This document shows, in pieces, positions 1 to 64,000 of a DNA stretch of 64,000 nucleotides (position 1 is its first letter; every line of letters starts with the position of its first letter). The translations under genes and the position numbers were made by a program. The notes beneath the pieces are model-generated. The model had not been told where the DNA came from. It saw only the letters and a list, made by a program, of their open reading frames with translations, and searched no databases. Source of the stretch: Pseudomonas sp. MAG733B. Lineage in GTDB: Bacteria > Pseudomonadota > Gammaproteobacteria > Pseudomonadales > Pseudomonadaceae. The DNA lies in assembly GCF_036884845.1 (NCBI RefSeq), contig NZ_CP145732.1, forward strand, positions 806,001 through 870,000. The letters run 5' to 3'.

Positions 1-2
1 CG

Positions 3-1115
3 GCACGTATCCAAAATGAGCGCGCTGTCGAGTCTGCTCGTCTGAAGGCGGAGGAGGAAGCTCGAGAGCGCCATCACCTAGCCGAAGTCGAAGCGTCACG
101 CGGCACCTTCGGAGAGCTATTCCTCGACTACATCGAATCGCGCAGGGAGAAGGCCACTGCCGGCGTCGTAAAGGAACTGGAGCGGTTGTATCAGACCAAT
201 ATGCTGGCCCCTCACGCCAGCATCATGGCAATGAAGGCGCGAGACATTCGCCCCGACCACATTCTCGCAATACTTAATCCGATCTGGGATCGCGGTGCGA
301 AAGTACAGGCCGACCGGATGCGTTCGTTCTTGGCTGCGGCATTCAATCATGGTCTGCGGGCCGAGAACGCGGTCGGCAGGTCGAGCTCCAAGAGCTACAA
401 CCTAGTGAACAATCCGGCCATGTTGGTAGCAGTCGAGAAGGTATCGGCCCCCGCAACCCGTGCGCTTTCTGATGCGGAGTTGAGAAAGTTCTGGGGAACA
501 GTCGAAACCACCGAAGGCGTCGGGCCGGTCATGGCGCTGTTGTTCAAGTTCGTCATTGCCACAGGCGGCCAGCGCATCTTCAACGTCTGCCAAACCACTT
601 GGGATGACTACGATCTGGAAGCCGGCACCGTGCGCCTGATACACCGTAAGGGGAGGGGAGGCCAAGCGATGAGCAGACCGCACCTAGTTCCATTGACTGA
701 GCGGGCTGTCGCCATTCTGAGGTGTGTCAAGGAGATCAACGGCTGTCATTCCTGGCCGTGGACCACCACCGGAAAGCAGCACATCGTCGTCAGCAGCCCA
801 CGCCATGCCATTGCTGACTGGCTGAAGTCAGAGCACGCAATTATAGATGGGAAGCAGACCCCCAGCTTCTCTCCGCGCGACTTGCGCCGCACCTGCGCCC
901 AACTGATGCAGAGACACGGAATCAGCGATCAACTGTCCGACCTGCTTCAAGCGCATGGTCAGACTGGCGTAGCGAATATTCACTACCGAAATAGCCCCGA
1001 GGCGGCATTACCGGAAAAACGGCGTGCCATCGAGCTGTTCGAGCGTGCGCTTAGGAAGGTATTGAGGGAGCAGCAGACCGCTAAAGTGGTGCCGCTGTCG
1101 AAAAAAAGGAAATAA
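3..1115 (+). CDS. Tyrosine recombinase (phage/island integrase), 5' end outside window
   Basis: Site-specific tyrosine recombinase that would integrate and excise the mobile element. The reading frame is open from the first bases, so the N-terminus lies left of the window; 370 residues are visible. Catalytic-domain landmarks are the first Arg in GGQR (codon at 573), the box PRDLRRT (codons 873-890; the usual HxxR His is replaced by Arg, as in many Pseudomonas island integrases), the His of QAHGQTG, and the Tyr nucleophile in IHYRN (codon at 984). The stop is followed by an A/T-rich stretch and two 13-bp direct repeats. The next genes (AlpA-like, CHC2-like, RepA-like) fit a satellite or integrative element. 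The family call is secure; the insertion target cannot be read here. Confidence 0.93.
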   Translation, partial: ARIQNERAVESARLKAEEEARERHHLAEVEASRGTFGELFLDYIESRREKATAGVVKELERLYQTNMLAPHASIMAMKARDIRPDHILAILNPIWDRGAKVQADRMRSFLAAAFNHGLRAENAVGRSSSKSYNLVNNPAMLVAVEKVSAPATRALSDAELRKFWGTVETTEGVGPVMALLFKFVIATGGQRIFNVCQTTWDDYDLEAGTVRLIHRKGRGGQAMSRPHLVPLTERAVAILRCVKEINGCHSWPWTTTGKQHIVVSSPRHAIADWLKSEHAIIDGKQTPSFSPRDLRRTCAQLMQRHGISDQLSDLLQAHGQTGVANIHYRNSPEAALPEKRRAIELFERALRKVLREQQTAKVVPLSKKRK

Positions 1116-1150
1116 AAGTGAAAAAAACAAAAAATAATTTCTAGTGCATT

Positions 1151-1183
1151 TGGTGCGGTATGGAGATGAATGGTGAGGTATGG
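1151..1183. repeat. Two 13-bp direct repeats spaced 20 bp
   Basis: TGGTGCGGTATGG at 1151-1163 and TGGTGAGGTATGG at 1171-1183 differ at one base and are offset by 20 bp, about two helical turns. They lie 35 bases after the integrase stop. Phased direct repeats beside an integrase could be arm-type or excisionase (AlpA) binding sites; that role is inference. Confidence 0.5.
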
Positions 1184-1358
1184 TGAGTAGAGGCATTATT
1201 GCAAACAAGTATCGTTCGCTAATGTGTACTTGAACGGCCCGCACGCCTCGCTACTATGCGGCTACTGGCCAGACGTACTACACCCAGATGAAACGCCCTG
1301 CACGCTGTGGCCGGGGGTTGCTGGTAACGTAGTTACTGCTGAAATGCAGATAAAGAAA

Positions 1359-1387
1359 AGCCCTCGACATTCGCGGTGTCGAGGGCT
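1359..1387 (-). terminator. Rho-independent terminator-like hairpin (leftward)
   Basis: A perfect 11-bp stem with a 7-base loop, followed on the minus strand by TTTTCTTT. No minus-strand gene is visible to its right before 5.8 kb, so its client is unclear; it may insulate the integrase 3' end. Confidence 0.45.
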
Positions 1388-1642
1388 GATCTGGGGGGAC
1401 GGAACAACGTCCTTATGCATATCGGCAAGGCCAGTACACACCCCAAGGTAGAAGCTTTTAGTCCGGCTTCAATATCCACAGGCGATGCTTGTAGATGCTG
1501 GGAGTTTAAGTCACCTGAATTTGGCGTCAATGCAAATTCGTACCGTCCGACCGACGTAGATCCTACGACCCGTCGTGCTGCACTAGTGACTTTCTACCCT
1601 GTACTGAGGGGAATCCCATTTAGTCCAAAATGGATGCCCAAA

Positions 1643-1870
1643 ATGAGTCAACAAAACAATAGCGTCAGTCCTTCCACTGCAGCACCCAATCTGCCGATTC
1701 CTGGCACCTTCGGTACCACCGCACAGCTCTGCACTCGCTACCAAGTCAGCCGCACGACCTGGTGGCGCTGGTCGCAGATGCCTGGCTTCCCACGTGCCGT
1801 GCGCTTCGGTCGTTCGGTTCGCTGGCCGGTTGAGTCCGTTGAAGCCTTCCTGACTCCGCAGGAGGCGTAA
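1643..1870 (+). CDS. AlpA-family small DNA-binding regulator
   Basis: A 75-residue protein with an AlpA/excisionase-type winged HTH: TTAQLCTRYQVSRTTWWRW is the helix-turn-helix and FPRAVRFGRSVRW the wing, followed by the usual SVEAFL tail. AlpA-type proteins activate or direct excision and sit beside integrases on P4-like satellites and islands. The start at 1643 (MSQQ) is chosen because homology-like sequence begins only after it; an in-frame ATG at 1634 is an alternative, and neither has a strong ribosome binding site. The gene opens a tightly packed operon with the downstream replication-like genes. Confidence 0.88.
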   Translation: MSQQNNSVSPSTAAPNLPIPGTFGTTAQLCTRYQVSRTTWWRWSQMPGFPRAVRFGRSVRWPVESVEAFLTPQEA

Positions 1871-1873
1871 ACC

Positions 1874-2017
1874 ATGCGTACCCAAAAACCTGCGAATCAA
1901 CGCGGGCGGGCAGCGTTCGGCCTGAAGAAAGCCGCCGCCGACCTAACCCGCCATGAGCACACCCTCGTAATCCTGCTGTCGCTGTCCACGTATGACGTGC
2001 CCGAGGTGTTGCAGTGA
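1874..2017 (+). CDS. Small unknown protein, 47 residues
   Basis: ATG at 1874 with GGAGG (1860-1864) about nine bases upstream, inside the 3' end of the AlpA-like gene. The product begins MRTQKPANQRGRAAFGLKK: basic at first, then more hydrophobic. The TGA stop overlaps the ATG of the next gene by one base, so the gene fills the gap exactly between two real genes and is probably translated. Function unknown. Confidence 0.6.
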   Translation: MRTQKPANQRGRAAFGLKKAAADLTRHEHTLVILLSLSTYDVPEVLQ

Positions 2018-2406
2018 TGCCCGCCGACAAGCTGTTGTCGCGTCTCGACAAAGTTCGTCAAGTGAAATCGGGTAAGTGGACGGCTCGCTGCCCGGCACAT
2101 GATGACAAGACTCCCAGCCTGCATATCACAGAGGTCGAGGACGGGAAGCTGTTGGTGAAGTGCTGGGTCGGCTGTTCGGTGACCGAGATCCTCGCCTCCG
2201 TCGAGCTGGAGTTGCGCGACCTGTTCCCTGATTGCGGCAGCAAGCCACGTCGACTGGGTCCGAGCCGAGCTGCCATCGAGCGTGAGCGTATGGTCCACCT
2301 CATTGGCCAATCCCTAATCGCCCAAGGTGCAGAACTGTCTGAAGAGGATCGCCATCGCTTCGAGCTGGCGCGGGATCGCTTGGCAGGCTTGGAGTTGAAA
2401 GCATGA
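2017..2406 (+). CDS. CHC2-type zinc-finger (primase-like) protein
   Basis: A 129-residue protein with a primase-type zinc finger. CPAH near residue 28 and KCWVGC near residue 56 supply the Cys/His ligands, with the typical DDKTPSLHI segment between. There is no TOPRIM or catalytic polymerase domain, so it is a stand-alone zinc-finger module, as on many integrative elements where it precedes a RepA-type helicase. ATG at 2017 is preferred over GTG at 2014. The last four bases overlap the next gene (ATGA), implying coupled translation. Likely role: template or initiator recognition during element replication (inference). Confidence 0.82.
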   Translation: MPADKLLSRLDKVRQVKSGKWTARCPAHDDKTPSLHITEVEDGKLLVKCWVGCSVTEILASVELELRDLFPDCGSKPRRLGPSRAAIERERMVHLIGQSLIAQGAELSEEDRHRFELARDRLAGLELKA

Positions 2407-3638
2407 GTGCGAAAACAAAAGATCCCTACCACAACCAGTGGGCAACACAGCGCCAGCAGCAGATCAGCACTCCCGACTTCCGTTTTGTAGCGGCCTGCCA
2501 TATGCCAATCAAGCCTGTTGCCTGGCTGGTTGAAAGCTATATCGAGGAAGACGCACTCACGGTGATGTACGGCCCTCCCGGTAAGGGGAAATCGTTCGTT
2601 GCTTTGGACTTGTCTTGCTGTATTGCTAGCGGCATGCCGTTCCACGGCCATTTGGTGAAACCGGGAGTTGTAATTTACATCGCAGGGGAAGGTCACAACG
2701 GTATCGCTCGGCGCCTTCACGCATGGGCGCAGCATAACGACACTGCCTTGCCGGAACTGCTATTCGTATCAGAGGCCCCTACGGATCTGTCCAGCGAAAC
2801 AAATGCTGCAAAAGTGGCAGAAGCGGTTAAGCAGATTGCCGAAGCTACTGGCGAATCCCCGGTGCTGATTGTGATCGATACCATGGCCCGTAATTTCGGA
2901 GGCGACGAAAACAGCGCAACGGACGTGGGGCATTTCATCCGCAATGTTGACGCACTGCGTCGGCACTGGAAGGCCACTGTCTTGATCGTCCACCACAGCG
3001 GCAAGGATGGCGAGCGAGGCGCACGCGGATCGTCGGCACTGAAAGGTGCTGCAGATGCTGAATACGAAGTGAGCCGCAGCAACGAAGACAACCTGGTTCG
3101 ACTGATTCCGCACAAGATGAAGGATGCAGAAGAGCCGTCTTCACTTGCCTTCGAACTGGTCGGAGTATCAGTGCGCGACGACAGTGGCAGCCTGATCAGC
3201 GGTGCCGCGCTGCGTCTGACTGAGTTCACCGCGTCTGCATCACCAGTGTCGGCAAACTTGGGTAAGCAGCAAAAGGCTGCGCTGGAAACGCTTGAGCAGA
3301 TGCACGCGGATATTGCCGAACGCCTGAAAAGCCAAGGCCGGGAAGATCACCCGGTACACATCCCAATTGACGCTTGGAAATCGAAGTGTAAAGAAGCCGA
3401 AATTTCTCGCCAGCGTTTTCACGACGTGAAGAAAACCCTGATTGATCGTCAGCAAATCCGAATCGACGGTGCGCATGTATTTCTTGTCCGTCCTGTCCTG
3501 CCTCCCTTAGGGGAACCGGACCGGACGGACAGTCTGAAGATCGTTAATACCGGACAAACCGGACGGGAAGCGGACGAAAACCGGACACAGAACGGACAGC
3601 ATGCCAAGGTGCCTGCAGTCGACTTTGAGGAGTTTTGA
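2403..3638 (+). CDS. RepA-like P-loop ATPase/helicase
   Basis: A 411-residue RecA-fold ATPase of the AAA_25/RepA helicase type. Walker A is GPPGKGKS near residue 57, Walker B is LIVIDTMARNFGGDE near residue 157, and HHSGKDGERGARGSSALKG carries the sensor-like region typical of these hexameric helicases. The C-terminal third (from about residue 285) is a basic, helical, possibly DNA-binding region. Plasmid and satellite RepA helicases unwind the origin; together with the preceding zinc-finger protein it suggests the element replicates, at least after excision. It overlaps its upstream neighbour by 4 bases. Confidence 0.88.
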   Translation: MSAKTKDPYHNQWATQRQQQISTPDFRFVAACHMPIKPVAWLVESYIEEDALTVMYGPPGKGKSFVALDLSCCIASGMPFHGHLVKPGVVIYIAGEGHNGIARRLHAWAQHNDTALPELLFVSEAPTDLSSETNAAKVAEAVKQIAEATGESPVLIVIDTMARNFGGDENSATDVGHFIRNVDALRRHWKATVLIVHHSGKDGERGARGSSALKGAADAEYEVSRSNEDNLVRLIPHKMKDAEEPSSLAFELVGVSVRDDSGSLISGAALRLTEFTASASPVSANLGKQQKAALETLEQMHADIAERLKSQGREDHPVHIPIDAWKSKCKEAEISRQRFHDVKKTLIDRQQIRIDGAHVFLVRPVLPPLGEPDRTDSLKIVNTGQTGREADENRTQNGQHAKVPAVDFEEF

Positions 3639-3640
3639 CC

Positions 3641-4417
3641 GTGGCCGCCCTGGACTACCTATACCGGGCCGGCTTCACCGCCGAGCTCAACGGAAATAAA
3701 CTGCGTCTGCGCCCCGCTGACCGCATCACAGATGCCGTTCGCCTCTATGTATGCAAGCACCGCGTCGAGCTCATGGCCGAACTGAATGCGGCCAACGATC
3801 CGACGCTTTGCTGGCTGCACCTGCTGGTGCTGGCCAACGGGCAGGTGGTGCAAGCATGCGGCGATTTCGACACCGCTATCGCAAAACAGAAGGCTCATCA
3901 GCTGCACGGCGATGCCCTGTTGGCTGTAGTGGCAGCGCCAGGCTTTGAGCGCCCGCTCTTAGAAGCGGAGATCGTCAAGGCGCTAACCGGCACACTCGCC
4001 GCGCCATCGCCCACACCTGCACCGTCGAGCCTCTGGCTGCCTCGTGTCGCGCGTCTGCTCGGCACCCATCCTGCTGTGCTGCTGGACGAGGGGCATTTGG
4101 AGCCGCACGACCTTGCCGAGTTGGCCGATGCGGACGTCGTGCTGGTGGCCGACACGATCCACGTTAGCCCGGCGTGGATCAACCGGCCGCAGCGGGTTGA
4201 ACAACCGGTTGAGGTGCACGCTGTGGAGGACTCTGAGCCGCAGCACACCATCCATACCGCAGCTACGGCGTCACAGGCATGGCGGGAGGTTGATGCAGTA
4301 CACACCAACCATCTGATGAGCTGCCGCGCCTGCCATGCGGCAACCGGCCGTTACTGCGCGGCTGGCGTTGATTTGCGCCAGCGTTATAACAACACCCAGA
4401 TGGAGACGAGCGCATGA
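3641..4417 (+). CDS. TubC_N docking-domain-like protein
   Basis: About 258 residues. The N-terminus (ALDYLYRAGFTAELNGNKLR, then RPADRITDAVRLYV) matches the small TubC N-terminal fold often annotated in this position of Pseudomonas islands. The C-terminus has a CRACH...GRYC Cys/His cluster that could bind zinc, ending in a short basic tail. GTG at 3641 is chosen because GAGGAG (3627-3632) lies 8 bases upstream; a TTG at 3635 would be too close. The end overlaps the next start (ATGA). The docking fold was described in NRPS/PKS proteins, but nothing here suggests that chemistry; it may recruit partner proteins. Confidence 0.65.
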   Translation: MAALDYLYRAGFTAELNGNKLRLRPADRITDAVRLYVCKHRVELMAELNAANDPTLCWLHLLVLANGQVVQACGDFDTAIAKQKAHQLHGDALLAVVAAPGFERPLLEAEIVKALTGTLAAPSPTPAPSSLWLPRVARLLGTHPAVLLDEGHLEPHDLAELADADVVLVADTIHVSPAWINRPQRVEQPVEVHAVEDSEPQHTIHTAATASQAWREVDAVHTNHLMSCRACHAATGRYCAAGVDLRQRYNNTQMETSA

Positions 4418-5007
4418 ACGATGCCCCGGCAGTGGAATTTGTCATTGAGGAGAATGAGGAAAAGGCCAATGCCCGCAATTACCTGACTCCGGAGTGCGTG
4501 AACGCCGCATTGCTTGTCAGTAGTAACCTGCTCGGCAAGACGCCCTTCCTCGAGGCTGTCCTCGAACTGGGTCGGCAGACGACTGCAATCAACCGCGGCG
4601 ACATGAGCCGAGCAGAAGACATGCTGGTATCGCAAGCGCACTCTCTGGATGCTCTATTCGTGCATCTTGCGAGTCGGGCACTGTCATCTAAAAACATGGG
4701 CGGGCTGGAGTCCTACATGCGTCTCGCACTCAAGGCCCAGAACCAGGCCCGGGCCACCTTGCAGACCTTGGGCGAACTCAAGGCCCCCAAGCAAGTCGCT
4801 TTCGTGAAGCAGGCGAACATCGGCAATCAGGTCCAGGTCAACAACAGTATCCAAGAGAAGCCCGCGCGCACGCGGAAAACCAAAAAAGCGCAGAACGAAC
4901 TATTGGAGGTTGAGCATGGTGAACGGCTGGACACCCGAGCGACGGGCACGGCAGGCGGAGCTGATCCGGCAATGGCGACCTTGGGAGCAAAGCACCGGAC
5001 CGCGTAG
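4414..5007 (+). CDS. Conserved island protein of unknown function
   Basis: A 197-residue mostly helical protein. An acidic start (VEFVIEENEEKAN) is followed by a helical central region with KAQNQARATLQTLGELK, then KQVAFVKQANIGNQVQVNN and a basic Lys/Arg tail. Similar sequences recur in phages and integrative elements of proteobacteria near small terminase-like genes, but I cannot assign a role. It starts within the last codons of the upstream gene (4-base overlap) and its 3' end overlaps the next gene by about 90 bases in another frame. Confidence 0.7.
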   Translation: MNDAPAVEFVIEENEEKANARNYLTPECVNAALLVSSNLLGKTPFLEAVLELGRQTTAINRGDMSRAEDMLVSQAHSLDALFVHLASRALSSKNMGGLESYMRLALKAQNQARATLQTLGELKAPKQVAFVKQANIGNQVQVNNSIQEKPARTRKTKKAQNELLEVEHGERLDTRATGTAGGADPAMATLGAKHRTA

Positions 5008-5128
5008 CGCCGAGGGTAAGGCTGCTTCATCGCGCAATGCGTGGACAGGTGGGATGAGGGCGCTGCTGCGAGAGCTGGCCGAGGAGTTGCGAGAGCAGGA
5101 CAAGATCCGTCGCGAGATTCTAGACTAA
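4916..5128 (+). CDS. Small basic island protein, last gene of the replication-like operon
   Basis: A 70-residue, strongly basic protein beginning MVNGWTPERRARQAELIRQW, followed by PWEQSTGPRSAEGKAASSRN, a sequence type I know from mobile elements but without a known function. ATG at 4916 has TTGGAGG (4903-4909) six bases upstream, which decides the start and supports translation despite the overlap with the preceding gene. After it the plus-strand operon ends. Confidence 0.65.
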   Translation: MVNGWTPERRARQAELIRQWRPWEQSTGPRSAEGKAASSRNAWTGGMRALLRELAEELREQDKIRREILD

Positions 5129-5319
5129 GCGAACGCCACGGATGGCGATTACCAAGTGCTTACCCGCCCTGAATTTGTTGACGCGTATCACTTTGAGTTG
5201 TCCCGACAAAGTGCAACGAAAAATACCTTTCCTAAGCCCTGAAATTAAGACTCGTCCGTTCCGTTTTGTCCGGTTATGTGTTGCACCTGAGGTGCACCTG
5301 AAAACAACAATGCGGTGGG

Positions 5320-5375
5320 GATATGACAACGCCTCTGATGGGGTTACCCCAATGAGTGAATCAACCACACTCCCC
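5320..5375. repeat. Diverged copy A of a 55-bp repeat (partner 17625-17678)
   Basis: Begins GATATGACAAC and continues with GAATCA near the middle; the same order recurs at 17625-17678 with many substitutions. In the second copy the sequence reads as a start of a small protein (MTTHPMESPTSESLT); here that frame is broken after 11 codons. Both lie in gene-free stretches flanking island modules. Confidence 0.5.
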
Positions 5376-5556
5376 TTAAGCATACTGTATGACTTCTCGC
5401 TTCCATCGAGGAGAAACTGGACATGAAGTGGTTCGATTTCACAACCAATGAAGTGATTCAGACGTAGATCAACAACAGGTAGTTTGTCCACTGAAAAGCC
5501 AGCCATGGCCGTCCACTTGTATCGAATAAAGCACTGCCAGTAGAACCCCTCGCGAG

Positions 5557-5584
5557 AGGCAACAACCGGCCAGAAACGGACGCT
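5557..5584. repeat. Module-border motif, copy 1
   Basis: A 28-bp motif starting AGGCAACAACCGGCCAGAAA. Near-identical relatives are at 12201-12228 and 21681-21708, with a degenerate inverted one at 16394-16417. All lie between genes at the edges of island modules. Confidence 0.5.
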
Positions 5585-5822
5585 TGAGATCCGAAAATGC
5601 TCGACCAGAAGCGAATACTCACTCGCGGTGTCCCTTAGAAGTCCGCCCATCGTTTGTGCGACGGCCCGGCAAGGCTGTTCAACGACTCGTAACTGGAGGT
5701 AATGTCGATGTTCATGGCCTACGCGCCCACTCGTCACCATCTCTTTCAAATAACGGGTGTTCATCGACTGAATCGTCGAGTTGATGACAGAGGGGGCATC
5801 GACGATGCCCCCCCGATCCGCG

Positions 5823-8800
5823 CTACGCTTTCGGCTGGCAGATGTAGTTGCCGCTTCGCAGGAAGGTTTCATGCTTGTTCGGCGAGTAGACGCTCAAGGT
5901 GCCCTGCTCGTTGGCCGCGAAGTGCTTCCAATTGCCTTCTTCCAGTACCAGTTCCGCAAAGTTTTCTCCTGTCTGGCTCACGTAGAGCGCCTCTCGCCCC
6001 CAGCGTGTCGTAAACAGACTGACATCTCGCAGATGGGCGCTGGCATTGATGCGAATGTCTTTGGATTGAAGCTTCCACTCATAGCCTTTGTCGGACGTCA
6101 TTACACGATCCGAGTAGAAACACATCACAGTCTGTCCCATACGCGTGATGAGCGGTGCATCGTAGCTGTCGTCTTCGCTCGCCCAGGTGCAGGTTCGCCA
6201 GCCTTTACCGGCAACGTAATAGCTGACGAACGAGGCCGCGTTGTTCTTCTTCTTCAGTGACTTAAATACCCAGTTGTACTTGCAGAATGCGAGTAAGCTG
6301 CTTCCATCGGGCAGCGGCTGGATGCTTTCTACTTCGATTCCCTCCGAGAAGTTCGGTGCGTCTTCCCAGCGCAGCCATGGGCCGTCGAGGTCGGCGGTGC
6401 AGAAGATGGCGACCTCGTCGTAGCTGCCGGTCTTTGTAGAGTCGAAAATCAGCCCTTTTTCGACGTAGGAGTACTCCTTGCGCTCCTTGAATCTCCATAG
6501 CCACAGGCCGTTGAACCGGATGACCTCTTCAGTTCGGGTGAACTCCCAGCCCTGCGCATCCGGGAAACGGGTCTGTTTCCAGTTCTGCGCATCGCGGGAG
6601 TAATAGAACCCGTCGTTGTAACCCGCTATGGCAATCCATATTCCACCCACGAAATACAGCTGGGAGATGGCGGGTGCGTTTTCGGTGGCACTGAGACGCA
6701 CGTTCTGCCAGTGCTCTCGATCCAGGCTGCGATACACCCGGTTGTCGTGGTCGACGATCAACCACGTGATGCCATCGGTCTTGATGTACTGGATTTTCTC
6801 GGGGTCGCAGGGAGGGTGCTGTACCTGACCCCACTCGATGCTGAACAAATGATCCCGGTCATCTTTTTCGATGACGACCGACTGTTTGGCCAGCTTTTCC
6901 TGCTGTTCCTGATGAAGTCGCTCGGCACGCTGCTTTGCTTTGCGCTCAACCACGGACTCGTCGAATCGACCTTCCATGAATTGCGCGAGCTGTTCGGCCA
7001 CGTCCGCACAGGCATTTGAAAAGGCACTGAGTGTGTCGTCGAGCTGGCGTTCGAAGTGATTGAACTGGTCGTACCAATCTCCGTTAGCTGCGGAGTTGTC
7101 CAGCTCGAAATCGGCATAGCCGGATTCGTCCTTGAAGGAGATCGTGGGCAGGCCCCAGCGCGCCAGCATGCTATTACCTTGGTTCAGCGTGCTGGAATGT
7201 CCGGAGATGAACTCGCTGATTTTTTTGCGCATCTCGTTCAGCGAGGACAGGCAGGAACCACGGCCAAGAGTGTAAGCCGTTCCCTCCACTTTGCTGCTGA
7301 CCTTGCTCAGGAACGAGTCGTCCCATGCTTCCATGAAGAACGAATAATCAGAGGCTTTCAGGGTCGCTTTCGTCAGATCGAACGAAAGACTGCTGGCCTC
7401 ATGACCGACCGTGCGCAGTCTGGCGCGAGCCTCGGTGAAGGTCTGCTCAAAACGCAGCTCGCGGTAGCGAACGATGTTTTTCCAGCCGTTGGTCTGCTGC
7501 TGCAACTTCTCGGCAGCCGCAAGCACTTGCTCTTCATCCTGTTCGGTACTGATCACCAGCCCACGGGCGAAGTTTTCCTTGAACTGTGCGGGCTTGAGCG
7601 CGTTCAGGATACGCAGCACATGAGGACCTTCGATCTGTTTCTGGCACAGCGTCAGCAGGTAGAACGCATCGAGCAGCCAGGTGTAGGTCTTGTCGTCGCC
7701 TTTGAGCAGATCCTGCAGGATCGGCAAGTAGTCCTGAACCTTGCGGGGGTTGTCCGCCAGTACTGCGATTTCAATTGGCGCCTGCGGGCACCCGGCCTTG
7801 TGCGCCAGCAACTCGAGAAACTCCCGGCCCTGTCTGTTCAATGACGCCGAGTTCTCGATGCACAGAGCGAACAGCAACAGGTAGTTGTGTCGGGCGTCAA
7901 GATCGTCAGTGGTGTCGAAGAAGGTGTGGGAGTGGATGTCCGGCAACGACGACACCAGTGCAACCGGCTCGGCTTGGGCATCTTCGGCGGGTTCGTCGGG
8001 CAAGGCGTTAAGACCGTGCTGATCCTTGTAAATCTCCAGAGTCAGCAGGCTGCCGCCGATGATTTCCTCTATCAGGTCGCGCATCCGGTACTGGGTATAA
8101 AGGCCGGAAAACGCCTTGCCAAAGAATCTGGAAATGATTCGCTCGCGCTTCTCGTCGCTGTCACAGACCTCGCCGTCCGAGATCATGTCGATGATGCGGT
8201 CGTACTCGTCGGAGAGGTAATACAGCGAGTTGAACGCCAAACCCGAGATGTTTTTCTGGACGAAGTACGAATCGGCGACGTGCTCTTCGAACGATAGCTC
8301 GATGACCGAGCGGTAGCGTTCGATGCTGGTGGTTTCGATCTGATCGATCAGGTCGATGATGAAACTCAACAGTTGGACTTCTTCGTCACAGTCCACGTCC
8401 AGCTTTTCCAGCGTGACGATCAGGTGGTTGATGTCTTGCGTGGTCAGCATGACGCCGGGGTGGCTGCGCATGAAGTCATACGCCAGGTTGAGCACCAGCA
8501 GCCCCTTGGGCATCGATTTGTAGCGACGTTTGTTCGCTTCGATGTTCAGCGACCATTGGTGAAAATTGGTGTTGTTCTCAACCCGGATCAGGCGGCGATT
8601 GATCTTGTCGACCGCTACCAAGACGAAATTACGGGTTTCGATGATGTATTCGTTCATCGTGCCCAGGTTGTTGCGGATCACCGCAATACTCTGGGCGTTG
8701 ATCAGGTTCTGCTGCTGCAGTTGCTTGAGGTAGTGCCATGCGAATTTCTGCATGTGCAGCGCGTCAACCTGGTTCTGCAACTGGTTCTGGCGATTCTTGC

Positions 8801-9023
8801 CGCTGAATGCACCGGCAAACCGCTTGAAGAATCCGCTCTCGGCTTGTTGTTTCAGGCGTTCCTCGCTGCACGTGACCAGCCGTGAAGCATCCACTGCCAG
8901 TTGCTGGGTCAGCGCTGCGTTGTTCTGGTGCTGGGCAACGAGTGCCTCAACCGCTTCCTGCTCCGAGGCGTTCAGCGGTTGATTGAAGATTTCCTGGGGT
9001 GCTGCTTCGACCGTTTCGCTCAT
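5823..9023 (-). CDS. Large unknown protein with BNR-like C-terminal region
   Basis: A 1066-residue protein I do not recognise as a named family. The N-terminal half is helical and highly charged, with a FFKRFAGAFSGKNR stretch near residue 65. From about residue 740 to the end the character changes to Trp/Tyr/Gly-rich beta repeats with sialidase BNR/Asp-box-like motifs: YRSLDREHW (near 761), YYSRDAQNW (near 808) and MTSDKGYEW (near 976). That suggests a beta-propeller for protein or ligand binding. No P-loop, signal peptide or membrane segment is seen. It starts 12 bases after the upstream gene and is the last gene of the WYL-regulator block. A sensor or scaffold role in a conflict system is inference from context. 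Confidence 0.8.
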   Translation of the reverse strand: MSETVEAAPQEIFNQPLNASEQEAVEALVAQHQNNAALTQQLAVDASRLVTCSEERLKQQAESGFFKRFAGAFSGKNRQNQLQNQVDALHMQKFAWHYLKQLQQQNLINAQSIAVIRNNLGTMNEYIIETRNFVLVAVDKINRRLIRVENNTNFHQWSLNIEANKRRYKSMPKGLLVLNLAYDFMRSHPGVMLTTQDINHLIVTLEKLDVDCDEEVQLLSFIIDLIDQIETTSIERYRSVIELSFEEHVADSYFVQKNISGLAFNSLYYLSDEYDRIIDMISDGEVCDSDEKRERIISRFFGKAFSGLYTQYRMRDLIEEIIGGSLLTLEIYKDQHGLNALPDEPAEDAQAEPVALVSSLPDIHSHTFFDTTDDLDARHNYLLLFALCIENSASLNRQGREFLELLAHKAGCPQAPIEIAVLADNPRKVQDYLPILQDLLKGDDKTYTWLLDAFYLLTLCQKQIEGPHVLRILNALKPAQFKENFARGLVISTEQDEEQVLAAAEKLQQQTNGWKNIVRYRELRFEQTFTEARARLRTVGHEASSLSFDLTKATLKASDYSFFMEAWDDSFLSKVSSKVEGTAYTLGRGSCLSSLNEMRKKISEFISGHSSTLNQGNSMLARWGLPTISFKDESGYADFELDNSAANGDWYDQFNHFERQLDDTLSAFSNACADVAEQLAQFMEGRFDESVVERKAKQRAERLHQEQQEKLAKQSVVIEKDDRDHLFSIEWGQVQHPPCDPEKIQYIKTDGITWLIVDHDNRVYRSLDREHWQNVRLSATENAPAISQLYFVGGIWIAIAGYNDGFYYSRDAQNWKQTRFPDAQGWEFTRTEEVIRFNGLWLWRFKERKEYSYVEKGLIFDSTKTGSYDEVAIFCTADLDGPWLRWEDAPNFSEGIEVESIQPLPDGSSLLAFCKYNWVFKSLKKKNNAASFVSYYVAGKGWRTCTWASEDDSYDAPLITRMGQTVMCFYSDRVMTSDKGYEWKLQSKDIRINASAHLRDVSLFTTRWGREALYVSQTGENFAELVLEEGNWKHFAANEQGTLSVYSPNKHETFLRSGNYICQPKA

Positions 9024-9035
9024 TGAAAATATGCC

Positions 9036-10451
9036 TTAAAGATTATCGATCAGGTTCTTCAACTGTGTGCTTTGGGCTGCCATGGTCTTGACCTGGCCAG
9101 CAAAGTGGCGCTCGGACAAGTACAGGCCCTTGTTAAATTCGGCATAGAACGACTGCGACATCTGCAGGTATTCCAGCGAGTCATGCATGATCATTGCGTT
9201 ACCCACCACGTGTTCGGTGGCGGTCAGCGTCAACCGGAAACTTTTCTCGATGTGGTTGTCGATAGCGATGCTCATGGCCATCGTGGTGATCAGGCCGCCG
9301 ATAATGCCGCCCACCAGCGCACCGATCGGTCCACCGAGAGCGCCCACTGCAGCGCCCACCGAGCTGCCGACGACAGCTGCACCAGTCTGCAGTAAATTGT
9401 GGCCCGTTCGGGTTTCCAACTCTTCGCTTGTGATCTTGCCCGCGGCAAACAGCACCACGTTCTGCACCACATCCACGGCACATACCGCAGCAGCAGCTAC
9501 ACCATTGTTGGCGAAGGTGCGCTTGAACGCCGAGCCCGCGAACAGGGCAGGCAAGTTGCGTGCTGTGATGCTGACCGTCGCAGTCGCGATGCCTGCCTTC
9601 AGCGCGCTGTCACCGGCGGCGATTGCGGTGTTTTGGAGAATCTGGAAAGTCGCTTGCTCCACCGTGATTTCGCCGTCGCGGACTTGTTTGATTGACTGGA
9701 AAGTATTGATACTGCCCGCGATCACCGTAGTGATGACAGCTGCCGAACCTGCCGCGTGAAGGCTTTGTTGAACGGTGGCCTTGTTCAGGTAACCGTTTTG
9801 CATCTTTTCATGCAATTGCTTGCCTGCCTCGGTGCCGCTGCCCAGATGCTCGGCGTCCCGTTTGCCCAGAGGCGTTGACTGAACGCCCTCGACATCGAGG
9901 TTGCCCGTCGTCTTCTCGCGAACCTTTTCGGCGGCATTGGCCACTTCCGGCCGCGTTTGCTGGTTTCTCCGCATGTCTCGTTTGGCCGCTTCCTTGATCT
10001 GTTCGATCTGATCTGCAGGCCCGATGAATGCATCACTGTCCTGATACTGATGAATGCCGTCTTTGGTGGATCTGAATGCCTTCTGCGTGGCATCGCCATT
10101 CTTGAAATATTTCAATTGCGCTCCGAGCAGTTGCTCGTCGCCCTTCATGACCACGATATCGTGGGTGGTGTGATTCTTCGCTAACGGGGTGTTGGTGAAG
10201 TTGTCAGTGAAGGCGCGGACTTCCTTGTCCTTGAGGATCGCGTCCAGGTTGAATGATTCGGCGTGCCATGTCTCTGCGGCGAACCCACCTTTGATCGCGC
10301 TGTTTTGCGCGGTTCCGGCAATCTTGTCGATGATGGCGTTCGCGTGATTGATTTCGCCCAGCATGTGGCCAATCTTTTCCGACGCCTGGGTGGGCCAGAT
10401 CGGGCAGAGGCTGACTGAGCTGTTCAATGCCTTTTTAGTTTGGTTGTCCAT
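9036..10451 (-). CDS. Glycine-zipper membrane protein with possible nuclease-like N-terminus
   Basis: A 471-residue protein. Residues 55-120 (GGFAAETWHAESFN, then THDIVVMKGDE and GAQLKYFKNG) carry E60, D98 and Q112-x-K114 in the order and spacing of PD-(D/E)xK nucleases of the Mrr type, which often use QxK; this is a fold guess only. Residues about 150-220 are charged and helical. Residues about 300-400 are hydrophobic and glycine-rich (GAAVGALGGPIGALVGGIIG near 366-385), a glycine zipper likely to insert in or remodel membranes. The middle gene of the block, 55 bases after the WYL regulator and 12 before the large gene. It might be the effector; function unproven. Confidence 0.78.
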   Translation of the reverse strand: MDNQTKKALNSSVSLCPIWPTQASEKIGHMLGEINHANAIIDKIAGTAQNSAIKGGFAAETWHAESFNLDAILKDKEVRAFTDNFTNTPLAKNHTTHDIVVMKGDEQLLGAQLKYFKNGDATQKAFRSTKDGIHQYQDSDAFIGPADQIEQIKEAAKRDMRRNQQTRPEVANAAEKVREKTTGNLDVEGVQSTPLGKRDAEHLGSGTEAGKQLHEKMQNGYLNKATVQQSLHAAGSAAVITTVIAGSINTFQSIKQVRDGEITVEQATFQILQNTAIAAGDSALKAGIATATVSITARNLPALFAGSAFKRTFANNGVAAAAVCAVDVVQNVVLFAAGKITSEELETRTGHNLLQTGAAVVGSSVGAAVGALGGPIGALVGGIIGGLITTMAMSIAIDNHIEKSFRLTLTATEHVVGNAMIMHDSLEYLQMSQSFYAEFNKGLYLSERHFAGQVKTMAAQSTQLKNLIDNL

Positions 10452-10506
10452 GGAGCTTCCTTGGCATCATCTATATACAGAGGGTTGATCGGCGCGCTGT
10501 CGGGCA

Positions 10507-11532
10507 TCAGGTGCTTGTTGAGACGGCGTCGCAATAGAGGGTTCGCAAGTTGTTCAGCTTCTGGCTGATCTCATCGACCCAGACCTGTGGCGCATGGACC
10601 CGAATGTTGTCGTTGAGCCCAAAAATCCACCAAAGCGTGTCCCGGTCTAGCGACACTTGAGCGTGCAAGCGTTTCCAGCTGTGGTCAGGGAGGTCGCTGA
10701 GGCTCTGCACGCTGCTCAGCGGTGTCTCACTGAGCAGGGCGGCGATCTGCGGGTGAACGTCGGCGACCAGTTCGACCTGCGCATCGGCTTGTCGATGGTT
10801 GAAAATCCCTGTGTCGATGTAGTCGTCGACGTCGAACGTGGCGTGCAACTCCGCCACTTCATCCAGGACCCTGACCTCGCGAATGCGATGCAGGGCGAAC
10901 TGGCGAAGATCGTCGTAGCCATCAACCGATGCCACCAAGTAGCTGATGGCGTGTCGGGACACCAGTCCGGCGGGGTGCAGACGGAACTGCTTGAGTTCGC
11001 TTTTGCTGCGGCTCTGATACGTCACTTCCAGTTTCCGGCGCTCCAGCAAGCCGGTTGAAACCTCACTCCAGACCTGGGGTGCAATGCTGGCAGGAAGCAA
11101 GGTTTTGCCGTTGGGAACCGTTCGGACCCGCTTTGCCCAATCCGCCAGGCCGTTGTTACCCAGATCGCCCAGAAAGTTTCGGGCGCGCCTGAATTGGGGG
11201 CCGAGTTGGTCCAGCACCGCTTGCGGGAGCAGGGTGGTCAGATGTCGTTCGGAGAGGTAGAGCGCCAGCGCTGTCGGGGTGTCCATGTCTTCCAGTTTCA
11301 GCGGCGCGTCGCGAGTGAAACTCCAGCGAAAGGGAGTTTCACTGTCGTTGCACTGCAGCGAGAAGGGAATGGACAACCGGCTCAGATCGCGCTGAACGGA
11401 GCGCAGCGTTACGGAAAAACCCTTGTCCCGGAGCTTTTCCAGCAGTGTCGATGTAGCAATGCGCTGCGGCTCCGTGGGTATCAGACGCAGCAATGCGAAC
11501 AGCCGCAGCAGCGTATCCTTCGCTTGAGACAT
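10507..11532 (-). CDS. WYL-domain transcriptional regulator
   Basis: 341 residues. An N-terminal winged HTH (residues about 25-55, TSTLLEKLRDKGFSVTLRS then VQRDLSRL) is followed by a WYL domain (about 165-240; HAISYLVASVDGYDDL and RQFALHRIREVRV) and a WYL C-terminal extension. WYL regulators (CapW, BrxR and relatives) commonly repress phage-defence operons and are thought to respond to nucleic-acid or nucleotide ligands. It is the first gene of a three-gene minus-strand run with gaps of 55 and 12 bases, and its promoter region contains two perfect palindromes, so it probably controls its own operon. Confidence 0.88.
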   Translation of the reverse strand: MSQAKDTLLRLFALLRLIPTEPQRIATSTLLEKLRDKGFSVTLRSVQRDLSRLSIPFSLQCNDSETPFRWSFTRDAPLKLEDMDTPTALALYLSERHLTTLLPQAVLDQLGPQFRRARNFLGDLGNNGLADWAKRVRTVPNGKTLLPASIAPQVWSEVSTGLLERRKLEVTYQSRSKSELKQFRLHPAGLVSRHAISYLVASVDGYDDLRQFALHRIREVRVLDEVAELHATFDVDDYIDTGIFNHRQADAQVELVADVHPQIAALLSETPLSSVQSLSDLPDHSWKRLHAQVSLDRDTLWWIFGLNDNIRVHAPQVWVDEISQKLNNLRTLYCDAVSTST

Positions 11533-11585
11533 GGCAACTACCTTGTAAGCCTATTCAATGGATGGTCGCCATTTTGGCGCCAACT

Positions 11586-11624
11586 TAGCATCGATGCTAC
11601 GAGATCGGATGGCTTAGTGCCATC
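11586..11624 (-). promoter_or_regulatory. Two palindromes upstream of the WYL regulator
   Basis: TAGCATCGATGCTA (11586-11599) is a perfect 14-bp palindrome, and GATGGC-TTAGT-GCCATC (11608-11624) a perfect 6+6 inverted repeat. Both lie 55-92 bases before the WYL gene start in a 145-bp intergenic region, a typical operator position for autoregulation. Confidence 0.5.
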
Positions 11625-11677
11625 TTTCTGTATTCCATAAAACTAAAGTCTAGACATGTGCAATTGTCTGCGCCTGC

Positions 11678-11794
11678 TCAACCGGGGGCACGCCGGCTCT
11701 GGGCATCGCGTTTGAGATCGCTGTATTCGCGATAGAACGCGTAGCCTTTCTGCAGAACGACAAATAATCCGATCACTGCAAGCAGGTTTTTCAT
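11678..11794 (-). CDS. Small membrane protein, 38 residues
   Basis: Begins MKNLLAVIGLFVVLQKGYAF, a single hydrophobic N-terminal helix, then a charged tail (YREYSDLKRDAQSRRAPG). Its ATG overlaps the TGA of the zinc-ribbon gene by four bases (ATGA at 11791-11794), so it is probably translated by coupling. Likely a one-pass inner-membrane peptide with its basic tail in the cytoplasm. Function unknown. Confidence 0.6.
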   Translation of the reverse strand: MKNLLAVIGLFVVLQKGYAFYREYSDLKRDAQSRRAPG

Positions 11795-12054
11795 AAGTGG
11801 TTCCTTGATTTGCAGTCATTGTCTTCAGTGGGGCGACAAGGTATGTCGCGCTCTATCTTGTTCAGGATCAGAAATTCTTCCAGACGCGCCTTGAGCACCT
11901 CTTTGTGGGTCGCCTCCCGGTATCCGAGTGGCAAGTCATGGCAAGCCGGGCAGCTTGTGGGAGGCGGTAAAACGCTCGGTCTTGAATCACAACAAGGCAA
12001 GACGGTCGTTTTCCAGAAGCATTCGGGACAGACAAAGGTGAGAGGGAGTGACAT
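11791..12054 (-). CDS. Small zinc-ribbon-like protein
   Basis: About 87 residues beginning MSLPLTFVCPECFWKTTV. It contains CPEC, CC and CPAC clusters within the first 50 residues, suggesting a zinc ribbon, then a charged helical stretch (REATHKEVLKARLEEF). ATG at 12054 is chosen because the Cys-rich fold starts right after it; an upstream ATG at 12060 is possible and no clear ribosome binding site decides. Overlaps the following small membrane gene by four bases. Function unknown. Confidence 0.5.
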   Translation of the reverse strand: MSLPLTFVCPECFWKTTVLPCCDSRPSVLPPPTSCPACHDLPLGYREATHKEVLKARLEEFLILNKIERDIPCRPTEDNDCKSRNHL

Positions 12055-12200
12055 GAGCATGGCGACCACGTGCAATCTTCGGTGCTGCAAGATTGCTTTG
12101 CGGGAGCGACAGCACATGTCGCTCATCTGCAGGCGCTGAGTAGGAAAGGAAAGGAACGGAACGGACTATCTATATTGGGTCGACTTCTGCCTTTCCCATC

Positions 12201-12228
12201 AGGCAGAAAACGGCCAAAAGCAGCCACT
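12201..12228. repeat. Module-border motif, copy 2
   Basis: AGGCAGAAAACGGCCAAAAG followed by CAGCCACT; a relative of 5557-5584 and 21681-21708. It lies between the WYL-containing block and the HTH gene. Confidence 0.5.
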
Positions 12229-12270
12229 CCAACAAGTGAACACTTTTTGTTTTCCGTCAGTTTGCAAAGA

Positions 12271-12615
12271 TCAATTTTCGAGCGTTAGGCACGAATCAAT
12301 CCTCTCTAACACCATCTGAAGCTTCTGTCTTAGCGATGGGAGCTCCGATGCAGTCAACGCATGCGGTCTTCCTGCCATTCCGAGAAACGCAGCTAGAGCG
12401 AGGTCAGAGTGCTTCACCAGTGCCACCAAATGGTCGCCTTTCGGGCCATTACTTCCGGCCAGCCAGTTCTTAACTGTCCGCTCATTCGCGTTCGTCCAAC
12501 GCATCAATGTTTTCGTCGCCTGATGCGTCTCACCGAGCTCCTTGTGAAGGGCTTTAGCAATCTCCGCTGCATATTGCTCTGGAGCCAGAAAAGATTTGCC
12601 CGTTTTCGTGAACAT
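12271..12615 (-). CDS. HTH (XRE-like) regulator next to the serine recombinase
   Basis: A 114-residue protein with a helix-turn-helix around WTNANERTVKNWLAGSNGPK (residues about 40-60), then HLVALVKHSDLALAAFLG and a helical C-terminus. The ATG is preceded by GGGGAGAG about five bases upstream. It is transcribed divergently from the large serine recombinase across a 111-bp gap and is the obvious candidate to control it. Confidence 0.78.
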   Translation of the reverse strand: MFTKTGKSFLAPEQYAAEIAKALHKELGETHQATKTLMRWTNANERTVKNWLAGSNGPKGDHLVALVKHSDLALAAFLGMAGRPHALTASELPSLRQKLQMVLERIDSCLTLEN

Positions 12616-12726
12616 TTTTCTCTCCCCGGTCTTCTACCTTCAATAGAACTATTTCGGACAACGTGGTGGCTAATCACGGCTTGATGTCGCCTTAGTAGCC
12701 GTGGGTGAGATTGAGGATGGTTGTCG

Positions 12727-14292
12727 ATGCACAGGCTCATTGGCGCAGGTGATGCACACAATGGATCAAGCGCGACCTTGGCAGCCGCGTATGTCCGCAT
12801 GTCTACCGAGCACCAGCAGTACTCGACCGAAAATCAGCTTGATGTCATTCGCATTTATGCGGCCGCCCACGCCCATGAGATCATTAAGGTCTACACGGAC
12901 ATGGGTAAAAGTGGCCTTCGCCTGGAGGGTCGAGATGCGCTAAAACAATTGTTCTTCGACGTGGAGAGTGGTCGCGCCGACTATTCAACAGTTCTGGTCT
13001 ACGACGTCAGCCGCTGGGGCCGCTTCCAAGATCCAGACGTCAGCGCCAGCTATGAAGTGCGGTGCAGACAAGCAGGTGTCTCGGTTCAATACTGCGCGGA
13101 GCAGTTCACCAACGATGGCTCGCCAGTATCCAACATCGTCAAAAGCGTGAAGCGGATGATGGCAGGTGAATACAGCCGGGAGCTCTCGGTGAAGGTTTTC
13201 GCAGGACAATCTCGGCTCATCGAGCTTGGATATCGTCAGGGTGGGCCGGCGGGATTTGGACTCAGGCGGCAATTAATCGACAGCACCGGTTCACCCAAAA
13301 ACGAACTGAGCGTAGGTGAACATAAAAGCATTCAAACAGACCGGGTAATTTTGGTACCTGGCCCACCGGGCGAAGTCGAAATTGTGTTGCACATCTACCG
13401 ACTGTTCGTGGAAGAAGGCAGGAGCGAGCGCGAGATTGCCGATTGGTTAAATGCTCAAGGCGTGCTCAATGACCGTTCTAGAAAATGGTCTAGGGGCACC
13501 GTGCACCAAGTACTGATTAATGAGAAGTACGTCGGCAATAACGTGTGGAACCATAGCTCGTTCAAACTTAAACAAACGCGAACCCAAAACCCTCCTGAAG
13601 AGTGGGTTCGGGCGAATGGTGCCTTCAGCCCTATCGTCAACTTGATCCTATTTCAAGCCGCTCAGTCGATCATCCAAACGCGTTCGTATCGAATGCCCGA
13701 TGAGGAGATGCTGCACGTATTGAAGGCCATCTATGAACGTCGCGGTTTTTTGTCGGGTCTTGTCATTGATGAGGCAGAAGGGTGTCCTTCAAGCAGTGCT
13801 TACCAGCATCGATTTGGAAGCTTGCTTCGCTGTTATTCCCTAATCGGTTACACACCTGCACGCAACTACCAATATATCGAAGCTAACAAAAGACTTCGCG
13901 AGATGCACCCTGTGCTGCTTCAGCACACCATTTTGAAAATAGCGGAGGTGGGTGGCGATGTAACGGTTGATCCGAACACCGGCCTCATGCTGATTAACAA
14001 GGAATTGTCAATTTCTCTCGTGTTGTGTCGCTGCCAGGTTTCAATCGCTGGCTATAAGCGCTGGAAAATTCGTTTCGACTTAGGCCTGAATCCTGACCTG
14101 ACCATCGCCGTGCGAATGAAAGAACTCGAAGAAGCAGCTCAGGATTACTACATCCTGCCCACCATCGACATGGCATCCCCTCACCTACGGCTGGCGGAAA
14201 ACAATCAGGCATGCCTCGAGATTTACCGGTTCGAAACATTGGACATCCTCTCGGAACTGACGCGCCGCGCTGATTATAGGAGAGTGGCATGA
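12727..14292 (+). CDS. Large serine recombinase
   Basis: About 521 residues. The N-terminal resolvase domain has YVRMST with Ser26 as nucleophile, then VLVYDVSRWGRFQD, the D-x-x-RWGR hallmark. The central recombinase domain follows (residues about 210-300, EREIADWLNAQGV and INEKYVGNNVW), and an extended C-terminal region. It differs from phage integrases in lacking an obvious Cys zinc ribbon (only CRC near residue 437). ATG at 12727 is used; TTG at 12721 is possible. Its end overlaps the ParB-like gene (ATGA at 14289-14292), implying joint function. Base composition is AT-richer than the chromosome. Confidence 0.9.
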   Translation: MHRLIGAGDAHNGSSATLAAAYVRMSTEHQQYSTENQLDVIRIYAAAHAHEIIKVYTDMGKSGLRLEGRDALKQLFFDVESGRADYSTVLVYDVSRWGRFQDPDVSASYEVRCRQAGVSVQYCAEQFTNDGSPVSNIVKSVKRMMAGEYSRELSVKVFAGQSRLIELGYRQGGPAGFGLRRQLIDSTGSPKNELSVGEHKSIQTDRVILVPGPPGEVEIVLHIYRLFVEEGRSEREIADWLNAQGVLNDRSRKWSRGTVHQVLINEKYVGNNVWNHSSFKLKQTRTQNPPEEWVRANGAFSPIVNLILFQAAQSIIQTRSYRMPDEEMLHVLKAIYERRGFLSGLVIDEAEGCPSSSAYQHRFGSLLRCYSLIGYTPARNYQYIEANKRLREMHPVLLQHTILKIAEVGGDVTVDPNTGLMLINKELSISLVLCRCQVSIAGYKRWKIRFDLGLNPDLTIAVRMKELEEAAQDYYILPTIDMASPHLRLAENNQACLEIYRFETLDILSELTRRADYRRVA

Positions 14293-15200
14293 CGGTAATT
14301 CAAACCCCTCGCAGAGCCCGGATGCATGTAGCGGAGGAGTCGACGATTCGTCTAATTCCACTGAAAGACATCCGTGTACTCAATCCCCGTGCACGCAACA
14401 AACAAGTCTTCGCCAAATTGGTCGAGAACATCTCAGCATTAGGCCTGAAGCGTCCGATAACAGTCGCACCCACAACCAATGGCTGTGAAGCGTTTGAGAT
14501 AGTTTGTGGGCAAGGTCGCTTTGAGGCATTTCAAGCATTAGGTGAGCAAAAAATACCATGCATTGTTGTGAGTGCTAGCGAGGCGGATAGATACCTGATC
14601 GGTCTGGTGGAGAACCTGGCGCGCAGGAAGCATTCCAATATCGAGCTCCTGACTGCGATCCAAATTCTTTCCGAACGCGGCTACACCTGTCAGCAGATCG
14701 CCGGAAAAACTTGCCTCGACAATGGCTACATCAAAGGAATTCTAGTGTTGTTACGCCAAGGAGAGGACCGACTTATTGCTGCAGTCGAGAAAGGATGGCT
14801 GTCCATAAAACTGGCCATAGACATCGCTTGCTCTAAGGACGGTGAAGTACAACAAGCCATGATTGACGCCTATGAAAGCGGTCTACTGAAAGGCGAGCAA
14901 CTGATGAAGGTTCGCCGATTGATTGACAGACGGAAAACCTTTGGCAAGCAATATGGACAAATGCAAGCAAGCACGGAGAAGACTACACCTCAGAAGCTCC
15001 TTAACACCTATCAAAAGGAAGTACGGCGCCAGAAAGTCATGATCAAAAAGTCGGACATCAACGAGCAACGGCTACTGATCATCGTTACGGCCATGCGCAA
15101 ATTAATGGCCGACGATTACTTCAGCACCCTGCTTCGCAACGAAGAAATCCCTGATTTACCCAAGCCTCTCGCAGACCGGATATTTGGGGAGAATCAGTGA
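14289..15200 (+). CDS. ParB/RepB-like DNA-binding protein 1
   Basis: 303 residues. A ParB N-terminal domain (residues about 18-115): PLKDIRVLNPRARNKQVF, then VCGQGRFEAFQALGE, the counterpart of the GERRxRA nucleotide-binding box, and VENLARRKHSNIE for the ENxQR box. An HTH region (about 120-160) and a RepB-type C-terminal domain follow. ParB proteins are CTP-dependent clamps that usually partner ParA, but none is nearby; this copy is embedded between a serine recombinase and a second ParB, overlapping both. A role as target-recognition or accessory factor for the recombinase is inference. Confidence 0.85.
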   Translation: MTVIQTPRRARMHVAEESTIRLIPLKDIRVLNPRARNKQVFAKLVENISALGLKRPITVAPTTNGCEAFEIVCGQGRFEAFQALGEQKIPCIVVSASEADRYLIGLVENLARRKHSNIELLTAIQILSERGYTCQQIAGKTCLDNGYIKGILVLLRQGEDRLIAAVEKGWLSIKLAIDIACSKDGEVQQAMIDAYESGLLKGEQLMKVRRLIDRRKTFGKQYGQMQASTEKTTPQKLLNTYQKEVRRQKVMIKKSDINEQRLLIIVTAMRKLMADDYFSTLLRNEEIPDLPKPLADRIFGENQ

Positions 15201-16105
15201 TGTCAGAGATCAAGCAGGCTTTCGAGCAACGTGTCATTGCGATTCCAGTGGATCAAATTCTTCCATCGCGGAAGGTCGATCACCTGATGGCTGGTAGTAA
15301 AAAATATGCCAGCATTCTGAGCTCGATAAAAGAACTAGGCGTGATTGAACCTTTGGTGGTTCATCCCATACAGGTCATGGCTGGTGGGATATCTTCGTTC
15401 ATGTTGTTGGATGGACACCTTCGGCTAGAAGCACTCAAGTCACTCGGTGCGACTGAGGCCCTTTGCCTGATTTCTACGGATGACGAGAGTTTTACTTACA
15501 ACCGGCAAATCAACCGGCTAACGCCGATACAAGAACATAAAATGATCGTCTCTGCGTTGAAAAAGGGGATCGAAGCCTCTCGTATTGCAACAGTGCTAGG
15601 GATCAATGTTGATCGAGTCCACGCACGAGAAAATTTACTTCGGGGCATCGCGCCAGAGGCAGCGGAAATGCTTAAGGTTCGCATGGTGTCGCAGGATGTA
15701 TTTCGGTGCCTTCGTCAGATGAAACCAATTCGGCAGATCGAAACGGTTGAAATGATGATCTCGGCCAATTGCTTCACCAGGAATTACGCTCAAATGGTGT
15801 TGGCAGCGTCTCGTCCTGAGATGCTGATTGAACAAAAGAAAAAGCCAACCAATGAAGTCAGTGCAGTGGACATTGCACGGATGGAGCGGGAAATGGAAAA
15901 TTTGCAACACGACTATAAACAAGTCGAAGATACTTTGGGTGAAACGATGCTGGTCTTGGTTGTTGCCAAAGGGTACCTCATGCGTCTTCTTCGAAATCAA
16001 GCCATTGCTCTCTACCTGACACACCACTACGCAGAACTGCTTGAGGAGCTGGTCTCAATAATGGAGGCGGTGACATCAGATGCCCGCCAGCTAGAACGGG
16101 AATAA
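15200..16105 (+). CDS. ParB/RepB-like DNA-binding protein 2
   Basis: 301 residues, the same architecture as its neighbour but diverged: ParB N-terminal part (IPVDQILPSRKVDHL, then LLDGHLRLEALKSLG in place of GERRxRA), an HTH around LKKGIEASRIATVLGIN (residues about 117-133) and a RepB-like C-terminus with a coiled-coil-like stretch (ARMEREMENLQHDYKQVED). ATG at 15200 overlaps the upstream TGA by one base; GTG at 15197 is an alternative. Two consecutive, non-identical ParB-like genes suggest a heteromeric complex. Confidence 0.83.
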   Translation: MSEIKQAFEQRVIAIPVDQILPSRKVDHLMAGSKKYASILSSIKELGVIEPLVVHPIQVMAGGISSFMLLDGHLRLEALKSLGATEALCLISTDDESFTYNRQINRLTPIQEHKMIVSALKKGIEASRIATVLGINVDRVHARENLLRGIAPEAAEMLKVRMVSQDVFRCLRQMKPIRQIETVEMMISANCFTRNYAQMVLAASRPEMLIEQKKKPTNEVSAVDIARMEREMENLQHDYKQVEDTLGETMLVLVVAKGYLMRLLRNQAIALYLTHHYAELLEELVSIMEAVTSDARQLERE

Positions 16106-16153
16106 CAATACGTCATTAAGGACTATGCTGATATTTTCCATGGAGGAATCGAG

Positions 16154-16333
16154 ATGTCCAACGAAGACCTGCTCCCTTCCCTGCTATTCAAACTCAACGA
16201 TAATCAGCTCGCTTTAGAAGCTGCAATCTTGGAGCTTTCAAACTGGGTCGAGCAACGCGGGTCAACTGATGTCGCTAACAACGTGCGCGGAGCCCTGGAA
16301 GCCATCGACAAAACGAAGAGTTCATCAAGATGA
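16154..16333 (+). CDS. Small conserved protein, 3' end frameshifted
   Basis: 59 residues starting MSNEDLLPSLLFKLNDNQLA, with a TGGAGG ribosome binding site upstream (16141-16146). It belongs to the same small family as the gene at 16592 (shared pattern NQxAxxAAIxE...W). Compared with the decayed copy at 24067-24259, one A is missing in the run near 16308-16316. Restoring it would extend the protein with NEEFIKMTLSVMMAPE, where the copy reads NEEFIKITLVMMTPE. The natural C-terminus is therefore lost, and this may be a recent pseudogene. Function unknown. Confidence 0.65.
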   Translation: MSNEDLLPSLLFKLNDNQLALEAAILELSNWVEQRGSTDVANNVRGALEAIDKTKSSSR

Positions 16334-16393
16334 CGCTTTCAGTCATGATGGCGCCTGAATGACGACGGTCAGGATTTTCTGTTGTTAGCGAAT

Positions 16394-16417
16394 GTCTGCA
16401 ATGGGTCGTTCACTGCC
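16394..16417. repeat. Module-border motif, degenerate inverted copy
   Basis: GTCTGCAATGGGTCGTTCAC then TGCC. It resembles the reverse complement of the 28-bp motif at 21681-21708 (GTCCGCTTTTGGCCCTTCTC then TGCC). It lies in the 258-bp gap before the next small gene; I see no gene in that gap. Confidence 0.35.
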
Positions 16418-16591
16418 GGTAATGTTTGCTAAGGGGGCGGGTAAAATCCTCGCAGATAGTTGGTTAGGTCAAATGCAAATGGGTGGTCAAGTCATTCTAA
16501 TTGCCCAAGCGTCAGCGGATTTGGAGAAGTGGCTCAAGCCAATGGCGAGTTCAGCTAGTCTTCCCACATCAGTTACTCAAGGATGATTCCC

Positions 16592-16810
16592 ATGTCAGAT
16601 AACTCCGAAGCCAACATAGCCACAGCAGACGCACTCACACTACTCCTGCACAACCAGCACGCCATGTGTGCGGCCATTGAGGAGGTGACCAAGTGGCTTT
16701 CTGAGAATGGTGTGGGGAGCGTTGCCTCTAACGCAATTGCGGCCATGGAAACGCTGGACCGGAATGCTCAAGACATCACAGGCGCAATCATGCGACTACG
16801 GCAGTTATAG
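16592..16810 (+). CDS. Small conserved protein, paralogue of the 16154 gene
   Basis: 72 residues starting MSDNSEANIATADALTLLLH. It shares with the gene at 16154 the order LLxxNQxAxxAAIEE, W at the next helix, a Gly, V-x-N and a final A-x-E-x-x-D. It looks helical and acidic. ATG at 16592 has AAGGA eight bases upstream. Function unknown; paired copies suggest duplication. Confidence 0.6.
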   Translation: MSDNSEANIATADALTLLLHNQHAMCAAIEEVTKWLSENGVGSVASNAIAAMETLDRNAQDITGAIMRLRQL

Positions 16811-16925
16811 GTATGCCTTAGCTGATACGGGCATATTCAAATTTATTTGCCCTTTCCGCTTGATAAGTGACACCCATAGTGCAACAGTATTAGTAGAACA
16901 CCCTAACTGATACGTGAGGCACATC

Positions 16926-17543
16926 ATGTTCATCCGCGCATATCTCCGAGCATCAACCGAAGAGCAAGACGCCAGCCGCGCCCAGGCCTCGCTTGAACAG
17001 TTCGCCAGCGACCATAACAAGGACATTGCGAGCGTGTATCTTGAGAATGCCAGTGGCGCCTCCGCCGACCGGCCCGAGTTGCTGCGTCTGCTTAAAGATG
17101 CGCGCAAGGGTGACGTGCTGCTGGTGGAGTCAATAGACCGGCTTTCCCGCTTGCCGGTGGAGGATTGGCAGAAGCTCAAGGCCACGATTGATTCCAAGGG
17201 ACTGCGCATCGTCGCGCTCGATCTCCCGACCAGTCACCAGGGAATGCAGGACACGAAGGGCGACGAGTTCACCGGGCGGATGCTTGGCGCTATCAACTCG
17301 ATGCTGGTGGAAATGATGGCAGCCATTGCCCGCAAGGATTACGAGCAACGCCGTGAGCGCCAGGCCCAGGGTATCGAGAAGGCCAAAGCTGCCGGTAAGT
17401 ATCAAGGCCGGCCGATCGATGAAGGTTTGCACAAGCGCGTTACGGAACTGCTCGGTGCCGGCCTTGGCATCCGAGCAACGGCCAGGCACGCCAACTGCTC
17501 AACCACCACGGTACTCAGGATCAGGGACTTGGCCAGTGCCTGA
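16926..17543 (+). CDS. Serine resolvase/invertase-type recombinase
   Basis: About 205 residues. The N-terminal catalytic domain has YLRASTEEQ (Arg8, Ser10 nucleophile) and LLVESIDRLSRL; the E-helix leads to a C-terminal HTH (GRPIDEGLHKRVTELL, then GLGIRATARHANCSTTTVLR). The length and layout match Tn3 resolvases and DNA invertases. ATG at 16926 follows GTGAGG with seven bases; a GTG at 16914 is less likely. It ends about 550 bases before the AAA/protease pair. No Tn3-type transposase is near, so it may serve dimer resolution or be a leftover. Confidence 0.9.
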   Translation: MFIRAYLRASTEEQDASRAQASLEQFASDHNKDIASVYLENASGASADRPELLRLLKDARKGDVLLVESIDRLSRLPVEDWQKLKATIDSKGLRIVALDLPTSHQGMQDTKGDEFTGRMLGAINSMLVEMMAAIARKDYEQRRERQAQGIEKAKAAGKYQGRPIDEGLHKRVTELLGAGLGIRATARHANCSTTTVLRIRDLASA

Positions 17544-17624
17544 AAGCACCAATAAAACGGCTTTGCGGTCACCTATCGCGATCTAAAAGCCAGCACTGCG
17601 CTGGCAGCTCCGATCTGTGTTGCC

Positions 17625-17678
17625 GATATGACAACACACCCAATGGAGTCACCCACGAGCGAATCACTCACAATTTCC
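17625..17678. repeat. Diverged copy B of a 55-bp repeat (partner 5320-5375)
   Basis: Starts GATATGACAAC like copy A and keeps GCGAATCA where A has GTGAATCA. Here the ATG within it opens a 32-codon frame. Both copies look like remnants of the 5' end of one small gene carried on these elements. Confidence 0.5.
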
Positions 17679-18036
17679 AGAGCGACGAAAAGGTACCGTA
17701 ATTCATCTCGCATCACGTACCTTTGACCGTCATCGACTAACCTCCATCACTGACAAGCGCTCAAATGACGGGATGTCATGGGGCGCGTTGGGCTCAGGAA
17801 GAATTTTTCTTGTCCTTCTGGATGACTCAAGCCATTGGCCGTGAGTTGGGATGACAGGCTACAGCTCGGCGGAATTTTGTTTAAGGAGGGTCGAAAGTGG
17901 ACTAGGCTACCCCGCCATGCCAGCCACCCCGTTACAAATAGCTTCGCATGTAGATGAAAGTTGATTAGGAATGGAGTCCTGAATTATGAAAACCAAAGTG
18001 CGAGACGGGTTATTGCGAACTGTTTAGCTGCGATAG

Positions 18037-18055
18037 GTTAAGTCGACGACTAAAC
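18037..18055. promoter_or_regulatory. 19-bp near-perfect palindrome before the ATPase gene
   Basis: GTTAAGTCGACGACTAAAC: nine-base half-sites around a central A with one mismatch pair. It lies 36 bases upstream of the ATPase start, so a candidate operator; the binding protein is unknown. Confidence 0.45.
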
Positions 18056-18090
18056 ACGTTATGAGTCAGCAATAAACAAGGTGGTGTGAA

Positions 18091-19077
18091 ATGGCAAATG
18101 GTAAAATTCTTCGGCAGCTGTTCAGAGCAGGCACTGCGGGCGATGCGAATGCATTTCGCCTCGCGTCAAAAGCCGTTATTGAAGAAGAGCGGCAAAAGCA
18201 GCACCATCTGCTAGCGAATGATTTGGAACAGATTCTGTACGGCGGTGAATCGAACTTACGGGCATCGGGGAGCACGCAACGTGCCCATTATGATGTCCCT
18301 GTCGATAAAGAACGCGGTCTACCGCTGCTGGATATCCGATCGCCCAAGCGCTCACTCGACGAAGTGATTCTTCCTCCGAGCAGCTCTGCGGCTTTGGAGG
18401 AAATTCTTGAGGAAAACAGACGGGCTGATGTTCTACGCAGTTATGGAATGCAGCCTGCTGGCAAGGTCATCTTCTTCGGTCCCCCTGGATGCGGGAAGAC
18501 CTTGGCTGCTGAGGTCGTGGCCTTTGAGCTCGACCGACCACTTGCCATCGTCCGCTTAGATGCGCTGGTCTCCTCCTTCCTGGGCGAGACTGCCGCAAAC
18601 CTTCGAAAGGTCTTCGATTTTATTGCCCAGCATCCGTTTGTGGTCCTGTTCGATGAATTCGATGCTATCGGCAAAGAACGGGACAACGGCAGTGACCATG
18701 GCGAGCTGCGCCGAGTAGTCAACGCTGTGCTTCAGATGATGGACTCATACGAAGGTAGCAGTTTGATTATCGCCGCTACGAACCATGAGAAAATCCTCGA
18801 CTCGGCTATCTGGCGGCGATTTGATGAGTCCATCGAATTTCCCCTTCCAGATGAGAAACAGCTGAAAGAAATTTTGCATCTGAAGCTGCGGGGAATCCGT
18901 CGTCAATTTGAGATTGACGACAAAGAAGTATTGAAGGAGTTTAAGGGTAAGAGTGGTGCGGACGTCGAGCGCGTAATACGCCGTGCAGCGAAACGGATGA
19001 TCTTGCGGGAGCAAGAATTTCTGACTATCAAGGAGCTGAAGAGCGCCCTTGCTAGGGAAGACCTCAGGAAGTCCTAA
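18091..19077 (+). CDS. ietA: AAA ATPase, IetA-like
   Basis: A 328-residue AAA+ ATPase: Walker A FFGPPGCGKTLAAE (near residue 128), Walker B VVLFDEFDAIGKE (near 188), sensor-1 IIAATNH, Arg finger IWRRFDESIEF, then the small helical lid. The N-terminal 100 residues are family-specific. The next gene is a subtilisin-like protease; this ATPase plus S8 protease pair matches IetAS, described first as a plasmid-stability pair and later reported as anti-phage. In that model the ATPase holds or directs the protease. Start ATG follows AAGGTGGTG. Confidence 0.83.
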   Translation: MANGKILRQLFRAGTAGDANAFRLASKAVIEEERQKQHHLLANDLEQILYGGESNLRASGSTQRAHYDVPVDKERGLPLLDIRSPKRSLDEVILPPSSSAALEEILEENRRADVLRSYGMQPAGKVIFFGPPGCGKTLAAEVVAFELDRPLAIVRLDALVSSFLGETAANLRKVFDFIAQHPFVVLFDEFDAIGKERDNGSDHGELRRVVNAVLQMMDSYEGSSLIIAATNHEKILDSAIWRRFDESIEFPLPDEKQLKEILHLKLRGIRRQFEIDDKEVLKEFKGKSGADVERVIRRAAKRMILREQEFLTIKELKSALAREDLRKS

Positions 19078-19101
19078 ACATCAGCCCTCAGGGAAGAAAC
19101 T

Positions 19102-21528
19102 GTGGCTACCTACAAGCACCTGAACATTGCGCGCGAGGTACTGGATAACCAGCGCCGGACGAAAAACCCTCCCCATTTCGTGACCCGCGGGGATCTTCGC
19201 GGGCATGGCCAAAAACTGAATGGCTACTTCGCAACAGCTGAAGGCCTAGCCAGAAAGCAAATCGGCTCCTCTGCCGGCTCCCCCTTCGTCCTCAAACTGA
19301 AATACGAGGGCGCACTTACGTTCGCCAACTTGTCACACCACGGGTTGGAATTCATCAGCCAAGAAGACAAACAGCTGTGCGTTGTGTTTGCGACGGAGGC
19401 TGGCTTGTCCATGTTCGCCGACCACCTGAAAAAGTTGGGTGTCTTGGGTACCAGCTTGACCTACCGCCAGATCTTGGAAGCGATCGAAGGGATCGAGGCG
19501 TGGTCCGCAGAGGATCGCAAGAGCTGGGCGCTCAAGAATATCGGCCTTCCAAGCACTCCTAGCTTTAAGCTTGACGTCGAACTTTGGCCTGTTGACGTGG
19601 CGAACCACCCCAACCGCATCCGGCTCACAACTGCTTTCGAGGGCTGGCTAGAGAGCCAGAAAATCCGAAAGCTCGACAAGATCAATCTGGACAGTCTGCT
19701 GTTGTACCGAGTTGAGGTCACCACAGACCAGGCACAATTGCTGCTAGATCATCGTGATGTGCGACTTGTAGATCTCCTTCCTGCAACTGGGATCAGCATT
19801 CGCCAGCTAAATCGCGACATCAACGAGCTCCCTCGAAACATTCCTTCCCCCGCTGCTGATGCAGCTAGGGTCTGCATTTTGGATAGCGGTATCAATGGGA
19901 GTCACCCGCTATTGAGGTCGGCAATGGCTGAGAGCGCCTCTTTTATCGATGGCGAAGGAGATGACGATGAGGTAGGCCACGGCACGGCGGTGGCCGGTGT
20001 GGCTCTATATGGCGACGTGGAGGCTTGTGACAAGTCGAATTACTGGAGGCCAGAGTTCTGGATCTACAACGGGAAGGTGATGAAGAAGTGCCCGCATACC
20101 GGAAATGCGGTCTATGACGAGCACTCGCTTGAGGCGTCCCTGACCAAGGCTGTCGAGTATTTCGTTGATCTTGGTTGCAGGATCTTCAATCTCTCGCTGG
20201 GTAACAGCCATGCACCGTATGATGGTACCCATGTCCGCGGTCTCGCCTACATCCTGGATGTTCTCTCCAGGCACCACAACGTCTTATTTGTGGTTTCGAC
20301 GGGTAACTATTGTGGGTCGGATAACCCGCCAACGCCCATCAACAGCTGGCGAGACGAATACCCCGAGTATCTGGTAGCAGAACAGAGCGCTATCATTGAT
20401 CCTGCACCCGCTATGACGGTATTGACAGTGGGGAGTATCTCCCGGCACAACGCCACTTACGACGCTCAGCGGTTTCCTGAAATCCAGCAACTCTCACCAG
20501 CTTCAGAAAATCAGCCTTCACCCTTCACCCGACATGGCCCCTCAGTAAAAGGCGCCTTCAAGCCGGAGCTCATCGCCGCGGGCGGTAATCTCGCAAGCCC
20601 AATGAGGCGGGCAAACGAGCAGTGGCGCCCTGATATGCATGGGCTAGGCGTCCTCACCCTCAATCACCAGGTGATAGGCAATACGCTGTTCAAAGAAGTG
20701 AGTGGTACTAGCTTCGCGGCACCATACATCACTCACTTGGCTGGACGTTTACTGAACGAGTATCCAGCCGCATCTGCCAACCTGCTTCGTGCCATGTTGG
20801 TCAATCAGGCGTATTTGCCAGATCAAGTTATCTCCACTTTCTCCGATGAGTTCAAGAAGGCCTATAAGGAGGATAAGAACACCTACAACCGCGAGGTCGC
20901 GCGAGATGTGGCGGGCTATGGCTCTGTGAGCGAAAGCGATCTCTTCAGGTCCTCCGATAACGTCGTAGTGCTGATGTCGGAAGAGAGCATTGAAAACGAT
21001 TCATGTCAGTTCTACGAGCTTCCGCTTCCGTCCGATTACCTGCGCTCTGCCCGCGCGACACGGGAACTCTCCGTGACACTTGCCTATTCACCAGCGGTAC
21101 GTACCACTAGGATCGATTATCTAGCTACTCAGATCAGCTATCGCTTGGTTAAGGGCACTTCGCTGGATGACGTTCAGAAGCACTTCAACCAGTTGAAGAA
21201 AGCCGAAACCGAGACGCGAAACGACGACGCGACCACCAATCGTGACATCTCTGCTCAAGCACGCAGCCGCGGTACCGTTCAGTCCTCGCGCTGGACCTTT
21301 AAGCAGCGCAAGCCAAATGAAAAATGGTATGTAGTAGTGATCCGTCAGGATCGCGAGTGGAGCCATCCTGATGTGCTGGACAAAGAGCCTTACGCGTTGG
21401 TGGTTACCGTAGCGGATCGGGAAAACGAGAGCGCAAAGCTCTACACTCAGATCCATGCTCTGATTCAGCAGCAGGTCGAAGCTAGAGAGCGACTGAGGGC
21501 TGCTACACGTTTGCAAAACAGAGGTTAA
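19102..21528 (+). CDS. ietS: Subtilisin-like serine protease, IetS-like
   Basis: 808 residues with an S8 peptidase domain. The catalytic triad is visible: Asp261 in ILDSGINGSHPL, His293 in GHGTAVAGVAL and Ser537 in SGTSFAAPYITHLAGR; the oxyanion Asn lies in VVSTGNYCG. About 240 N-terminal residues and about 230 C-terminal residues lack a recognisable domain. There is no signal peptide, so it acts in the cytoplasm, unlike secreted subtilases. The GTG start lies 24 bases after the ATPase stop with an AGGGAAGAA site upstream. As the probable effector it would cleave host or phage proteins when released by the partner ATPase (inference from the family). Confidence 0.85.
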   Translation: MATYKHLNIAREVLDNQRRTKNPPHFVTRGDLRGHGQKLNGYFATAEGLARKQIGSSAGSPFVLKLKYEGALTFANLSHHGLEFISQEDKQLCVVFATEAGLSMFADHLKKLGVLGTSLTYRQILEAIEGIEAWSAEDRKSWALKNIGLPSTPSFKLDVELWPVDVANHPNRIRLTTAFEGWLESQKIRKLDKINLDSLLLYRVEVTTDQAQLLLDHRDVRLVDLLPATGISIRQLNRDINELPRNIPSPAADAARVCILDSGINGSHPLLRSAMAESASFIDGEGDDDEVGHGTAVAGVALYGDVEACDKSNYWRPEFWIYNGKVMKKCPHTGNAVYDEHSLEASLTKAVEYFVDLGCRIFNLSLGNSHAPYDGTHVRGLAYILDVLSRHHNVLFVVSTGNYCGSDNPPTPINSWRDEYPEYLVAEQSAIIDPAPAMTVLTVGSISRHNATYDAQRFPEIQQLSPASENQPSPFTRHGPSVKGAFKPELIAAGGNLASPMRRANEQWRPDMHGLGVLTLNHQVIGNTLFKEVSGTSFAAPYITHLAGRLLNEYPAASANLLRAMLVNQAYLPDQVISTFSDEFKKAYKEDKNTYNREVARDVAGYGSVSESDLFRSSDNVVVLMSEESIENDSCQFYELPLPSDYLRSARATRELSVTLAYSPAVRTTRIDYLATQISYRLVKGTSLDDVQKHFNQLKKAETETRNDDATTNRDISAQARSRGTVQSSRWTFKQRKPNEKWYVVVIRQDREWSHPDVLDKEPYALVVTVADRENESAKLYTQIHALIQQQVEARERLRAATRLQNRG

Positions 21529-21532
21529 GTCT

Positions 21533-21574
21533 GCGGGAGCTTCTAGCCGAGGCCGGAGCTCCCCGCACTTTTTT
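21533..21574 (+). terminator. Terminator after the protease gene
   Basis: GCGGGAGCT (21533-21541) pairs with AGCTCCCCGC (21557-21566) with one bulged base, followed by ACTTTTTT. It lies directly after the protease stop. Confidence 0.65.
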
Positions 21575-21680
21575 GCAGTGGCTTCGGGGCCACCTGTTTG
21601 CATTCGACCTGCCCAGTCATTTGCATTCATTCTGATCACCGAATGCATCGGATATTCCCGGCACGCGTTGTGACCATGAT

Positions 21681-21708
21681 AGGCAGAGAAGGGCCAAAAG
21701 CGGACACC
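21681..21708. repeat. Module-border motif, copy 3
   Basis: AGGCAGAGAAGGGCCAAAAG then CGGACACC; the closest relative is 12201-12228. It sits after the IetAS-like pair. The rest of the 236-bp gap shows nothing recognisable. Confidence 0.5.
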
Positions 21709-21764
21709 GAGTGTCTACCGAAAACTGGGCAGCGGTGAGGCGTCGCTAGGCAATATTCATCAGG

Positions 21765-21962
21765 TCAGTCATTGTCATCCTCGGCGGCGCACTGGCACAC
21801 CTCATCATCGTCAAAGGTCACCCAATCGGCACTATCGTCACCGATACCAGAGAGGTCTTCGGTCCATTCAATAGGCTCGGAGGGTAAACCGCAGTCCAGG
21901 CAAATCGTCGGGATGTACATGGGAAGCTCCAGATTAGATAGAGCCTCGAATATTCCTGTCAC
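21765..21962 (-). CDS. Small acidic Cys-containing protein
   Basis: 65 residues, very acidic (DDSADWVTFDDDEVC, ending AAEDDND). It has an ICLDC pair near the middle and CQC near the end, possibly a metal site. The predicted start lies six bases from the end of the upstream minus-strand gene, suggesting a shared transcript; a second ATG (MYIPTICLDCGLP) inside would give a shorter protein. Function unknown. Confidence 0.5.
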   Translation of the reverse strand: MTGIFEALSNLELPMYIPTICLDCGLPSEPIEWTEDLSGIGDDSADWVTFDDDEVCQCAAEDDND

Positions 21963-21968
21963 GACGCT

Positions 21969-22343
21969 TCAAACGATACGGTTGTAGTAGCGGCTGGATT
22001 CGACAAAGCGCTTGCCGATGTCCTTCAGGGCCAAGTACCAGTCCCCGTTTTTGATTTGCGCTTTGCTGGAGTCGTTGATCCGGACAGATCGGCCAAGATT
22101 GTTGCCGTCATAGATCCAATCGTTTTTTTTGAGCTGGTTAGCAGGGATGCGCCGAACCAAGTACTGCCCTTCGTCGTCCTCCATGGTAATCAATACAGGC
22201 TCGTCACAAGCCTTGCAGGTCCAAGTCTTTTCATTGATGTCATCGTCAAGGTCTAGCTCATACAGCTTGCAGGTGTCGCAGTCGTAGCGTTGGTCCCAGT
22301 TGGTGGAGAGGATCGGCGGACGGGAAGGGGAACGTGGGGCCAT
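21969..22343 (-). CDS. Unknown protein with two CxxC pairs
   Basis: 124 residues starting MAPRSPSRPPILSTNWDQRY. CDTCKLYELD and WTCKACDEPV give two CxxC knuckles about 20 residues apart, a probable zinc ribbon; then VRRIPANQLKKNDWIYDGNN and a basic end. ATG at 22343 is preferred because AAGGA lies seven bases upstream and the longer frame crosses the divergent regulatory region. Divergent from the DUF6530-like gene. Function unknown. Confidence 0.65.
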   Translation of the reverse strand: MAPRSPSRPPILSTNWDQRYDCDTCKLYELDLDDDINEKTWTCKACDEPVLITMEDDEGQYLVRRIPANQLKKNDWIYDGNNLGRSVRINDSSKAQIKNGDWYLALKDIGKRFVESSRYYNRIV

Positions 22344-22365
22344 GAAGTCATCCTTGGTTTTTATA

Positions 22366-22385
22366 GTGATAACGGTTTTTATCAC
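22366..22385. promoter_or_regulatory. Inverted repeat in divergent promoter region
   Basis: GTGATAA-CGGTTT-TTATCAC, perfect 7+7 arms, 23 bases upstream of the minus-strand zinc-ribbon-like gene. Candidate operator for this gene. Confidence 0.5.
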
Positions 22386-22467
22386 ACTTATTTGATTCAT
22401 AACCTTTTGAGGACAGATCGAGGCGCCCTCTTCCTTTTCGACCTGGCTGCTACTAATATCAGTGAGG

Positions 22468-22494
22468 TTACTAAATTTACTAAATTTACTAAAA
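22468..22494. repeat. Three abutting 9-bp direct repeats (iteron-like)
   Basis: TTACTAAAT, TTACTAAAT and TTACTAAAA in tandem without spacers, 21 bases before the ATG of the plus-strand gene at 22515. Likely a binding array for a regulator, or a simple sequence repeat able to change copy number. Confidence 0.65.
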
Positions 22495-22514
22495 TCGAAG
22501 AGAAGATCAGCCAC

Positions 22515-22952
22515 ATGAAAATCCCGACGCACCTGAAGCACAAGCCTGTTCTGGAAGTAGCTAATTACGACCAAATCGATGGCCCCTTTGCTAAGGGCAC
22601 TGATGCGAAAGGCCTATCCATCGGATTGGCTCAGTGGAATGAACCAGGCTGCACGGAAATTTCGGCCAAGGTGTGGCGCAACACCGGCGAAAAATGGTCG
22701 CGCCAGTCCGAAGAGCTGCCCCTGCACCGGGCAATCGACTTGACCACGCTGATTTGCACTGCCATTCGGTACACCGAAAATGGCAATGAGCTAGCATCAA
22801 CCGATGATTTCCCCATCACCTTTTCAACCGACAACGGAGAGAGGAAAAGATATTTGGAGATCATGAAGAAAGAGGTGGCCGCCAATAAAGCGCATCTGGA
22901 CGTGAGTCTGGATCGCTTGGTGATTGCCTTAAAGAAGCTAGGAAAAATTTAA
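22515..22952 (+). CDS. DUF6530-like protein
   Basis: 145 residues starting MKIPTHLKHKPVLEVANYDQ. Sequence runs such as GPFAKGTDAKGLSIGLAQWN, ISAKVWRNTGEKWSRQSEEL and PLHRAIDLTTLIC match, from memory, the conserved blocks of DUF6530, a cytoplasmic family of unknown function. The start is chosen at the first residue of that conservation. A strong terminator begins at the stop codon. An upstream frame back to 22290 crosses the divergent control region and is not used. Confidence 0.7.
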   Translation: MKIPTHLKHKPVLEVANYDQIDGPFAKGTDAKGLSIGLAQWNEPGCTEISAKVWRNTGEKWSRQSEELPLHRAIDLTTLICTAIRYTENGNELASTDDFPITFSTDNGERKRYLEIMKKEVAANKAHLDVSLDRLVIALKKLGKI

Positions 22953-22984
22953 AGTCGCCCCACTATAAAAGCAGGGGCGACTTT
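22951..22984 (+). terminator. Rho-independent terminator
   Basis: AAAGTCGCCCC (22951-22961) and GGGGCGACTTT (22974-22984), a perfect 11-bp stem, then GCGTTTTTATTT. It overlaps the stop codon of the DUF6530-like gene. Confidence 0.85.
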
Positions 22985-22990
22985 GCGTTT

Positions 22991-23101
22991 TTATTTCAGC
23001 CAGTGAGCGACAGTCGCAGCGGTAATCCCGCTGATGATGCTTGCAGAAATCGTGGTGATGATGAAAACGGATTGGGGGTAGAGGGAGAGGAAACTTTCCA
23101 A
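22991..23101 (-). CDS. Possible 36-residue hydrophobic peptide
   Basis: A minus-strand frame opening with TTG gives MESFLSLYPQSVFIITTISA followed by SIISGITAATVAHWLK: one transmembrane helix with short ends. There is no clear ribosome binding site and the start is non-ATG, so it is a weak call. Such peptides can be type-I toxins or phage membrane peptides. Confidence 0.25.
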   Translation of the reverse strand: MESFLSLYPQSVFIITTISASIISGITAATVAHWLK

Positions 23102-23188
23102 AGGGATGACTCATTCGTGTGAGTACTTTTTAATTTTGTTAAGCAATACCTGTCAAGCCGTTCCTCCTCCCCCTGCAATACCGTGCAC

Positions 23189-23210
23189 AAAGCCCGCCCA
23201 TGCGGGCTTT
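23189..23210 (+). terminator. Terminator hairpin without an obvious client gene
   Basis: AAAGCCCGC-CCAT-GCGGGCTTT followed by TTTGCG. A perfect 9-bp stem. No plus-strand gene ends here, so it may close a small RNA or a lost gene. Confidence 0.6.
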
Positions 23211-23439
23211 TTTGCGTCCACCAGGCGTCGGCCTAGGGGCAAGCCCGATCCAGGGAAGGTGTTTTTTTGGCCACAATGGGGTTCATCCAGCATACCAACC
23301 GTATAGAAGCACCTTCGGCGATCTTAGGCGTGGCTTGGGTGAGATTTTTTTAACCTAGTCATCAGCAAATGCCCCGTACCGACCCAGCCGGACACTGACT
23401 TCAGCTACGTGCCGTGGGCATGTCGGTTAAAAGGAAAAG

Positions 23440-23961
23440 TCATGGAATTTCATTTAGCAGAAGCGAACATTCATCCCATAGTTTGCGATCTAGCTCATAT
23501 CGCTGTGTGACCTGACGTGGCGTGTTGTAGCCGCCTGAAGAGCCTTGGCCGATGGGACAAGCACCGTAGTGAAGCAAGTGACAGTTCAGCAGTACTCGTT
23601 CGGCGCTTTTCGTTGTTCGGCCATCAGTGACCCGGAATATCCTGAGGTGAAGTGCTACACCCGAGTGGTAATAGACCGAGAGAGTGTGATTGATGAGCGT
23701 GCTCAGACCTTCAGTCAGGCTACTAGAAATGTGGTGCCCAAATCGCTTCCCAGCCCCAGTCCCGCGTTGCGTTTCGCCTATATAGACGACTCGACCTCCT
23801 GTGCGCGGGTAGGGAATCTCTTGGCTTGAGTCGGTTAGGGAATAGATGTACACGAGCTGCGCATGACTGCCCATGTCGGCGTGTTTGGAGAGCGCCTGGA
23901 GTGCCTTCCTATCATTTGCTGTGTTTCGCTCGATTTTCTTGGAGTAGATTTCGTCAAGCAT
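23440..23961 (-). CDS. GIY-YIG-like protein
   Basis: 173 residues starting MLDEIYSKKIERNTANDRKA. LVYIYSLTD, then GGRVVYIGETQRGTGAGKRF about 20 residues later, and a following His resemble the GIY and YIG motifs plus the Arg of GIY-YIG nucleases. The second half (AERVLLNCHLLHYGACP) is less typical, with a possible catalytic Glu in SAERV. ATG at 23961 is favoured over an upstream ATG at 24021. It stands alone and is the last intact island gene before the tRNA. Nuclease activity is plausible, not shown. Confidence 0.6.
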   Translation of the reverse strand: MLDEIYSKKIERNTANDRKALQALSKHADMGSHAQLVYIYSLTDSSQEIPYPRTGGRVVYIGETQRGTGAGKRFGHHISSSLTEGLSTLINHTLSVYYHSGVALHLRIFRVTDGRTTKSAERVLLNCHLLHYGACPIGQGSSGGYNTPRQVTQRYELDRKLWDECSLLLNEIP

Positions 23962-24066
23962 ATGCGCTCTAAAACTCAGGTTAAGGGCGGTGGAATGCGG
24001 TCCCCGTGACAGTGAGCGCAACGAATGACTTCAACCGCATAAGAGGCGGCTAATGGTCAGTTGTAG

Positions 24067-24259
24067 TCACTCCGGAGTCATCATCACGAGTGTTATCTTG
24101 ATGAACTCTTCATTTTTGTCGATGGCTTGTAGTACGCGGCGCACGTTGTCGGTGACCTCAGCGAGCCACGCTGTTCGACCCAGTTCGGAAGCTCCATTAT
24201 GGCGGCTTCGAGGGCGAGTTGGTGAATAGCAGGGAGGGCAGCAAATCTGAGTTTGGCGT
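24067..24259 (-). pseudogene. Decayed second copy of the small gene at 16154
   Basis: Read on the minus strand, this aligns throughout with 16154-16360: the start is now ACG, about ten bases are deleted after CTGCTATTCA, and one base is missing after the codons for NWVEQRGS. Retained pieces are LALEAAIMELPNWVEQRGS and AIDKNEEFIKITLVMMTPE. The latter shows the C-terminus lost by the copy at 16154. It lies about 240 bases from the tRNA-Thr gene. The rest of 23962-24502 holds only this copy and the tRNA terminator. Confidence 0.7.
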
Positions 24260-24459
24260 TGTGTTTTCCTCCACGAAGAGGAAAAAGTAGCAGGATGTTA
24301 GCCGGGTGAGTCAGAGGCGATCCTTTCGGCGTAAACCAAGCACAGGTTGTTACCCGGCGGTGCGGCGACGCCAGGGTCAAAAATGGGTGTCACCAACGTC
24401 AATCACTTAAGAAGCTGTGACCAAAGCTGTGACTAATTCGGGAATAAAACCCCAGAAAC

Positions 24460-24486
24460 AAAAAAGGCCCACCTTTCGGTGAGCCT
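24460..24486 (-). terminator. Terminator of tRNA-Thr
   Basis: On the minus strand AGGCTCACC-GAAA-GGTGGGCCT followed by TTTTTTG, 17 bases after the tRNA 3' end. One mismatch in the stem. Confidence 0.8.
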
Positions 24487-24502
24487 AAGTTGTTGATCTA
24501 TA

Positions 24503-24578
<76 letters not shown>

Positions 24579-24995
24579 GTGTCAGGGCGACGATTATAGC
24601 GATTGGAGAGGTTCTGTAAACCCCTGAATTCTGACTATTTTTGGATTGGCTTCCATCATCGATGTCGGGCGCTCCATAGGGGTAATCGAGCGCTGGAAAA
24701 TCCAGGTCGAAAACCTGCGACCGGCATGTCACGACTTCCCCGCATTTTCTGCACAAGCACCTCTATTTCGGCAGTTATGTCCTTTTGATCGGATGCTTAT
24801 GCACAACGGGATTTGCATTGCACGGGCTATATGACCAATTTGTGGATCCGTTCTCATCAGCACGCAAATCACTGTTTTACGGGTTTTTTATTCAAGTGTA
24901 CGAAAACTGAACAGTATCGTTTCACCCCTGAAACAGCTGTAAATATTGGATCCACGATATTTTCATCAACAGAGTTATCCACAGGCAGCAGTGCT
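24579..24995. other. Gene-free stretch between tRNA-Thr and the methyltransferase gene
   Basis: Contains the tRNA promoter and a perfect DnaA box TTATCCACA (24976-24984) just beyond the methyltransferase stop; the next perfect box is at 25224-25232 inside that gene in opposite orientation. No gene is seen. Confidence 0.5.
24593..24620 (-). promoter_or_regulatory. Promoter of tRNA-Thr
   Basis: Minus strand: TTTACA, 16 bases, TATAAT, ending 15 bases before the tRNA 5' end. A near-consensus sigma-70 promoter. Confidence 0.75.
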
Positions 24996-26225
24996 TTATG
25001 CGCGTTCTGCCAACAGCAGGAAATTGCGCGGCGTGAGCGGGGTTTCGCAGAAGGTGCCGAGACGAACTTCGTAGCCTTGATCACGCAGGAAAAGCGCCCG
25101 ATCAAGCACCAGCCAAAGCTCCAGCGGGCGTCGGAAAAGTCCACGCAGCAGCTCCAGATTGCGCACATGTGCCAAGCGCTGCCAGCCGGCGGCTTCCCGG
25201 GCTGGCCAATCCTGCTGGCAGATTGTGGATAACTCTTTGAGTGCGGCCAAATGATGGCAGTAGTCGGCAAACGATTTATCGAGCCAGGCGCTCGGTAAGG
25301 AAGGGCTGGGCAGATACTCGTCAACGCCACGCAGCTCTCGCTGCAACAGGTCGAATCCCAGGCGCCGGGCCATGGATGTGTCTCGTTGTCGTCGCACGCG
25401 AGCGCCAGCGGTGACGGTTTCACTCATCGGTAGCGCGAGATCGTCGAGGGACAGTTGTAGGTCGGAACCCTGTGCCGCCGAGGACATTGGCGAGTACTGG
25501 GTCAGACTGATCCGGTTGTAGCAGCAAGGGGCGATGGCGAGTTGTTTGCAGCCTGCGGCACTGGCGAGCCGGATCAGTTGCACATGCAGATCGCCGCAGG
25601 CGTGCAGTGCAACGGGCGTATGTTCTGACTTAAGTAACGAAGCCGTGTTGGCCGCGAGTACATCCTGTTCGACATGCAGCGCATGCAAATGATGACGCTG
25701 GCTGAGCGCCTGGCCACTGGCAACCAGCGTTGGGTCGTATTCCAGGCAGGTCAGTTGTTGCCCTGTTTGCAGCAGACGTCGGCCCAGGTGACCTTTGCCC
25801 GAACACCAATCCAGCCAATGCCTTGGCGCTTCGGCAAACTGCAAGCGACTGGCGAAGGCTTCGATCTGCTGCCACTTGCGGCCCGGAACATCGACGTTCA
25901 GTCGATGACCCGCGGCTTCCAGTGCATGAACGGGCAATTCATCCACAGCGCTCAGGGCAAGGGACATCTGCGCCAGGGTCGCAAATGGCTCTGGCGCATC
26001 AAGCAGGCAAGGTTGGTTATGACTGTTTTCCGCATCCTCCAGCGAGCGCCCGCGTAGCCAACCGGCCAACTCGGGGTAGGAGGTTTCCCAGGGAAGATGC
26101 AGATAAGTGAACGGCCGCGGCTTCCACAGCGCCTCATACTCTGTCAGAAAAGCATCCAGCGCGGTGAAGCGGGCGAGCAGGTCCTCGCCCGTCAGCACGT
26201 GGGAATCAACGCCCTTGGCAGGCAT
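24996..26225 (-). CDS. SAM-dependent methyltransferase
   Basis: 409 residues from the ATG at 26225 (MPAKGVDSHVLTGEDLLARF). It has a class I methyltransferase core: HWLDWCSGKGHLGRRLL is motif I for SAM binding, LTCLEYDPTLVASG motif II, and PVALHACGDLHVQL plus AIAPCCYN match a family of predicted small-molecule or RNA methyltransferases with HACGD and PCCY signatures. Substrate unknown. It overlaps the upstream permease gene by 20 bases and is the last gene of the transporter operon, a placement I recall in other pseudomonads. Confidence 0.8.
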   Translation of the reverse strand: MPAKGVDSHVLTGEDLLARFTALDAFLTEYEALWKPRPFTYLHLPWETSYPELAGWLRGRSLEDAENSHNQPCLLDAPEPFATLAQMSLALSAVDELPVHALEAAGHRLNVDVPGRKWQQIEAFASRLQFAEAPRHWLDWCSGKGHLGRRLLQTGQQLTCLEYDPTLVASGQALSQRHHLHALHVEQDVLAANTASLLKSEHTPVALHACGDLHVQLIRLASAAGCKQLAIAPCCYNRISLTQYSPMSSAAQGSDLQLSLDDLALPMSETVTAGARVRRQRDTSMARRLGFDLLQRELRGVDEYLPSPSLPSAWLDKSFADYCHHLAALKELSTICQQDWPAREAAGWQRLAHVRNLELLRGLFRRPLELWLVLDRALFLRDQGYEVRLGTFCETPLTPRNFLLLAERA

Positions 26226-26895
26226 CGACGCGCAACCAGCGCTCCAGCAGCTTGAAGCCGCGCACCAGCACATAAGCCATCAGCAGGTAGAACATGCCGG
26301 CGGCGAAGAAGATCTCCACGGGCAGGTAGGTCCGGGCAATGATGGTGCGGGCCATGCCGGTCAGTTCCAGCAAGGTCACGGTGCTGGCCAGGGCGCTGGC
26401 CTTGAGCATCAGGATCACTTCGTTGCTGTAGGCCGGCAGGCCGATGCGCGCCGCGCGGGGCAGAATGATGTAGAACAGCGCTTTGGGTTTGGACATGCCC
26501 AAGGCTCGCGCTGCTTCGATCTCGCCCGGTGGAATCGCTTGAATGGCGCCACGCAGGATCTCGGCGATGTAGGCCGCGGTGTGCAGGGTCATGGTCGCCG
26601 TGGCGCACCAGAACGGATCGCGCAGGTACGGCCACATCGAGCTGTTACGGATCACGTCGAACTGCGCCAGGCCGTAGTAGACCAGGAACAGCTGAACCAG
26701 CAACGGCGTGCCACGGAAAAAGAAGATGTAGCCGTAGGGAAATGCCCGCACCCACCACAGGCGCGACGAGCGAGCGATGCCCAGCGGGATTGCCAGCAGC
26801 AGGCCGGCGATAACGGCAATGGCGACAAGCTCCAGGGTCAGGGTCGCGCCCTGGGCCAGTTTCGGCAGCCACTTGATGATGACTTCCCAGTTCAT
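26206..26895 (-). CDS. Amino-acid ABC transporter permease (HisM-type)
   Basis: 229 residues from MNWEVIIKWLPKLAQGATLT. A polar amino-acid permease of the HisMQ family with about five membrane helices and the EAA loop IPPGEIEAARALGMSKPKAL that docks to the ATPase. The ATG overlaps the stop of the other permease (ATGA, 26892-26895). Together with the ATPase, binding protein and second permease it forms an importer, probably for basic amino acids, in the inner membrane. Confidence 0.93.
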   Translation of the reverse strand: MNWEVIIKWLPKLAQGATLTLELVAIAVIAGLLLAIPLGIARSSRLWWVRAFPYGYIFFFRGTPLLVQLFLVYYGLAQFDVIRNSSMWPYLRDPFWCATATMTLHTAAYIAEILRGAIQAIPPGEIEAARALGMSKPKALFYIILPRAARIGLPAYSNEVILMLKASALASTVTLLELTGMARTIIARTYLPVEIFFAAGMFYLLMAYVLVRGFKLLERWLRVDACQGR

Positions 26896-27587
26896 TGGGT
26901 GCTCCTCGCGAAGCCGCGAGCGGCGCGTTTTTCCAGCAAGTGCATGCCGGTCATGGCTAGAACGGTCAGGCCCAGATACATGAACGCGGCCACCATATAG
27001 AAGGTGAACGGCTGCTTGGACACGGTCACGCCGATTTGCGCGTGACGCATGATTTCTTCCAGGCCGATCACCGACACCAGCGCGGTGTCTTTCATCAGGA
27101 TCATGAACAGGTTGCCCAGGCCGGGCAGGGCGATACGCCACATCTGCGGCATGATCAACCTGGTGAAGATGCGCCACTTCGAGAGGCCCAGGGCCACGCC
27201 GGCCTCACGATGGCCTTTGGGAATGGCGAGGATCGCGCCACGAAACACTTCCGTGGCGTAGGCGCCGAAGCACAGGCCGAGCGCAATCACGCCAGCGGCG
27301 AAGGCGTTGAGTTCCAGGTCGGGATTGCCGAAGAACTCACCCAGGGCACGCATCAGGTTGACCGTACCGAAGTAGATCAACAGTACCCAGAGCAATTCCG
27401 GGATGCCGCGCACCAGGGTCGAATAAGTGCCGCCAAGCCATTGCAGCGGCTTGTACGGGGAAGTCTTGGCCAAGGCGCCGAGCAGACCGAGCACCAGCCC
27501 CAGGCACAAGGCCGAGAGTGCCAGTTTCACAGTCATCAGCGCGCCAGCGGCGAGCGCCGGGCCGAATCCGTAGAGGTCGATAATCAT
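26892..27587 (-). CDS. Amino-acid ABC transporter permease (HisQ-type)
   Basis: 231 residues: MIIDLYGFGPALAAGALMTV, further hydrophobic helices and the EAA loop KGHREAGVALGLSKWRIF. Partner of the HisM-type permease; the two form the heterodimeric membrane channel. It lies 72 bases after the binding-protein gene in the same operon. Confidence 0.93.
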   Translation of the reverse strand: MIIDLYGFGPALAAGALMTVKLALSALCLGLVLGLLGALAKTSPYKPLQWLGGTYSTLVRGIPELLWVLLIYFGTVNLMRALGEFFGNPDLELNAFAAGVIALGLCFGAYATEVFRGAILAIPKGHREAGVALGLSKWRIFTRLIMPQMWRIALPGLGNLFMILMKDTALVSVIGLEEIMRHAQIGVTVSKQPFTFYMVAAFMYLGLTVLAMTGMHLLEKRAARGFARSTQ

Positions 27588-27659
27588 GGATTTCTTTTCA
27601 AATCGCGGCAGGCAAGGCCGAGAACCGGCGCCCTCAGGCGCCGGCCAGGCAGGTCAGTA

Positions 27660-28409
27660 TCAATAGATGCTGAACGGGAAGTACTTGTCGTTGATCTTCT
27701 TGTAGGTGCCGTCAGCAACGATTTCTTTCAGCGCGACGTTCAGCTTCTCGCGGATAGGATCGTTTTTACGAACGGCGATACCGATCTTGTCGCTTTCTTC
27801 TACCGGGTCACCCTTGAATTCATAGGATTTGCCGGCGTCGCTTTTCAGCCACTCATAGTTGACGTACTTGTCGGCCAGGATGCCGTCCAGGCGACCGGAA
27901 GTCAGGTCGAGGTAGGCGTTTTCCTGGGTGTCGTAGAGCTTGATGGTGATGTCGTCACCAATGTTGTCTTCCAGCCAGGTACCCGCCAGGGTTGCGCGCT
28001 GGGCGCCGATCACTTTGCCTTTCAGGGAAGCCTTGTCGGTTTTGAAGTCGACGGTCTTCGGCGCAATGAATTGCAGCTTGTTGGAGTAGTACGGTTCGGT
28101 GAAGTCCACCGCTTGCTTGCGCTCGTCGGTGATCGACATCGAGGAAATCAGGAAGTCGAACTTCTTGGCGTTCAGGGCGGGGATGATGCCGTCCCAGTCG
28201 GACGTGACCACGGTGCACTCGACTTTCATCTTGGCGCACAGGGCATCGCCGATTTCCTTGTCGAAGCCGACGACATTGCCACTGGCATCTTTGTTGTTGA
28301 ACGGCGGGTAAGCCGCTTCGATGCCCATCTTCAGGGTTTCGGCCATGGCACCGGCGCTGAACGCCAGGGTGACGGCGGCAGCCAGGAAGACCTTTTTGTA
28401 GTTCTGCAT
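27660..28409 (-). CDS. Periplasmic amino-acid-binding protein (LAO/HisJ-type)
   Basis: 249 residues. Signal peptide MQNYKKVFLAAAVTLAFSAG with cleavage after AMA, then the SBP_bac_3 fold starting ETLKMGIEAAYPPFN, with GFDKEIGDALCAKMK and DFLISSMSITDERKQAVDF as family hallmarks and the Arg of IGAQRATLAG expected to bind the amino-acid carboxylate. The closest families are lysine/arginine/ornithine or histidine binding proteins; the exact ligand is not readable. ATG at 28409 is chosen over an upstream in-frame ATG because it opens the signal peptide. Confidence 0.92.
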   Translation of the reverse strand: MQNYKKVFLAAAVTLAFSAGAMAETLKMGIEAAYPPFNNKDASGNVVGFDKEIGDALCAKMKVECTVVTSDWDGIIPALNAKKFDFLISSMSITDERKQAVDFTEPYYSNKLQFIAPKTVDFKTDKASLKGKVIGAQRATLAGTWLEDNIGDDITIKLYDTQENAYLDLTSGRLDGILADKYVNYEWLKSDAGKSYEFKGDPVEESDKIGIAVRKNDPIREKLNVALKEIVADGTYKKINDKYFPFSIY

Positions 28410-28422
28410 GTGGGTAGCTCCG

Positions 28423-29196
28423 TTAGCGGTTGCTGGACATGAATTGTTTGCAGCGCGCCGAAAGCGGGTTTTCAAACACCTGCTGTGGCGATCCTTGCTC
28501 TTCTACCAGGCCCTGGTGGAGGAACACCACTTCGCTGGAAACCTGACGGGCAAAGCCCATTTCATGGGTGACCAGCAGCATGGTGCGGCCTTCTTCGGCC
28601 AGTGCGCGGATGACATTAAGTACTTCCTGGACCATTTCCGGGTCAAGCGCCGAGGTTGGCTCGTCGAACAGGATGACCTTGGGCTGCATGGCCAGGGTGC
28701 GGGCGATGGCCGCGCGTTGTTGCTGACCTCCGGACAACTGCGCCGGGTAAGCGTGGCGCTTGTCGGCGATGCCGACCTTGGCCAGCAAGGCTTCGGCGAC
28801 TTCGATGGCTTCTGCCTTGCTCTGGCCGAGCACGCGGCGCGGGGCTTCGATGATGTTGTCGAGCACGCTCATGTGCGGCCACAGATTAAAGTTTTGAAAC
28901 ACAAAACCAATCTCGCTGCGCAGGCGGTTGATCTGCTTACCGTCGGCAGCAACCAGTTCGCCGTTCTTGGCGGCCTTGAGCTTGAGTTCTTCGCCGGCCA
29001 CCAGGATCTGGCCCTGATGCGGGTTTTCCAGCAGGTTGATGCAACGCAGGAACGTGGACTTGCCGGAGCCGGAGGAGCCGAGGATCGAGATCACGTCGCC
29101 GTCGCGGGCGGTCAGCGAGATGCCTTTTAGCACCTCCAGCGAGCCGTAGCGTTTGTGCAAGTTGCGGATTTCAAGCGCGGGCGTGGCCTCAGCCAT
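28423..29196 (-). CDS. Amino-acid ABC transporter ATPase (HisP-type)
   Basis: 257 residues: Walker A LGSSGSGKSTFLRC, signature LSGGQQQRAAIARTLA, Walker B VILFDEPTSALDPEM, H-loop LLVTHEMGFA. It energises the importer encoded by the next three genes and is the first gene of the operon, 13 bases upstream of the binding-protein gene. The gene order ATPase, binding protein, two permeases, methyltransferase is conserved in pseudomonads as I recall. Confidence 0.95.
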   Translation of the reverse strand: MAEATPALEIRNLHKRYGSLEVLKGISLTARDGDVISILGSSGSGKSTFLRCINLLENPHQGQILVAGEELKLKAAKNGELVAADGKQINRLRSEIGFVFQNFNLWPHMSVLDNIIEAPRRVLGQSKAEAIEVAEALLAKVGIADKRHAYPAQLSGGQQQRAAIARTLAMQPKVILFDEPTSALDPEMVQEVLNVIRALAEEGRTMLLVTHEMGFARQVSSEVVFLHQGLVEEQGSPQQVFENPLSARCKQFMSSNR

Positions 29197-29759
29197 GTGC
29201 GTTCCTCATTGTGTATTCGCTCCTGCTGTTGGTGGCCTTCCTGGCGAGGCGGCCAACCTAGCATAGCGTTTCAAAGGCAGCCAACAGCGCTACGGGCAGT
29301 AAACGGGTGGCATGTGGCAGGTTGTCGCATCGGCACAGCAGACTGTCGCCCCATCAACAACCGAACAGCCGTTTGAACCCTGCTTTCAGGTAAAGCGCGG
29401 TGGCTGTCGCGTAAAAAAGGGCGCGATGTTGCCAGCTTTGGCGGGGGGTGTGAAGCGCTAACCGGCCAAACGTTGCTGATCTGCACTTTTATTGTGCATT
29501 GAGCCATTAACGGGTGTGTTTCCGGAGTGCTGTTTCGTCTTTTAAGTGAGTCGCAGGGTAACGTTCTGGCAAAGTGCTATTACTTTCAATGACTTGCGAT
29601 GACTGTCCGGTCAGGTCCAAGTCGCCGGGATAGAGGGTTTTGAAACATTTTGGCGTAATTATTGCGTGCAGATTCCGGAACGCCCCGTTGGTTTCTTTTT
29701 ACAGAAGGGAATTCTCGGCGGGATGCATGCATTCGCTTTTCCTTACAAAGGTAGTTTCA
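29197..29759. promoter_or_regulatory. Divergent control region between transporter operon and gabP
   Basis: 563 bases without a gene. It must hold the promoters of both the minus-strand ABC operon and gabP. A sigma-54-type promoter for gabP is visible at 29651-29665. I could not place a convincing sigma-70 promoter for the ABC operon by eye. Confidence 0.5.
29650..29666 (+). promoter_or_regulatory. Sigma-54 (RpoN) promoter for gabP
   Basis: TTGGCGTAATTATTGCG: the GG (-24) and GC (-12) dinucleotides are exactly ten bases apart and in the TGGC...TTGC context. It lies about 95 bases before the gabP start, leaving a leader for the transcript. RpoN control fits a GABA/amino-acid uptake gene linked to nitrogen supply. 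Confidence 0.7.
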
Positions 29760-31151
29760 ATGAGCAGTACCCAAAGCTCTAACGGCCTCGAACAGGGGCT
29801 TAAACCGCGTCATGTGACCATGCTGTCGATCGCCGGGGTTATCGGCGCCGGCCTGTTCGTTGGCTCGGGCCACGCCATCGCTGCAGCAGGCCCGGCCGTG
29901 CTGTTGGCCTACGCGGCCGCCGGTATGCTGGTGGTGTTGGTGATGCGCATGCTCGGTGAAATGGCTGTTGCTTCGCCGGACACAGGTTCCTTCTCTACTT
30001 ACGCCGATCGCGCGATCGGTCACTGGGCCGGTTTCACCATCGGCTGGTTGTACTGGTGGTTCTGGGTTCTGGTGATCCCGCTGGAGGCCAACGCCGCCGC
30101 GACTATCCTGCACGCCTGGTTCCCGGGTGTGGACATCTGGGCCTTCGCGCTGGTCATCACGATGCTGCTGACCGTGACCAACCTGTTTAGCGTGAAGAAC
30201 TACGGCGAGTTCGAATTCTGGTTCGCTCTGATCAAAGTATTGGCGATTATCGGTTTTATTATTCTTGGCTTGGCAGCGATTTTCGGCTTCCTGCCGAACA
30301 GTCAGGTCAGCGGCGTTTCACACCTGTTCGACACCCAAGGTTTCCTGCCGAACGGCATGGGCGCGGTGCTGGGTGCCATTCTGACCACCATGTTCTCGTT
30401 CATGGGTACCGAGATCGTGACCATTGCGGCCGCGGAATCGAAAGACCCAGGCAAGCAAATCTCCAAGGCCACCAATTCGGTGATCTGGCGGATCGGTTTG
30501 TTTTACCTCGTATCGATCTTCATCGTTGTGGCCCTGGTGCCATGGAATGACCCGATTCTGGCCAGCGTCGGTTCCTACCAGACCGTGCTTGATCGCATGG
30601 GCATCCCGAACGCCAAGATGATCGTCGATATTGTGGTGCTGGTTGCTGTGACCAGCTGCCTGAACTCGGCGCTCTACACGTCGTCGCGCATGCTGTTCTC
30701 CCTGGGCAAACGCGGTGATGCACCGGCGATGTCCACGCGCACCAATAAAAGCGGCACGCCGTACTGGGCCGTGATGTTGTCCACTGGCGCGGCGTTCCTG
30801 GCCACATTCGCCAACTACGTGGCCCCGGCTGCGGTGTTCGAGTTCCTGCTGGCCAGCTCCGGCGCCATTGCGCTGCTGGTGTATCTGGTGATCGCGATCT
30901 CGCAACTGCGCATGCGCAAACAGCGTATGGCTCGCGGTGAAAAAATCGTCTTCAGCATGTGGCTGTTCCCGGGCCTGACCTACGCGGTGATTGTTTTCAT
31001 CGTCGCGGCCCTGACCATCATGCTGTTCCAGGATGCGCATCGCGTGGAAATCCTCGCGACCGGCCTGCTCAGTGCTCTGGTGGTTGCCGCCGGTTTGCTG
31101 GTGGCTCGCCGTCGTCGCAACGAAAATGTGATCGCAGCAACCGCTCGCTAA
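29760..31151 (+). CDS. gabP: GABA permease
   Basis: 463 residues from MSSTQSSNGLEQGLKPRHVT. An APC-superfamily amino-acid permease with 12 hydrophobic segments; the signature block MLSIAGVIGAGLFVGSGHAI with consensus IGxGLFVG opens TM1, and FSFMGTEIVTIAAAESKDP marks TM6 and the following loop. Sequence and length match Pseudomonas GABA permeases, which import 4-aminobutyrate by proton symport. ATG at 29760 follows AAAGGTAG; an upstream ATG at 29640 would overlap the sigma-54 promoter. Confidence 0.88.
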   Translation: MSSTQSSNGLEQGLKPRHVTMLSIAGVIGAGLFVGSGHAIAAAGPAVLLAYAAAGMLVVLVMRMLGEMAVASPDTGSFSTYADRAIGHWAGFTIGWLYWWFWVLVIPLEANAAATILHAWFPGVDIWAFALVITMLLTVTNLFSVKNYGEFEFWFALIKVLAIIGFIILGLAAIFGFLPNSQVSGVSHLFDTQGFLPNGMGAVLGAILTTMFSFMGTEIVTIAAAESKDPGKQISKATNSVIWRIGLFYLVSIFIVVALVPWNDPILASVGSYQTVLDRMGIPNAKMIVDIVVLVAVTSCLNSALYTSSRMLFSLGKRGDAPAMSTRTNKSGTPYWAVMLSTGAAFLATFANYVAPAAVFEFLLASSGAIALLVYLVIAISQLRMRKQRMARGEKIVFSMWLFPGLTYAVIVFIVAALTIMLFQDAHRVEILATGLLSALVVAAGLLVARRRRNENVIAATAR

Positions 31152-31168
31152 GCGTTGTTGAGACACCG

Positions 31169-31202
31169 AAACGACCGCCATCAGCAATGATCGCGGTCGT
31201 TT
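31169..31202 (+). terminator. Terminator after gabP
   Basis: AAACGACCGC (31169-31178) and GCGGTCGTTT (31193-31202), a 10-bp perfect stem ending in TTTTC. It may also serve the VapC gene, which ends 24 bases beyond on the other strand. Confidence 0.75.
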
Positions 31203-31225
31203 TCATTCGCGTAGACGAGTGCGGT

Positions 31226-31633
31226 TCAGCAGGAACTGACCCAGTCTTCTACGCGTAATCCCGGCACTCGCTCAAACTCCTTCATGTTGTTTGTCACAAC
31301 AATGAACCCGCGTGAGCGTGCGTGGCCGGCGATCATGTGGTCATAGGGGCCGATGGGTGTTCCGTTTTTTGCCAGTTCGGATCGAATCATTCCGGTGTGT
31401 GCGGCGGCTTCATAGTCGAAAGGCAAAATCTCAAGACGAGCGGAAAATCCCTCGATGACGGCCAGATTTTTTTCCGGAGCCGCTGATTTTTCGGCGCCGT
31501 AGATCAATTCCATCAGCGTGACGGCGCTGATGCACAGTTGGCCGTGATGGCGATTGAACGCCTCGCGCACGACTTGTGGTTTGTTCTTGATAGTGAAAAT
31601 GCAGATGTTGGTATCGAGCATGTATTTGAGCAT
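31226..31633 (-). CDS. vapC: VapC-type PIN-domain toxin
   Basis: A 135-residue PIN ribonuclease: MLKYMLDTNICIFTIK carries the first Asp (D7), VTLMELIYGAEKS the Glu, and IGPYDHMIAGHARSRGF the Asp near residue 97; the last acid lies in NMKEFERV. VapC toxins cleave initiator tRNA or 23S rRNA sites. The start ATG overlaps the antitoxin stop (TGATG), the standard toxin-antitoxin layout. Confidence 0.92.
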   Translation of the reverse strand: MLKYMLDTNICIFTIKNKPQVVREAFNRHHGQLCISAVTLMELIYGAEKSAAPEKNLAVIEGFSARLEILPFDYEAAAHTGMIRSELAKNGTPIGPYDHMIAGHARSRGFIVVTNNMKEFERVPGLRVEDWVSSC

Positions 31634-31863
31634 CAGAAGGACTCACGCTCCTGATCTGCGGGTTGCTCGCGGTCGGACATGAAGTCTGCGGTGACGTTGT
31701 CACCGTCGAACCAGCTATCCCAGGTCTCGCCAGCAGGGGTGATGATACGAGCTCTGCCAACGGCTATGACGTCGACTCGCTTCACATCGCTAGGCATCGC
31801 CACGGCTTTGGGCAGGCGGACAGCCTGGCTTCGATTGCTCATGAAAAGAGTGGTTTGTTCCAT
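31633..31863 (-). CDS. vapB: VapB-type antitoxin
   Basis: A 76-residue AbrB/MazE-type antitoxin: MEQTTLFMSNRSQAVRLPKA is the swapped-hairpin DNA-binding domain; the acidic tail (DREQPADQERESF) would wrap the toxin. A GGAGGTC ribosome binding site lies just upstream. It precedes and overlaps vapC; the pair lies between gabP and the conserved paralogue pair and is probably laterally acquired. Confidence 0.92.
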   Translation of the reverse strand: MEQTTLFMSNRSQAVRLPKAVAMPSDVKRVDVIAVGRARIITPAGETWDSWFDGDNVTADFMSDREQPADQERESF

Positions 31864-31980
31864 GTTGACCTCCTGCGCTTGTGTTGGCGTTATTCGCCCA
31901 AGAATAGGTTGTAGGCGGGATATGTCAATGGGATATACGTTGTGCTGGACGAAGTGTAGTGAACATTCATGCCGCTCAAT

Positions 31981-32018
31981 AAAACGGCCGCTGTCAGTGA
32001 TGACGAGCGGCCGTTTTT
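31981..32018 (-). terminator. Bidirectional terminator
   Basis: AAAACGGCCGCT (31981-31992) and AGCGGCCGTTTT (32006-32017): a perfect 12-bp stem with T-runs possible on both strands. It closes the minus-strand pair ending at 32035. Confidence 0.85.
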
Positions 32019-32034
32019 ATTCGAGCTGTAACGC

Positions 32035-32484
32035 TTACTCGGCTTTTTCTTCCGGCGCATCCAGAGACTGGGTGTAGACGTCCAGGGCATCGCCGAAATC
32101 GGTGATGAACTGCGGCCCGCTGAGCCAGGCCTGGGCGGTTTCTCGGTCCATGCCATCGGCCCACATACGGTAATCGATCAGCATGTCGGCGGCCAGATGG
32201 GTGGCGGCCATGCCTTCGTCGTCGGCGTTTTCCATGTCCAGCAGTTCTGGATGGTCGATGATGATAAAGGCGAGGTTCGTCAGCAAGACCGAGAGCATTT
32301 CGCTGCGGCTGACGGCTTCCGCGTCGCGCATTTTGCTGAACATCGCCAGGGTGTACTCAGGGATCGGCTCGCCGAAATCGGGCAGATCCTGATCTACAAT
32401 CGATTTTCTGCCGACCATGCGGATCTGCTTGGCTTTGGCTTTTGCACGCTTGGCGCGTTTCTGTTGCTTGTTCAGGGAGGCCAT
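32035..32484 (-). CDS. Conserved Pseudomonas protein, paralogue A
   Basis: 149 residues. A basic N-terminus (MASLNKQQKRAKRAKAKAKQ) is followed by an acidic helical domain with YRMWADGMDRETAQAWLSGP near residue 105. The neighbouring gene begins almost identically (MASANKQQKRASRAKAKAKQ) and shares YRQW and AWIESPAFQTD, so the two arose by duplication. Six bases separate them. A basic head plus acidic body could suit RNA or ribosome binding, but no function is known to me. Confidence 0.8.
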   Translation of the reverse strand: MASLNKQQKRAKRAKAKAKQIRMVGRKSIVDQDLPDFGEPIPEYTLAMFSKMRDAEAVSRSEMLSVLLTNLAFIIIDHPELLDMENADDEGMAATHLAADMLIDYRMWADGMDRETAQAWLSGPQFITDFGDALDVYTQSLDAPEEKAE

Positions 32485-32490
32485 GGGAAC

Positions 32491-32907
32491 TCAGTTCGGT
32501 TTCTGTTGGTTTTGGGCTGCGATGACTTCGGACGCCGTTACGTAGTCAGTCTGGAAGGCCGGGGACTCGATCCACGCCAGGGCGCTGGCTTCATCCGCTT
32601 CGGTAGACCATTGGCGATACTCGATCAGTGCAGCGATGATGAAGTCTGTCGCTGTTTCTTCGCCCTCCTGCTCCAGCACCAGTGCGAGCAGCGGGTGTTC
32701 AAGAAAGGCTGCACACATTGCTTGTTGGCTGATCTTTTCCGCATCGATCATTTCTTTGAACAGGTCGGTCAGGTCCACCGATTCGAAATCGATGCGATCG
32801 TCGTTCGGGTCCAGTTCGACCGGCGCGGCGGCGCGTTGGGTGCGGTTCTGCTTGGCCTTGGCCTTGGCGCGGGAGGCGCGTTTTTGCTGCTTGTTGGCGG
32901 AGGCCAT
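32491..32907 (-). CDS. Conserved Pseudomonas protein, paralogue B
   Basis: 138 residues: a basic head MASANKQQKRASRAKAKAKQ, a variable linker, then an acidic helical domain (DLTDLFKEMIDAEKISQQAM and IEYRQWSTEADEASALAWIE). First gene of the two-gene unit. Function unknown; see paralogue A. Confidence 0.8.
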   Translation of the reverse strand: MASANKQQKRASRAKAKAKQNRTQRAAAPVELDPNDDRIDFESVDLTDLFKEMIDAEKISQQAMCAAFLEHPLLALVLEQEGEETATDFIIAALIEYRQWSTEADEASALAWIESPAFQTDYVTASEVIAAQNQQKPN

Positions 32908-32943
32908 GGTCGTCGTTCCGTTATTCGTTGAAAGGGCGGTGGC

Positions 32944-33918
32944 TCAGTTGCGTGGGACTGTCCGCCCGGGTGTATCGGGGGCCAGCTCGCCGGTTTGCAG
33001 CCAGGACAATGCAATGGGCCATAGTGTGGCTTGGTATGCGCTGCGAAAAAAGGCGAAATGTCCAACTTCTGTCTCGCCGATGTCTTCGGGGGTTATGCGC
33101 AGGTGAGTATTTGAACTACCGGTGAAGTAGTCGAGCAAGCGTTCGATGGCCGGGATCGTGCCGTAGGGATCGTCGCTGATGCTGATGGCGAGGGTTTGCG
33201 CGGTCACGGCAGCGAAGGGCAGGCGCCCTTTGGCGGCGTTGATTGCATGGCCGCTGGGGCGAGTTTCGAAACGGGCAGTCGGCGTGCTCCAGTCACGGAC
33301 AACGCCGGCGGGCGTATCTTCCAGCCAGCCGAGGCGTTTGCCGGGAAAGTAACCGCAAATCATCGTCACCAGCGGCATCACCACATGCCATTTGCCGAAC
33401 ATCCGCCAGCGATGGGCCGGCGCATAATCGCGCCAGTAAGCGAACTGCGCGCCAACGGTCACCAGTCGCCGGATAAGGTGCCCTGAGGCTCCCAGGCCCG
33501 CGGCACAGCCGCCGAAGCTGTGGCCGACCACATCGACAGGCTGACCGGGGAATTCACGCTGTGCGCGTTTGAGCATCGCCTCGAAATCCAACGCTCCCCA
33601 ATCGGTCCATGTAGCCTCAAGCCCCTTGAGCGATGCCGGACGCGATTCGCCGATGCCGCGGTAGTCGAAGGTGATGACGTCGAAACCGTTAGCGAACAGG
33701 TAGTCGGCGAAACGTGAGTAATGGCGGCAGCGAACGGAAGTGGCGGCGTTGATGATGACAACCGGACGGGAGATGTTCCGGGCAGCATGGCGCCAGGTAA
33801 AGCCGCCGAGCATGAAGCCGTCGGCTGCGGGTTGCTTGAAGGGTTCGCCAGATGCGTCGGCCGTCAGCGGCAGTTCGATCTGATCAGCGGCGAGTGATGA
33901 CATGTCCTGCAAATTCAT
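32944..33918 (-). CDS. Alpha/beta hydrolase
   Basis: 324 residues from the ATG at 33918 (MNLQDMSSLAADQIELPL). An alpha/beta-hydrolase fold: VVIINAATSVRCRHYSRFAD and DVITFDYRGIGESRPASLKG near the strand-3/4 region, nucleophile elbow VDVVGHSFGGCAAGLGASGH with Ser in GHSFGG, and a late His in TEVGHFAFFRSAY. Substrate unknown; similar proteins are annotated as esterases or lipases. No signal peptide, so cytoplasmic. A start at 33903 is also possible. Confidence 0.83.
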   Translation of the reverse strand: MNLQDMSSLAADQIELPLTADASGEPFKQPAADGFMLGGFTWRHAARNISRPVVIINAATSVRCRHYSRFADYLFANGFDVITFDYRGIGESRPASLKGLEATWTDWGALDFEAMLKRAQREFPGQPVDVVGHSFGGCAAGLGASGHLIRRLVTVGAQFAYWRDYAPAHRWRMFGKWHVVMPLVTMICGYFPGKRLGWLEDTPAGVVRDWSTPTARFETRPSGHAINAAKGRLPFAAVTAQTLAISISDDPYGTIPAIERLLDYFTGSSNTHLRITPEDIGETEVGHFAFFRSAYQATLWPIALSWLQTGELAPDTPGRTVPRN

Positions 33919-34114
33919 CGGTATCGGACCTTTGCGGGTAGCTGCCAACAATAGTCTTCGCGCTTCAGATGAACAATCAAGGTTAATTCGAGGCACAAAT
34001 GACGTAGTACGTTTCGTACTCACCCCCAGACCAAATAAATCTAAAACCCCTACCGCCGCCAGCAAATCCAAAGAAGGTAACGATTGGGTTCATCAGAACC
34101 CGGGAGTCGTCATC

Positions 34115-34564
34115 ATGAAAAATATCCATTCATTGATGTTGCCCCTCGTCGCCGTCAGCATGTTGCTGTTTCCTGTGATCTCGCCTGCCGCGAGCCTTGA
34201 GCCCGTCGACAACTCTGGCGTGCAGGTTCAGCGGCAGGAGCAGAACGGCATTACCTACCTGTCGGGCGGGATTGGCGAGGATGAGGCAAAGGCTATTCAG
34301 CAGACAACGGGCTACAACCTGCACATGACCTTCGCGATCGGCACGGACAACAAATACATTCCGGATGTGGATGTAGTCATTGAAAAAGCCCAAGGCCAAA
34401 CCGTATTGACCCTGAATGACGCCGGTCCGTTGGTGTATGTGCAACTGCCTGCCGGCAAGTACACCGTCATCGCCACTCGCAATGGTGAGGTGCGGCGGGA
34501 CGTGGCGGATATCGGGAGCGGTGCGGCCCGCAACCTGGTCTTCCATTGGAGCGGTGAGAGCTAA
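34115..34564 (+). CDS. Exported protein, carboxypeptidase-regulatory-like
   Basis: 149 residues. Signal peptide MKNIHSLMLPLVAVSMLLFP ending near SPAA, then a small beta domain (VQRQEQNGITYLSGGIGEDE; VYVQLPAGKYTVIATRNGEV) resembling carboxypeptidase regulatory-like folds found in periplasmic proteins. Conserved in Pseudomonas without known role. It is followed by a strong terminator. An upstream start at 33902 would run through a region antisense to the hydrolase 5' end and is not used. Confidence 0.75.
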   Translation: MKNIHSLMLPLVAVSMLLFPVISPAASLEPVDNSGVQVQRQEQNGITYLSGGIGEDEAKAIQQTTGYNLHMTFAIGTDNKYIPDVDVVIEKAQGQTVLTLNDAGPLVYVQLPAGKYTVIATRNGEVRRDVADIGSGAARNLVFHWSGES

Positions 34565-34595
34565 CTAGCGAGGGCTATCAAATCACAGGCATAAA

Positions 34596-34625
34596 AAAAC
34601 CCTGAATCTTGCGATTCAGGGTTTT
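34596..34625. terminator. Bidirectional terminator
   Basis: AAAACCCTGAATC-TTGC-GATTCAGGGTTTT, a perfect 13-bp stem. It ends the exported-protein gene on the plus strand and the tRNA-Phe transcript on the minus strand. Confidence 0.88.
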
Positions 34626-34632
34626 CGGTATT

Positions 34633-34708
34633 TGGTGCCCAGAGACGGAATCGAACCGCCGACACGGGGATTTTCAATCCCCTGCTCTACCGACTGAGCT
34701 ATCTGGGC
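34633..34708 (-). tRNA. tRNA-Phe (anticodon GAA)
   Basis: 76 bases with encoded CCA. Acceptor GCCCAGA pairs with TCTGGGC; the anticodon loop GATTGAAAATC gives GAA; T-loop GTTCGATTC. Its terminator follows immediately. Confidence 0.97.
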
Positions 34709-34718
34709 AACGGGGCGC

Positions 34719-34747
34719 ATTAAAAGGGTTTTTCGGATTTACGTCAA
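34719..34747 (-). promoter_or_regulatory. Promoter of tRNA-Phe
   Basis: Minus strand: TTGACG, 17 bases, TTTAAT, about 10 bases before the tRNA 5' end. Confidence 0.75.
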
Positions 34748-34799
34748 CGACTTTTTTAAAATTTCTTAAATTAATTCCGTCGCTTACGAAATCGAGGGG

Positions 34800-35072
34800 T
34801 TATTCCGACGGCGGCACGTAGCCTTCGGCCTTGGCGTATTCCTCGCCGGAAAAGAACTTGTCCATCTCGCCCTGAAGATATTTGCGATCTTCGGCGTTCA
34901 TCATGTTCAGGCGTTTTTCGTTGATCAGCAGGGTCTGGTGCTTCTGCCAGTCGGCCCAGGCCTTTTGCGAGACGTGGTCGAAAATATCCTGGCCTTTGGC
35001 GCCCGGGAACGGAGCGCGTTCCAGGCCTGGCAATTCTTCTTTGTACTTGCGGCACATGATGGTGCGGGTCAT
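34800..35072 (-). CDS. yggX: Fe(2+)-trafficking protein YggX
   Basis: 90 residues: [20 protein letters not shown] with the conserved Cys7, then [19 protein letters not shown] and [20 protein letters not shown]. YggX protects iron-sulfur enzymes from oxidation. It overlaps the mutY stop by four bases; mutY encodes an FeS enzyme, which suits the coupling. Confidence 0.96.
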
Positions 35073-36136
35073 GACGACTCTCCTGCGTTCAATACGGCGG
35101 CCGCGCGTTCGAGCAAGGTTTTGACCGGGGCGGCAAGGCCCAGGCGCGGCGGGGTGGCGAGGTTATACCAGAGCCAGTCGGCCTCGGCCACGTGATGGCC
35201 GGCCTCCTGGACCTGAACCAGCCAGGGTTCGATGGATAACTGAAAATGGCTGAAGGTGTGCACCAGGCTCGGCAACGCCTGTTGCGCGCCCAGTTCCAGC
35301 GAGTGCTGAGTCGCCAGATGTTGCAGGTCATCGATGTCATCGAGTTCCGGCAGGCTCCAAAGACCGCCCCACAAGCCCGTAGAAGGGCGACGGTAAAGCA
35401 GAATCGCCCCTTCACCGTTGGCGAGCATCGGCATCAGCGTACGTTTCTGCGGGATGGCTTTGCGCGGCTTAGGGATCGGGTAGCGGGTTTCCAGGCCAAG
35501 CATGTGGGCTTCGCAACCCCGTTCCAGCGGGCAAAGCAGACAGCTGGGTTTGCTGCGGGTACAGAGCGTCGCGCCCAGGTCCATCATCGCCTGGGTGTAG
35601 GCGTTGACCCGATCATGCGGCGTGAAGCGCTCAGCATTCGCCCAGAGCTGTTTGGCGACCTTCGGCTCGCCGGGGTAGCCCTCTTGCGCGGTAAAGCGCG
35701 CCAGCACGCGTTTGACGTTGCCATCAAGGATCGGCGCGCGCAGGCCCATGCTGATGCTGGCGATCGCGCCGGCGGTGGACAGGCCGATGCCGGGCAGGTC
35801 AGTGAGTTTTCCCACGTCCCGGGGGAATTCGCCGCCGTACTGCTCGACGACGATCTTCGCGGTCTTCTGCAAATTGCGCGCACGGGTGTAGTAACCCAGC
35901 CCCGTCCAAAGGTGCAGCACTTCGTCTTCCGGCGCAGCAGCCAGGGCTTCGACCGTCGGCAGCGAGGCCATGAAGCGGTCGAAGTAATTCAGCACGGTGC
36001 TGACCTGAGTCTGCTGCAACATGATTTCCGAGACCCATACCCGATACGGGTTGATGTCCTGTTGCCAGGGCAAATCGTGACGGCCATGGCGGTCGAACCA
36101 GTCCAGCACCGCCGTTGAAAACTGCTCGGCTCTCAT
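35069..36136 (-). CDS. mutY: Adenine DNA glycosylase MutY
   Basis: 355 residues. A base-excision glycosylase removing A opposite 8-oxoguanine. The helix-hairpin-helix [13 protein letters not shown] and upstream catalytic Glu in [10 protein letters not shown] are present, as is the [4Fe-4S] cluster in [17 protein letters not shown]; a NUDIX-like C-terminal domain follows for 8-oxoG recognition ([20 protein letters not shown]). Overlaps asmA upstream and yggX downstream by four bases each. Confidence 0.97.
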
Positions 36137-38358
36137 CGCTTGAACAGTCCCTTGAGCGCGTCTTTGAGTTCCGGGCTGACCTTGTCGCCCAGTTTCTCGT
36201 CGATCTTTTCGCTGATCCGTTCGCCCGCCAGTTTGCTCGCGACCTGACCCATGCGCTCGTTATCCAGGCGACAGGCCTTAGCGCCCAACTCAAGCGGGCC
36301 ACGGCAGCGCAATGGCCACTCGATGCCGACAAACCTGTCGCCGACCTGGCAGGCCGGGTCCGGCATGGCGCTCGTATCGCCTTCGACGATGATGCCCACG
36401 CGATAGTCCATGCCCAGCACCCTCAGGTCTACATCGCCATCACCGTTGACGGTCATGCCAGGGATGCGCACTTTCAGGTCCGGGTTGCTGGCCACGCCGT
36501 TGCGGAAATTCAGGTTGCCCTTGAGTTCCTGGAACGGTGTGTCCTTGCCCCGAGGCTCGCCGCTGAGGCTTTTACGGTTAAGCGTGGCGATGCCTTTGCA
36601 CAGCTGTTGTTCAAGGTTGGCGTTGAGCAGCACGCCATTGTTGATGACGAAACTGGCGTTGCCGTTGAGGGTTTCGATCAGCGCTTTCTGGCTATTACCA
36701 GTACCTGTCAGGGTGCTGTTGAGCGTGACCAGACCTTTGACGGGTGGTTCTTTGCCCTGGCTTTCGAGGATTTTTTCCGCAGGTACGCGGCTGATCTGCG
36801 TCTGCATGTTCAGCACTGGCGCTTGCTGGCGCACATCGAGGGTGCCCTTGGCTTCGAAGTTACCTTCGTAGAGATCGCCGCGCAGGCTCGCCAGCGTCAG
36901 CAATCCGCCCTGGCCGTTGGCCTTGAGTACTGCGTTATGGATCGGCAGTTTTTCCAGGGTCAACTGGCCGAAGGTCAGGTCAGCGTCCACATCGAGTTTG
37001 CTCAGGCGCTCCACCGGTAACAGGCGTTCGTTGCTCCAGGCTTCTTTGGTCGGGGATTGCGGCAGCGGTGTGCTGCCGGCGCCGGCCATGGCGTCGGCTT
37101 CGGTGCTGGCGACTTCAGCTTGACGCACTTGCTTGGCGCTGTTGGCCTCGGCTGACTTCGGCGCCAGGTAACGGTCGACGTTGAAGGTGTCTGCCTTGAG
37201 GTTTATGCGCAGTGATTGCTTGGCAAAATCCTCGACGGCGATGCGGCCGGTGAACGTACTGTCGTCGACTTTGAGGTTGATGTCGTCCAGCGTGAGGCTC
37301 GAAGGCGTACCCGCGAGACGGGTCGCCAGTTCCACTTTGCTCAGGCTGCCTTCGGCCATGGCCGGGAGTTTCTGACCGATGCTGTCGACGAATTTCGCCA
37401 AATCGAACTGGGCAATCGACAGACCGCCACTGACCTGTGGTGTCTTGTCGAGGTCGTTAACCTTCAACTCACCCAGCGCACGAAGCTGGTTGGCGGAAAT
37501 CTTGATGCCGGTCCATTCGGCGACGTTGGCGGCCTTGTCCAGTAGCAACTGGCCCTGAGCGGCGAAGGTCATGGTCTTGCCTTGCAATGGATCGCCAGCC
37601 ACTTCACCGGACAACTTCATGTCCTCAAGCTTGTAGCGCTGCAATGCGCGCTCGAAACGCAACTCGCCATTGAGCTCGGTGCGTACTCGCAGAACCGGCT
37701 GGTTGGTGCCGAGGAACGCGGTGAGCTTGACCGGAATGTTGGTGGAGTCATGCACCGGACCGGTGCTGAGCTGGATGCTTTCGGCGCTGAACTGCTTGCC
37801 GGTTTTTTCGTCGTTGTACTCAACGCGGGCGTTGTTGACGGTCAGGCTGTCGATGTCCAGGCGAATCGGCTGCGCCGGTTTCTCCGCTTGGGCGGTGGTT
37901 TGCGGTTCAGGTTCGCTGGTGGTTGCAGGCGGCGTGTCCGGGGTCGCAGGTTTCGGCACCTTGCCGATGTCTTCCCAGTTGCCATGGCCGTCCTTGTCGC
38001 GGTTCAGGCGCAGGTTCAGGCCTTCGACGCGCACATCGCTCATCTGCACTTCACGGCGCAACAGCGGCAGCACGCGGACCGACAGACCGAGCATCTGCAA
38101 ATCGGCGAACGGCTCGGCGGGCTTGGCCAGGGTCGCGACAGCGGCGTCGTGCAATTCCAGGCCCAGCCACGGGAACAGGCTCCAGCCGATATCGCCATTG
38201 AGCGTCAGTTCGATGTGGGCCTTGTCGCGGGCAATCTGGCGAATCTCGTCTTTGTAGTCGTTGGGATCGAAGAGGTGGGTCAGGGCAAAGCCCAGCGCCA
38301 CAATGATCAGCAACAGCCCGAGAAGTACCAGACCCAGGATTTTGCCGAACGCTTTCAT
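36133..38358 (-). CDS. asmA: AsmA-family envelope protein
   Basis: 741 residues. The N-terminal transmembrane helix (LGLVLLGLLLIIVALGFALT) leads to a periplasmic AsmA domain with LFDPNDYKDEIRQIARDKAH, typical of the family, and repetitive beta structure to a C-terminal AsmA_2 region. A Pro/Thr/Gln-rich linker lies near residue 145-165. AsmA-like proteins are linked to lipid transport between membranes. First gene of the asmA-mutY-yggX overlap chain. Confidence 0.9.
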   Translation of the reverse strand: MKAFGKILGLVLLGLLLIIVALGFALTHLFDPNDYKDEIRQIARDKAHIELTLNGDIGWSLFPWLGLELHDAAVATLAKPAEPFADLQMLGLSVRVLPLLRREVQMSDVRVEGLNLRLNRDKDGHGNWEDIGKVPKPATPDTPPATTSEPEPQTTAQAEKPAQPIRLDIDSLTVNNARVEYNDEKTGKQFSAESIQLSTGPVHDSTNIPVKLTAFLGTNQPVLRVRTELNGELRFERALQRYKLEDMKLSGEVAGDPLQGKTMTFAAQGQLLLDKAANVAEWTGIKISANQLRALGELKVNDLDKTPQVSGGLSIAQFDLAKFVDSIGQKLPAMAEGSLSKVELATRLAGTPSSLTLDDINLKVDDSTFTGRIAVEDFAKQSLRINLKADTFNVDRYLAPKSAEANSAKQVRQAEVASTEADAMAGAGSTPLPQSPTKEAWSNERLLPVERLSKLDVDADLTFGQLTLEKLPIHNAVLKANGQGGLLTLASLRGDLYEGNFEAKGTLDVRQQAPVLNMQTQISRVPAEKILESQGKEPPVKGLVTLNSTLTGTGNSQKALIETLNGNASFVINNGVLLNANLEQQLCKGIATLNRKSLSGEPRGKDTPFQELKGNLNFRNGVASNPDLKVRIPGMTVNGDGDVDLRVLGMDYRVGIIVEGDTSAMPDPACQVGDRFVGIEWPLRCRGPLELGAKACRLDNERMGQVASKLAGERISEKIDEKLGDKVSPELKDALKGLFKR

Positions 38359-38436
38359 GGGCGAGTCCTTGTAGTTAGTCGAATTCGAAATTTAGCCGGG
38401 GAGTATAGCGCTCCAAAAGAGACGACCGGTCAGTGA

Positions 38437-38841
38437 TCACTCGGACAGGGCATCCAGCGGCACGTTCAGGCTGGCCGCCAACGCCTGGGCCTCCAGATGA
38501 CCGGCGGGCGCGAGCAGGCGCAATTCGGCGCCGGATTGCGTGGCCATGCTCTGTGCTTCTCGCACCAGGCGTTCCGCGACGCCACGACGGCGGGTGATTT
38601 TTCTTACACACAAATAAGACAGATGCCAAACGTCCGGGTGCCGTTGCAGTCGTGCCGCACCCAACAGTCGATCATTGAAGCGTCCGGCAATCAGCGAGCC
38701 GTCCCGTAAACAGGCCTCAATCAGCTGCGCAGCCCCTGTAAACGGCGTAAACAGCCACTGCGGGGCGTCATGGTAGATCTTCTGCAAATCCAGCCGATCT
38801 TGATCAGTGGCTTGGTTCAATGACTCGACAACGATGGGCAT
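38437..38841 (-). CDS. GNAT-family acetyltransferase
   Basis: 134 residues with the acetyl-CoA site RRRGVAERLVREAQSMATQS (Q/R-x-x-G-x-A) after the beta-4 strand LSYLCVRKITR. It resembles the PanZ/PanM group that acts in beta-alanine/CoA synthesis in some gammaproteobacteria, but I cannot tell with certainty. Stands alone upstream of asmA. Confidence 0.75.
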   Translation of the reverse strand: MPIVVESLNQATDQDRLDLQKIYHDAPQWLFTPFTGAAQLIEACLRDGSLIAGRFNDRLLGAARLQRHPDVWHLSYLCVRKITRRRGVAERLVREAQSMATQSGAELRLLAPAGHLEAQALAASLNVPLDALSE

Positions 38842-39065
38842 GGAGCTTCCTTCAGTGGTACGAGAACGGACAACGTAGAAAAAGGTGATATCAGTTTGGT
38901 TTTTCTGTCACGTGCAAATGGTAACCTTCACCCGTTCGTCGGTCCTTCTGCGACCTGATGTCGCACTAAAATGGAGCTTCCCCCTGAAAAAACAGTCATG
39001 CGTGCGCATAAAGGCTGGGGGTGAAGAGTGGCTGGCGAACCATACTAATAATTGGGGGATACACA

Positions 39066-40727
39066 ATGACCACGAGTATCGCGGCGGACGGCTATGCCGA
39101 CCAGCCCTCGTTCCTGTCCAAGGAGCGCATCATCGCCAAGCCCGGTTTCAACCGTTGGCTGGTGCCACCGGCCGCTCTGGCCATCCACCTTTGCATCGGC
39201 ATGGCCTACGGCTTCTCGGTGTTCTGGTTGCCACTGTCCAAAGCGCTGGGCATCACCAAACCGATGGCCTGCGCGCCTGACATGAGCTTCATTGCTCAAG
39301 TCTTTTCATCGCAATGCGACTGGCCGATCTCGATGCTCGGCTGGATCTACACCCTGTTCTTCATCTTCCTGGGTTGCTCGGCAGCCATCTGGGGCGGCTG
39401 GCTGGAACATGCCGGGCCACGCAAGGCCGGTGTCGTCTCGGCACTGTGCTGGTGCGGCGGTCTGCTGATTTCGGCGCTGGGCATTTACACGCACCAGATC
39501 TGGCTGATGTGGATCGGCTCCGGTGTCATCGGTGGTATCGGCCTGGGCCTGGGCTACATCTCGCCGGTGTCGACCTTGATCAAGTGGTTCCCGGACAAGC
39601 GCGGCATGGCGACCGGCATGGCGATCATGGGCTTCGGTGGTGGTGCGATGGTCGGTGCACCGCTGGCGACTGCCCTGATGAGCCACTTCGGTTCGCCAGA
39701 AGGCGTTGGCGTTTGGCAGAGCTTCGTCGCAATGGCCGCGATCTACTTTGTGTTCATGATCGGTGGCGCACTGTCCTACCGCGTGCCGCCAACCGGCTGG
39801 AAGCCTGAAGGCTGGACTGCTCCAGCGAAGAAAGCTTCGAACGCGATGATCACCAACCGTCACGTGCACGTGAATGTTGCCTGGAAAACTCCGCAGTTCC
39901 GCCTCGTTTGGCTGGTGCTGTGCCTGAACGTATCTGCGGGTATCGGCATCCTGGGCATGGCCTCGCCGCTGCTGCAGGAAGTGTTCGGCGGCAAATTGCT
40001 GGGCAATGATCTGCCGTTCGGTCAGCTGGATGCAGGTCAACTGGCCTCGATCGCTGCGATCGCCGCCGGTTTCACCGGTCTGCTGAGCCTGTTCAACATC
40101 GGTGGCCGTTTCTTCTGGGCTTCGTTCTCGGACTACCTGGGCCGTAAAAACACCTACTTCGTGTTCTTCGCCCTTGGTTTTGCGCTGTACGCGCTGATCC
40201 CGAACCTCGGCCACCTGGGCAACGTTGCGCTGTTCGTGGCGGCGTTCTGCATCATCCTGTCGATGTACGGCGGTGGTTTTGCGACGGTTCCGGCTTACCT
40301 GGCGGACCTGTTCGGTACACAAATGGTCGGTGCGATCCATGGTCGTCTGTTGACCGCATGGGCAGCGGCGGGCGTGTTGGGTCCAGTGTTGGTGAACTAC
40401 CTGCGTGAGTATCAGCTGAGCATCGGTGTTGAACGTGCCGCAGCTTACGACATCACCTTGTACATCCTTGCTGGCCTGCTCGTGCTGGGTTTCATCTGCA
40501 ACCTGCTGGTGCGTCCGGTGGCCGACAAGTACTTCATGACCGACGCTGAACTGGCTGCCGAACAGGCGCTGGGTCACGACAAAGGCGCTGATGCCAGTAC
40601 TTCGCTGGAGTGGAAAGCGGCGCCGGGCACCAAGCCGTTGGCAATCGCTGCCTGGTTGGCGGTGGGTATTCCGTTGGCGTGGGGTGTCTGGGTGACCCTG
40701 CAGAAGACGGCGGTACTGTTCCACTAA
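39066..40727 (+). CDS. OFA-type MFS transporter
   Basis: 553 residues with 12 predicted membrane helices. It belongs to the oxalate/formate antiporter (OFA) subfamily of MFS: GMAYGFSVFWLPLSKALGIT in TM1, SPVSTLIKWFPDKRGMATGM after TM4 and the loop FWASFSDYLGRKNTYFVFFA later. A long segment between TM1 and TM2 (KPMACAPDMSFIAQVFSSQC) is unusual. ATG at 39066 follows GGGGGATACACA; an upstream in-frame ATG at 39021 is less likely. Substrate unknown, probably a carboxylate. Confidence 0.85.
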   Translation: MTTSIAADGYADQPSFLSKERIIAKPGFNRWLVPPAALAIHLCIGMAYGFSVFWLPLSKALGITKPMACAPDMSFIAQVFSSQCDWPISMLGWIYTLFFIFLGCSAAIWGGWLEHAGPRKAGVVSALCWCGGLLISALGIYTHQIWLMWIGSGVIGGIGLGLGYISPVSTLIKWFPDKRGMATGMAIMGFGGGAMVGAPLATALMSHFGSPEGVGVWQSFVAMAAIYFVFMIGGALSYRVPPTGWKPEGWTAPAKKASNAMITNRHVHVNVAWKTPQFRLVWLVLCLNVSAGIGILGMASPLLQEVFGGKLLGNDLPFGQLDAGQLASIAAIAAGFTGLLSLFNIGGRFFWASFSDYLGRKNTYFVFFALGFALYALIPNLGHLGNVALFVAAFCIILSMYGGGFATVPAYLADLFGTQMVGAIHGRLLTAWAAAGVLGPVLVNYLREYQLSIGVERAAAYDITLYILAGLLVLGFICNLLVRPVADKYFMTDAELAAEQALGHDKGADASTSLEWKAAPGTKPLAIAAWLAVGIPLAWGVWVTLQKTAVLFH

Positions 40728-40748
40728 GATCCTGCAAAACGCAAAACC

Positions 40749-40838
40749 TGTAGGAGCGAGCCTGCTCGCGATTGCGGTCTGACAGTCAACGAAAATGTTG
40801 GATGTGAAGGCCTCATCGCGAGCAGGCTCGCTCCTACA
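40749..40838. repeat. REP doublet (REPIN)
   Basis: TGTAGGAGCGAGCCTGCTCG at the left end and its reverse complement at the right end, inverted around 40 bp. This is the common palindromic repeat of P. fluorescens-group genomes; another copy is at 49835-49924. Confidence 0.9.
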
Positions 40839-40994
40839 GTTGTTTTGGGGTGTCCGAAATGGCTTGTATGGACATGTCTATCCCCGACGACTGGGGATTC
40901 TATCCGTCAGCGATATCACCTCTCGTGTTTCTGTTTCCGGCCCGCGCCCCTATAATGGTTGCCTTTTTCGCCCAATGATTTTGCGGAGCTGGTG

Positions 40995-41588
40995 ATGGCC
41001 GAACGTATGGCGTCTGTCGAGCGCGACACTCTGGAAACCCAGATCAAAGCCTCGATCAACCTTGATGGCACCGGAAAGGCCCGATTCGATATCGGTGTTC
41101 CTTTTCTTGAGCACATGCTGGACCAGATCGCCCGTCACGGGCTGATCGACCTGGATATTGTCAGCAAGGGCGACCTGCATATCGATGACCACCACACCGT
41201 GGAAGACGTCGGTATCACCCTCGGCCAGGCATTCACCAAAGCCATCGGTGACAAAAAAGGCATCCGTCGCTACGGCCACGCCTACGTGCCGCTCGATGAA
41301 GCGCTGTCGCGTGTCGTGATCGACTTCTCCGGCCGTCCTGGCCTGCAGATGCACGTTCCGTATACCCGCGCCACCGTTGGCGGTTTCGACGTTGACCTGT
41401 TCCAGGAGTTCTTCCAGGGCTTCGTCAACCACGCCAACGTCACCCTGCACATCGACAACCTGCGTGGGCACAACACCCACCACCAGATCGAAACCGTGTT
41501 CAAGGCTTTCGGCCGCGCCCTGCGCATGGCCGTTGAGCTCGATGACCGCATGGCCGGGCAAATGCCATCGACCAAGGGCGTTCTGTAA
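40995..41588 (+). CDS. hisB: Imidazoleglycerol-phosphate dehydratase
   Basis: 197 residues. The monofunctional IGPD form: [16 protein letters not shown] [37 protein letters not shown] and [16 protein letters not shown] [16 protein letters not shown] supply the manganese-binding His and Glu residues. It catalyses step six of histidine synthesis. ATG at 40995 lies after GGAGCTGGTG. The stop overlaps the hisH start by one base. Confidence 0.97.
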
Positions 41589-42226
41589 TGCAGACAGTCG
41601 CGGTTATCGATTACGGCATGGGCAACCTGCACTCGGTGGCCAAGGCCCTCGAGCACGTCGGTGCCGGCAAGGTTTTGATCACCAGCGATGCGAATGTGAT
41701 TCGTGAAGCCGACCGGGTGGTTTTCCCCGGCGTCGGTGCAATTCGCGACTGCATGGCGGAGATTCGTCGCCTCGGTTTCGATTCGCTGGTGCGTGAAGTC
41801 AGCCAGGACCGTCCGTTCCTCGGCATCTGCGTCGGCATGCAAGCCTTGCTCGACACCAGCGAAGAGAACGACGGTGTCGACTGCATCGGCCTGTTCCCGG
41901 GCGCGGTGAAGTTCTTCGGCAAAGACCTGCATGAAGACGGCGAACACCTGAAAGTCCCGCACATGGGCTGGAACGAAGTGAAGCAGAAGGTGAGTCACCC
42001 GCTGTGGCACGACATTCCGGACATGGCGCGTTTCTACTTCGTGCACAGCTACTACATCGCCGCCGCTAATGCGCGTCAGGTGGTGGGTGGCGGTCATTAC
42101 GGTGTCGATTTCGCCGCAGCGCTGGCCGATGGCTCGCGATTCGCCGTGCAGTTCCACCCGGAGAAAAGCCATACCCATGGCCTGCAATTGCTGCAGAACT
42201 TCGCTGCGTGGGACGGTCGCTGGTAA
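41588..42226 (+). CDS. hisH: Imidazole glycerol phosphate synthase, glutamine amidotransferase subunit
   Basis: 212 residues. Class I glutaminase with Cys in [13 protein letters not shown] and the His-Glu pair in [13 protein letters not shown]; the start YGMGNLHSV is typical. It supplies ammonia to HisF. Placed after hisB and directly before the DUF2164 gene. Confidence 0.97.
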
Positions 42227-42445
42227 ATGGCCGTCAAGAAGAAGCCGCCGATCCTGACCCTCACTCCCGAGCAGGAGAGCGAGGCCAATCGCAAGATCAA
42301 GCGTTTCATGGAAGATCGCTTTGAACTCGACCTCGGCTCGTTCGAGGCGGCTGAGATTCTTGAGCTGTTTACCCGTGAAATTGCTCCGCACTATTACAAC
42401 AGGGCGATTTTCGATGTGCAGACGCACCTCAAAGAGAGGTTCTAA
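42227..42445 (+). CDS. DUF2164 protein
   Basis: 72 residues, begins MAVKKKPPILTLTPEQESEA, with the family block LGSFEAAEILELFTREIAPH followed by YYNRAIFDVQ. The start codon touches the hisH stop. A conserved passenger of the his cluster in Pseudomonas, function unknown. Confidence 0.9.
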   Translation: MAVKKKPPILTLTPEQESEANRKIKRFMEDRFELDLGSFEAAEILELFTREIAPHYYNRAIFDVQTHLKERF

Positions 42446-42526
42446 AGCATCGAAAGCGACCTGTGGGCGCTCGAGAAAAACTGATTTCCGAGCAATGCTG
42501 AAAAATCGAATTTAAAGGTTTGCCAG

Positions 42527-43264
42527 ATGCTGATTATTCCCGCTATCGATCTTAAAGACGGTGCCTGTGTTCGTCTGCGCCAGGGCCGCATGGAAGATTC
42601 CACAGTGTTCTCCGATGACCCGGTGAGCATGGCTGCCAAGTGGGTAGAGGGCGGTTGCCGTCGTCTGCATCTGGTCGACTTGAACGGCGCGTTCGAAGGC
42701 CAACCGGTCAACGGCGAAGTGGTTACCGCAATCGCCAAGCGCTACCCGAACCTGCCGATCCAGATTGGTGGCGGTATTCGTTCGCTGGAAACCATCGAGC
42801 ACTACGTGAAAGCGGGCGTGAGCTACGTGATCATCGGCACCAAAGCCGTGAAAGATCCGGCTTTCGTTGCCGAAGCCTGCCGCGCATTCCCGGGCAAAGT
42901 CATCGTCGGTCTGGACGCCAAGGACGGTTTCGTCGCCACCGACGGTTGGGCTGAAATCAGCACCGTGCAGGTGATCGACCTGGCCAAGCAGTTCGAAGCC
43001 GACGGCGTGTCCGCGATCGTTTATACCGACATCGCCAAAGACGGCATGATGCAGGGCTGCAACGTACCGTTCACTGCCGCACTGGCTGCTGCGACGAAGA
43101 TCCCGGTCATTGCTTCCGGCGGCATTCACAACCTCGGCGACATCAAGTCGCTGCTCGACGCCAAAGCGCCAGGCATCATCGGCGCGATCACCGGCCGGGC
43201 GATCTACGAAGGCACTCTCGACGTCGCTGAAGCGCAAGCTTTCTGCGACTCGTACAAAGGCTGA
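42527..43264 (+). CDS. hisA: Phosphoribosylformimino-AICAR ribotide isomerase
   Basis: 245 residues, a TIM barrel. [17 protein letters not shown] carries the catalytic Asp8 and [19 protein letters not shown] the second Asp; [10 protein letters not shown] is a phosphate-binding loop. It is a sister of HisF by ancient duplication. Separated from the DUF2164 gene by 81 bases without visible signal. Confidence 0.97.
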
Positions 43265-43273
43265 GGACTGACC

Positions 43274-44044
43274 ATGGCGCTGGCCAAACGCATCATCCCT
43301 TGCCTGGACGTGGACAACGGCCGGGTGGTCAAGGGTGTGAAATTCGAAAACATCCGCGACGCCGGTGACCCGGTGGAAATCGCCCGTCGCTACGACGAGC
43401 AGGGTGCCGACGAGATTACCTTTCTCGACATCACCGCCAGCGTCGATGGTCGCGACACTACGCTGCATACCGTCGAGCGCATGGCCAGCCAGGTGTTCAT
43501 CCCGCTGACCGTGGGCGGTGGCGTGCGCACCGTGCAAGACATCCGCAATCTGTTAAATGCCGGTGCGGACAAGGTGTCGATCAATACTGCCGCCGTGTTC
43601 AACCCGGAATTTGTTGGCGAAGCCGCGCAGCATTTCGGCTCGCAGTGCATCGTCGTTGCCATCGATGCGAAGAAGGTTTCCGGTCCGGGCGAAACCCCGC
43701 GCTGGGAGATCTTCACCCACGGCGGCCGCAAGCCGACCGGCCTCGACGCTGTCGAGTGGGCGAAGAAGATGGAAGGCCTCGGTGCTGGCGAGATCCTGCT
43801 GACCAGCATGGACCAGGACGGCATGAAAAACGGCTTCGACCTCGGCGTCACTCGCGCCATCAGCGATGCGCTGGGTATTCCGGTGATCGCTTCTGGCGGC
43901 GTCGGGAACCTGCAGCATCTGGCCGACGGCATTCTCGAAGGTCATGCCAGTGCGGTGTTGGCGGCGAGTATTTTCCACTTCGGCGAATACACCGTGCAGG
44001 AAGCCAAGGCTTACATGGCCCATCGCGGAATCGTGATGCGTTAA
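43274..44044 (+). CDS. hisF: Imidazole glycerol phosphate synthase, cyclase subunit
   Basis: 256 residues, TIM barrel. [20 protein letters not shown] with Asp11 and [18 protein letters not shown] with the second catalytic Asp; [13 protein letters not shown] is the phosphate loop. Makes IGP and AICAR with HisH. Nine bases after hisA, same operon. Confidence 0.97.
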
Positions 44045-44122
44045 ACAAACCGATACAGGCCAGTGGACATCATGGCGGGCTCAGGGCACTCTTGAGTACG
44101 CCATGGATTTCGGTAGCCAGAC

Positions 44123-44878
44123 ATGCTTAAACGCCTTCTTCTTGCCCTCGCCAGTGCTTCTCTGTTGTTCGTCAGCGCAGCGCACGCCGCAGACCGTCCC
44201 GACACCGACATGGTGTTGCTGACGGAAAACTTCCCGCCCTACAACATGGCGAAGAACGGCAAGAACTTTGCCCAGGGCGAGAACATCGATGGCATCGCCA
44301 CCGATATCGTCCGCGAAATCTTCAAGCGTGCCGACATTACCTACAGCCTGACCTTGCGCTTCCCTTGGGAGCGGGTCTACAAACTCGCCCTGGAAAACCC
44401 CGGTTACGGTGCCTTCGTGATGGCGCGTTTGCCGGATCGCGAACGGCTGTTCAAGTGGGTCGGACCGATCGGTCCGGACGACTGGATCATGCTGGCGAAG
44501 GCCGACAGCAAAATCACCCTCGAAACTCTGAACGACGCACGCAAGTACAAGATTGGCGCCTACAAAGGTGATGCGATCGCCGAGACCCTGGCCAAGCAAG
44601 GGCTCAATCCCATCGTTGTTCTGCGCGATCAGGACAACGCGAAGAAACTGGTCAACGGCCAGATCGACCTGTGGGCTACCGGCGACCCGGCCGGGCGCTA
44701 TCTGGCGCGCCAGGACGGGGTGACTGGTCTCAAGACTGTCCTGCGTTTCAACAGCGCAGAGCTGTATCTGGCGCTGAACCGGGATGTGCCTGACGAGACC
44801 GTCGCCAAACTGCAGGCTGCGCTTGATCAGCTCCGCAAGGAAGGGGGAGTCGACGCAATCATGGGACGGTATCTGTAA
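44123..44878 (+). CDS. Periplasmic substrate-binding protein (SBP_bac_3)
   Basis: 251 residues: signal peptide MLKRLLLALASASLLFVSAA then HA-ADRPDTDM, followed by a bacterial extracellular solute-binding fold (LLTENFPPYNMAKNGKNFAQ; GIATDIVREIFKRADITYSL). There are no transporter genes beside it, so it is an orphan binding protein, conserved after hisF in pseudomonads as far as I recall. Ligand unknown. Confidence 0.87.
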   Translation: MLKRLLLALASASLLFVSAAHAADRPDTDMVLLTENFPPYNMAKNGKNFAQGENIDGIATDIVREIFKRADITYSLTLRFPWERVYKLALENPGYGAFVMARLPDRERLFKWVGPIGPDDWIMLAKADSKITLETLNDARKYKIGAYKGDAIAETLAKQGLNPIVVLRDQDNAKKLVNGQIDLWATGDPAGRYLARQDGVTGLKTVLRFNSAELYLALNRDVPDETVAKLQAALDQLRKEGGVDAIMGRYL

Positions 44879-44922
44879 TTTCGACGAGCCTGCCGCGCAT
44901 CGTAGGGCCGGACAGCGTCCGG

Positions 44923-46194
44923 CTATTTTTCAGGCGGATATTCGGTCAAATACAGTTTGTCGAAGTCAGAGTAACTGCCCTCATTCGCCACTTGCGTGCC
45001 GTTGCTGCGTAGTAGCCGATAGTCGAACTGTGTGCGGTAAACTGCGACGATTTGGTTCTTCGCAACAATGGTAACGACATCGGTAGGCACGGGGGCGACC
45101 AGCCTGCTGTTGGGTGTTTCGACGGGTGAGACGCTGTTGCTCAGATTGGCCGAGAACCCGACTGAAAAAGCCGGTCGAGGCGCTATGGAAAACGGCGGCC
45201 ACCTGGAGCTCCATTCGGTCCCTATCTCGATCGCTGTCAGCCGGGAGAATGTTTCGAGACTGTCTGCATTCTGCACCTCGGCAGTCCATTTGAAGGTTTG
45301 TCCCGCGGAACCCGTGTTATGGCCAAAACCGATCAGCAGGTACTGATCCTTTCTTTGTAAATGATAGTAAGGAGTCGTACGAAACTGCTCAAAGGGATTC
45401 AACTCGGGATCTTTGATCGCGAACCAGGGAAGCCTTGCCGCGTGCGTGATTTTGGCGGACAGCGTTGAGGGCGGTGGTTCATATCCGCTCAGGACTGGAG
45501 GAACAGGTGCAGGTTCGACCTGCAGCGGGATGAGCATGCGCAGGGAAAAAGCGGCGGCGTGCGTGTCCGGTTTGGTATAGCTGTTGGTGCCCACGAATGT
45601 GCCAGGCGCAAAATGAATTTCTCCTGGGGCCGCCACTGGAGGTTGAACACTCCAGACGCTGAAGTCCTGCTTTGCACGACTGCCCTTGTCGCTCCAGATC
45701 ATTTCGTCGATGGATGATGCCACGACAAGATCCGCCCGCACGCAACGAACGGCGTTGACTGAGGGTTTGTCCAGACTATCGGAGCACACCAGCCCAAGCG
45801 CCACATAACCATCAGGTGGAATCGGTCGCCATATCGAACAGTCCGTTTTGGCGCCAGACCCCGTATCTTTCCAGACCTGTTCAAAGTCGTGGGGCTTGCT
45901 CAATGCCTTGCTCTGGTTGGCGCCGGCACTTGGCGGTTCGCCTTCGCAAACAACGGCCATCACTCTTTTATCGTTGATGTTGTCGTGGCCGGAAACGGCG
46001 AGGTCACCGAGCGGGAAAAAACCCGGTAGCAAATCAGGGGCGGGGGTGGGGCGCCAAAAACCGCCGGGCTTGGAACGTGAACCTTTGTTATCCCAGATCC
46101 GGTGGAACTCGGTCGTAAAGTTGATCAGCAGGTTTTCAACTTTGATCGACTCCATTGGCCTTGCGGGTATCGCGTCATCATCTTGTGTGTTCAT
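44923..46194 (-). CDS. Vps62-related protein
   Basis: About 423 residues. Three consecutive blocks share a pattern: FHRIWDNKGSRSKPGGFWRP, FEQVWKDTGSGAKTDCSIWR and DEMIWSDKGSRAKQDFSVWS, each followed by P-x-P-DGY/GF-x-x-L-G and D-x-x-x-V. That is the repeat of the Vps62 family (fungal/plant-type domain) seen in some Pseudomonas. The C-terminal part is beta-rich and unassigned. No signal peptide. ATG at 46194 has AGGA six bases upstream. Possibly a secreted insecticidal or lectin-like protein in related strains; unproven. Confidence 0.7.
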   Translation of the reverse strand: MNTQDDDAIPARPMESIKVENLLINFTTEFHRIWDNKGSRSKPGGFWRPTPAPDLLPGFFPLGDLAVSGHDNINDKRVMAVVCEGEPPSAGANQSKALSKPHDFEQVWKDTGSGAKTDCSIWRPIPPDGYVALGLVCSDSLDKPSVNAVRCVRADLVVASSIDEMIWSDKGSRAKQDFSVWSVQPPVAAPGEIHFAPGTFVGTNSYTKPDTHAAAFSLRMLIPLQVEPAPVPPVLSGYEPPPSTLSAKITHAARLPWFAIKDPELNPFEQFRTTPYYHLQRKDQYLLIGFGHNTGSAGQTFKWTAEVQNADSLETFSRLTAIEIGTEWSSRWPPFSIAPRPAFSVGFSANLSNSVSPVETPNSRLVAPVPTDVVTIVAKNQIVAVYRTQFDYRLLRSNGTQVANEGSYSDFDKLYLTEYPPEK

Positions 46195-46299
46195 GATCAT
46201 TCCTGATAATTGAAAGGCAACCCAATTGGGTGGCGACTTCAATATCCGGAATTGGACAAGAGGCTTGGCGGTAAATATATATAGGCTCGTTACAGGTTA

Positions 46300-47076
46300 T
46301 TACCGATAAATCCCGTCTTTCCCGTGCGCGGACATGGCGCGATTGCCGCGCACGCTGATCATCTGCCTGATATCGATCCACTCGATGCCTTGCGCCTTGA
46401 GCTTGGGCAATTCTCGCTCCAGCACCGCCAGTGTTTGCGGATACGGATGCCCGATCATCACCGCTGTACCTTGTTTGTGCGCCAGGCTTATCGCCGTCTG
46501 TAGCTGCGTGAAGATGGCCGCTTCAGTGCGCTCATCATCGAGAAACACATCCCGCGAAACACTCGCCAGATCGATCTTCTGCGCTTGCTGCGCGGCCACG
46601 GTCTGCGCGCTGGTGCGGCTGTCGACGAAGAACTTGTGGCGGCGCTGCAAGTCCGCCATCAACCATGCCATGGCGGCAGGTTGAGCAGTCATGTGGCTGC
46701 CCATGTGGTTGTTGATGCCGGCGGTGTAGGGGACCATTTTGAATGCGGCGTTGAGGCGTTTCTCAAGCTCTTCGATGGGAAGCTCGGGGTGCCACGCAAA
46801 CGGTCCGGTGGCCGGGTCCATGGGCATATGCAGGATGACGATCTTGCCGGCGCGATGGGCTTCGCGGGCAAACTCGGTGGCGTGAGGTGTGTCGGGCATG
46901 ATTGCCGCAGTCACCGGGCCGGGCAGGGCCAGCACGCGTCGATCCCGGGGCAGGCTTTGCCCCAGGTCATCGATGATCAGCGTCAGATACGCCTTTTGCG
47001 GCGGGGTTGCGGCGGGGGCAGCGTGAGCCACACCCGCCAGACAGCACAACAGACTCAAGGCTAGCCGTAGAAACAT
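46300..47076 (-). CDS. yibQ: Divergent polysaccharide deacetylase (YibQ-type)
   Basis: 258 residues. Signal peptide (MFLRLALSLLCCLAGVAHAA), then the divergent polysaccharide deacetylase domain beginning LTLIIDDLGQSLPRDRRVLA; PDTPHATEFAREAHRAGKIV and LHMPMDP mark strands 2-3. In E. coli the homologue lies in the gpmM-envC-yibQ operon; here it follows ctpA by one base, in the same order of envelope genes. Probably acts on periplasmic glycans. Confidence 0.88.
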   Translation of the reverse strand: MFLRLALSLLCCLAGVAHAAPAATPPQKAYLTLIIDDLGQSLPRDRRVLALPGPVTAAIMPDTPHATEFAREAHRAGKIVILHMPMDPATGPFAWHPELPIEELEKRLNAAFKMVPYTAGINNHMGSHMTAQPAAMAWLMADLQRRHKFFVDSRTSAQTVAAQQAQKIDLASVSRDVFLDDERTEAAIFTQLQTAISLAHKQGTAVMIGHPYPQTLAVLERELPKLKAQGIEWIDIRQMISVRGNRAMSAHGKDGIYR

Positions 47077-47077
47077 C

Positions 47078-48397
47078 TTAACGGCCGGACGTGATGCTCA
47101 GCCCTTTGAGCAGGCTCAGGGCCTGGGCCAATTGGTAGTCGTCATCCTGTGGCATTGCCTTGGCTTTGCCGCCGGAGCCGCTCGGTTTGTCGGCGCCGCC
47201 GTTGCCATTGCCCAGGTGACCTTGCAAATCGGCTTCCTTGAAGTAGTCGCCGTCCTGCTCGTTGGTGATCTTGGCCTTGCGCACTTCGATGTCCGGCACG
47301 ATGCCCTGGGCCTGGATCGAGCGGCCGTTCGGCGTGTAGTACAGCGCAGTGGTGATCTTCAATGCGCGGTCGTTGTTCAGCGGCAGCACGGTTTGCACCG
47401 AGCCTTTGCCGAAACTGGTGGTGCCCATGACCACCGCGCGTTTCTGATCCTGCAAGGCACCGGCGACAATTTCCGAGGCCGAGGCGCTGCCGCCGTTGAT
47501 GAGTGCGACCATTGGCACGGCTTCGCTTTCGTCCTTGCCGGTAGCCGAGAAGCGCAGTTCGGAGTTGGCGATCCGGCCCTTGGTGTAGACGATCAGGCCT
47601 TTGGTGATGAAGTGGTCGACCACTTCCACCGCTGCTTGCAGTACGCCGCCCGGGTTGTTGCGCAGGTCGAGAATGATGCCGTTGAGCTTCTTGCCGTTTT
47701 CCTTGCGCAGCTTGGCCAGCGCCTTGGAAACTTCTTCGCCGGTCTTGACCTGGAACTGGGTGATGCGGATGTAACCGTAGCCGGACTCCAGCAACTGGCT
47801 CTTCACGCTCTTCACTTGAATGATGGCGCGGGCCAGGGTCACATCGAACGGCGTGCCGCCATCGCGAACCAGGGTCAGGGTGATTTTCTGGCCGATCTTG
47901 CCGCGCATCTTGTCCACGGCTTCGGTCATGCTCTGGCCGCGAGTCGGCTGGCCGTTGATCTTGACGATGAAGTCGCCCGCCTGAATGCCCGCCTTGGAGG
48001 CCGGGGTGTCATCGATTGGCGAGACCACCTTGATGAAGCCGTCTTCGGCGCCAACTTCGATGCCCAGGCCGCCGAACTCACCGCTGGTGCTTTCCTGCAA
48101 TTCAGCGAAGTCTTCAGGGCCCAGGTAAGCGGAGTGCGGATCAAGGTTGCTGAGCATGCCCTTGATCGCGTTTTCCAGCAGGGTCTTGTCGTCTACCGGT
48201 TCGACATAGGCGGCCTTGATCCGGTCCATGACCTCGGCAAAGGTGCGCAACTCTTCCAGCGGCAATGGCGCCTTGGTGGTCGCAGCAGTGCCCGCAGGCG
48301 CGACCGCCGGGGCCGGTTGAGCGGCAAACGCCAGAGGCGCGCCGATCACCAGGGCGATCGTCAGGGCCAGCGAGGTAAGGCGGGACAAATGCAGCAT
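47078..48397 (-). CDS. ctpA: Carboxy-terminal processing protease (S41 family)
   Basis: 439 residues with a signal peptide (ending AFAAQPAPA), PDZ domain (GGLGIEVGAEDGFIKVVSPI then GDFIVKINGQ) and S41 peptidase core. Catalytic Ser in INGGSASASEIVAGALQD, Lys in GTTSFGKGSVQTVL. Trims periplasmic proteins, including peptidoglycan hydrolases in Pseudomonas. The Gly/Lys/Pro-rich C-terminal tail is variable. Gap of 31 bases from envC. Confidence 0.95.
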   Translation of the reverse strand: MLHLSRLTSLALTIALVIGAPLAFAAQPAPAVAPAGTAATTKAPLPLEELRTFAEVMDRIKAAYVEPVDDKTLLENAIKGMLSNLDPHSAYLGPEDFAELQESTSGEFGGLGIEVGAEDGFIKVVSPIDDTPASKAGIQAGDFIVKINGQPTRGQSMTEAVDKMRGKIGQKITLTLVRDGGTPFDVTLARAIIQVKSVKSQLLESGYGYIRITQFQVKTGEEVSKALAKLRKENGKKLNGIILDLRNNPGGVLQAAVEVVDHFITKGLIVYTKGRIANSELRFSATGKDESEAVPMVALINGGSASASEIVAGALQDQKRAVVMGTTSFGKGSVQTVLPLNNDRALKITTALYYTPNGRSIQAQGIVPDIEVRKAKITNEQDGDYFKEADLQGHLGNGNGGADKPSGSGGKAKAMPQDDDYQLAQALSLLKGLSITSGR

Positions 48398-48428
48398 GTC
48401 GAACTAACTCCTGAATTGGATGGCACGC

Positions 48429-49721
48429 TTATCCTTGCGCGCGACACCATTGTGCCGGATCACTCGGGTGACCCTGCTGACGAATCGCGAAATACAACGC
48501 CGGCGTGTCCTGTCCGCCACTGTTACCGACAGTGGAGATGGACTCGCCGGCTTTTACCACGTCACCCGCAGACTTGAGCAGCGTCTGGTTGTGACCATAA
48601 AGACTCAAAAAACCGTTGCCGTGGTCGAGAATCACCAGCAACCCGGCGCCGCGCAACCAGTCGGCGAACACCACGCGACCGCCATGCACCGCATGCACTG
48701 CGCTGCCGGCCGATGCGCTGATCATCACGCCGTCCCACTTGGTCCGGGCATCGTCGCCACGGCTTTCACCGAAGCGTGCCAACAGTCGACCATCGACTGG
48801 CCATGGAAGTTTGCCGCGAGTTGACGCAAACGGGCCGCCAAAGGTTTCGCCGGAGCTGGAAACCAGTGCGCCAGGTGTTGATTTAACCGGTTTGCGTGGG
48901 GCGTCAGTCTCTTCTGCTTGAGCCTGGGCCTCACGTAAACGCTTTTTTTCGGCTTCCTGCTGGGCAATCAGCGCTTTCTGTCGCGCTTCTTCTGCCTCAC
49001 GAGCCTGGCGGGCCAGGGTTTCCTCAATGGTTTTAAGGACTTTAGACAGGTCTGCCTGATCCTGCTCGCGGGCTGCCAGTTTCTGGTCGCGGGCTTTTAC
49101 GTCATCACTGAGCTTGGCCAGGACTTGCTGGCGTTCCTGGCGGACTTTGTCGAGTTCGTCGCGTTGGGTGTCGAGGCTGCTTTTCTGTACCAGCAGTTGC
49201 GCCTGCTGCAAGCCGATGTCTTTTTCGACATTGGCCAGTTGGCGCAGGGTTTCGTTGAAATTCTTCAGCTGCTCCAGGCGGGCCTGGCTCAGGTAGTCGT
49301 AATAGGTGAGGGTGCGAGCGAATTTCTCGGGATTCTGCTGGTTGAGCAGCAGCTTCAGGTATTCCTGACGACCGTTCTGGTAGGCGGCGCGGGCCTGGAT
49401 GGCAATCAGTCGTTGCTGTTCAGTGCGCGCGCTCTGGAGTTTTTTTTTCTCCGCATCGAGACGCTGCAGCTCGGATTCGCTCTTCTTCAGCTCTTTTTGC
49501 AGGGCTTCGACCTGCTTCTCGAGCTTGCCCATTTCGGTCTCGGTGCCTTTGAGATCTTTCTGAATGCCGGATTTTTCTTCCTGCAACTTGCCCAGCAGTT
49601 TCTTCAGCTCGGCAATGTCCTGACGCGTGGCGTCCAACTGTTGTTGGGTTTGCGCGCGCTCGTCAGCGAAGGCCGGTTGGAGCAGGCAGGTCAGGGCAAG
49701 GGCGATCAGGACGCGAAGCAT
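48429..49721 (-). CDS. envC: Murein hydrolase activator EnvC
   Basis: 430 residues from MLRVLIALALTCLLQPAFAD. A long coiled coil (residues about 25-290) is followed by a LytM/M23 domain. The zinc ligands of active M23 peptidases are lost: GTKWDGVMISA has no His, and ALYFAIRQQ replaces the HxH motif. So it is a degenerate LytM factor, as in EnvC, which activates AmiB amidase at the septum. ATG at 49721 opens the signal peptide. Confidence 0.93.
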   Translation of the reverse strand: MLRVLIALALTCLLQPAFADERAQTQQQLDATRQDIAELKKLLGKLQEEKSGIQKDLKGTETEMGKLEKQVEALQKELKKSESELQRLDAEKKKLQSARTEQQRLIAIQARAAYQNGRQEYLKLLLNQQNPEKFARTLTYYDYLSQARLEQLKNFNETLRQLANVEKDIGLQQAQLLVQKSSLDTQRDELDKVRQERQQVLAKLSDDVKARDQKLAAREQDQADLSKVLKTIEETLARQAREAEEARQKALIAQQEAEKKRLREAQAQAEETDAPRKPVKSTPGALVSSSGETFGGPFASTRGKLPWPVDGRLLARFGESRGDDARTKWDGVMISASAGSAVHAVHGGRVVFADWLRGAGLLVILDHGNGFLSLYGHNQTLLKSAGDVVKAGESISTVGNSGGQDTPALYFAIRQQGHPSDPAQWCRAQG

Positions 49722-49834
49722 AGAGGCGGGCGACACCAGGGAAAGGGACGGCCTAGTATGCCCGCCCCACGCTGCAAAAAAAACGCCCAATTGGGACTGT
49801 GTGATAACTGGGCCAAAAAACACCGCAAACCCAC

Positions 49835-49924
49835 TGTAGGAGCGAGCCTGCTCGCGATGGCGTCCTAACTTTCAATATCGATATTGACTGTCAGATTGCT
49901 ATCGCGAGCAGGCTCGCTCCTACA
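49835..49924. repeat. REP doublet (REPIN)
   Basis: Same inverted arms as 40749-40838 (TGTAGGAGCGAGCCTGCTCG and reverse complement), between envC and gpmI. The rest of the 231-bp gap is the envC upstream region. Confidence 0.9.
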
Positions 49925-49952
49925 GGGTTTTTCGGTGTTTGGGCTATCCCGG

Positions 49953-51482
49953 TTAGACGAGAATCGAAGTTCCGGTCATTTCCGCCGGTTTTTCCAGGCC
50001 CAACAGTTTCAGCATGGTTGGCGCCACGTCGGCCAGCACGCCGCCTTCGCGGACCTTGAGGTCACGCTTACCGACATAAATGAACGGCACCGGTTCAGTG
50101 GTGTGCGCGGTGTGCGCCTGACCGGTGGAGGCGTCGGACATTTGCTCGACGTTGCCGTGGTCAGCGGTGATCAGGGCTTCGCCGCCAACCTTTTCCAGTG
50201 CCTCGACGATACGGCCAACGCAGGTGTCCAGGCATTCAACGGCTTTCACCGCCGCCTCGAATACGCCGCTGTGACCGACCATGTCGCCGTTGGCGTAGTT
50301 GACCACGATCACGTCGAAGCGCTGGTTTTCGATGGCATCGACGATGCGGTCGGTGACTTCCGGCGCGCTCATTTCCGGCTGCAAGTCATAGGTGGCGACT
50401 TTCGGCGACGGGATCAGGATGCGCTCTTCACCCGGGAACGGTTCTTCGCGGCCGCCGGAGAAGAAGAAGGTTACGTGGGCGTATTTTTCGGTTTCAGCGA
50501 TGCGCAGTTGTGTCTTGCCGTTTTTCGCCAGGTAATCGCCCAGCACGTTTTCCAGGCTGCCGGCAGCAAAGGCCGATGGCGCAGGAATGCTGGCGGCGTA
50601 TTGGGTCAGCATGACGTAGCCGGCCAGTTTTGGCTGGCGGGCACGCTCGAATTCCTTGAAATCGTCCTCGACGAACACGCGGGTCAGCTCGCGGGCGCGG
50701 TCGGCGCGGAAGTTCATGAACACCACGGCATCGCCGTCTTCGACTTTCACCGGCTCGCCGATGGAGGTGGCTTTGACGAATTCGTCGCTCTCGCCACGCT
50801 CGTAAGCAGCTTGCAGACCTTCCTGGGCGGTGGCGGCGTTGAATTCGCCGTTGCCGTCGACAATCAGGTTGTAGGCCTGGGATACGCGATCCCAACGGTT
50901 GTCACGGTCCATGGCGAAGTAGCGGCCAATGATGCTGGCAATACGGCCTTTGCCCAGCGCCTGGAACGTGGCATCGAGCAGTTCGATCGACGATTGCGCG
51001 CTTTTTGGCGGCGTGTCGCGGCCGTCGAGGAAAGCGTGCAGGTAGATGTTCTGGGCGCCGCGCTTGAAAGCCAGTTCGGCCATGGCGACCAGGTGGTCCT
51101 GGTGGCTGTGCACGCCGCCGTCGGACAGCAGGCCCATGAAGTGCACGGCTTTGCCGGCGGCGACCGCTTTATCCACCGCGGCGCAGATGGTCGGGTTCTC
51201 GAAGAATTCGCCGTCGCGGATCGATTTGGTGACGCGAGTGAAGTCCTGATACACCACGCGGCCGGCGCCGAGGTTCATGTGGCCGACTTCGGAGTTGCCC
51301 ATCTGGCCATCCGGCAGGCCGACGTCCATGCCGCTGCCCGAGATCAGGCCGTTGGGCACGGTGGCCCACAAACGGTCGAGCACAGGCTTCTTGGCCGCGT
51401 AGATGGCGTTGGCTTCCTGGCTTTCACTGTGACCGAAGCCGTCGAGAATCATCAGGACCAAAGGTTTAGGCGTGGTAGTCAT
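49953..51482 (-). CDS. gpmI: 2,3-bisphosphoglycerate-independent phosphoglycerate mutase
   Basis: 509 residues from [20 protein letters not shown] (alternative GTG at 51491). Alkaline-phosphatase superfamily: Ser in [18 protein letters not shown] forms the phosphoserine; [11 protein letters not shown] and DGFGHS supply metal ligands. Interconverts 3- and 2-phosphoglycerate in glycolysis and gluconeogenesis. Its position beside envC matches E. coli gpmM-envC. Confidence 0.97.
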
Positions 51483-51636
51483 GGAATCCACTCGTGGCTG
51501 AGGTAAAAAGGGGTAATGGAAAAAGGGAGTCGCAGTTTAAAGCGAAGTTCCGGCCACGTCACCGCCGGACGGGGTTTGGCCCACCATAGTGGCTGTGTAT
51601 ACTGGCCGACATTTTAACGCCCTGGAACCTCCTTCG

Positions 51637-52050
51637 ATGGTTGCTCACCTGATTGAATTTGCCACTAACCACTACATTCTCGTCGGTATCTTCGTCGTAC
51701 TGCTGGCCGCGCTGATCGCGTATCAGATGCAAGGCGGCGGCCGTAGCCTGAGCACCGGTGAACTGACCGGCCTGGTCAACAAAGACGCGGGCGTGGTGAT
51801 CGACATTCGTCCGGCCAAAGACTTTGCCGCCGGTCACATTGTTGGCGCGTTGAACATTCCTCACGACAAACTGACTGCCCGCGTAGGCGAGCTGGAAAAG
51901 CACAAGGCCAAGACCATCATTCTGGTCGACGCCATGGGTCAGACCGCCGGCACCCACGCTCGCGAGCTGGTGAAGGCCGGCTTCACCGCCGCCAAGCTGT
52001 CCGGTGGCGTTTCCAGCTGGAAAGCCGACAATCTGCCGCTGGTGAAGTGA
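51637..52050 (+). CDS. yibN: Rhodanese-like membrane protein YibN
   Basis: 137 residues: one N-terminal membrane helix (ILVGIFVVLLAALIAYQMQG), then a rhodanese fold (VVIDIRPAKDFAAGHIVGAL). The usual catalytic Cys is missing: the loop reads LVDAMGQTAGTHA. Length and arrangement match E. coli YibN, which is also encoded before grxC-secB. Likely a binding rather than sulfurtransferase protein. ATG at 51637 is chosen; the longer upstream frame lacks homology-like sequence. Confidence 0.92.
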   Translation: MVAHLIEFATNHYILVGIFVVLLAALIAYQMQGGGRSLSTGELTGLVNKDAGVVIDIRPAKDFAAGHIVGALNIPHDKLTARVGELEKHKAKTIILVDAMGQTAGTHARELVKAGFTAAKLSGGVSSWKADNLPLVK

Positions 52051-52051
52051 T

Positions 52052-52306
52052 ATGAGCAACGTCGTCGTCTACTCCAGCGATTACTGCCCTTATTGCTCGC
52101 GAGCCAAGTACCTGCTCGAGAACAAAGGCGTGGCCTTCGAAGAGATCAAGGTCGATGGCAAGCCGCAGGTGCGCGCCGCAATGGCTCAGAAGGCCGGACG
52201 TACGTCCGTGCCGCAGATCTGGATCGGCAGCACACATGTTGGCGGTTGTGATGATTTGTTTGCCCTGGAGCGCGCGGGTAAGCTCGACGCGCTGCTCAAG
52301 GCCTGA
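52052..52306 (+). CDS. grxC: Glutaredoxin 3
   Basis: 84 residues: redox motif CPYCSRAKYLLENKG, cis-Pro in TSVPQIWIG, and GGCDDLFALE. Reduces disulfides with glutathione. One base after the yibN stop. Confidence 0.97.
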   Translation: MSNVVVYSSDYCPYCSRAKYLLENKGVAFEEIKVDGKPQVRAAMAQKAGRTSVPQIWIGSTHVGGCDDLFALERAGKLDALLKA

Positions 52307-52349
52307 ATTCCATACCCTATAAAAAGCCCAAGATCAGAAAGGATCTGAG

Positions 52350-52835
52350 ATGACTGACCAACAGAACACTGCAGCTAGCGAAGAAGAAACCGCACCGCAA
52401 TTCTCCTTGCAGCGCATCTACGTACGTGACCTGTCCTTCGAAGCCCCGAAAAGCCCGGCGATCTTCCGCCAGCAGTGGGAGCCGAGTGTCGGTCTGGACC
52501 TGAACACCCGTCAAAAGGCGTTGGAAAACGACTTCCACGAAGTCGTGCTGACCCTGTCGGTTACCGTGAAAAACGGTGATGAAGTGGCGTTCATCGCCGA
52601 AGTGCAACAGGCCGGTATCTTCCTGATCAAGAACCTGGACGACGCTTCGATGAGCCACACCCTGGGCGCGTTCTGCCCGAACATCCTGTTCCCGTACGCT
52701 CGCGAAGCGCTGGACAGCCTGGTGACCCGTGGTTCGTTCCCGGCACTGATGCTGGCTCCGGTGAACTTCGACGCGCTGTACGCACAAGAGCTGCAACGCA
52801 TGCAGGCAGCTGGCGAGACTCCGACCGTGCAATAA
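52350..52835 (+). CDS. secB: Protein-export chaperone SecB
   Basis: 161 residues. [50 protein letters not shown] and [20 protein letters not shown] all match SecB, a tetrameric holdase feeding SecA. Ends with a strong terminator. Confidence 0.98.
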
Positions 52836-52853
52836 GCGGTCGATGCAGTAACG

Positions 52854-52881
52854 AAAAAAGCGCCGTAACAGGCGCTTTTTT
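52854..52881 (+). terminator. Terminator after secB
   Basis: AAAAAAGCGCC-GTAACA-GGCGCTTTTTT, an 11-bp stem with a full T-run. Confidence 0.9.
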
Positions 52882-52894
52882 CATGGGCGGGAGA

Positions 52895-52998
52895 TGATCG
52901 TTCCCACGCTCTGCGTGGGAATGCAGCCCGTGACGCTCCGCGTCATTGGACGCGGAGCGTCCCTTGAGGCATTCCCACGCAGAGCGTGGGAACGATCA
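52895..52998. repeat. Large nested inverted repeat, Pseudomonas intergenic family
   Basis: Outer arms TGATCGTTCCCACGCTCTGC and reverse complement at the far end, with an inner pair around GACGCTCCGCGTC. A known type of extragenic repeat in fluorescent pseudomonads (from memory). Lies between secB and trmL. Confidence 0.85.
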
Positions 52999-53008
52999 GA
53001 TCACGAGA

Positions 53009-53464
53009 TTACTTGAAACCGAGCTGGCGCCAGCCTTCGTACACGGCCACCGCCACGGTGTTCGACAGGTTCAGGCTGCGGCAACCTTCGCGCATCGGCA
53101 GGCGCAGGCGTTGGTCGCCGGGAAGGGCATCGAGCACTTCGGCTGGCAGGCCACGGCTTTCCGGGCCGAACAGGAAGGCATTGCCCTCCACGAAGCTCGC
53201 GTCGTGGAACGGCCGCGAGCCCTTGGTGGTGAAGGCAAACACGCGAGGATGACCGAGGCTTTCCAGGCAACTGGCCAAGTCCGCGTGACGTTGCAGGGTG
53301 GCATACTCGTGGTAATCGAGGCCGGCCCGGCGCAGGCGCTTGTCGTCCATCTCGAAGCCTAGCGGTTCGATCAAATGCAGGTGGCAGCCACTGTTGGCGC
53401 ACAGCCTGATAACGTTGCCGGTATTCGGCGGAATTTCTGGTTGGAAAAGGATGACGTGAAACAT
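53009..53464 (-). CDS. trmL: tRNA (cytidine(34)-2'-O)-methyltransferase TrmL
   Basis: 151 residues, SPOUT fold: MFHVILFQPEIPPNTGNVIR with N-x-G-N-x-x-R, AFLFGPESRGLPAEVLD and LRLPMREGCRSLNLSNTVAV form the trefoil knot. Methylates the wobble base of tRNA-Leu. Its ATG overlaps the start of the divergent gene at 53463. Confidence 0.97.
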   Translation of the reverse strand: MFHVILFQPEIPPNTGNVIRLCANSGCHLHLIEPLGFEMDDKRLRRAGLDYHEYATLQRHADLASCLESLGHPRVFAFTTKGSRPFHDASFVEGNAFLFGPESRGLPAEVLDALPGDQRLRLPMREGCRSLNLSNTVAVAVYEGWRQLGFK

Positions 53465-53903
53465 GCACGGCTCCGAAGGTAAAGATGTGCGGCATTCTAC
53501 GCCGCAAGCCGACGCTCGTTCGAAACTATTCCCGCGCGTGATGATGTCGCTGGCCATTGTCGGGGTGATGCTGGGGCTGATGATCGGTCGCCTGACCACC
53601 CCCGACCCGACTGAGTTGCAACAAGTCGAGGTGACGAACGACGGCCTGGTGGTGTGGTTCAACAACGAACCCAAGACCCACGGCGAGATCGTCGACGGCA
53701 GCGTCGCGTTGCTGTTCGAGGCTGAGGGCAAGGCGCAGCAAGGCCAGCTCAAGCTCAACGACAAAGGCGTGAACTGGCGGGTGCGTTCGAGTGATGGGGG
53801 GTTGTTGCTGACGGTGGTGGCGGCCCGGCCGCTGCAGGGCGAGTGGTCCGGTAGCGAGGTCGATGACCGCTGGCGGCTGGAGATCCATCTCCGGGAGCAA
53901 TAA
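53463..53903 (+). CDS. Conserved inner-membrane protein
   Basis: 146 residues. After 25 polar residues, one membrane helix (MMSLAIVGVMLGLMIGRL), then a small extracytoplasmic beta domain (LVVWFNNEPKTHGEIVDGSV; EGKAQQGQLKLNDKGVNWRV). Conserved in Pseudomonas without known role as far as I know. The chosen ATG overlaps the trmL start; a start at 53538 (MMSLA) is an alternative. Confidence 0.7.
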   Translation: MHGSEGKDVRHSTPQADARSKLFPRVMMSLAIVGVMLGLMIGRLTTPDPTELQQVEVTNDGLVVWFNNEPKTHGEIVDGSVALLFEAEGKAQQGQLKLNDKGVNWRVRSSDGGLLLTVVAARPLQGEWSGSEVDDRWRLEIHLREQ

Positions 53904-54106
53904 AAGAGGGAATCCCCGGCCTGCCTGTACCAAGGTCCCCAAAACGGGAGGGTTCGCGCATTGCGTCGTGAACCCGGTGTAAAGAGGGAATCCCCGGCCT
54001 GCCTGTACCAAGGACCCCAAAACTGGGTGGGCTCGTCGCAAGTGCGGTGTGAGCCCGGTGTAAAGAGGGGAATCCCCGGCCTGCCTGTACCAAGGTCCCC
54101 GAAACT
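53903..54106. repeat. Three tandem copies of an ~80-bp repeat with hairpins
   Basis: Units start at 53903, 53981 and 54062 with AAAGAGGGAATCCCCGGCCT, followed by GCCTGTACCAAGG and CCCC. Between the units are hairpins with the pairs GGGTTC/GAACCC (53950-53955 with 53970-53975) and GGGCTC/GAGCCC (54029-54034 with 54051-54056), each with an inner CGC/GCG. The pair change T-A to C-G keeps the stem. The rest of 53904-54439 holds a terminator and a REPIN. Confidence 0.75.
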
Positions 54107-54193
54107 GGGTAGTGAACTGAATCACTGATGAGACCGTTGCAGGGGGCGTGCCAGTTTTTAACAAGTTGAAACAGAAAGGCGCGTAAATACGTT

Positions 54194-54218
54194 GAAAGCC
54201 CCGTAATCCGGGGCTTTC
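54194..54218. terminator. Terminator hairpin
   Basis: GAAAGCCCC-GTAATCC-GGGGCTTTC followed by GTGTTTTTT. Possible end of transcripts from the left. Confidence 0.7.
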
Positions 54219-54335
54219 GTGTTTTTTCGGTAAGGGTTCGATTGCGAACTCAGGCAGGATTTCAGATCAGTTGCCGTGCGCGATTGCGGTTCACGGTGCA
54301 TTCAGTCGGTGCATGGAATGTGATTTTCGGCAAAA

Positions 54336-54411
54336 AAAAGATCGCAGCCTTCGGCAGCTCCTACGAGGTTATGCGTACACCTGTAGGAGCTGCCGAAGGC
54401 TGCGATCTTTT
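54336..54411. repeat. REP doublet, second family
   Basis: AAAAGATCGCAGCCTTCGGC arms inverted around GAGGTTATGCGTACACC. A different palindrome family from those at 40749 and 49835. Confidence 0.88.
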
Positions 54412-54439
54412 CGCTAACGACTAAATTCGAAAGCCGGGT

Positions 54440-55876
54440 TTAGCCCTCATCGCCCTCATCATCATCCCCGCCATCAACCTTCATCCCCAATTCCTTGATT
54501 TTGCGAGTCAGGGTATTACGCCCCCAGCCCAGCAACACGGCGGCATCGCGGCGGCGCCCGGCGGTGTGCTTGAGCGCGGTTTCGATCATGATCCGCTCGA
54601 AGGTCGGCACGGCGCTATCGAGCAGGCTCGACTGACCGCGAGCGAGTGCCTGGTCGGCCCACTGACGCAGCGCTTGCTCCCAGTTGGTCACCGGCGCTGA
54701 ATCCTGCGGCAGGCTCAGCAGCTCAGGTGGCAGGTCGCCGATATGCACTTCGCGACCCGAAGCCATCACCGTGATCCAGCGGCAAGTGTTCTCCAGCTGA
54801 CGCACGTTGCCCGGCCAAGGCAGGTTTTTCAGGTACTCCTCGGTTTCGCTTTTCAGCAGCTTCGGCTCAACGGCCAGCTCCTGCGCGGCGCGGCTGAGGA
54901 AGTGCTTGGCCAGGGTCGGGATGTCTTCGCGACGATCTGACAGGCGCGGGATGTGGATGCGGATCACGTTGAGGCGGTGGAACAAGTCCTCACGGAATTT
55001 CCCGGCATGCACCAGGGTTTCCAGGTTCTGGTGGGTCGCGGCGATGATTCGCACATCAACCTTCACCGGAACATGACCGCCAACGCGGTAAAACTCGCCA
55101 TCAGCCAGGACTCGCAGCAAGCGAGTCTGGGTGTCAGCCGGCATGTCGCCAATTTCATCGAGGAACAACGTGCCGCCATCGGCCTGTTCGAAACGCCCGC
55201 GACGCAGGTTTGCTGCACCGGTGAACGCGCCTTTCTCGTGACCGAACAGCTCGGATTCCATCAGGTCTTTGGGGATCGCCGCCATGTTCAGCGCGATGAA
55301 CGGCGAAGCCGCGCGAGGGCTGTGGCGGTGCAGGGCGTGGGCAACCAGTTCTTTACCGGTACCCGATTCGCCGTTGATCAGCACGGTGATGTTGGAGTGA
55401 CTCAAGCGGCCAATGGCGCGAAACACTTCCTGCATCGCCGGTGCTTCACCGATGATTTCCGGGGTGCGGGTCAAGGTCGGGGCGACTTCCAGGCCTTGTT
55501 GTTCCTGGGCGTGCTGGTTGGCGCGTTTGACCAGGGAGACGGCTTCGTCGACATCGAATGGCTTGGGCAGGTACTCGAAAGCGCCGCCCTGATAGGACGC
55601 GACAGCGCTGTCCAGATCGGAATGAGCGGTCATGATGATCACCGGCAGCCGGGGGTGCTGCTCGCGAATCCGCGCCAGAAGGTCAAGGCCGCTGGCACCG
55701 GGCATGCGGATGTCGGAGATGATCACGTCCGGTTGCTGGCGCGCCAGGCGGCTCATCACGCCATCGGCGCTGTCGAAGCTTTGCGTGGTCATGCCTTCTT
55801 GTTGCAAGGCTTTTTCCAGGACCCAACGGATAGAACGGTCGTCATCGACGATCCACACGGTTTCACTACGGCTCAT
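54440..55876 (-). CDS. ntrC: Nitrogen regulator NtrC (NR(I))
   Basis: 478 residues. Receiver domain with phospho-acceptor Asp in [23 protein letters not shown]+ domain with [14 protein letters not shown], the sigma-54 contact loop [18 protein letters not shown] and [20 protein letters not shown]; Fis-type HTH at the end ([20 protein letters not shown]). Activates sigma-54 promoters such as glnA under nitrogen limitation. Starts four bases inside the ntrB gene. Confidence 0.98.
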
Positions 55877-56958
55877 GTCGATGTGGCTCCTTGTTCCAGT
55901 GGCAGAAAGATCGAGAACGTGGTGTGGCCGGGGTGGCTGTCACACTCGATCAGGCCCTGGTGCTGGCTGATGATGTTCTGGGTAATGGCCAGGCCCAGCC
56001 CGGTACCGTCCGGACGACCGCTGACCATGGGAAAGAAAATGGTTTCCTGGAGTTCCGCAGGAATGCCCGGACCGTTGTCGATGATTTCGATCTTGGTCAC
56101 CAGGCGATGGCGCACGTGGCCGATGGTGAACTGGCGCATGGCGCGGGTGCGCAGGCTGATGCGGCCCAGGCGCAGCTCGTTCTGGCTGCTGATGGCCTGC
56201 ATCGCGTTGCGCACGATGTTCAGGACGGCCTGGATCATTTGTTCACGATCGATCAGGACGTCGGGAATGCTTGGGTCGTAGTCGCGCACCAAAGTGATGC
56301 AACCTTGGCTTTCGGCTTCGACCAAGTGGCAAACACGCTCCAGCACTTCATGGACGTTGCACATGGCCAGCGACGGCAGCTTGTTGGAGCCGAGCATGCG
56401 GTCGACCAGATTGCGCAGGCGGTCGGCCTCTTCGATGATCACGTTGGTGTAATCGCGCAGGCTTTCTTCCGGCAGCTCACGGGCCAGCAACTGCGCCGCA
56501 CCGCGAATACCGCCCAGCGGATTCTTGATTTCGTGGGCGAGGCCGCGCACCAGCATCTTGCTGGTTTCCTGTTTCGAGAGCTGCGCTTCTTCCTTGGTGA
56601 TCCGCAGCAAGCGATCCCGTGGATGGACTTCGAGCAGCAGCAGCGTGTCGCCGTTGCTGAGGATTGGGGTGACCGCGTAATCAACCGTCAGGGTCTGGCC
56701 GGTGAGGGCGGTGAGCATCGCTTCGCGCTTGGTAAACGGGTGCGCCTGCTGGACCGCCTGGCGCAAGGAATTCAGCGCCTCGGTGGATTCGGTGAACAAC
56801 TCGCTGATGAACTGCCCGTGGCTGCGCTGGCCGCTGATGGCCAGGAGCATCTCCGCCGCCGGGTTCATGTACTCAAGGCGCAATTCGGCATCGAGCAGGA
56901 TGGTCGCGGTGGTGAGGTTGTCGAGTAGCAAACGGTGGAGTGCGTCGCTAATGGTCAT
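55873..56958 (-). CDS. ntrB: Nitrogen sensor kinase NtrB (NR(II))
   Basis: 361 residues from MTISDALHRLLLDNLTTATI. PAS domain, then the H-box GLAHEIKNPLGGIRGAAQLL and a HATPase with NIVRNAMQA and DNGPGIPAELQE plus GTGLGLAI. Phosphorylates or dephosphorylates NtrC as directed by PII. ATG at 56958; an upstream start at 57006 is weak. Overlaps ntrC by four bases. Confidence 0.97.
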   Translation of the reverse strand: MTISDALHRLLLDNLTTATILLDAELRLEYMNPAAEMLLAISGQRSHGQFISELFTESTEALNSLRQAVQQAHPFTKREAMLTALTGQTLTVDYAVTPILSNGDTLLLLEVHPRDRLLRITKEEAQLSKQETSKMLVRGLAHEIKNPLGGIRGAAQLLARELPEESLRDYTNVIIEEADRLRNLVDRMLGSNKLPSLAMCNVHEVLERVCHLVEAESQGCITLVRDYDPSIPDVLIDREQMIQAVLNIVRNAMQAISSQNELRLGRISLRTRAMRQFTIGHVRHRLVTKIEIIDNGPGIPAELQETIFFPMVSGRPDGTGLGLAITQNIISQHQGLIECDSHPGHTTFSIFLPLEQGATST

Positions 56959-57157
56959 CGGGACCTCTTTTAGGGCGGAGCATGCGCAAGAAAAAAGCGC
57001 TGACACGAGGAAAATGCAAAAACCAAACCAAGGCTCCGAAAAGAAGCGTTCAACCCCTGAAACGGGCGTTTGACGCTCGATTGCGTGGCGCTCTTTCAGC
57101 TTTCACGGGTACTTTCGAACCAAAATGGGATGCAATCGGCGCACCGTGCAACCAATC

Positions 57158-57173
57158 GCACCAATATAGTGCG
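57158..57173 (-). promoter_or_regulatory. Possible NtrC-binding site
   Basis: GCACCAATATAGTGCG, close to the NtrC dyad GCACCAnnnnnTGGTGC, 200 bases upstream of ntrB. A shorter GCACCGTGC lies at 57141. Suggests autoregulation of ntrBC; weak by itself. Confidence 0.4.
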
Positions 57174-57188
57174 CAAAGCTGAACGAGG

Positions 57189-57803
57189 TTAGAAGAACCG
57201 CAGGAACGGATTTTTTTCTTCGGCGGGTTTATCGCTGAGCGGGCATTCCGGCCGTTGGCCGTAGTCGTCGAGGGTGCAGGGTTTGACCTTGCGTTTTTGC
57301 GCGAGCGACATGCGTTGCATGTGGAATGGCTGATTGGCGGTGCGTTCGACGGTCCGGCCCTGTTCGTCGAGGATTTCCACTGACAGTTGATGAGTGCCTC
57401 GGTCGACGTTGCTCAGCGGAAATACCGGACTCGGTCCAGGGTCGGCGGTGGGTTGGCCATCAAGCAGCAATCGATAGCGATGGCCCCGTTGCAAGCCTGG
57501 CTCGCTGGTGACGCTGACGATGATTTCGCCGGCACTGCTGCGCACGGTGGCGTCAGGCTCCGGCACCAGAATGCGTAGCATGTCGTAGTGGAACAGTGGT
57601 TTTTTCTCGGCCTTCTTTGTGGCAATCGCCGCTGACGTACCTGGTGCGGCCATGCGATTGCCGGTTGCCAGCGGCACACGTTTGGCGTTGCCGGTATTGG
57701 GTTGATCGGTGAAAACCCGATTGCCCTGTGCATCAATGTAAGTAAAAACCTCCGCCGTTGCCGGCAGAGCGAACAGGCAAGCGATCAGCAGCCAACACTT
57801 CAA
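57189..57803 (-). CDS. DUF4124 exported protein, copy 1
   Basis: 204 residues. Signal peptide MKCWLLIACLFALPATAEVF; then the DUF4124 motif TYIDAQGNRVFTDQP; a beta-sandwich region (EIIVSVTSEPGLQRGHRYRL) follows with GTHQLSVEILDEQGRTVERT. Probably periplasmic. Paralogue of the gene starting at 58309; it overlaps its stop by four bases. Confidence 0.85.
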   Translation of the reverse strand: MKCWLLIACLFALPATAEVFTYIDAQGNRVFTDQPNTGNAKRVPLATGNRMAAPGTSAAIATKKAEKKPLFHYDMLRILVPEPDATVRSSAGEIIVSVTSEPGLQRGHRYRLLLDGQPTADPGPSPVFPLSNVDRGTHQLSVEILDEQGRTVERTANQPFHMQRMSLAQKRKVKPCTLDDYGQRPECPLSDKPAEEKNPFLRFF

Positions 57804-58309
57804 GGCTTGTGCACCCGTTGCACGGTAAAGGTCACGCTGGGGCTTTGCTGGACCACGGTTTCGCCGTCGATCACCTGCACGGCGAGGCTATGCATGCCGC
57901 GGTCGATGTTCACCAGTTGCAGGATCGGAACATTACTCGGCTGGCCATAGGGTCGTTCGTCCAGTACCAGTCTGAGCAGATGCGGCCCTTGAAGGCGCGG
58001 TTTGATCAACACGTTGACGGTGAAAGTGCCGTTGTTGGCGCGCAGGGCTTCGGTGGTGGGCAGGCCGGTCAGTTCCAGTACCTCGTAGGCGTTCTGGGGT
58101 TGTTCGTTGGTATTGGGTTGCGTGGGTGCTGCTGGAGGGGTTTGCGGCTCCACGCTGTTGAGCGGTGGCAGCTCGACCGTTTGGGCCTTCACGCCATCCG
58201 GCGGTTGATTGCTGTACGCGGTGTTGCCATCGGCGTCCGTGTACTTGTAGATCTGCGCTGCGGCAGGCAGGGCGATCAGCACCAGGATGAAGAGAAAAGC
58301 ACGACCCAT
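57800..58309 (-). CDS. DUF4124 exported protein, copy 2
   Basis: 169 residues: MGRAFLFILVLIALPAAAQI signal peptide, YKYTDADGNTAYSNQPPDG as DUF4124 motif, then a beta region with MHSLAVQVIDGETVVQQSPS, matching the other copy. ATG at 58309 opens the signal peptide. The pair lies between glnA and ntrBC, a conserved location in pseudomonads from memory. Confidence 0.85.
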   Translation of the reverse strand: MGRAFLFILVLIALPAAAQIYKYTDADGNTAYSNQPPDGVKAQTVELPPLNSVEPQTPPAAPTQPNTNEQPQNAYEVLELTGLPTTEALRANNGTFTVNVLIKPRLQGPHLLRLVLDERPYGQPSNVPILQLVNIDRGMHSLAVQVIDGETVVQQSPSVTFTVQRVHKP

Positions 58310-58415
58310 AAAATCAACCGCAAACGAAAGCATTGGGTTGCAGCATAGGTCAGGGGCGGCGGTTGGCCCAGCTTGTTCATGTTTGGGTACAGAAGATCTT
58401 TTGATTTGTGATCAT

Positions 58416-58440
58416 AAAAAAGGCCTCCCGAAGGAGGCCT
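58416..58440 (-). terminator. Terminator after glnA
   Basis: AGGCCTCC-CGAA-GGAGGCCT, perfect stem; on the minus strand followed by TTTTTT. Confidence 0.9.
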
Positions 58441-58475
58441 CTTTTTGTCACGCCGCTTGCGCTGGCGCTACCGGA

Positions 58476-59882
58476 TCAGCAGCTGTAGTACAGCTCGTAT
58501 TCCAGTGGGTGTACGAAGGTGCGTACCTTGATTTCTTCTTCGCTTTTCAGAGCGATGTAAGCGTCGATGAAGTCGTCGGAGAACACGCCGCCTTTGGTCA
58601 GGAACGCACGACCTTTGTCCAGCTCTTCCAGGGCTTCTTTCAGGCTGCCGCAAACTTGTGGGATCTCTTTCGCCTCTTCAGGCGGCAGGTCGTACAGGTT
58701 TTTGTCAGCTGCGTCGCCAGGGTGGATCTTGTTCTGGATGCCGTCCAGGCCAGCCATCAGCAGTGCAGCGAAGCCCAGGTACGGGTTGGCTGCTGGATCC
58801 GGGAAGCGGGCTTCGATACGGCGAGCGCGAGGGCTGGACACGTAAGGAATACGGATCGAAGCGGAACGGTTGCGAGCCGAGTAGGCCAGCATTACCGGAG
58901 CTTCGAAACCTGGGACCAGACGCTTGTAGGAGTTGGTCGACGGGTTGGTGAAGCCGTTCAGGGCCTTACCGTGCTTGATGATACCGCCGATGAAGTACAG
59001 AGCGGTGTCGGACAGGCCGGCATAGCCTTCGCCTGCGAAGGTGTTCTTGCCATCTTTGGCGATGGACAGGTGGACGTGCATGCCCGAACCGTTGTCGCCG
59101 TACAGAGGCTTAGGCATGAAGGTCGCGGTGCGGCCGTATGCATCAGCAACGTTGTGTACGCAGTACTTCAGGGTTTGAACTTCGTCGGCCTTGGCAACCA
59201 GGGTGTTGAACTTCACGCCGATTTCGTTCTGGCCGGCAGTTGCCACTTCGTGGTGGTGAACTTCGATGACCAGGCCCATTTCTTCCATGGCGTTGCACAT
59301 GGAGGTACGGATTTCGTGGTCGTGGTCGAACGGAGGAACCGGGAAGTAGCCGCCTTTGACGCCTGGACGGTGGCCTTTGTTGCCGCCTTCCACGTCCTGG
59401 TCGGACATCCACGAACCTTGTTCGGAGAAGATCTTGAACATCGAACCGGAGATGTCGGACTTGAACTTCACTTCGTCGAAGATGAAGAATTCTGGCTCTG
59501 GACCTACGAATACGGTGTCACCGATACCGGTCGACTTCAGGTATTCCTCGGCACGCTTGGCGATCGCACGTGGGTCGCGGTCGTAGCCTTGCATGGTCGA
59601 AGGCTCGATCACGTCGCAGACCAGGATCAGGGTCGGCTCTTCGGTGAAGGGGTCGAGAACGGCAGTGCTGTCGTCCGGCATCAGGATCATGTCGGAAGCT
59701 TCAATGCCTTTCCAGCCAGCGATGGAGGAACCGTCGAACATTTTGCCTTCTTCGAAGAAAGCGTCATCCAGCGCGTCGCGAGCCGGCATGGTCACGTGGT
59801 GCTGAGTGCCTTTGGTGTCCGTGAAGCGCAGATCAATCCACTTGACGTCATGATCTTTGATGAGTTGAACCGACTTCGACAT
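58476..59882 (-). CDS. glnA: Glutamine synthetase, type I
   Basis: 468 residues. [18 protein letters not shown], the ATP-site [20 protein letters not shown] and the adenylylation site [13 protein letters not shown] with its Tyr are all present. Converts glutamate and ammonia to glutamine. A sigma-54 promoter lies at 59979-59994. The antisense frames seen across this gene are not coding. Confidence 0.99.
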
Positions 59883-59978
59883 ACTGTCCTCCGGGTGGAT
59901 TAGGGCTGGTAGTGGATGCCCTTAAATGTTTGTGATGCCGGCGCGAATACTCTGCCAAGGCAACCTGCCTCACAAGGG

Positions 59979-59994
59979 AGCAAATTGCATGCCA
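59979..59994 (-). promoter_or_regulatory. Sigma-54 promoter of glnA
   Basis: On the minus strand TGGCATGCAATTTGCT: GG and GC ten bases apart, near-consensus. Lies about 100 bases before the glnA start. Further upstream, GGTGCAAAGCGCC (60036-60048) and GGTGCGTGCAAAACC (60109-60123) may be NtrC sites. Confidence 0.82.
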
Positions 59995-60139
59995 GTGCCC
60001 CACCATGGGTTTTTTGCCCCAAATTCACGCTAATAAAGGTGCAAAGCGCCTTAAAGCGGAAAATCTCGCCCTACAATGTGGCGTTAAAATCTGAAAATGA
60101 CCTGTTTTGGTGCGTGCAAAACCTTCTGCACATTAACTG

Positions 60140-60168
60140 GTTAAACCTTGAGCAATTTCCGCTATAAT
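60140..60168 (+). promoter_or_regulatory. Probable promoter of thiI
   Basis: GTTAAA, 17 bases, TATAAT (60163-60168), some 42 bases before the thiI start. The -10 is perfect, the -35 weak. The remaining 59883-60210 region carries the divergent glnA signals. Confidence 0.55.
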
Positions 60169-60210
60169 CCGCGCGCCCCTTTTTCGGCAGGCCCTGCGCG
60201 CGCTGTTTCC

Positions 60211-61665
60211 ATGAAATTAATCGTAAAAGTCTTCCCCGAGATCACCATCAAGAGCCGCCCGGTACGGATGCGTTTCATCCGCCAATTGGCCAAGAACATC
60301 CGTGCCGTGCTCCGCGATCTGGACCCGGCTGTGGTGGTGAATGGCGTGTGGGACAACCTCGAGCTGGAAACCCGCGTCAGTGATCCCAAGGCCCTGAAGG
60401 AGATGGGCGAGCGCCTGAGCTGCATGCCGGGCATCGCGCACTTCCTGCAAATCGACGAATACCCGCTGGGCGATTTCGACGACATCGTTGCAAAGTGCAA
60501 GCAGCACTACGGCGATGCGCTGGCCGGGAAGATTTTCTCGGTGCGTTGCAAACGCGCCGGCAAGCACCCATTTAGCTCCATCGATATCGAAAAATATGTC
60601 GGCAGCCAGTTGCGCCGTCAGTGCGGTGCCGCCGGGATCGACCTGAAAAAGCCGGAAATCGAAGTCCGCATCGAAGTTCGCGACCAACGGTTGTTCGTGA
60701 TCCACAGCCAACACAACGGCATCGGCGGTTATCCGTTGGGTGCGCTGGAGCAGACGCTGGTGCTGATGTCCGGTGGTTTCGACTCCACCGTGGCGGCCTA
60801 CCAGATCATGCGCCGCGGCCTGATGGCACACTTCTGCTTCTTTAATCTGGGCGGACGAGCCCACGAACTGGGCGTCATGGAAGTCGCGCATTTCATCTGG
60901 AAGAAGTACGGCAGCTCCCAACGCGTGTTATTTGTCAGTGTGCCGTTTGAGGAAGTGCTGGGAGAAATTCTCGGTAAAGTCGATAACAGTCATATGGGCG
61001 TAGTTTTGAAGCGTATGATGTTGCGCGCTTCCTCGCAGATTGCCGATCGACTGCAGATTGAAGCGCTGGTCACCGGTGAAGCGATCTCCCAGGTTTCGAG
61101 CCAGACACTGCCAAATCTGAGCGTGATCGACTGCGTGACCGACAAACTGGTCTTGCGTCCGCTCATCGCCAGCCACAAGCAGGACATCATCGACCTGGCC
61201 AACGAGATCGGTACCGCCGATTTCGCCAAGCACATGCCGGAATACTGCGGGGTCATCTCGGTTAATCCTAAGACCGCAGCCAAGCGCCATCGCGTCGAGC
61301 ATGAAGAGAAAGAATTCGATATGGCGGTACTCGAGCGTGCGCTCGAAAACGCCAAACTGGTGCCGATCGATCGCGTGATCGACGAATTGGGCCAGGACGT
61401 TCAGATTGAAGAAGTCAGCGACGCGCTGGCCGGTCAGATCGTGATCGACATCCGCCACCCGGATGCCGCCGAGGATGACCCGCTGGAACTCGCTGGTATC
61501 GAGGTACAAACGATGCCGTTTTATGCACTGAACGCTCGTTTCAAGGAACTGGACCCTACTCGCCAGTACCTGCTGTATTGCGACAAAGGCGTGATGAGTC
61601 GCCTGCATGCCCACCATTTGCTCAGTGAGGGGCATGCCAATGTGCGCGTTTATCGACCGAGCTAA
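60211..61665 (+). CDS. thiI: tRNA 4-thiouridine synthase ThiI
   Basis: 484 residues from [20 protein letters not shown]. Ferredoxin-like NFLD and THUMP domains, the PP-loop [19 protein letters not shown], and a C-terminal rhodanese domain with catalytic Cys in [17 protein letters not shown]. Needed for s4U8 in tRNA and thiamine thiazole synthesis. ATG at 60211; a start at 60148 lies upstream of the promoter and is rejected. Confidence 0.97.
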
Positions 61666-61803
61666 GAGCCCGGGGCTGTATGCCTGTGGCCTGCGTCACC
61701 GGCCCCCCGACTCTGCCGTCAAGCTGTAACGGCAAGGCCTGACTCTACTGTAATCGCTGCCAAGACTTGTCAGCACACCGAATCCTCTGATCGAGATACA
61801 CAA

Positions 61804-63624
61804 GTGATCGAAAATCTACGCAACATCGCCATCATTGCTCACGTTGACCATGGTAAAACCACCCTGGTAGACAAACTCTTGCGTCAATCCGGCACCCTGG
61901 AGCGCAACGAGCTCAACGACGAGCGCGTGATGGACTCCAACGACCAGGAGAAAGAGCGCGGTATTACCATTCTGGCGAAAAACACCGCCATCAACTGGAA
62001 CGGCTACCACATCAACATCGTGGATACCCCGGGCCACGCCGACTTCGGCGGCGAAGTTGAACGCGTAATGTCGATGGTCGACTCCGTTCTGCTGCTGGTT
62101 GACGCCCAAGACGGCCCTATGCCGCAAACCCGTTTCGTGACCAAGAAGGCATTCGAAGCCGGCCTGCGTCCAATCGTGGTCATCAACAAGGTTGACCGTC
62201 CAGGCGCGCGTCCGGACTGGGTTCTGGATCAGATCTTCGACCTGTTCGACAACCTGGGTGCTACCGAAGAACAGCTGGACTTCAAAGTGGTTTACGCCTC
62301 TGCCCTGAACGGTATTGCTGGTCTTGACCACACCGCCATGGCTGAAGACATGACCCCGCTGTACCAGTCGATCATCGACGACGTACCAGCACCGAAAGTT
62401 GACCGTGACGGCCCGTTCCAGATGCAAATCTCGGCACTGGACTACAACAGCTTCCTGGGTGTCATCGGCGTTGGCCGTATTGCTCGTGGTCGCATCAAGC
62501 CAAACACTCCGGTTGTCGCTATCGACGCCGATGGCAAGAAGCGTACCGGCCGTATCCTGAAGCTGATGGGTCACCACGGTCTGCACCGCATCGACGTTGA
62601 AGAAGCAGCTGCGGGCGACATCGTCTGCATCAGCGGCTTCGACCAGCTGTTCATCTCCGACACTCTGTGCGATCCACTGAACGTCGAAGCGATGAAGCCG
62701 CTGACCGTTGACGAACCTACCGTATCGATGACCTTCCAGGTTAACGACTCGCCGTTCTGCGGCCGTGAAGGCAAGTTCGTCACCAGCCGTAACATCAAGG
62801 AACGTCTGGACAAAGAGCTGCTGTACAACGTTGCTCTGCGCGTTGAAGAAGGCGACTCGGCTGACAAGTTCAAAGTGTCCGGCCGTGGTGAGCTGCACCT
62901 CTCCGTACTGATCGAAACCATGCGTCGCGAAGGCTTCGAAATGGGTGTTGGTCGTCCTGAAGTGATCATCCGCATGGTTGATGGCGTCAAGCACGAACCG
63001 TACGAAAACGTGACCATCGACCTGCCGGAAGAATCCCAGGGCGCGATCATGGAACAAATGGGCCTGCGTAAAGGCGATCTGACCAACATGGTTCCGGATG
63101 GCAAGGGCCGTGTGCGCCTTGAGTACAACATCCCGGCCCGTGGCCTGATCGGTTTCCGTAACGAGTTCCTGACCCTGACCTCCGGTGGCGGCATCCTGAC
63201 TTCGATCTTCGATCGTTACGACGCGATGAAGTCCGGTGACATGTCCGGCCGTCAGAACGGTGTTCTGGTTTCGGTTGCTACCGGTAAGGCTCTGACCTAC
63301 TCGCTGGAAACCCTGCAGGCTCGTGGCAAGCTGTTCGTTGAACACGGCCAGGATATCTACGAAGGTCAAATCGTTGGCTTGAACAGCCGCGACAACGACC
63401 TGGGTGTAAACCCAACCAAAGGCAAGAAGCTCGACAACATGCGTGCTTCGGGTAAAGACGAAACCATCGCTCTGGTTCCGCCTGTCAAGTTCACTCTGGA
63501 GCAAGCTCTGGAGTTCGTACAGGAAGACGAGCTGTGTGAAGTCACTCCTAAGTCCATCCGTCTTCGCAAGAAGATCCTGGGTGAAAGCGAGCGTACCCGC
63601 GCTGCGAAGAAGTCCGGTAACTAA
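61804..63624 (+). CDS. typA: Ribosome-associated GTPase TypA/BipA
   Basis: 606 residues, GTG start. GTPase motifs [16 protein letters not shown] (G1), RGITI (G2), [12 protein letters not shown] (G3), VINKVDRP (G4); then EF-G-like domains and the TypA C-terminal domain ([20 protein letters not shown]). Acts in ribosome assembly and stress responses. Followed by a strong terminator. Confidence 0.98.
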
Positions 63625-63644
63625 GTCATTTAGTTAGCTGGCAA

Positions 63645-63680
63645 AAAAACGCCCCCGACCGCAAGGCCGGGGGCGTTTTT
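63645..63680 (+). terminator. Terminator after typA
   Basis: AAAAACGCCCCCGACC-GCAA-GGCCGGGGGCGTTTTT with one mismatch; strong T-run. Confidence 0.92.
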
Positions 63681-63706
63681 GTTTGTCTGGGGTTTGTGCG
63701 GGACCT

Positions 63707-63800
63707 TGTGGCGAGGGAGCTTGCTCCCGCTCGGCTGCGCAGCAGTCGTAAAATCTTGGGGTCGCTTCGCAACCCAGCGGGAGCAAGCTCCCTCGCCACA
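63707..63800. repeat. REP doublet, third family
   Basis: TGTGGCGAGGGAGCTTGCTC and its reverse complement as arms around a central 43-bp segment. A common Pseudomonas repeat. Confidence 0.88.
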
Positions 63801-63816
63801 GTTAATGCAATGCGGA

Positions 63817-64000
63817 TCAGAACCGCTCGATCGATCGAGAATTCCGCTCGCGCTCCACTTCCTTCGGCTTGTACGCGCAATACCCCGGCCGTGGGCCGAT
63901 TTTCGGGTGGTTGCGGCAAGTATCCGGGCGCTTTTCATAAATAGTGCACAGACGGCTCTTACGATCCAGGTAGTAGCAATCATTGTTGCTCATGCGCTGG
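63817..64000 (-). CDS. YkgJ-type zinc/iron-chelating protein, 3' part
   Basis: The last 60 codons, read leftwards from the window edge: SNNDCYYLDRKSRLCTIYEK, then RPDTCRNHPKIGPRPGYCAY. The spacing of the Cys residues matches the C-terminal half of the CxxCC/YkgJ cysteine-cluster family (UPF0153). The start lies beyond the window. Confidence 0.78.
   Translation of the reverse strand, partial: QRMSNNDCYYLDRKSRLCTIYEKRPDTCRNHPKIGPRPGYCAYKPKEVERERNSRSIERF

Follow-up and report, generated by a model that had tools for sequence, protein, structure and literature searches.

What does a three-gene locus in a mobile region of a Pseudomonas genome do if it resembles no defence system that can be named? 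An earlier note on this DNA took the genes, here called WYL, MID and BIG, for a candidate undescribed conflict system; the locus itself proved to be as described there, and the interpretation placed on it is partly supported. The window, by which is meant the whole stretch of 64,000 nt that was analysed, comes from Pseudomonas sp. MAG733B (GCF_036884845.1, NZ_CP145732.1, positions 806,001-870,000 of the forward strand), and the locus comprises the following features.

5823..9023, minus strand: BIG, 1066 residues, with an RdcB-like N-terminal region, a helical region, coiled-coil-like helices and a predicted C-terminal beta-propeller
9036..10451, minus strand: MID, 471 residues, with a putative nuclease-like head (E60-D98-Q112xK114) and a predicted glycine-zipper membrane domain, from invariant columns and hydropathy
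10507..11532, minus strand: WYL-domain regulator, 341 residues (PF13280, 6.2e-15), with profile matches to WYL and PafBC chains in the PDB
11678..11794, minus strand: 38-residue membrane peptide, accessory, readable also in L035, L009 and L010
11791..12126, minus strand: zinc-ribbon ORF, accessory, 111 residues, with an alternative shorter start at 12054
5673..12149, no strand assigned: block read as a cassette, 96.3% identical to another Pseudomonas genome, L035 (blastn)

The ORF coordinates bear out the arrangement of three minus-strand genes, with gaps of 55 nt between WYL and MID and 12 nt between MID and BIG. The coupling of the two small accessory genes likewise holds, as the gene of the 38-residue peptide begins in the last four bases of the zinc-ribbon ORF. 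The latter was matched by tblastn in only three of the 19 other loci compared (L009, L010 and L035). The features that define the carrying element are these (the IetA and IetS positions are window positions converted from genome coordinates).

186..1115, plus strand: tyrosine-recombinase-like integrase of the island, a weak match to XerD (1a0p, E 9.8e-4)
18097-19104: IetA
19105-21507: IetS
24501..24547, no strand assigned: direct repeat at the tRNA-Thr 3' end, 47 bp, 97.9%, the other copy lying just before the window start (L047)
24503-24578: tRNA-Thr

The two copies of the tRNA-Thr-end repeat enclose approximately 25 kb, and the trio is cargo of this tRNA-Thr island, which also carries IetAS; the proposed mobile region is thus supported.

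Whether the three genes form a unit was addressed by comparing 20 loci, the window and 19 others. MID and BIG are adjacent and on the same strand in all 20, with gaps of 7-12 nt, and within a sample of 398 Pseudomonas genomes full-length MID and the full-score BIG N-terminus occur in the same eight. Across a phylum-level sample of 398 genomes full-length MID was present only in the window's own genome, and a single-protein search of 95 relatives returned three MID matches, again with only the own genome full length. Scoring of about 8000 candidates for each protein, with the best 120 listed, gave at least 238 MID and at least 216 BIG homologues at E <= 1e-3, and named records carrying the pair come from Pseudomonas, Vibrio, Cronobacter and Burkholderiales. 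The trio is more than a chance arrangement, because homologues of MID and BIG are many and codon differences between the window and L009 are mostly synonymous (166 synonymous and 34 replacement in MID, 266 and 167 in BIG, 133 and 54 in WYL). It is clear that MID-BIG is a real two-gene module and that the conserved unit is this pair, not the trio. The WYL gene is exchangeable, since the WYL genes at these loci fall into three divergent groups with 15-21% identity between groups and none is adjacent in three of the 20 loci, the other 17 having one alongside. The supposition of a three-gene unit therefore stands for MID and BIG but not for WYL. Homologues of MID and BIG occurring apart, or a name already given to the trio, had been set down in advance as counting against the proposal, and neither was encountered for the pair. 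A phage origin of MID was considered and rejected, as no relative was present in 50,697 phage records and the 11 pattern matches in viral contigs included none. E. coli genomes gave no DNA-level match to the 3901 bases of MID-BIG.

Neither MID nor BIG matched any family in PADLOC-DB 2.0.0 (2023) at E <= 1, and the models of Pfam, NCBIfam and PADLOC put no name to either protein, so that within these collections the absence of a nameable system is upheld. PF26373 and PF25852, which are listed for some MID or BIG homologues, did not turn up when five of these homologues were scanned against Pfam, with a library from which PF26373 was absent. The trio is also unnamed in the literature found, which consisted of openly licensed PMC texts.

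The regulator carries a WYL domain well above the family cut-off (55.4 bits against 21.8), with a WCX match just below its own. Searched as a single sequence against the PDB it gave no match at 0.001, and its profile gave nine at E <= 0.01, to PafBC and other WYL chains; none of five BrxR/CapW-type chains was among them. Its description as a WYL regulator is accordingly sound, but a likeness to BrxR and CapW was not recovered in these searches. A weak PADLOC match of this gene to Cas3c corresponds to its WYL region.

The claim that MID is a glycine-zipper membrane protein finds support in four hydrophobic stretches (residues 230-251, 318-336, 353-371 and 379-401, by hydropathy), although its glycine-zipper-type model matches are all sub-threshold. 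Seven residues, E60, N68, D98, Q112, K114, D147 and Q148, are invariant in 13 aligned sequences that take in Polaromonas, Acinetobacter and Deinococcus, the most distant members being 27-29% identical. E60, D98, Q112 and K114 supply the (D/E/Q)xK and acidic residues of the PD-(D/E)xK nuclease superfamily, and the residue order E-D-QxK is what we take to be its motif. The head, earlier suspected of being nuclease-like, is thus read as PD-(D/E)xK nuclease-like, with the motif kept down to Deinococcus; in that genus a relative of the head is close to genes annotated as drmD and MmeI. No Pfam or NCBIfam family model or PDB structure matched the head, and the few weak matches of the MID profile in the PDB, none of them a nuclease, all fall in the C-terminal glycine-rich half. 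The structure model (pLDDT 35.1) was too poor for fold search. MID would be predicted to reside in the membrane and to act as a nuclease.

BIG can be divided into an RdcB-like region (approximately 24-231), a helical region (approximately 375-510), coiled-coil-like long helices (526-712) and the propeller (717-1064). Its AlphaFold2 model has a mean pLDDT of 74.3, low in the N-terminal third and mostly 80-95 from residue 360, and the segment 717-1064 forms a beta-propeller in the confident part, with propeller matches by both Foldseek and VIA-align; the propeller-like end that had been supposed is thus supported by the model. Propeller matches filled the fold-search list, which is uninformative for the remainder of the protein. 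Residues 24-231, approximately, align with a set of RdcB-like proteins at an hhalign probability of 95.2 (E 2.5e-8), well above the best of 30 shuffles (1.3) and the reversed sequence (0.1), and at 78.4 when only two stand-alone RdcB-like proteins are used. BIG is described as carrying an RdcB-like domain, rather than filed as RdcB, because no GTPase model matched MID, BIG or WYL and the dynamin-like partner is thus missing. Elsewhere RdcB-like proteins occur with patatin and dynamin, either as partners or as fusions, and in one case the operon is dynamin-RdcB-patatin and the gene of a BrxR-family regulator (7t8k, E 3e-61) lies divergently beside it. A class-level search of 369 genomes for the RdcB-like domain returned the window and one weak match, and no RdcB-like relative of L082 was found in phage records.

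Defence genes, named or predicted, were traced near six of the 20 loci. In Vibrio sp. the genes upstream encode a IIG methylase and helicases of the DruE/YprA and UvrD types, with 157 nt separating the UvrD gene from MID, and the same types of gene occur in Giesbergeria together with ZorA2, ZorB2 and ZorE2 of Zorya II. Ralstonia has Wadjet JetC and JetD nearby and Massilia has PDC-M01A, G572 carries a match to type IV mREase two genes below BIG (mREase_IV, placed by a five-genome search), and IetA and IetS are the neighbours in the window. HEC-06 and Orf5 are also among the neighbour models listed. PADLOC gave 47 models for 126 neighbouring proteins of 14 loci, and 57 models at E <= 1e-25 for 125 proteins of 12 random regions of related genomes, where several models may match one protein and 25 of each set are listed; one random region (L059) resembles a defence island by eye. 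Enrichment for defence genes is therefore unsupported, and neighbourhood alone is no proof of defence because random regions also gave defence matches. Several loci lie among ordinary genes, on Cronobacter plasmids or beside Pel and T6SS genes. Homologues of the pair are thus not always situated in defence islands.

The reading we favour, with moderate confidence, takes MID-BIG for an undescribed module of immunity (conflict) that travels as cargo of an island, with BIG as the sensor and MID as the part that acts at the membrane. The pair, which usually has a WYL regulator beside it, probably gives bacteria immunity to phages or plasmids. BIG would serve as a cytosolic sensor and scaffold, its propeller recognising an invader-linked molecule and its RdcB-like N-terminus coupling to a membrane-bound output protein. 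That output would be MID, a glycine-zipper protein holding its PD-(D/E)xK-type head at the inner membrane, which once engaged by BIG would cut incoming phage or plasmid DNA there or, if unleashed, the DNA of the cell itself. The WYL protein may hold expression low until released by a nucleic-acid or damage signal. In favour of this reading are the constant pairing of MID and BIG, the invariant residues of MID, the defence genes near six loci and near the Deinococcus relative of the head, the WYL gene at 17 loci, the RdcB-like relative beside a BrxR-family regulator, and the action of RdcA/RdcB on a membrane protein in E. coli. Against it weigh the random-region control, the loci among ordinary genes, the role of RdcB outside defence, the PDB profile search of MID, which returned no nuclease, and the scarcity of the module in the genus and phylum samples.

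It is unlikely, in our estimation, that the locus is instead a signalling cassette without immunity, in which BIG would be an RdcB-like regulator of a membrane output in a surface, biofilm or stress response and MID a degenerate nuclease serving as membrane receptor. Among relatives of the BIG N-terminus, RdcB is the nearest whose function has been studied, and its studied role is c-di-GMP control, not defence. According to PMC6510439, E. coli RdcB works with the GTPase RdcA, and the two activate the membrane protein DgcE through a contact made by RdcA; in two-hybrid assays DgcE was touched by RdcA, not RdcB. Loci among Pel, T6SS and metabolic genes would suit such a role, but MID-BIG is rare and mobile rather than core, the catalytic-type residues of MID are invariant across deep divergence, and the RdcB-like relative with patatin and dynamin adjoins a BrxR-family regulator.

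Improbable, too, is a function in addiction or competition between elements, whereby MID would be a membrane toxin that BIG or repression by WYL keeps in check, while the operon would stabilise its island or exclude other plasmids, not phages. The hydrophobic glycine-rich stretches of MID and the location of the pair on an island and on plasmids are in keeping with this, as is the presence among the neighbours of Wadjet, which is anti-plasmid, and IetAS, which is related to plasmid competition. However, none of the compared loci has a small antitoxin-like gene flanking MID and BIG or separating them, and BIG is a large, propeller-bearing protein that diverges more quickly than MID (in aligned samples, identity to the window is 48-84% for BIG and 64-85% for MID). 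That MID-BIG is an accessory of ARMADA or a related YprA-helicase system, drifted elsewhere, is very hard to credit: the pair lies below DruE/YprA-type and UvrD helicases in two of the 20 loci (directly in L008, after one small gene in L018), but the 25 models listed, of 47, for 126 proteins neighbouring 14 other loci (L020 left out) include none of DruE type, annotations around two Cronobacter copies hold no DruE-type gene, DruE is 16-28 kb away in L009, and the section on new classes and further passages of PMC12458937 name no such accessory.

If the immune reading is true, an unnamed two-gene module missed by the defence models searched is gained. Two ideas open to test come with it: a nuclease effector anchored in the membrane, and an RdcB-like coupling domain shared between immune operons and a c-di-GMP control system studied in E. 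coli. In that case models of MID and BIG could be added to defence-finding tools at once. More tentatively, and less probably than not, RdcB-like domains might be a general coupling module of immunity that connects various sensors with interchangeable outputs acting on the membrane (a patatin phospholipase, dynamin, a DUF726 hydrolase or MID as a membrane-held nuclease), with E. coli RdcA/RdcB-DgcE a domesticated form and MID-BIG a surveillance device that would cut inner-membrane-located DNA in response to a signal read by the propeller.

Parallels with known systems are each partial. Mrr is a PD-(D/E)xK nuclease with Q in its motif, and nucleases of this type have the E-D-QxK order in common with the MID head, which differs in matching none of their family models or structures. 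Zorya and Kiwa are membrane-linked anti-phage systems, and the idea of acting on DNA at the inner membrane is common to them and to the model proposed here, although the trio matched no model of either system. Genes provisionally equated with ArmB, ArmC and ArmD of ARMADA type II (PMC12458937) precede MID-BIG in Vibrio sp., as do putative counterparts of ArmA-ArmD in Giesbergeria; the PADLOC models behind this equation are DrmD/BrxH, IIG methylase, DruE and UvrD. MID-BIG differs in having no helicase or methyltransferase and is mostly found without ARMADA. CapW represses CBASS (PMC9122588), and a WYL gene comparably heads the MID-BIG module or stands divergent from it; a BrxR-family gene is found at the dynamin-RdcB-patatin relative, whereas none of the five BrxR/CapW-type chains is among the nine PDB matches of the WYL profile. 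A further comparison is with RdcA/RdcB (YjdA/YjcZ), where the likeness lies in the alignment of the BIG N-terminus with RdcB-like proteins and in a soluble partner that works on an output protein in the membrane (PMC6510439). The dynamin GTPase of that system has no counterpart at MID-BIG, BIG has additional helical, coiled-coil and propeller parts, and the output is a diguanylate cyclase there and, in the module proposed here, MID.

The conserved unit at this locus is a pair of adjacent genes, here called MID and BIG, which in the window are accompanied by a WYL-domain regulator and two accessory reading frames upstream:

5823-9023, minus strand, BIG, 1066-aa protein with an RdcB-like N-terminus and a C-terminal beta-propeller
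9036-10451, minus strand, MID, 471-aa predicted membrane protein with a nuclease-like head
10507-11532, minus strand, 341-aa WYL-domain regulator
11678-11794, minus strand, 38-residue membrane peptide
11791-12126, minus strand, zinc-ribbon ORF

Reading of the window's ORFs returned the three-gene block with the gaps of 55 and 12 bases given in the earlier note. Twenty loci were compared, comprising the window, 14 named genome contigs, two Cronobacter plasmids and three further Pseudomonas genomes (four of seven further Pseudomonas stretches repeated contigs already in the set and were left out of the count), some of them close kin, such as L012 and L033, whose WYL genes are 99% identical. MID is followed by BIG on the same strand, with a spacing of 7-12 nt, in 20/20; L016 is truncated by the contig end, frameshifts break L020, and in L035 the reading frame changes near residue 22 of BIG. 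Of the 398 genomes in the Pseudomonas sample, 8 carry full-length MID, the window's own counted among them, and the BIG N-terminus reaches full score in the same eight (in G777 from residue 20 on); two extra rows in the MID search are short glycine-zipper matches and three in the BIG search are distant RdcB-like proteins. Across a phylum sample of 398 genomes, full-length MID was found in the window's own genome only, with one other match, which is short.

Co-occurrence as a trio, as the earlier note had envisaged, holds for MID and BIG but only partly for the regulator, whose genes fall into divergent groups and adjoin the pair in 17 of the 20 loci, sharing its strand in 14 (counting a fragment in L020, judged by eye, and a split copy in L037) and pointing away from it in three (L014, L015, L021); no WYL gene is adjacent in L008, L016 or L018. 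The split in L037 is due to an insertion of about 1.2 kb in the WYL gene (10289-11501), with MID and BIG still open. Fifteen aligned WYL proteins form three groups (Pseudomonas; L005, L006, L017 and L019; L014, L015 and L021) with 15-21% identity between them, which suggests that WYL genes were recruited repeatedly. The regulator is exchangeable. A PDB search with the WYL profile gave PafBC and other WYL chains, some of which we take to be DriD. DriD binds ssDNA, according to the available part of PMC12340889.

The trio lies within about 25 kb, in a 6.65 Mb single-contig genome, enclosed by two copies of a tRNA-Thr end, the second about 500 bases ahead of the window start (97.9% identity):

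186-1115, integrase-like gene, weak XerD match
about 18097-21507, IetA and IetS
24501-24547, 47-bp copy of the tRNA-Thr end

Positions 5673-12149 are matched by a 96.3% identical block adjoining the same tRNA-Thr in another Pseudomonas (L035). Both accessory reading frames, zinc ribbon and 38-residue peptide, fall inside this block and can also be read in L035, L009 and L010; the zinc-ribbon ORF has tblastn matches in 3 of the 19 other loci. A resolvase-like island gene (16914-17543) has a near copy, by eye, elsewhere in the same genome (L056, 922-1539).

Within the trio only the WYL gene has a curated-level Pfam match; for MID and BIG, Pfam and NCBIfam give no curated match and PADLOC none at all, and MID carries sub-threshold glycine-zipper-type matches, including PdsO (6.2e-7, residues 321-392). 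The pair is without a name in Pfam, NCBIfam, PADLOC or the literature searched, and is not described in the available parts of PMC11090510, PMC9122601 and PMC12629846; DefensePredictor (PMC13092281) may have predicted these proteins. The MID head has relatives at 27-29% identity in Polaromonas, Acinetobacter soli (where the gene was read in two frames and its pieces kept separate) and Deinococcus, in the last near genes annotated drmD and MmeI. Invariant in 13 aligned MID sequences are E60, N68, D98, Q112, K114, D147 and Q148. E60-D98-Q112xK114 reads as a putative PD-(D/E)xK-type active site, a match we assume from general motif knowledge, since the MID structure model is too poor and the PDB profile search with MID found no nuclease. 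Hydropathy gives four candidate membrane stretches. On a Polaromonas plasmid (L040, 8836-14158), a 650-aa protein with a MID-type head and a membrane-like part is followed by a 408-aa coiled-coil-like protein and an AAA protein, and a similar set occurs in Acinetobacter soli (L007).

RdcB-like proteins and relatives of BIG occur in other settings. A dynamin-like GTPase, an RdcB-like protein and a patatin share one operon in L082 (2961-8533), with a divergent BrxR-family WYL regulator and adjoining ORFs that resemble type I R-M subunits; this operon is a second candidate system. In L080 (7178-10894) and L081 (7077-10787), patatin, RdcB-like domain and dynamin GTPase appear to be fused in one protein, of 1238 and 1236 aa respectively, whose C-terminus is glycine-rich; further large genes come after it. 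On a Vibrio cyclitrophicus plasmid (L039, 6211-8525) a DUF726 protein adjoins a 454-aa relative of the BIG N-terminus beside parA/parB, and P0224 is a 1487-aa BIG homologue fused to a TPM domain (PF04536).

Named or predicted defence genes were traced within about 10 kb of 6 of the 20 loci, the window included, at unequal depths of neighbour scanning. They include JetC and JetD in Ralstonia (L021), PDC-M01A in Massilia (L017) and, in G572 (L037), a match to type IV mREase in the second gene below BIG; JetA and JetB models also match among the pooled neighbour proteins, and P. citronellolis (L009) has DruA, DruB, DruC and DruE at 16-28 kb. At E <= 1e-25, 47 PADLOC models matched among 126 neighbour proteins (150 aa or longer, called heuristically) from 14 of the 20 loci, against 57 among 125 proteins from 12 random regions (of 15 fetched, drawn from same-genus contigs, four chromosome-sized and one long), so that these 14 loci and 12 regions show no enrichment of defence genes near the pair; at least part of the control matches trace to one island-like region.

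In the best-supported model, BIG would serve as sensor and scaffold, MID as a nuclease held at the membrane, and the WYL protein would control expression. We lean slightly toward incoming DNA as the target of MID, over killing of its own cell, because its tether would place the head at the site of DNA entry.

Two known systems invite comparison. Upstream of the pair in Vibrio sp. L008 lie the end of an IIG-type methylase gene, a DruE/YprA-type helicase and a UvrD helicase whose gene ends 157 nt before MID. In Giesbergeria (L018/L042) the order is DrmD/BrxH-type helicase, IIG-type methylase, transposase (by eye), ZorA2, ZorB2, ZorE2, DruE-type and UvrD helicases, one DUF2442 gene and then MID, the Zorya type II genes thus standing between ARMADA-like methylase and helicase genes (L042, 15085-18563; L018, 49-8575). 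Set against the gene content of ARMADA type II in the available part of PMC12458937, an equation of our own, these upstream genes fit, the Zorya and DUF2442 genes being extra; ArmA was not seen in L008, where the contig ends, and the adjacency is suggestive only. As for RdcB (YjcZ), the E. coli partner of the GTPase RdcA in c-di-GMP control, the available part of PMC6510439 describes a soluble RdcA/RdcB complex that activates a membrane protein through direct contact, but there the contact is made by the GTPase and not by RdcB.
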